Part shown: one piece after another, positions 1-17,786 of the stretch
How the letters are laid out: every line of letters starts with the position of its first letter
How positions within the stretch are numbered: position 1 is the first letter of the stretch
Source of the DNA: Candidatus Terraquivivens yellowstonensis
Lineage (GTDB): Archaea; Thermoproteota; Nitrososphaeria_A; Caldarchaeales; Wolframiiraptoraceae
Reading direction: 5' to 3'
Length of the DNA stretch: 17,786 nucleotides
NCBI GenBank assembly: GCA_023539445.1
Contig: JAKCEW010000015.1
Span: forward strand, 1-17,786
Made by a program: the position numbers and the translations under genes
Notes under the pieces: generated by a model
Databases searched by the model: none
The model's input: only the letters and a program-made list of their open reading frames with translations
Told to the model about the DNA's origin: nothing

Positions 1-1
1 G

Positions 2-268
2 AGCTTGGAACGTTCCCTCGATTATTATCAGATTGGCCGCACAATTCAATATTTGAGACATACAGGACTCATAAGCTTCGACTGGCGCCAAAGAATGATC
101 AAACGAGAAAAACCACTAAAAGAATACGTGACAAAACAGTTAATGACCAGCGAACTGTGGCCAAAAATAGCCCAAGACTGGCATAAAATCAGCAAAACTA
201 TCCAAGAAAAATACGGAAAAGTAAATGCAGAATACCAAGAACTACTCCTTCGCAAAAGCCAAGAATAA
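2..268 (+). CDS. C-terminal fragment of an unrecognised protein
   Basis: The frame is open to the left edge of the window and ends at TAA (266-268), so this is probably the tail of a longer gene; an internal TTG at 5 could also serve as a start. I recognise no family. The visible 88 or so residues are strongly polar and basic, rich in Lys, Gln, Trp and Tyr, with a likely helical C-terminal half and no Cys, signal peptide or membrane segment. Codon use differs from the genes that follow: all ten lysines are AAA, whereas downstream genes mix AAA and AAG. That could mean an acquired or rapidly evolving gene at the edge of a conserved block, or simply a lower-GC local region. It is separated from the next gene by about 110 bp that contains that gene's promoter. 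Confidence 0.45.
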   Translation, partial: SLERSLDYYQIGRTIQYLRHTGLISFDWRQRMIKREKPLKEYVTKQLMTSELWPKIAQDWHKISKTIQEKYGKVNAEYQELLLRKSQE

Positions 269-335
269 CTTCTGAGTGTGAAATTACGGTTTTAAGCATG
301 TTTGCCATATTCTCATTACTAATAAGACCTCCACG

Positions 336-346
336 TTATTTAAAAG
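336..346 (+). promoter_or_regulatory. TATA-like element for the CoA-binding protein gene
   Basis: TTATTTAAAAG is centred near 341, which predicts transcription start around 367 and a leader of about 14 nt before the ATG at 381. No good Shine-Dalgarno sequence precedes that ATG, which fits an archaeal near-leaderless transcript. Assigned by spacing and composition only. Confidence 0.4.
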
Positions 347-380
347 AAAGTTTAAGACAAAGAGCAACCTCTTTAGATGC

Positions 381-845
381 ATGATTGAAGAAAAGGACGG
401 CCTTTCCGACGAGGAGATAAAAAGCATACTCTCAAAATACAAGGTCATAGCTGTGGTCGGCATGAGTAGAGACAAGGAGAAACCGGGCCACTATGTTCCG
501 AAGTTTCTCATGAAATATGGATACAAGATAATACCGGTCAACCCTAATGCGGACGAGATTACTGTCGGAAATCTGACGCTGAAGTCTTACAAGAGCCTTA
601 CTGATATTCAGGAGGATGTCGATGTAGTCAACGTATTCAGGCGCCCCGAGGATGTGCCGCCAGTAGCCGAGGATGCGATAAGAAAGGGTGTAAAGGTCTT
701 CTGGATGCAGGAGGGCATATACAACAAGGAGGCGGTTGAGAAATTACGAAAGGCTGGTATAACTGTTGTCTGGGACAGGTGCATGATGAAGGAATACTCA
801 AGGTTATTCAATGTAAAGCCTTTTGTTCCGACATCAAAATTGTGA
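381..845 (+). CDS. CoA-binding domain protein, YccU-like
   Basis: A 154-residue single-domain Rossmann-fold protein of the CoA_binding_2 family (E. coli YccU-like). The first strand and nucleotide loop are VIAVVGMSRD (about residues 23-32). A GYKIIPVNP segment follows (about 47-55), then VDVVNVFRR (about 80-88), a KVFWMQEGIYN motif (about 105-115) and a terminal TVVWDRCMMKEY motif. These are the landmarks of the family, and the length is typical. The fold resembles the CoA-binding domain of succinyl-CoA synthetase alpha, but no catalytic histidine domain is attached, so it is thought to bind CoA or an acyl-CoA rather than to make one. The physiological role is unknown. The ATG at 381 is chosen because the upstream ATG at 377 is out of frame and stops at once. 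It is the first gene of a likely plus-strand operon with the Trm112-like gene 27 bp downstream. Confidence 0.85.
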   Translation: MIEEKDGLSDEEIKSILSKYKVIAVVGMSRDKEKPGHYVPKFLMKYGYKIIPVNPNADEITVGNLTLKSYKSLTDIQEDVDVVNVFRRPEDVPPVAEDAIRKGVKVFWMQEGIYNKEAVEKLRKAGITVVWDRCMMKEYSRLFNVKPFVPTSKL

Positions 846-860
846 AATTCGTCGGCCAAC

Positions 861-866
861 GGGTGA
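861..866 (+). promoter_or_regulatory. Shine-Dalgarno site fixing the TTG start of the Trm112-like gene
   Basis: GGGTGA ends six bases before the TTG at 873, normal spacing for an anti-Shine-Dalgarno interaction. It supports TTG as the genuine start of an internal operon gene. Confidence 0.5.
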
Positions 867-872
867 AGAATT

Positions 873-1256
873 TTGAAGTATAGGTTGATGGATTTGCTTG
901 CATGTCCTATCTGTAAGAAGTTTCCGCTTTCGCTTCTGGTGTTTACCGAACAGACGCTCCAACCACCGAAGAACATCAGGAAATGTGAGCTCTATTGTGC
1001 ATACCATAACAGCAGCCTATCTGAGGTGCAAAATCCCGATTGTACGTCGTGCTATACGAAGGAGATATCATCCGGGATACTGATGTGCGACGGCTGCGGA
1101 AGATGGTATCCGATAGAGGAAGAGATACCCCGACTGTTGCCCGATGACCTCAGAAAGCCTAACGAGGATGTTGAATTTCTAAGAAAGTGGAAAGAGAAGA
1201 TACCAGAAAAAGTTCTAAAAGAGGGGAAACCATTTTCATTAAAAGAGCAAGCCTGA
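873..1256 (+). CDS. Enlarged Trm112-like zinc-binding protein
   Basis: Trm112 proteins are small zinc-binding activators of several SAM methyltransferases, acting on tRNA and on release factor in eukaryotes and archaea. The match lies at the two ends: LLACPICKK at residues 8-16, and CDGCGRWYPI then EIPRLLPDDL at 72-93, which is the usual C-terminal signature. Family members are commonly near 60 residues; this one has 127. The extra length comes from an insert between the two zinc half-sites that contains C38, C42, H45, C57 and C60, enough for a second metal site, and from a basic C-terminal tail after residue 94. TTG is taken as the start because a GGGTGA site sits six bases upstream. The stop codon directly abuts the GTG of deoxyhypusine synthase, so the two are probably translated together. 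An alternative is a Trm112-related zinc-ribbon protein with another partner. Confidence 0.7.
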   Translation: MKYRLMDLLACPICKKFPLSLLVFTEQTLQPPKNIRKCELYCAYHNSSLSEVQNPDCTSCYTKEISSGILMCDGCGRWYPIEEEIPRLLPDDLRKPNEDVEFLRKWKEKIPEKVLKEGKPFSLKEQA

Positions 1257-2192
1257 GTGGTGAAAGTGAAGGCGCTCAAACAATTTGATGCTGATTGTAG
1301 CATTGGGTATTGCGAACTATTGAGGAGATTTTCTGAGATCGGCATGGTTGCAAGAGAGTTGGGCAGGGCGTTCTCGATAATGGTAAGCATGTTTCTGGAT
1401 AATGAGTGCCACAGATTACTTGGTGTTGCCGGTGCCGCGGTTGCGTCTGGCCTGAGACCTCTCATAACTAAGCTGATAAGGCTTGGCTTCGTTAACACGA
1501 TAGTAACGACTGGGGCGAATATAACTCACGATGTTATAGAGGCGATAGGTGGCAAGCATTTTGTGCTCGAACGCGAAGAGATCGATGACGTCAAGCTGGC
1601 AAAAATGGGAATCTATAGGATATACAACATAGGGGTTACGAAGGAGTCCTACATAATGTTGGAAAAGTTCGTGGATGAGGCTTTTAAAAACGTAAGCGGT
1701 ACGTTCTCCAGCTCTGATATAATTAAAATGCTGGCTTCGAGAATCAAAGATGAAAATTCTTTCATAAGGGCGTCCTATGAGTTAGGGGTTGAGGTATTCA
1801 GTCCAGCCATGGCCGACTCGATAATTGGAAGCCAGATAAGGTTTAGGACCGGTGGTAGGGTAAAGCTGGACACGCTCTCAGACGTGAGCAAACTGGTGGA
1901 CAGGGTGTGGGCCTCAAAACGTACTGGAGCGATATTCCTTGGAGGCGGCACCCCGAAGCACTTCACGATGATGGCGGTCAATGCGGCGGACAGACCCCTG
2001 AGCTATGCTATCCAAATAACCACCGATAGGGAAGAACATGGCGGGCTTAGCGGTGCAAGGTTAGAGGAAGCTAGGTCTTGGGGAAAGGTTAAGGCAGAAG
2101 GCATGATTGCGAACGTATGCCTAGATATGTCCATAGCCCTGCCCCTTCTTGTATTGGCATTAGAAGAATGGATGAGGCAAAAACGTTCCTGA
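1257..2192 (+). CDS. dys: Deoxyhypusine synthase
   Basis: The product transfers the aminobutyl group of spermidine to a lysine of translation factor aIF5A, using NAD, as the first step of hypusine formation. The 311-residue length is normal for the family. Recognisable parts are the N-terminal LGRAF and FLDNECHRLLGVAGA region, the TTGANITHD segment, the catalytic-lysine motif GGGTPKH (229-235, with K234 the expected enzyme-intermediate lysine), and the C-terminal SGARLEEARSWGKVKAE motif. The start is a GTG immediately after the Trm112-like stop; a second GTG follows it, so the exact first codon is uncertain by one or a few residues. Deoxyhypusine hydroxylase and aIF5A are not in the window. 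Whether the product proceeds to hypusine or stays deoxyhypusinated cannot be judged here. Confidence 0.93.
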   Translation: MVKVKALKQFDADCSIGYCELLRRFSEIGMVARELGRAFSIMVSMFLDNECHRLLGVAGAAVASGLRPLITKLIRLGFVNTIVTTGANITHDVIEAIGGKHFVLEREEIDDVKLAKMGIYRIYNIGVTKESYIMLEKFVDEAFKNVSGTFSSSDIIKMLASRIKDENSFIRASYELGVEVFSPAMADSIIGSQIRFRTGGRVKLDTLSDVSKLVDRVWASKRTGAIFLGGGTPKHFTMMAVNAADRPLSYAIQITTDREEHGGLSGARLEEARSWGKVKAEGMIANVCLDMSIALPLLVLALEEWMRQKRS

Positions 2193-2210
2193 AGGCTTAG
2201 ATTTTTTAAG

Positions 2211-2226
2211 AAAAAGCTTATTTACC
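2211..2226 (+). promoter_or_regulatory. Promoter of alba
   Basis: An A-rich BRE-like stretch runs into CTTATTTACC (2217-2226). With the TATA centre near 2221, transcription should begin around 2247, about 20 nt before the ATG at 2268. An AAGGTGGAG ribosome site lies in that leader. The same ten bases recur near the right end of the window at 17740-17749. Confidence 0.5.
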
Positions 2227-2267
2227 AAAAAAATCACACACATAACCACCCAAGAAAGGTGGAGAAT

Positions 2268-2570
2268 ATGAGTAGCATGGAAGCCGTTGTTCTCGTAGGA
2301 AAGAAACCTACGATGAACTATGTGCTCGCTACCACGCTGCCACTTGCTGAGGGCAAAAAGGTACTGCTAAAAGCCAGAGGACGTGCTATAAGCAAGGCGG
2401 TCGACATCGTTGAGGTTGTTAGGAGAAGGTTCGTCCAAAACGCCGTAATAGAGAAGGTCAACATTGGCACCGAAGAAGGCAGGGTGGGCGCTGACGGCAA
2501 GCCGAGGAACGTCAGCACGATCGAGATACTCATAAGCGTTCCAGAGCAGCAAGCTAAGAAGAGCAAGTGA
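2268..2570 (+). CDS. alba: Alba chromatin/RNA-binding protein
   Basis: Alba is a small, abundant dimeric nucleic-acid-binding protein that coats archaeal DNA and also binds RNA. The 100-residue product matches the family along its whole length: VLVGKKPTMNYVLAT at 8-22, then KARGRAISKAVDIVE, then an RRRFVQ segment, and finally the VSTIEILISV strand. K12 and K13 (in GKKP) correspond to the lysine pair whose acetylation state tunes DNA affinity in Sulfolobus Alba. A GTG at 2259 is in frame, but AAGGTGG at 2256-2262 is better read as the ribosome site for the ATG at 2268, which also gives the familiar short N-terminus. It has its own promoter and terminator, consistent with independent high expression. 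The C-terminal KKSK tail is basic, as often seen. Confidence 0.95.
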   Translation: MSSMEAVVLVGKKPTMNYVLATTLPLAEGKKVLLKARGRAISKAVDIVEVVRRRFVQNAVIEKVNIGTEEGRVGADGKPRNVSTIEILISVPEQQAKKSK

Positions 2571-2597
2571 GCATATAGTCCAAAGATCCCCTATAAT

Positions 2598-2636
2598 GCG
2601 CCGAGTTCTTTGACACCTCGGCGCGAATCTTTTTAT
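2598..2636 (+). terminator. Hairpin plus T-tract terminator after alba
   Basis: A perfect 8-bp stem, GCGCCGAG (2598-2605) with CTCGGCGC (2617-2624), encloses an 11-base loop and is followed by a run of five T (2630-2634). It starts 28 bp after the alba stop. This looks like an intrinsic terminator or 3'-end-stabilising hairpin. Archaeal termination generally relies on the T-tract, so the hairpin may mainly protect the alba transcript. Confidence 0.6.
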
Positions 2637-2638
2637 GT
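2628..2638 (+). promoter_or_regulatory. Possible TATA element for nnrD, inside the alba terminator T-tract
   Basis: TCTTTTTATGT lies just after the hairpin. A TATA centre near 2633 would put transcription start around 2659 and leave a leader of about 30 nt holding the nnrD ribosome site. Weak evidence; the T-run may be terminator only. Confidence 0.25.
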
Positions 2639-2676
2639 TTCTGTGTTTCTATCCATAATGCTGTTATTCAGATCTT

Positions 2677-2682
2677 GGAGGT
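2677..2682 (+). promoter_or_regulatory. Shine-Dalgarno site fixing the TTG start of nnrD
   Basis: GGAGGT lies six bases before the TTG at 2689. A closer ATG at 2685 opens a frame that stops after five codons, so the TTG is the start that makes sense. Confidence 0.6.
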
Positions 2683-2688
2683 TAATGC

Positions 2689-3558
2689 TTGGTTCAAGTT
2701 AGAGAATCGTCGGATGAGGATATAAAAAACGCGATGAAGCCAAGGAGGAAATATTCGAGGAAGGGCGAGAACGGTATAGTGCTTGTCGTAGGCGGAAGTT
2801 GGCTCTACCATGGTGCTCCGGCCCTTGCAGCCATGGCATCTTTCAGATGCGGTGTAGACCTAGTTTACATCGCAGTGCCGGAGAAGATAGCTACGCCCAT
2901 AAGGGCGCTTTCGCCAAACTTCATAGTCCTGCCGTTACCAGATTTGAAGCTCACGAAGGGCTCTGTCAGAAGGCTCGAGAAGATCCTCCCTGAAGTCGAT
3001 GCTGCCGTGGTAGGCCCCGGGCTTGTGCCAAAGGATGCTGATGCCTTGACGTTTCTTCTAAAAGAGCTCTTGGAAAAGGATATAGCGGTTGTGCTGGATG
3101 CGGCGGCTTTGATACCGGATGTGCTCGCAATCGTAAAAGGAAAGAAGGCAGTTCTCACACCGCATGCAGGGGAGTTCAAAAGGCTTTTTGGGATCGAGCT
3201 CACGAAGAGTGCCGAGGAGCGCGCTGTTCATGTAAAGGAGAAGGCCTCAGAGTATTCGCTGACGATACTCCTAAAAGGTGTCGTGGATGTTATCTCAGAT
3301 GGCGAGACCGTTGTATTCAATAAGACGGGGACTTCTGCGATGACAGTCGGCGGAACTGGCGACGTGCTCTCTGGACTCGTGGCAGGTTTCCTATCAAGGG
3401 GTGCAAGACCCATCGAAGCGGCTGTGGCCGCCGCGAGAGTGAACGGCTTAGCCGGTGAAAGGGCTACGGTTAGGCTCGGCTATCACATAGTGGCAACCGA
3501 CCTGTTAGACGAAATACCGCAGATACTGAAGGCATACGATGTTATAGTTGAAGATTAG
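2689..3558 (+). CDS. nnrD: ADP-dependent NAD(P)H-hydrate dehydratase
   Basis: This enzyme converts the S form of hydrated NAD(P)H back to NAD(P)H at the expense of ADP, repairing heat- or enzyme-damaged cofactor. It is the stand-alone equivalent of the YjeF C-terminal domain, a ribokinase-like fold, and at 289 residues it is the right size. All expected motifs are present: VVGGSWLYHGAPALAA at 33-48, VVGPGL at 107-112, VVLDAAAL at 134-141, LTPHAGEF at 156-163, LLKG at 194-197, and the nucleotide/catalytic loop GGTGDVLSG at 221-229 with D225 as the likely base. The start is TTG with a strong ribosome site. The gene converges on the epimerase gene, with only 13 bp between the two stop codons. 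Because the dehydratase-like domain fused to that epimerase is degenerate, this gene probably supplies all dehydratase activity for the pair. Confidence 0.92.
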   Translation: MVQVRESSDEDIKNAMKPRRKYSRKGENGIVLVVGGSWLYHGAPALAAMASFRCGVDLVYIAVPEKIATPIRALSPNFIVLPLPDLKLTKGSVRRLEKILPEVDAAVVGPGLVPKDADALTFLLKELLEKDIAVVLDAAALIPDVLAIVKGKKAVLTPHAGEFKRLFGIELTKSAEERAVHVKEKASEYSLTILLKGVVDVISDGETVVFNKTGTSAMTVGGTGDVLSGLVAGFLSRGARPIEAAVAAARVNGLAGERATVRLGYHIVATDLLDEIPQILKAYDVIVED

Positions 3559-3571
3559 TCCGCAGACGTTT

Positions 3572-5020
3572 TTAAGAAGGGTTCTGGACGATGTTTGAGA
3601 GTTTCATCTCATACAAAAAACTTCTAAGGGCTGAGAATATGCTCCCAGGGGTTGCCAACTCACCTGCTTGCGATAACCTAGTGATTATGCTCCTTGTAAC
3701 AAAGCTGGCCGCCGATAGGGACCTTATAACGTCCGCTCCCCATGATAGGAGTGCCGAAGCTATCGCAAGGTAAAGGTACTTATGCATCGGTTCACGAATC
3801 GGTTCTAAAAGCCAATTGGCTTTTGCAATGTTTCCATCCGATATACCATCAACCTTTGCCATTATGCCGACTTGAATGCCAAGCTTTCTGCTAATGTGTT
3901 TTGCAGCCTCTGTAGCCGATTTTACATCATTGAATGCGTCCGGTGCGGTCAGGCCTAAAGATACGACGTCTTCCGATGTGAGAGCCAGCACGACCTTAAA
4001 GTGCTTTTTAGCCAAGTCGGCAATCTCATACGAATGCGTAAATATTTTGATGTCGATGCCAGAATCAGCAATCTCCGTTAAAACATCCCTCCCAACCTTT
4101 CCCTCAAGAAATACCACGGGGAACGTTCTGACGGAATCTGTGAATTCTTTCATGTCAACGTATTTCAAGTTATGTTTGGAGAACCTGGAGGGTTCAACTC
4201 GGCATAATACCGTTACCTCTTTACATATCGAGCTGCATACCTGCAACAAAAGCGCGTTTTCGTCAGATAACTCATCGAGCGCAACGCCAAGTCTTCCCCC
4301 ATCCCTACCTACGTAAGCCGCTGCAGCCCTCAAATCACCGGGCCCTGCTACTAGCTCGGCCTCTGGCGGCATGCCTATCGGTGAAACTATTAGCTCACCT
4401 GCCAGCACCCTGCCGTGCTCCGTCAAAAGACCAGGCTTTACCCTGTGGAAGGTTATCGTTGTGCTCGCCCTGACAGCAGTACCTGCAACAACGCCCGTAT
4501 CTGGGTCAAGGCCGGATGGGACATCTATCGCCACAACATACTTACCCGATTCGTTGATTTGTTTTATTGCTGTCAACCAAGGTTCTCTGATTTCTCCCTT
4601 AATGCCTGTGCCGAATATACCGTCGACGATAGCATCGGAATTCCTTATCTTATCGGCTAATGATTCTAAGGTTGCAACGTCTTTTGCGATAACTATCTCC
4701 GTGGTTGCTTTCATGGAACTGATCGCTGCGAAGTTCTTGCTTGCTTCGTACGTCCTTATCTTATCCGGACTTCCCAAAAGTATGACAAGAACCCTACATC
4801 CATAGCCCGCCAAGTGCCTAGCCGCAACCATACCATCTCCGCCGTTGTTACCAGTTCCACAAAATACGGTAACAAACTTGCCCTTCAAATCTTTGAAATG
4901 CTCCTTTATGTGGTCAGCAACAGCCCTGCCCGCATTTTCCATTAAAAGGATCCTTGATGTGCCGAGATACTCGCTGTTCTCATCAGCGACCGCCATCTCC
5001 TCGGATGTTATAGTCTCCAT
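3572..5020 (-). CDS. nnrE: NAD(P)H-hydrate epimerase fused to a degenerate dehydratase-like domain
   Basis: Residues 1 to about 222 are a YjeF N-terminal (NAD(P)HX epimerase) domain, which interconverts the R and S hydrates so the dehydratase can repair both. Seen are LMENAGRAVADHI at 26-38, the nucleotide loop CGTGNNGGDG at 54-63, VDGIFGTGIKG at 132-142, AIDVPSGLDPDTG at 164-176 with D166, and FHRVKPGL at 191-198. Residues about 229-470 follow the order and spacing of the YjeF C-terminal dehydratase fold but lack its active site. The LTPH-GE motif reads LALTSED (345-351), and the GGTGDVL loop is replaced by EPMHKYLYL (410-418), followed by an otherwise family-like ALLSWGADVIRSLSAA helix and a LATPGSIFSALRSFL end. 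Bifunctional fusions are the usual prokaryotic form, so this looks like one that lost its second activity. ATG at 5018-5020 fits a leaderless transcript from the TATA-like element at 5046-5060. Confidence 0.88.
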   Translation of the reverse strand: METITSEEMAVADENSEYLGTSRILLMENAGRAVADHIKEHFKDLKGKFVTVFCGTGNNGGDGMVAARHLAGYGCRVLVILLGSPDKIRTYEASKNFAAISSMKATTEIVIAKDVATLESLADKIRNSDAIVDGIFGTGIKGEIREPWLTAIKQINESGKYVVAIDVPSGLDPDTGVVAGTAVRASTTITFHRVKPGLLTEHGRVLAGELIVSPIGMPPEAELVAGPGDLRAAAAYVGRDGGRLGVALDELSDENALLLQVCSSICKEVTVLCRVEPSRFSKHNLKYVDMKEFTDSVRTFPVVFLEGKVGRDVLTEIADSGIDIKIFTHSYEIADLAKKHFKVVLALTSEDVVSLGLTAPDAFNDVKSATEAAKHISRKLGIQVGIMAKVDGISDGNIAKANWLLEPIREPMHKYLYLAIASALLSWGADVIRSLSAASFVTRSIITRLSQAGELATPGSIFSALRSFLYEMKLSNIVQNPS

Positions 5021-5045
5021 ACCGTTTATGAGATTATTTGAAGGT

Positions 5046-5060
5046 GGTTTAAACGTTTTC
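5046..5060 (-). promoter_or_regulatory. Promoter of nnrE
   Basis: Read on the minus strand the sequence is GAAAACG followed by TTTAAACC, a good BRE plus TATA pair. With a centre near 5051, transcription would start about 5025, within a few bases of the nnrE ATG. The element overlaps the last codons and stop of the upstream membrane-protein gene. Confidence 0.45.
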
Positions 5061-5711
5061 TTTTTTAGATATGCCGATCAACCTCGGTAGTTCTGCTAAA
5101 ACACCTCTCCATCCTTTCTGCCTGAAGATTGTTATGAATTCCTGCCAATCCATTCTAAACAGAATAATTGTGACGAGTATCATGATAACTACGGCGATTA
5201 CGATCGAAAGCATGCTCATCGATTCGCCGACGAACATGTCCATCAACTCTTTGTAATATCTGCCAACGTATGATACGAATATCGCGAGAATGACTTTACC
5301 GGCACAGTTTGCCAGCATAAACTTCAAAAAACCATAACCTATCATGCCCATGGGTATGTAGACGATGTCATCAGGCAACGGGGTTAGTGCGAATAAGAAG
5401 ACTGCGATCGCGCCATACTTATCGATAATGGACCTGAAAAAATCAAGATTCTTCTTGCTTTTTTGCGATGCAAACGCCCTCCAAAACCTACCCACCAAAT
5501 AAGATGTAACTTTACCCAAGGAGCCTCCTATTCCCGATAAAGTACCTATGAGGAGCGGGTCGAGTTTCATGCTCAACAGCACTATGGGAAAGAGGTAGGG
5601 TAAAGGTAAGAAAGGTATGAGACTCCCTATGAATGATATGATAAAAGAGCCGAAATAACCATAAGAGATAAAAAGATCAACAAGTCCGTAGAAGCTCTCT
5701 AAAATGCTCAA
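5049..5711 (-). CDS. VTT/DedA-like integral membrane protein
   Basis: A 220-residue polytopic membrane protein of the VTT (SNARE-associated/DedA) superfamily, whose members are implicated in lipid scrambling or transport of polyprenyl-phosphate carriers. Hydrophobic segments lie at about 14-34, 36-50, 52-73, 100-125, 130-150 and 166-186, followed by a soluble basic tail. The family core includes the GIGGSLGKVTSYLVGRF region (60-76), and FALTPLPDDIVYIPMGMIGYG (107-127), which matches the re-entrant loop seen in archaeal and YqaA-type members. The start is TTG at 5711; GAGAGGAT within the end of the upstream gene serves as ribosome site. The 6-bp gap to that gene suggests co-transcription. Pairing with a phosphohexomutase would fit a role in surface glycan or lipid-carrier handling, but that is inference. 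Confidence 0.75.
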   Translation of the reverse strand: MSILESFYGLVDLFISYGYFGSFIISFIGSLIPFLPLPYLFPIVLLSMKLDPLLIGTLSGIGGSLGKVTSYLVGRFWRAFASQKSKKNLDFFRSIIDKYGAIAVFLFALTPLPDDIVYIPMGMIGYGFLKFMLANCAGKVILAIFVSYVGRYYKELMDMFVGESMSMLSIVIAVVIMILVTIILFRMDWQEFITIFRQKGWRGVLAELPRLIGISKKENV

Positions 5712-5717
5712 ACCAAA

Positions 5718-7082
5718 CTATCCTCTCGAAAGACTTTCGATTTTATTCTTGAGCGCTTCCTGTGCCATCTTAACGAGTTCCTTTAACTTCTCTTCCGTCT
5801 TGGCCTCGGCGGTCATCTTTATCTGAGGCATAGTGTTTGAGGGTCTTATGAGAACCCAACCATCCTCAGATATCGCTTTCACACCATCCATCGTATTGAT
5901 TGTGAAACCCTTAGATTCGAAGAACTTCGCGAGTTCCTCCACGACTCTAAATTTGTATTTGTCCGGACAGTCAAATGATGTTATGGGTATTGATGGAAGT
6001 CTCGGAAATCTATCAACAATTTCTGAGAGTTTGTTTTCGCTTTTCGAAATTATCTCGGCCATTTTACAAACCGCAAATATCGCATCGTCAAAACCATAAA
6101 CATCTGAGAAGTATATATGATTGCTCTTTTCTCCACCGATTAGCGCACCGGTCTCCCTTACCTTTCTCATAACGAAGGCCCTACCAACCCTGCTCTCTAT
6201 GGGCTCACAACCGGCTTCCTCTATGACCTTCTTTAGAAAGGATGAGCAGCTTACATCATAAACCACCTTGCCCTTCTTGCCCAGCTTAGTGACAAACACG
6301 GCAAGCGCAACATCTCCTGGCAATATCCTGCCCAGGTCATCAACAAAGACCGCCCTATCCGCATCGCCATCAAAACCAACACCAAAATCGGCTTTAGATC
6401 TGACAACCAGCTGGGAAAGGGGCTGTAAGGTTTCTTGCGTAGGCTCAGGTAAGTGTCCCGGAAAGTTTCCATCTGGTACGTCGTTTATAGCAATAGTTTC
6501 GCAACCCGCTTTCGAAAGAAGTCTTGGGATAAAATCGCATCCAGCACCGTTCGATAGATCGAGAGCTACACGCACTTTTCGTTCTAGCTTAAATCTCCCT
6601 AACAAGAAGTTCTCGTAAACTGGGAGAACGTCTATGTTTTTTTGGTAGCCCTTCTTCTCTGCGATCTTGAATTCATTTTTTAGCGCCATGTCCTTTATCC
6701 TTTCCATACCGAATCCTTCTGACACTGTATCGCCGGTGTTAAGGATAAGTTTGAAACCGTTCCACTCCGGCGGGTTATGTGATGCCGTTACTTGGAAACC
6801 ACCATCCATCTTCAACGCTACAACCCCAAAGTACGCAGCAGGCGTTGGTACGATACCTGCATAGTAAACGTTACATCCAGCATCCATCATTCCACTACTG
6901 AATGCTTTACATAACGTTTCCCCGCTAAGCCTGACGTCCCTGCCGGCAAGGACCTCGCCCTTGTTGCCGATATATGTTCCAAAAACCTTCCCTAATACCA
7001 TCGCAACCTCTTCGTTTATGTCCTTACCAAAGACACCTCTGACATCGTATGCCCTGAAAATGTTTGGGTCAATCATGCCCAT
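5718..7082 (-). CDS. Phosphohexomutase (phosphomannomutase/phosphoglucomutase family)
   Basis: A 454-residue alpha-D-phosphohexomutase, which interconverts sugar 1- and 6-phosphates to feed nucleotide-sugar synthesis. All four active-site loops are present: FRAYDVRG (9-16), the phosphoserine loop TASHNPPEWNGFKL (99-112, S101 catalytic), the metal loop GFDGDADR (236-243), and the phosphate-binding RPSNTMPQIK (413-422). The sugar-specificity loop reads GGEKSNH (316-322), where GEMSGH or GEQSGH is more usual. That prevents a confident choice between mannose, glucose and glucosamine phosphates, so no symbol is given. ATG at 7082 is used; an ATG two codons later at 7076 is equally possible. No clear ribosome site precedes either. 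It lies 31 bp after the F420:NADP oxidoreductase gene and 6 bp before the membrane-protein gene. Confidence 0.88.
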   Translation of the reverse strand: MGMIDPNIFRAYDVRGVFGKDINEEVAMVLGKVFGTYIGNKGEVLAGRDVRLSGETLCKAFSSGMMDAGCNVYYAGIVPTPAAYFGVVALKMDGGFQVTASHNPPEWNGFKLILNTGDTVSEGFGMERIKDMALKNEFKIAEKKGYQKNIDVLPVYENFLLGRFKLERKVRVALDLSNGAGCDFIPRLLSKAGCETIAINDVPDGNFPGHLPEPTQETLQPLSQLVVRSKADFGVGFDGDADRAVFVDDLGRILPGDVALAVFVTKLGKKGKVVYDVSCSSFLKKVIEEAGCEPIESRVGRAFVMRKVRETGALIGGEKSNHIYFSDVYGFDDAIFAVCKMAEIISKSENKLSEIVDRFPRLPSIPITSFDCPDKYKFRVVEELAKFFESKGFTINTMDGVKAISEDGWVLIRPSNTMPQIKMTAEAKTEEKLKELVKMAQEALKNKIESLSRG

Positions 7083-7113
7083 TTATGTTCGTCGCTTGTT
7101 GAAATACATTGCT

Positions 7114-7779
7114 CTATATTTTGATTCCGGTGAAGCGTAAGCCCGAAAATTTGACAGAATATCTTTTGTCTAAAAAGATGAGTAACGAAGTAAACTCTTC
7201 GGCATACCTTGAGTTTCTCAAAGGTCCACCATCGATTGCCCTCACACCATCTATCTTCTGCGCTAGTTGCATGACTAACTGCTTAGCATCCTCATGGTCG
7301 CTGAAGACAAGCACATCGCATTCAACGGGTTTTTCAAGGTCGAGGAGAGCTTCGACTGCAACATTTTGAAATGCTGATACAACTTTGGAATCCTTTAACC
7401 TTTCAGCAACTAGCTCGGCAACTGACCCCGACCATAGACGAACTGGTCTAACCGCTCCACCTATTGTTTCTGCCTCAAGCGGGACGATCACCGATACTAC
7501 AACTTTTCCAATCACGTCGTTTGCTACGGCCTTGAGTATCGGCACCAGACCTACGAGTGGGATAGTAAGGAAAACCACATCTGCTACCTTAGCCGCATTC
7601 TCATTTAACATCCCCTCAACTTTTACGTTGTTACCTAGCTTCGCTCTAACGTTCTTTGCGGCCTCCAGAGCCCTTTCAACACTTCTAGAGCCGATGATTA
7701 CATCCATGCCCGCTTTACAAAATCTCAGCGCTAGACCGAAACCCTGACCAGCAGTACCTCCCAGAAGAGCTATCCTCAT
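7114..7779 (-). CDS. npdG: F420H2:NADP oxidoreductase (Fno/NpdG type)
   Basis: The family moves hydride between coenzyme F420 and NADP. The 221-residue product has the N-terminal Rossmann loop LLGGTAGQGFGLALRF (5-20), then IIGSRSVERA (28-37), where Ser-Arg fits binding of the NADP 2'-phosphate. It also has VFLTIPLVGL, the SVAELVAERLKDSKVVSAFQNV block, and the C-terminal IDGVRAIDGGPLRNSRY segment. These follow the Archaeoglobus enzyme in order and spacing. Position four of the glycine loop is Ala rather than the common Gly. It implies the organism uses F420, although no F420 biosynthesis gene is in view. A TGCTTTTAGAGG element on the minus strand near 7816 could be a promoter with an 11-nt leader. 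The ATG at 7777-7779 is the first methionine of the conserved N-terminus. Confidence 0.85.
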   Translation of the reverse strand: MRIALLGGTAGQGFGLALRFCKAGMDVIIGSRSVERALEAAKNVRAKLGNNVKVEGMLNENAAKVADVVFLTIPLVGLVPILKAVANDVIGKVVVSVIVPLEAETIGGAVRPVRLWSGSVAELVAERLKDSKVVSAFQNVAVEALLDLEKPVECDVLVFSDHEDAKQLVMQLAQKIDGVRAIDGGPLRNSRYAEEFTSLLIFLDKRYSVKFSGLRFTGIKI

Positions 7780-7828
7780 CCCATATTACCCTTCATATTT
7801 TGTTTTGCACTCCTCTAAAAGCATAGCG

Positions 7829-8977
7829 CTATTCTAGCGTCTCGATAAGTAAAAGCGTCTCGTTAACAGCATCATCTAACCCAAGCTTATCCCAAATTTC
7901 TTGAACTATTTCGGGTTTAGATGACGTTTCAGGGTGTCTGGCAATTATCGAGCAACAATCTTTGTATTCCTTCAGGGATAACTCATACGTGCCTATCTGT
8001 TTAGCTAGCCTTATTATCTCTTCTTTATCGTAGGTCAGAAGAGGTCTGTAAACTGGCAAATCCAAACCTCTTTGGGCAGACCAGATGTTACGAAGTGTTT
8101 GGGATGCTACCTGTCCTATGCTATCACCCGTTACTATGCCTAAATAGCCCTCACGTTTTGCTAAAACCTCCGCCAACTTCAGCATGAACTTTCTGAACAA
8201 AACCAGCTCAAGCTTTATGGGCGCGTTCAAAGCTTTCTCTAAGAATTTGTAGTAAGGTGCAACAAACAGTTTCGAGTCTTTACAAAAAGCAGAGAGGTGT
8301 CTAAAGATCTCGAATACCTTGGATTCTCGAACTTCTTGCGCGTCCCTTAACGCATGTAGATGGAGAAAATCTACGTGGCATCCTCTCTTCATCATCAACC
8401 AAGCTGCTACTGGTGAATCCAGACCTCCTGATAAAAGACTCAGGACCTTTCCACTCACGCCAACTGGTAAACCTCCAAGACCCTTTACCCTCTCGAAGTA
8501 TAGGTAAGCTTTCCCGCCGGCAAGTTCTACGAACACCATGACGTCTGGGTTTTCTAGGTCAACGTTCATTCCCGTGCTCTCGAGTATTCTAGCACCGATT
8601 ATCTTGTTGACCTCGATGGATGTGTATGGAAAGTTCTTGTCTGCCCTTTTTGTCTGAACCATAAAACTTTTTGCCTTTATACCGTGCTCCGTAAGCCTTT
8701 TGAGAATATCGCTGACGATTGTGTCTATGTTCTGCTCGCTCTCGTATGCTAGCGTAAACCATGCTATGCCGAACACCGTTCCCAGAGCTCGCTTTATTTC
8801 TTCTGGATCCACATTCGGTTTTAGCTTAACCAATATTCTTCCTCTGAGACGTAAAACATCACATGCCATGTCTTTCAGTGCATGTTTTATATTTTCGACT
8901 AGCGCATTCTCAAAAACAGGTCTGTTGGCACCTTTCGTCCCTATCTCGCCGTAATGAACTAAAGCAACATCGTACAA
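7829..8977 (-). CDS. thiI: tRNA 4-thiouridine synthetase ThiI, no rhodanese domain
   Basis: ThiI adenylates U8 of tRNA and delivers sulfur to form s4U; it can also take part in thiamine thiazole formation. The 382-residue chain has an N-terminal ferredoxin-like region with VHYGEIGTKGANRP (7-20), a THUMP domain (about 60-165), and a PP-loop ATPase with LLSGGLDSPVAAW (181-193). GDSIGQVASQTLRNI (284-298) and YDKEEIIRLAKQIGT (316-330) follow. C342 in KDCCSIIARHP matches the E. coli Cys344 region, with a second Cys (C341) directly before it. The chain ends where E. coli ThiI continues into its rhodanese domain, as is common in archaea, so sulfur must come from another donor. The start is TTG at 8975-8977; the next in-frame upstream codon but one is a stop. 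A TATA-like element at 9001-9013 supports a leaderless start. Confidence 0.92.
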   Translation of the reverse strand: MYDVALVHYGEIGTKGANRPVFENALVENIKHALKDMACDVLRLRGRILVKLKPNVDPEEIKRALGTVFGIAWFTLAYESEQNIDTIVSDILKRLTEHGIKAKSFMVQTKRADKNFPYTSIEVNKIIGARILESTGMNVDLENPDVMVFVELAGGKAYLYFERVKGLGGLPVGVSGKVLSLLSGGLDSPVAAWLMMKRGCHVDFLHLHALRDAQEVRESKVFEIFRHLSAFCKDSKLFVAPYYKFLEKALNAPIKLELVLFRKFMLKLAEVLAKREGYLGIVTGDSIGQVASQTLRNIWSAQRGLDLPVYRPLLTYDKEEIIRLAKQIGTYELSLKEYKDCCSIIARHPETSSKPEIVQEIWDKLGLDDAVNETLLLIETLE

Positions 8978-9000
8978 GCTCTAGGATAAATGCTATACCG

Positions 9001-9013
9001 AGTTTATTAAACC
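9001..9013 (-). promoter_or_regulatory. TATA-like element for thiI
   Basis: GGTTTAATAAACT on the minus strand is centred near 9006, about 28 bp before the TTG start at 8977, the spacing of an archaeal leaderless promoter. It begins at the stop codon of the upstream methylthiotransferase gene. Confidence 0.4.
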
Positions 9014-10308
9014 TAACTTACAACGTTCTCTAGTTTTCCGAATAAGCAGTACGCGGCGGCATCGACGACGCTAACCTCGACGAATTTGCCGAGCAAATCC
9101 CGCTTTGTGTCCAGCACTATCGGTTTATAAGATGCATTTCTGCATACCATCTCACCATACCTTCCTACCTCATCAACTAAGGCCAGGCCGTACCAGCCAA
9201 TCCATCTTTCATTAGATTTTATCGATAGGTCTTTGCAGATTTCTGTCATAACTTTGCTCCTTTCGTCAACTAGCCTTGAAGAGAGGCGCGGAAGTTTGTT
9301 TGCCGGTGTTCCAGGCCTTGGATAAAATTTGGATATGTTAACTATATCGGGCTTTATCTCATTAAGCATCCTTATGCTCATCTCGAAATCCTCTTCAGTC
9401 TCTGTGGGATATCCGACGATTATGTCCGTTGCCAACGTAAGTTCTGGGATTGATTTCCTAAAATTCTCCACTATTTTCTGGTAAAGCTGTGGCGTATATC
9501 CTCTATCCATATCCCTTAGGACCTTGGCGGAGCCGGATTGTAAAGGCAAGTGAAGAAACTTGAAGACCTTCGGGTTCAAATAAGATGCGATCAATCTATC
9601 TAATATGGGCCCTAAGTATATCGGATTCATCATGCCCACTCTGATGAAAAACTCGCCCTGTAGCCCTGCCACCTCGTTTATCAGGTCGGGCAGCATGTTC
9701 CTTCCAAAGTCAAGACCGTAGCTTCCCATATCCTGACTCGTTAACCATATTTCTCGGCAACCATCCTCGAGCATCCTTCGGGCTTCTTCCACCACTTCGC
9801 CCATTGGATAGCTGAAGAATGGCCCTCTTGCTATCGGGACAACGCAGAAGGTGCATCTTGCCCATCTACAACCCTCGGACACAGGCACTATCCCTATGAC
9901 CCTGTTCTTTCTATGCCTACGCAAACCCAGCTTGTTGCAAGTATTCGAGATCGTGTTATTGTATTCTAAATTAATGCGTCTACTAATTACTTCGACGGCT
10001 TTGCAAACATCCCGTGGACCAATAAAAACCGCAGAGGGAGCTACCTTTCTTATCGCTTCCCACTCCGCCGTGACCATGCATCCTGCTATCAAAAGCGGTT
10101 TCCCGCTCTCGTGAAGCTTTTTCGCCCTTTCTAGCATCCTGTCAGAGGTCGGTTTTTTCACAGCACAAGTAACGAGTACATTTAAGTCTGCTTCATCGGG
10201 CTTGTCGACTATGCTAAAGCCAGCTCCCTCTAGCAAGCCAAGAATGATCTCACCATCGGCTTGGTTAGCAGCGCAGCCATAGACTTCTGCGTAGACTTTT
10301 AGTGTCAT
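9013..10308 (-). CDS. tRNA t6A37 methylthiotransferase, CDKAL1/MtaB-like
   Basis: A 431-residue MiaB-family radical-SAM protein. The N-terminal UPF0004 domain holds three cysteines for the auxiliary cluster: C12 in VYGCAANQADGE, C48 in VTCAVKKPT and C77 in AGCMV. The radical-SAM domain follows (about 138-345), with the family landmarks SEGCRWARCTFCVVPIARG, FLHLPLQSGSAKVL and TDIIVGYPTETEEDF. A TRAM-like RNA-binding domain closes the protein (about 366-428). The archaeal branch is expected to add a methylthio group to t6A at tRNA position 37. The odd feature is the radical-SAM cysteine spacing: C147, C152 and C155 give CX4CX2C instead of the CX3CX2C of MiaB, RimO and CDKAL1. The rest of the protein is intact, so I read this as a variant rather than a pseudogene. 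ATG at 10306-10308 begins the conserved LKVYAEVYGC strand. Confidence 0.87.
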   Translation of the reverse strand: MTLKVYAEVYGCAANQADGEIILGLLEGAGFSIVDKPDEADLNVLVTCAVKKPTSDRMLERAKKLHESGKPLLIAGCMVTAEWEAIRKVAPSAVFIGPRDVCKAVEVISRRINLEYNNTISNTCNKLGLRRHRKNRVIGIVPVSEGCRWARCTFCVVPIARGPFFSYPMGEVVEEARRMLEDGCREIWLTSQDMGSYGLDFGRNMLPDLINEVAGLQGEFFIRVGMMNPIYLGPILDRLIASYLNPKVFKFLHLPLQSGSAKVLRDMDRGYTPQLYQKIVENFRKSIPELTLATDIIVGYPTETEEDFEMSIRMLNEIKPDIVNISKFYPRPGTPANKLPRLSSRLVDERSKVMTEICKDLSIKSNERWIGWYGLALVDEVGRYGEMVCRNASYKPIVLDTKRDLLGKFVEVSVVDAAAYCLFGKLENVVS

Positions 10309-10338
10309 CTGTTCGTTTTATGCTTAACGCATACGTAC

Positions 10339-10355
10339 AATAAAAACTTAAAAGG
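10339..10355. promoter_or_regulatory. Shared AT block with divergent TATA-like elements
   Basis: The 53 bp between the minus-strand methylthiotransferase and the plus-strand iron dehydrogenase contain one AT-rich block. Rightward, CTTAAAAG (10347-10354) predicts a start near 10376, just before ATG 10380. Leftward, TTTTTATT read on the minus strand (10339-10346) predicts a start near 10316, about 8 nt before ATG 10308. The two elements abut. Confidence 0.4.
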
Positions 10356-10379
10356 GCATCTATGCAGGAAAGAGTTGTA

Positions 10380-11621
10380 ATGAATGGGTTTAGCATAACG
10401 GAACTCGTTTTTGAACTACGTATGCCCTATGCAAAGTTCGGCGTCGGTGCGCTTTATGAAATAGGTTATGACTTCTCCAAGCTAAAACTAAAGAAGGTTC
10501 TAATTGTAACGGACGATTACATAAGTAAAAAGACGGATTACGTTGAGCGCGCCGTTTCATCGTTTAAACAAAACGGCATCACTGCCGATGTTTGGGACGG
10601 TGTTGAGCCCGAGCCATCAGATACCTCGATACAAGAAGGCATAGAATTTGCTAAGAAGGGTGGATATGATGGTTTCGTGGCCATCGGTGGCGGTAGCTCA
10701 ATAGACACTGCTAAGCTAATAGACCTTTGCACAACATATCCTGCCGAGTTATCCGATTACTTTGCACCACCGATTGGAAAAGGGCTACCAATTCCAGGTC
10801 CCATAAAATTCTTGGTAGCAGTGCCCACAACCTCGGGGACTGGTAGCGAAACCACAGGAACGGCCGTAGTAACCTTCGTGGCTAAAAAATCGAAGTTTGG
10901 CGTAACGCATGAATACTTAATACCTAAGATGGCGATATTGGATCCCCTCCTAACAGTTTCTATGCCGCCAAAACTAACGGCCAGCACTGGTGTGGATGCG
11001 CTCATGCATGCGATAGAGGCATATTTGGCGAAACCTTATAACACGAGGGAGAGGCCGCAATCCCCATCGACTAGGCCTGCCTACCAAGGCTCCATGCCCA
11101 TGACTGATTTCCTTGCTGAGAAGGCAATTCTATTGATCGGAGAACATCTCCCGAAAGCCTATGCAAACGGTCTTAACATAGAAGCAAGGGCGAACATGCA
11201 CCTTGCCGCATTTATAGCCGGTGTTGCTTTCGGCAACGCTGGCGTACACTTGGCTCATGCCCTAGCGCTACCCCTTTCCACGGTCGCGATGGAAAAAGGT
11301 GTGAAATTGCCACATGGTGTGGCGGCAGGGGTTTTTGGGCCAGGTATGCTAAAGGTCTTAGAACCATTCTACCCAGAAAAGTGTTCAATAATAGCAAACT
11401 ACCTGAGCGGAGGGTCCATTCCGTGTGCTCATGAGGCATTGTCGGAACTCATTAAAACCCTAGGTCTTCCTAGCGGTCTTCACGAATTAGGCATAACCGA
11501 AAATGATATAGATGCTTTGGTTGATGCGGCACTCATGAATAAGCGACTTTTATCGATAAGCCCCATTACTCCTGAAAGAGATGTCTTGAAGAAGATAGCA
11601 CTCGAAAGTTTGCGATATTGA
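10380..11621 (+). CDS. Iron-containing alcohol dehydrogenase, hydroxyacid-oxoacid transhydrogenase-like
   Basis: A group III iron-dependent dehydrogenase most like hydroxyacid-oxoacid transhydrogenase (HOT/ADHFE1), which oxidises 4-hydroxybutyrate while reducing 2-oxoglutarate to D-2-hydroxyglutarate without a free nicotinamide. Seen are the nucleotide loop GGGSSIDTAK, then VPTTSGTGSE, and the HOT-type segment RPAYQGSMPMTD with GNAGVHLAHA. Counting from the upstream ATG at 10362, the iron ligands D212, H216, H299 and H318 are kept. The His found four residues after the third ligand in FucO (H267) is Leu303 here, where human HOT has Tyr. The gap between the last two ligands is five residues longer than in FucO. 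The start at 10380 is preferred because the TATA-like element predicts transcription beginning near 10376; 10362 would add six residues. An ordinary NAD-linked alcohol dehydrogenase remains possible. Confidence 0.82.
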   Translation: MNGFSITELVFELRMPYAKFGVGALYEIGYDFSKLKLKKVLIVTDDYISKKTDYVERAVSSFKQNGITADVWDGVEPEPSDTSIQEGIEFAKKGGYDGFVAIGGGSSIDTAKLIDLCTTYPAELSDYFAPPIGKGLPIPGPIKFLVAVPTTSGTGSETTGTAVVTFVAKKSKFGVTHEYLIPKMAILDPLLTVSMPPKLTASTGVDALMHAIEAYLAKPYNTRERPQSPSTRPAYQGSMPMTDFLAEKAILLIGEHLPKAYANGLNIEARANMHLAAFIAGVAFGNAGVHLAHALALPLSTVAMEKGVKLPHGVAAGVFGPGMLKVLEPFYPEKCSIIANYLSGGSIPCAHEALSELIKTLGLPSGLHELGITENDIDALVDAALMNKRLLSISPITPERDVLKKIALESLRY

Positions 11622-11632
11622 TTTTTGAAAAA

Positions 11633-11643
11633 GTTAAATATAG
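11633..11643 (+). promoter_or_regulatory. TATA-like element for the zinc dehydrogenase
   Basis: GTTAAATATAG, preceded by an A-rich BRE-like run, is centred near 11638. It predicts transcription start near 11664 and a 12-nt leader before ATG 11676. It lies only 12 bp after the iron dehydrogenase stop, so the two dehydrogenases probably have separate promoters. Confidence 0.5.
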
Positions 11644-11675
11644 GCGTATGCTTCTAATAAATTACGTGAATATTC

Positions 11676-12869
11676 ATGTCAGAAGAAAAAGTTAAGATGG
11701 CCGGAACATGGCCAGGTAAAGTTGAAATTCTTGAACACCCGATGCCGACACTCAGAGACGACCAGATACTTGTCAGGGTTGAGCTATCCGGAATCTGCGG
11801 AACCGATGCCCATGTCTTCGAGAAAGGCTTCGGGCCGCATAGGATATCTGGTAAGGTAGGCTACCCATTGTACCTCGGACATGAGTACGTAGGTGTGATA
11901 GAGAAGAAGGGCAAAGAAGCCGACAAGAAAATGTTTTACCACACTGAGATACCGCAGGAGGGCGATAGAATCTGGTGGGGTGTGGACCACTACTGTTACG
12001 TATGTGACTGGGAAACTGTGTATGGATGGCAGCAGTGGTGTCTCGGCGCGTTCTTCTACGGGTTTGATGAAACTCCGTTCCACGGTGCATGGAGCCGTTA
12101 CGTCATCATCGAGCCCGGCACCCATATTTGGAAACTTGCAAAACACATAACACCAGAAAAAGGCGTCGTCGTAGAACCTTACATCGTAGGTCTAAGGGCT
12201 GTTGACAAGGTGCTGACACTTCTTTCCATCTCAGAGAAGGAGGCAAACCCTGACGCCGACCTGTTTGTGATATACGGTGCAGGCGCTATTGGAAACGCCG
12301 CGCTTACTGCCCTTAAGACATCGGCTCCGAACTCTATTGCAATCGTGGTCGACCCCAATAAGCACAGGTTAGAGATGGCTAAGAAGCTAGGCGCAGACTA
12401 CGTCCTCAACGTAAAGGAGACCACGCAAGATGAGAGGATAAAGTTCATCAAAGAGATTGCAACAAGCATGGACAGGCCAAGGCTTGGCGACAGATGGGGT
12501 GCAGATGCTGTAATTGATTGCACTGGGAAGAACGCCGATGTGGTAATTCCGGAGGCAATCGAAATTTTAAGACCCATGGGTGTGCTGGATGAGGTCGGCG
12601 CATTCACTGCATTCACAGCCGGCAAATTCACCATAGACCCCCACGAGATCTGTTCTAGAGAATTATTCTTCGTAGGAAGCTGGGCATATCCACTCTCGAC
12701 ATGTGACAAGGGTATCAAGCAAGTCAACAAAGGGCTCTTCGACAAGAAACCATACTACGAAATAATTACTCATAAGCGCAGACTATTGGCTGAGGACATA
12801 ATCGACGGGATCAAGTCCTGCCTTGCAGGCGTTGGCATAAAGCACGTAATAGACCCGTGGAAAGAGTAA
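11676..12869 (+). CDS. Zinc-dependent medium-chain dehydrogenase (alcohol/polyol type)
   Basis: A 397-residue MDR-superfamily dehydrogenase. The catalytic zinc site is visible: C41 in GICGTDAH, H69-E70 in GHEYVG, and the Glu of VVEPYIVGLRA, the last as in sorbitol/threonine dehydrogenases. The cofactor domain has IYGAGAIGNAAL, and VVDPNKHR with an Asp at the end of strand two, which suggests NAD rather than NADP. The structural zinc loop is altered: C107, C110 and C122 remain, but the third cysteine is E113 and the last interval is one residue longer than usual, in an unusually Trp/Tyr-rich loop. MDR enzymes are often near 350 residues, so about 40-50 extra residues are present, partly in this loop and in an acidic insert (about 185-195). 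The substrate cannot be read from sequence. It follows the iron dehydrogenase and precedes the UroD-like gene on the same strand. Confidence 0.85.
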   Translation: MSEEKVKMAGTWPGKVEILEHPMPTLRDDQILVRVELSGICGTDAHVFEKGFGPHRISGKVGYPLYLGHEYVGVIEKKGKEADKKMFYHTEIPQEGDRIWWGVDHYCYVCDWETVYGWQQWCLGAFFYGFDETPFHGAWSRYVIIEPGTHIWKLAKHITPEKGVVVEPYIVGLRAVDKVLTLLSISEKEANPDADLFVIYGAGAIGNAALTALKTSAPNSIAIVVDPNKHRLEMAKKLGADYVLNVKETTQDERIKFIKEIATSMDRPRLGDRWGADAVIDCTGKNADVVIPEAIEILRPMGVLDEVGAFTAFTAGKFTIDPHEICSRELFFVGSWAYPLSTCDKGIKQVNKGLFDKKPYYEIITHKRRLLAEDIIDGIKSCLAGVGIKHVIDPWKE

Positions 12870-12876
12870 AACCAAC

Positions 12877-12911
12877 CTTAATATCTTTTTTATTTTTCTC
12901 TTTTAAGGGAG
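12877..12911 (+). promoter_or_regulatory. T-rich 3' end of the zinc dehydrogenase and start region of the UroD-like gene
   Basis: CTTAATATC (12877-12885) is a TATA candidate for the next gene, with predicted start near 12907. The T6-A-T5 run at 12886-12897 is a plausible U-rich terminator for the preceding gene. AAGGGAG (12905-12911) sits eight bases before ATG 12920 as a possible ribosome site, though it would be at the very 5' end of the predicted transcript. Confidence 0.35.
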
Positions 12912-12919
12912 TTTTTAGG

Positions 12920-13942
12920 ATGACGCCTTACGATAGAGTAATGGAGGTATTTAAGGGAGGTACACCAGACAGGATTCCTTGCGTAAACTTTGCTAGCGTT
13001 ATAACAAAGGAATTTTTGGCAGCATACAACACAAACTGGGTCGATGTTTACAGAGATCCGGAAAAAATGGCCAGCGTAGCCGCTGCAGCCCACAAATTTT
13101 GTGGTCTTGATAACATAAGCCTTCCATTCGACCAGTCGGTTGAGGCGGAGCTGTTGGGCATGGAGTTCAACTACCGTGTTGATGGCCCGCCTACGTCTGT
13201 AAGTTTCCTGTCGGAGGAGCAGTACTTTGAGATAGTTGTGCCGCATTCTTTGGCAGATAAGGGAAGAATGCCGGTCATCCAAAAGGCCATCGAGAAGCTT
13301 AAGAAAGAATACGGAGGCAAGGTGCCCATCAACGTGATTGTCAGCCCACCCATGACCACGGTAGCAACATACCTGCTGGGTCCGTCGGCGACAAACCTGA
13401 TGATGAGGAGGTTCCCTGGTGCTGTCAAGGGCATGTTGGAGGAAACGTTTAGACTCCACCGTGAGCTGGTTAATCTTTACGAGGAGTGGGGCGTCGACAT
13501 AATCACGCTTCATGACCCTAAGGGTTCACCCGATGTCCTAAACGCGGGCTTTTTTGATTCGCTCGTTGCCTCATACCATAAAGCGCTGATCGAGGAGACT
13601 AAACTACCGACCGTTGTAAACGTATGCGGAAACATAATCCAAGTTTTAGACAAGATAATCGACTGCAACCCCTCAGCTATTGTGTTTGACTATAAAACTC
13701 CGATAAGATTTGTGATGAAGACCTTAAGCGAATTAAACAAAAAAATTCCAGTCGCCGGCAACCTATCACCATTTTGGGACATATACTTGGCAGACGATAA
13801 AAGGATGGAAGAAAGGGTACTCGAGGTTATTAACGGAGGCGTGAATTTTGTTTCACCCGGCTGTGACTTGTGGATAGCAACTCCGACGGATAAGTTAAGA
13901 AAGTTAGTGGAGCTTGTTGAGAAGTACAGAAAGATAAGATAA
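12920..13942 (+). CDS. UroD/MtaA-like corrinoid methyltransferase-family protein
   Basis: A 340-residue protein of the uroporphyrinogen decarboxylase superfamily, closest in layout to the methylcobamide:thiol methyltransferases (MtaA/MtbA/CmuA) rather than haem-pathway HemE. It starts with the family MTPYDRVMEVFKGGTPDRIP opening, continues with the barrel segment IVSPPMTTVATYLLGP (140-155), and carries VVNVCGN (232-238) and SPGCDLWIATPTDKL (312-326). The two cysteines C236 and C315 correspond to the zinc cysteines of MtaA (239 and 316). The histidine expected two residues before the first, in LHICGN, is N234 here. A methyl-transfer role with a modified zinc site, or loss of thiol activation, are both possible. 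No corrinoid protein is in the window. The frame is open 63 bp further upstream into the dehydrogenase gene, but the conserved N-terminus begins at this ATG. Confidence 0.78.
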   Translation: MTPYDRVMEVFKGGTPDRIPCVNFASVITKEFLAAYNTNWVDVYRDPEKMASVAAAAHKFCGLDNISLPFDQSVEAELLGMEFNYRVDGPPTSVSFLSEEQYFEIVVPHSLADKGRMPVIQKAIEKLKKEYGGKVPINVIVSPPMTTVATYLLGPSATNLMMRRFPGAVKGMLEETFRLHRELVNLYEEWGVDIITLHDPKGSPDVLNAGFFDSLVASYHKALIEETKLPTVVNVCGNIIQVLDKIIDCNPSAIVFDYKTPIRFVMKTLSELNKKIPVAGNLSPFWDIYLADDKRMEERVLEVINGGVNFVSPGCDLWIATPTDKLRKLVELVEKYRKIR

Positions 13943-13955
13943 ACAACTCATAAAA

Positions 13956-13979
13956 ATTAACTAACGGTTAATATTTTAG
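13956..13979 (+). promoter_or_regulatory. Promoter of the cyclodeaminase-like gene, with a palindrome
   Basis: TTAATATTTTAG (13968-13979) is a TATA candidate predicting a start near 13999. It overlaps the right arm of a perfect inverted repeat, ATTAAC (13956-13961) and GTTAAT (13967-13972), separated by five bases. The repeat could be an operator, but it is short and AT-rich. A GGTGGGG ribosome site at 14007-14013, four bases before the start, decides the TTG at 14018. Confidence 0.4.
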
Positions 13980-14017
13980 CATCTTTAGTTAGGATCAGAC
14001 TAAAATGGTGGGGTTCG

Positions 14018-15022
14018 TTGCGCAACGAAGTTGAGGTGTTACTCCTATCCGAGGAAGACGTTACATCAACCGGTTTGACAATGTCACAATGCATGAAACT
14101 TGTTGAGGAAGTATTAAAAGCACGCGCCAACGGACAGGTGCTCTCTCCACCCAAGGTCTTTCTAGATATGCGGCTGATAAGCGAGCACCAATGCGATGCG
14201 GATGCCATGCCAGCCTATGTTAAATATATCGATATGTGTGGCTTAAAATGGATAGGTGCAAACTGGGAAAACAGGCACAAAAGAGGCTTACCGAACGTCA
14301 TCGGGATAGTGATACTAAATGATCCAGAAAGTTTTGCACCGTTAGCCATAATGTCTGCAAACTGGTTGACTGCTATGAGGACGGGCGCTGCTACCGGTTT
14401 AGCCGTGAGAGAGCTGGCTAGAAAGGGCTCAAAGAGTCTTTCAATAATCGGAACCGGGTATGAAGCTAAATTCCAACTAATGGCTATAAGCGAGGTCATA
14501 AAACTGGACGAGGTCAAGGTGTTTGACATAGACGGAGATGCTATGGAGGCGTTTCTCAGAAATGCCAACCAAACATCTCATTTAGAAATAACTCCGTGCA
14601 AAAGCGTTAAGGAAGCTATCGAGGGGACGGACTTGGTCGTTACGGTGACTTCCTCTCGCGTACCCGTTTTGGACGGAAGCACCTCTCCTGATACGGCGAA
14701 TTTGATATGCTCGCTTGGCACCTATAGCGAGCTAGGAGAAAAACTCATGGGATGGTACGATAAAATAGTTGTCGATACCCGGGAGCAGACAAAATCGGAG
14801 GGTGCACTAGCCGATTGGTTTGCAAAAGGACTCATATCGAATGGGGACATATACGCAGAATTGGGCGAGATATTAACAGGAAGGAAGAAAGGTAGGATCT
14901 CGGATGACGAAAGAATACTCTGTGTACTGACTGGTCTCGGATGCGAGGATATAGTAGTTGCCAACGTAGTTTACAGGGTGGCAAAAGAGAAGGGGCTGGG
15001 TAAAAGAATCAAGCTTTTTTAA
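14018..15022 (+). CDS. Ornithine cyclodeaminase/mu-crystallin family protein
   Basis: A 334-residue member of the NAD(P)-dependent OCD/mu-crystallin/archaeal alanine dehydrogenase family. Family features are LKWIGANW with K77, the MSANWLTAMRTGAATGLAVREL block (112-133) with R121, and the Rossmann loop IIGTGYEAKFQL (143-154, usually GTGxQAxxQ). VVTVTSS (207-213) and VVDTREQTKSEGAL (251-264) follow. The segment that normally reads like GAD-PGK-ELD and supplies a catalytic Asp is shortened to SLGTYSELGEK (232-242), and the Asp position is Gly or missing. That argues against true ornithine cyclodeaminase and leaves amino-acid dehydrogenase or imine reductase as possibilities. The start is TTG, supported by a GGTGGGG ribosome site. 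Its stop is 6 bp from the convergent GlcF-like gene. Confidence 0.8.
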   Translation: MRNEVEVLLLSEEDVTSTGLTMSQCMKLVEEVLKARANGQVLSPPKVFLDMRLISEHQCDADAMPAYVKYIDMCGLKWIGANWENRHKRGLPNVIGIVILNDPESFAPLAIMSANWLTAMRTGAATGLAVRELARKGSKSLSIIGTGYEAKFQLMAISEVIKLDEVKVFDIDGDAMEAFLRNANQTSHLEITPCKSVKEAIEGTDLVVTVTSSRVPVLDGSTSPDTANLICSLGTYSELGEKLMGWYDKIVVDTREQTKSEGALADWFAKGLISNGDIYAELGEILTGRKKGRISDDERILCVLTGLGCEDIVVANVVYRVAKEKGLGKRIKLF

Positions 15023-15029
15023 ATAAAAT
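15015..15029. terminator. Shared T-tract between convergent genes
   Basis: A T6 run followed by AAATAAAATT spans the last codons and the 6-bp space between the convergent cyclodeaminase-like and GlcF-like genes. It gives a U-rich 3' end for the rightward transcript and a weaker one leftward. No hairpin was seen. Confidence 0.35.
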
Positions 15030-16312
15030 TATGAAGATGGACTCAGCGAATTTGCTACGAGGTCCACGATGTCAACGTACTTGGCTTTGAGGTTAAGATT
15101 TTTTATGCCTTTCTTTATCATAAGGGCACAAACGGGACAGCATGAGGATATTATATCCGGATCTCCGATGCTAAGTTCGGATACGCGGTTTACCGCCGCT
15201 CTCATTGAAACATCCCTGTAAATCAATTCTACACCGCCTCCCCCACAACATTTTGTCTCGCGTTTGTTATTTGGGGGTTCTATAAGCTCTAGGTTTTCTA
15301 TTGCTTTTAGTACAATCCTCGGCTCCTCCACAATATTCATGAACCTTGCAAGATAGCAGGGGTCGTGAAAGACGACCTTGGTGTGCTCAGGAAGTCGAAG
15401 CCTGATGCCATTTTTTTCTATAGCATCAGCGATAATTTCTACTATGTGTTTGACCTCTATGTCCCAACCATCAACATAACGAGGATACTCATCTTTGAAA
15501 ACACCGCCGCATATCGGGTTATGGACTATTAACCTTCTAACACCTTTTTCTTTGAATGCTTTGTAGACCTTTTTCGCATGTTCAGCGAATTCGTCGAGTA
15601 AACCGTAAGTGTGAAGTGCCGCACCGCAGCACGGCTCCTCGTCTCCCAAGTATGAGAACTTTACGTTCAGCTTGTTCAATAGATTTACAGTATTAACCAG
15701 ACTCTTCCTATAGAAGTCATTTTTTCCTCCAAGAAACGTGTCAAAGAATTTGATGACGCCAAGTTTTTGCGCAAACCCGCTCAAACTCATCAAGGTATTC
15801 TCGGCCCATCCAAATTTCTCAAGAACGTCGACCAGAAGTTCGCCGTAAGCCATCGACGTATCCATACAACTAGCAAAAAACACGGTGTCCGAGCTGTTGG
15901 GTATGTTGATGTTCTCCGCCCATTTTGCTTTTGTAGCAGCCGCGCCGAATATGTCGCCACTTTTAACCCCACTAACCAAACTATCCGCAACCTTTTTCAT
16001 GAACGGATTAAGTGCATTCGCCTTTATGATGGCATTCCTAGCTTGAACTGATACCTCCGAGATATCGATGCCTTGCGGGCATTTTACCGCGCACGCCCTG
16101 CAGACGCCGCACATGTAGAATTTCTGGGCTAGTCTGGGCGATGGTTTGACGTTGCCCTCAAACAATGATAGGAAGAGCGTCTTCCTGCCCCTTGGACCGA
16201 CCGATTCCTCCATGTTGGCGGCTTCCAAAAACGGACAGACAGCACGGCAGAAACCACAATGCTCACAGAATTGAAGTTTTTTCATTAGGGAATTAAGATC
16301 CTTTTCTTTCAT
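15029..16312 (-). CDS. glcF: GlcF-like iron-sulfur oxidoreductase (two 4Fe-4S plus CCG domains)
   Basis: A 427-residue electron-transfer subunit like GlcF of glycolate oxidase and the C-terminal part of HdrD/GlpC. Two ferredoxin-type 4Fe-4S motifs open it: CEHCGFCRAVCP (16-27) and CGVCRACAVKCP (68-79). Two cysteine-rich CCG modules follow. The first has C149, C228-C229-G230 and C268 in NPICGG, a single-Cys ending as in GlcF. The second has C319, C355-C356-GGGG and CCPVC at 391-395. No membrane segment is present, so it is probably cytoplasmic or peripheral. Its ATG directly follows the TAA of the FAD subunit gene with no intervening base, indicating translational coupling and a complex. It should take electrons from the FAD subunit and pass them to an unidentified acceptor. 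The symbol is by similarity of type; the substrate is not established. Confidence 0.85.
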   Translation of the reverse strand: MKEKDLNSLMKKLQFCEHCGFCRAVCPFLEAANMEESVGPRGRKTLFLSLFEGNVKPSPRLAQKFYMCGVCRACAVKCPQGIDISEVSVQARNAIIKANALNPFMKKVADSLVSGVKSGDIFGAAATKAKWAENINIPNSSDTVFFASCMDTSMAYGELLVDVLEKFGWAENTLMSLSGFAQKLGVIKFFDTFLGGKNDFYRKSLVNTVNLLNKLNVKFSYLGDEEPCCGAALHTYGLLDEFAEHAKKVYKAFKEKGVRRLIVHNPICGGVFKDEYPRYVDGWDIEVKHIVEIIADAIEKNGIRLRLPEHTKVVFHDPCYLARFMNIVEEPRIVLKAIENLELIEPPNNKRETKCCGGGGVELIYRDVSMRAAVNRVSELSIGDPDIISSCCPVCALMIKKGIKNLNLKAKYVDIVDLVANSLSPSS

Positions 16313-17689
16313 TTAGACACCCATCTTTCCCGGGTTCATTATGTTGTTTGGATCCAACAACCTCTTTATGCTTCTCATAAGTTCCATCGCAACAGGTCCA
16401 ACCTCCTCTACAAGTAGCTCCGCCTTGTCTATACCTATGCCGTGCTCACCTGATATCGTTCCGCCGATTTTGATTATGTATCTGCACATCTCATCGTGAG
16501 CCTTCTTAGCCTTTGCGGTTTCCTCCGGATCTTTTAGATTCACGGAGAATATTGCATGCACATTACCGTCGCCTGCGTGCGAGAGCATGGCCACAGGTAT
16601 GCCGTACTTCTCGCAAATTTTCCTAATCTCCTTGAACACTTCCGGTAGTTTGCTTATAGGTACGCATACATCGTGCGTGACGTTCATTTTACCGGTTACA
16701 TTCGGCAGAGCTGTTGCGCCTTCACTCCTGATCAACCATATTTCGTTGAACTCTTCTTGCGTGGTTGCCCTTAGCACCTGCGAGGCCCCTGACTCTTTCA
16801 GAACGTGTTCTACTTTGTTTGCTAGAGCTCCTACTTCCTCTTTTGAACCGTCAACGCTCACGATTAGGCAAGCATCCATCTCAGGGAATTTTTTGCCGAG
16901 CCATTTGTTAACCGCGATTATTACACCCTTATCCATCAGTTCCATAGCAGCCGGGACTATACCAGCCATGTATATTTTTGACACAGCGACTCCCGCTTTT
17001 TCTATGCTGTCAAAGTACGCGCATATTCTACTTTCAGCCTCAGGGATCGGTCTGAGCTTAAGCGTAGCCTCAGTTATTATCCCGAGCGTCCCCTCCGAGC
17101 CGACGAATAATCTCGTTAGGTCATAACCAGCATTGCCCTTGAACGTTTTGCTCCCAGTCTTTATAACCTCGCCGTTGGGCAACACGACCTTAAGACCAAG
17201 CACCCAGTCTCTAGTCGTGCCGTACTTCAGCGCCCTCATACCTCCGGCATTCATCGCGATGACTCCACCCATTGTGCAGGAATCGCTGCTACCTGGGTCG
17301 GGTGGCCAAAAGAGGCCGTACTTTGCGAGCTCGCTCTCCAGCTTGGCGTGCACCACACCGGCCTCAACAGTACATCTCAAGTCTACCGTATTGATCTCAA
17401 GGATTCTGTTCATGCCAGTGAGGTCCACAACTATGCCACCATTTGGGGGGACGGCTGCGCCTACGAGGTTCGTTCCTGCACCCCTAGGCACGACAGGTAT
17501 TCTATTTTCGTTAGCAAACTTTACTATTTTTGAAACTTCCTCCGTTGAATGCGGCCTGACAACGCATGTCGGCATCCCTTTATAAATTATCGATGCATCT
17601 AGCGTGTAAGGGAGCACGTCTTCTGGCAACTCAAGAACGTTATTCTCACCGACTATTTTTCTAAGAGCTTGTGCGACTTTTAGGCTCAT
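16313..17689 (-). CDS. glcD: FAD-linked 2-hydroxyacid dehydrogenase, GlcD-like
   Basis: A flavoprotein of the vanillyl-alcohol-oxidase fold that oxidises a D-2-hydroxyacid. The group includes GlcD, D-lactate dehydrogenase and D-2-hydroxyglutarate dehydrogenase, and the sequence alone does not separate these. The N-terminal FAD-binding domain shows VPRGAGTNLVGAA, PPDPGSSDSCTMGGVIAMNA and GSEGTLGIITEATLKLRP. The C-terminal FAD-oxidase domain shows SHAGDGNVHA and SGEHGIGIDKAELL, whose histidines are typical metal/substrate ligands. The length of 458 residues is normal. I place the start at the ATG of 17687-17689, not the two preceding in-frame TTG codons, because a TATA-like element at 17711-17720 predicts transcription starting about there. 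It is followed directly by glcF. The third bacterial subunit, GlcE, is absent. Confidence 0.88.
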   Translation of the reverse strand: MSLKVAQALRKIVGENNVLELPEDVLPYTLDASIIYKGMPTCVVRPHSTEEVSKIVKFANENRIPVVPRGAGTNLVGAAVPPNGGIVVDLTGMNRILEINTVDLRCTVEAGVVHAKLESELAKYGLFWPPDPGSSDSCTMGGVIAMNAGGMRALKYGTTRDWVLGLKVVLPNGEVIKTGSKTFKGNAGYDLTRLFVGSEGTLGIITEATLKLRPIPEAESRICAYFDSIEKAGVAVSKIYMAGIVPAAMELMDKGVIIAVNKWLGKKFPEMDACLIVSVDGSKEEVGALANKVEHVLKESGASQVLRATTQEEFNEIWLIRSEGATALPNVTGKMNVTHDVCVPISKLPEVFKEIRKICEKYGIPVAMLSHAGDGNVHAIFSVNLKDPEETAKAKKAHDEMCRYIIKIGGTISGEHGIGIDKAELLVEEVGPVAMELMRSIKRLLDPNNIMNPGKMGV

Positions 17690-17710
17690 CAACAAACAAA
17701 TGTTTTTTGG

Positions 17711-17720
17711 ACAATATTAG
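17711..17720 (-). promoter_or_regulatory. TATA-like element for the glcD-glcF operon
   Basis: CTAATATTGT on the minus strand is centred near 17715, 26 bp before the ATG at 17689. This is the spacing of a leaderless archaeal transcript and supports that start codon. Confidence 0.45.
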
Positions 17721-17739
17721 GGTTTTCTTTCCCGAAAGT

Positions 17740-17749
17740 CTTATTTACC
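17740..17749 (+). promoter_or_regulatory. Possible rightward promoter leading out of the window
   Basis: CTTATTTACC repeats exactly the ten-base core of the alba promoter, behind a purine-containing GAAAG. Transcription would begin near 17770 and run off the right edge. No start codon for a long frame is visible before the window ends; the GTG/ATG near 17774 is closed by TAA. Confidence 0.35.
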
Positions 17750-17786
17750 TAATCGTTTCTAACCTTAACCTTTGTGATGTAAAAAT

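Follow-up and report, generated by a model that had tools for sequence, protein, structure and literature searches.

An NAD(P)H-hydrate epimerase of Caldarchaeales with a putative pseudo-dehydratase domain, encoded beside an intact dehydratase

The gene pair

The window analysed here, a stretch of 17,786 nucleotides from the 1.16-Mb genome of Candidatus Terraquivivens yellowstonensis, a member of the heat-loving archaeal order Caldarchaeales, encodes the two enzymes of NAD(P)HX repair as convergent neighbours, which is their arrangement in the genus. This repair occurs almost universally, and prokaryotes usually have both enzymes joined in one fused protein. The NAD(P)H-hydrate epimerase, NnrE, brings the R and S forms of NAD(P)HX into equilibrium, and NnrD acts as the dehydratase of the S form (PMC5938422). 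The order corresponds to the Aigarchaeota (PMC9246946). The features of the locus are as follows.

3572-5020, minus strand: NnrE open reading frame, 482 residues in two halves, the epimerase and a C-terminal domain
4346-5020, minus strand: NnrE (epimerase) domain, residues 1-225; TIGR00197 192 bits, YjeF_N 167 bits, all epimerase motifs kept
3572-4345, minus strand: putative pseudo-dehydratase domain, residues 226-482 plus the stop codon, opening with the GPGD linker common to archaeal NnrE-NnrD fusions
3968-3988, minus strand: LALTSED, residues 345-351, at the LTPHxGE site of NnrD by genus sequence alignment, an equivalence held with moderate confidence
3812-3850, minus strand: conserved hairpin from D391 to W403, DGISDGNIAKANW in the window
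3767-3793, minus strand: EPMHKYLYL, residues 410-418, at the catalytic GGTGDVL loop of NnrD by profile-profile alignment
2689-3558, plus strand: stand-alone intact NnrD (ADP/ATP-dependent NAD(P)H-hydrate dehydratase), 289 residues, TTG start; TIGR00196 221.6 bits, Carb_kinase 171.7 bits
3154-3174, plus strand: LTPHAGE motif of the stand-alone NnrD (translation, alignment)
3349-3369, plus strand: GGTGDVL motif of the stand-alone NnrD (translation, alignment)

An earlier note on this DNA had described a complete dehydratase with both motifs, 13 bp away on the opposite strand, and the reading frame, its coordinates, the spacing and the TIGR00196 score all agree with that description. In several other genera of the same family the two genes share a contig, with a few kb between them, and in other families of the order they are far apart. 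Elsewhere in the window (873-1256), a small Trm112-like protein was observed in which the 40-position Pfam model spans residues 2-83, so that about 40 residues appear to be inserted mid-protein.

The intact epimerase half

The N-terminal half of the 482-residue protein scores far above the curated cut-offs of both epimerase models, 88.6 bits for TIGR00197 (matched over residues 3-219) and 24.9 bits for YjeF_N, and is thus classified as NnrE. It also carries the NNGGD motif and the catalytic lysine of that family: N59, N60, G61, G62, D63 and K196 are invariant in an alignment of 21 relatives. In E. coli YjeF the catalytic lysine K192 is essential (PMC5938422), and from its position in the aligned motif we read K196 as the probable counterpart. 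Of the two active sites of a bifunctional NnrE-NnrD enzyme, that of the epimerase is the only one found in this protein.

Fold and descent of the C-terminal domain

The remaining 257 residues, counted from the GPGD linker, escape the family models entirely. Searched alone against Pfam and NCBIfam, this half of the protein gave no match even at an E value of 10, and it consequently falls short of the Carb_kinase and TIGR00196 cut-offs by which NnrD is recognized. AlphaFold2, which was trained on TM0922-like structures and was here supplied with only 21 related rows, nevertheless returned a confident model for the domain folded alone (pLDDT 92.9, pTM 0.92) and for the whole protein (pLDDT 92.9, pTM 0.89). 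Among solved structures, the closest to the model of the domain is the dehydratase half of Thermotoga maritima TM0922 (2ax3; Z 21.3, rmsd 3.0 A over 239 residues), followed by the Cryptococcus YjeF protein, EF1790, SMU.573 and B. subtilis YxkO, and then by thiazole kinases and ribokinases; Foldseek concurs (3rt7, E 6e-9). The domain is therefore predicted to adopt the ribokinase-like fold of NnrD, in line with the earlier note, which had read residues 229-470 as the YjeF C-terminal fold and had proposed the comparison with TM0922. Although each half fits TM0922 at about 3 A, the full-length model superposes on it with an rmsd of 17.7 A, and the relative placement of the two halves in the predicted NnrE may thus differ from that in the crystal.

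Profile comparisons point to common descent with NnrD. A profile of the domain's relatives aligned with NnrD profiles at E 3e-10, and a broader set at E 1.2e-13 (hhalign); each of five clades of the domain, taken alone, matched the NnrD profile (E 3e-6 to 6e-13), and controls with reversed columns stayed flat at a probability below 1%. An HMM built exclusively from the extensions retrieved intact NnrDs from other genomes across the phylum, with E values down to 1.8e-15. Among the matches listed, the Caldarchaeal extensions scored at least 126 bits and were followed, after a gap, by intact NnrDs from 57 bits down; outside Caldarchaeales, none of the listed matches scored like the Caldarchaeal domains. 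In the reverse direction, an HMM from intact NnrDs (from the genus of the window and a single relative) matched the domains of several relatives at 23-29 bits, and Pfam Carb_kinase matched that of one relative (E 3.9e-4). Finally, the GPGD linker of the domain is the linker of intact archaeal fusions. In the Carb_kinase profile search put forward as a check in the earlier note, the model misses the window's own domain; the kinship emerges from profile-profile comparison. A cobalamin adenosyltransferase-type chain from the PDB that aligned with residues 366-470 did so at E 0.16, which is within chance.

Loss of the dehydratase active-site motifs

The profile-profile alignment places EPMHKYLYL where NnrD has its catalytic GGTGD loop, and the replacement of GGTGDVL proposed in the earlier note is thereby upheld. 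Its second proposal, that LTPH-GE has become LALTSED, is seen only in the genus sequence alignment and lies outside the confidently aligned region of the profiles. For the N-terminal half of the domain, which MAFFT did not bring into alignment with NnrD, residue-level claims were restricted to motif searches, and these found GTGD, TPH and GPGL/GPGM absent from the domains of all 37 relatives. Neither the window's domain nor any of those 37 thus carries the LTPHxGE and GGTGD active-site motifs of NnrD, and the missing motifs suggest that the C-terminal domain has no dehydratase activity.

What the relatives have kept is a helix, the hairpin that follows it (DGISDGNIAKANW in the window) and the helices after the hairpin. 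W403 is invariant (37/37), and D391 is nearly so (36/37). The hairpin motif ISDG has itself drifted in several pseudo-domains of genera g2 and g5 (L143, L145, L146, L148, L150 and L154), LLLGDSKWR being one example, with the tryptophan after that motif still invariant. In part of family f2 the domain is shortened to 179-181 residues. A homologous predicted fold, lost catalytic residues and a coding sequence under selection are together the marks of a pseudoenzyme, and on these grounds the domain is provisionally classed as one.

Distribution in the order and the phylum

The order was sampled with 44 genomes, and a class-wide search returned the same 44. An epimerase match was found in 41 of them, two being fragments of about 120 residues. 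Among the 39 full-length epimerases, 37 carry the degenerate domain, across 13 genera of families f1, f2 and f4, and the other two, both of family f3, are intact fusions of 515 residues. The degenerate domain is thus present in every full-length epimerase of three of the order's four families. Of the 41 Caldarchaeales genomes searched, 39 yielded an intact NnrD, once as a fragment. The survey suggested in the earlier note, namely whether relatives keep the domain and always have a separate dehydratase, thus finds the domain throughout f1, f2 and f4 and the dehydratase in most genomes.

In a sample of 397 genomes from the phylum, the matches listed are predominantly intact fusions, about 500-560 residues long; family f7 contributes stand-alone epimerases of about 225-262 residues. 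Those f7 genomes that were tested belong to ammonia-oxidising archaea, as judged by AmoA, and have a stand-alone NnrD. Their epimerases stop just short of the GPGD linker; the fused domain is missing altogether rather than degenerate. As a separate observation, a fused NnrE-NnrD of family f6 (L216, genome G045) has a dehydratase domain on an extremely long branch (3.15), which Carb_kinase still recognizes at E 1e-46 and which may have unusual properties.

Phylogeny and history

In the NnrD tree, Caldarchaeales and ammonia oxidisers share a single clade of stand-alone sequences (support 100/99), which adjoins the fused NnrD domains of other archaea. For the epimerases, a single clade of the 37 is not rejected (AU p 0.20), a value with which one clade may be compatible and which lends it no positive support. 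Nor is it rejected that the epimerases of Caldarchaeales and ammonia oxidisers share an origin (AU p 0.09), and adding the f3 fusion to the clade of 37 is rejected (AU p 2.5e-6).

The two intact fusions of f3 (L027, positions 1087-2631, and L028, positions 733-2277; genomes G023 and G026) coexist with stand-alone NnrDs (L194 and L195) of the order's own lineage, a combination that might be mistaken for an evolutionary intermediate. Since their epimerase half falls outside the order's group and instead groups with L057 from another archaeon, f3 was rejected in that role. In this family, an intact fusion of foreign origin seems to have taken the place of the native protein, and the order's stand-alone NnrD to have been retained. 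Beside an NnrD of the same clade, three fates are therefore seen: the fused domain is lacking in one lineage and kept as a pseudo-domain in another, and a third carries a different gene.

Within the NnrD clade, the ammonia-oxidiser sequences (L210-L215, L217 and L218) branch beside those of f2 (L033, L039, L045, L046, L049, L200 and L201) with support 98/96. The grouping could go back to an old gene common to both or to gene transfer from one lineage to the other.

Why the domain persists

The explanation that we consider probable is that the window's NnrE descends from a bifunctional enzyme whose dehydratase half turned into a non-catalytic module, kept for folding, stability or self-assembly. 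The ancestor would have been a bifunctional NnrE-NnrD repair enzyme, and a separate NnrD gene would have come to coexist with it in an ancestor of Caldarchaeales; we propose that this coexistence released the fused dehydratase half from catalysis. That half would then have shed its nucleotide- and substrate-binding loops and would persist as a folded C-terminal module without catalytic function. Repair would proceed as two steps carried out by two proteins: interconversion of the R and S forms of NAD(P)HX by the epimerase half, and dehydration of the S form by the stand-alone NnrD using ADP or ATP. The pseudo-domain would be retained mainly because it helps the epimerase to fold, to remain stable or to self-assemble. 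We infer both the order of these events and the structural role, the latter as the default that remained once the alternatives had weakened. The descent itself, from a former bifunctional enzyme with a pseudoenzyme second half, had already been put forward in the earlier note, and the predicted fold, profile homology, shared linker, motif loss in 37 of 37 relatives and purifying selection all speak for it.

The earlier note had also considered docking of the separate dehydratase. In such a scheme, the pseudo-domain would act as an adaptor that binds the stand-alone NnrD, perhaps mimicking an NnrD subunit in the oligomer, and would thereby rebuild a two-enzyme complex. The domain shares its predicted fold with the putative partner, both genes occur in most genomes, and they are convergent in the window's genus and a few kb apart in several genera of the family. 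In other families, however, they are far apart, and the same NnrD lineage occurs in ammonia oxidisers that lack the domain and in f3 beside an unrelated intact enzyme. Moreover, within the genus the domain has diverged quickly (57-62% identity), whereas NnrD has hardly changed (85-91%). Because the same NnrD lineage occurs without the domain, and because the domain evolves much faster, obligatory docking of NnrD is weakly disfavoured, and the adaptor role as a whole appears rather unlikely. A bolder version, in which the pseudo-dehydratase is a dedicated subunit of a Caldarchaeales-specific hetero-oligomeric NAD(P)HX repair complex with NnrD, the invariant tryptophan and the hairpin serving as the contact, would be more doubtful still. 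Weighing against the structural reading in turn, the intact f3 enzyme and the ammonia-oxidiser epimerases without the domain indicate that the pseudo-domain is dispensable to the pathway.

A functionless, decaying remnant would account for the fast divergence, the 13-26% identity between genera, the variable length, and a dN/dS above that of the epimerase half. Estimated by NG86 over ten independent pairs of relatives, dN/dS is 0.06-0.30 for the pseudo-domain and 0.04-0.12 for the epimerase half, the pseudo-domain being the looser of the two in nine of the ten pairs; YN00 gives values of up to 0.36 in those pairs and up to 0.43 over all pairs, the latter set against 0.04-0.14 for the epimerase half. 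All ten independent pairs thus lie well below 1, and none of the 37 copies contains a stop codon within the domain. With the invariant tryptophan and the confident predicted fold added, decay is quite improbable; as judged from these substitution rates, the pseudo-domain is constrained by purifying selection, yet more loosely than an enzyme.

Nucleotide sensing, which the earlier note had likewise raised, would require the domain still to bind a nucleotide or NAD(P)HX and so to regulate the epimerase. The ancestral fold has a nucleotide site, and the invariant tryptophan and near-invariant aspartate lie shortly ahead of the former catalytic loop. All 37 relatives, however, have lost the motifs of the nucleotide and substrate loops, and in part of f2 the domain shrinks to a size too small for a whole NnrD fold. 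We therefore regard a sensor as very improbable.

Hardly credible is an origin of the domain from another ribokinase-like enzyme newly fused to the epimerase, such as hydroxyethylthiazole kinase (ThiM): a PDB sequence search ranks ThiM above TM0922 (E 1.2e-4 versus 0.02) and Pfam HK matches three relatives, but archaeal NnrDs reach 57 bits (medians 38-39) against at most 12.7 for archaeal ThiM, so that NnrD, and not ThiM, is the closer of the two in sequence; no ThiM was found in the sampled members of Caldarchaeales; the domain has the linker and the position seen in NnrE-NnrD fusions; and the best fold match is TM0922, with ThiM lower. This origin is therefore largely refuted.

Relation to known systems and implications

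Bifunctional NnrE-NnrD enzymes such as T. maritima TM0922 and E. coli YjeF share with the window's protein the order of domains, both folds (here predicted) and an intact epimerase half. Unlike in those enzymes, the dehydratase half lacks every catalytic motif, and a dehydratase is supplied by a separate gene. Stand-alone NnrDs of the B. subtilis YxkO type, which include the window's own at 2689-3558, have the same ribokinase-like fold as that predicted for the C-terminal domain, although the latter lacks LTPHxGE, GPGL and GGTGD and goes unrecognized by the family models. Ammonia-oxidising archaea likewise encode NnrE and NnrD as separate proteins, with an NnrD from the same clade; the domain that is degenerate in Caldarchaeales is simply absent from their NnrE. 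The YjeF-N domain of human Edc3 (3d3k), which resembles the predicted structure of the window's epimerase half (Z 23.2), is reportedly a YjeF-family domain reused without its ancestral catalysis. In Edc3 it is the epimerase-type domain that was reused; in the window's protein, the epimerase half has stayed intact and the motifs have gone from the dehydratase-type domain.

No earlier description of this pseudo-dehydratase domain was found in the open-access PMC literature. New here are the finding that it is retained in three of the order's four families, the signature of selection on it, the comparison of three fates of a redundant domain, and the exclusion of f3 as an intermediate. For genome annotation, length or architecture alone would lead to these proteins being miscalled as bifunctional. 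The outcomes in the three lineages amount to a natural experiment on the fate of a redundant enzyme domain, and the system offers a simple test of why pseudoenzyme domains persist.
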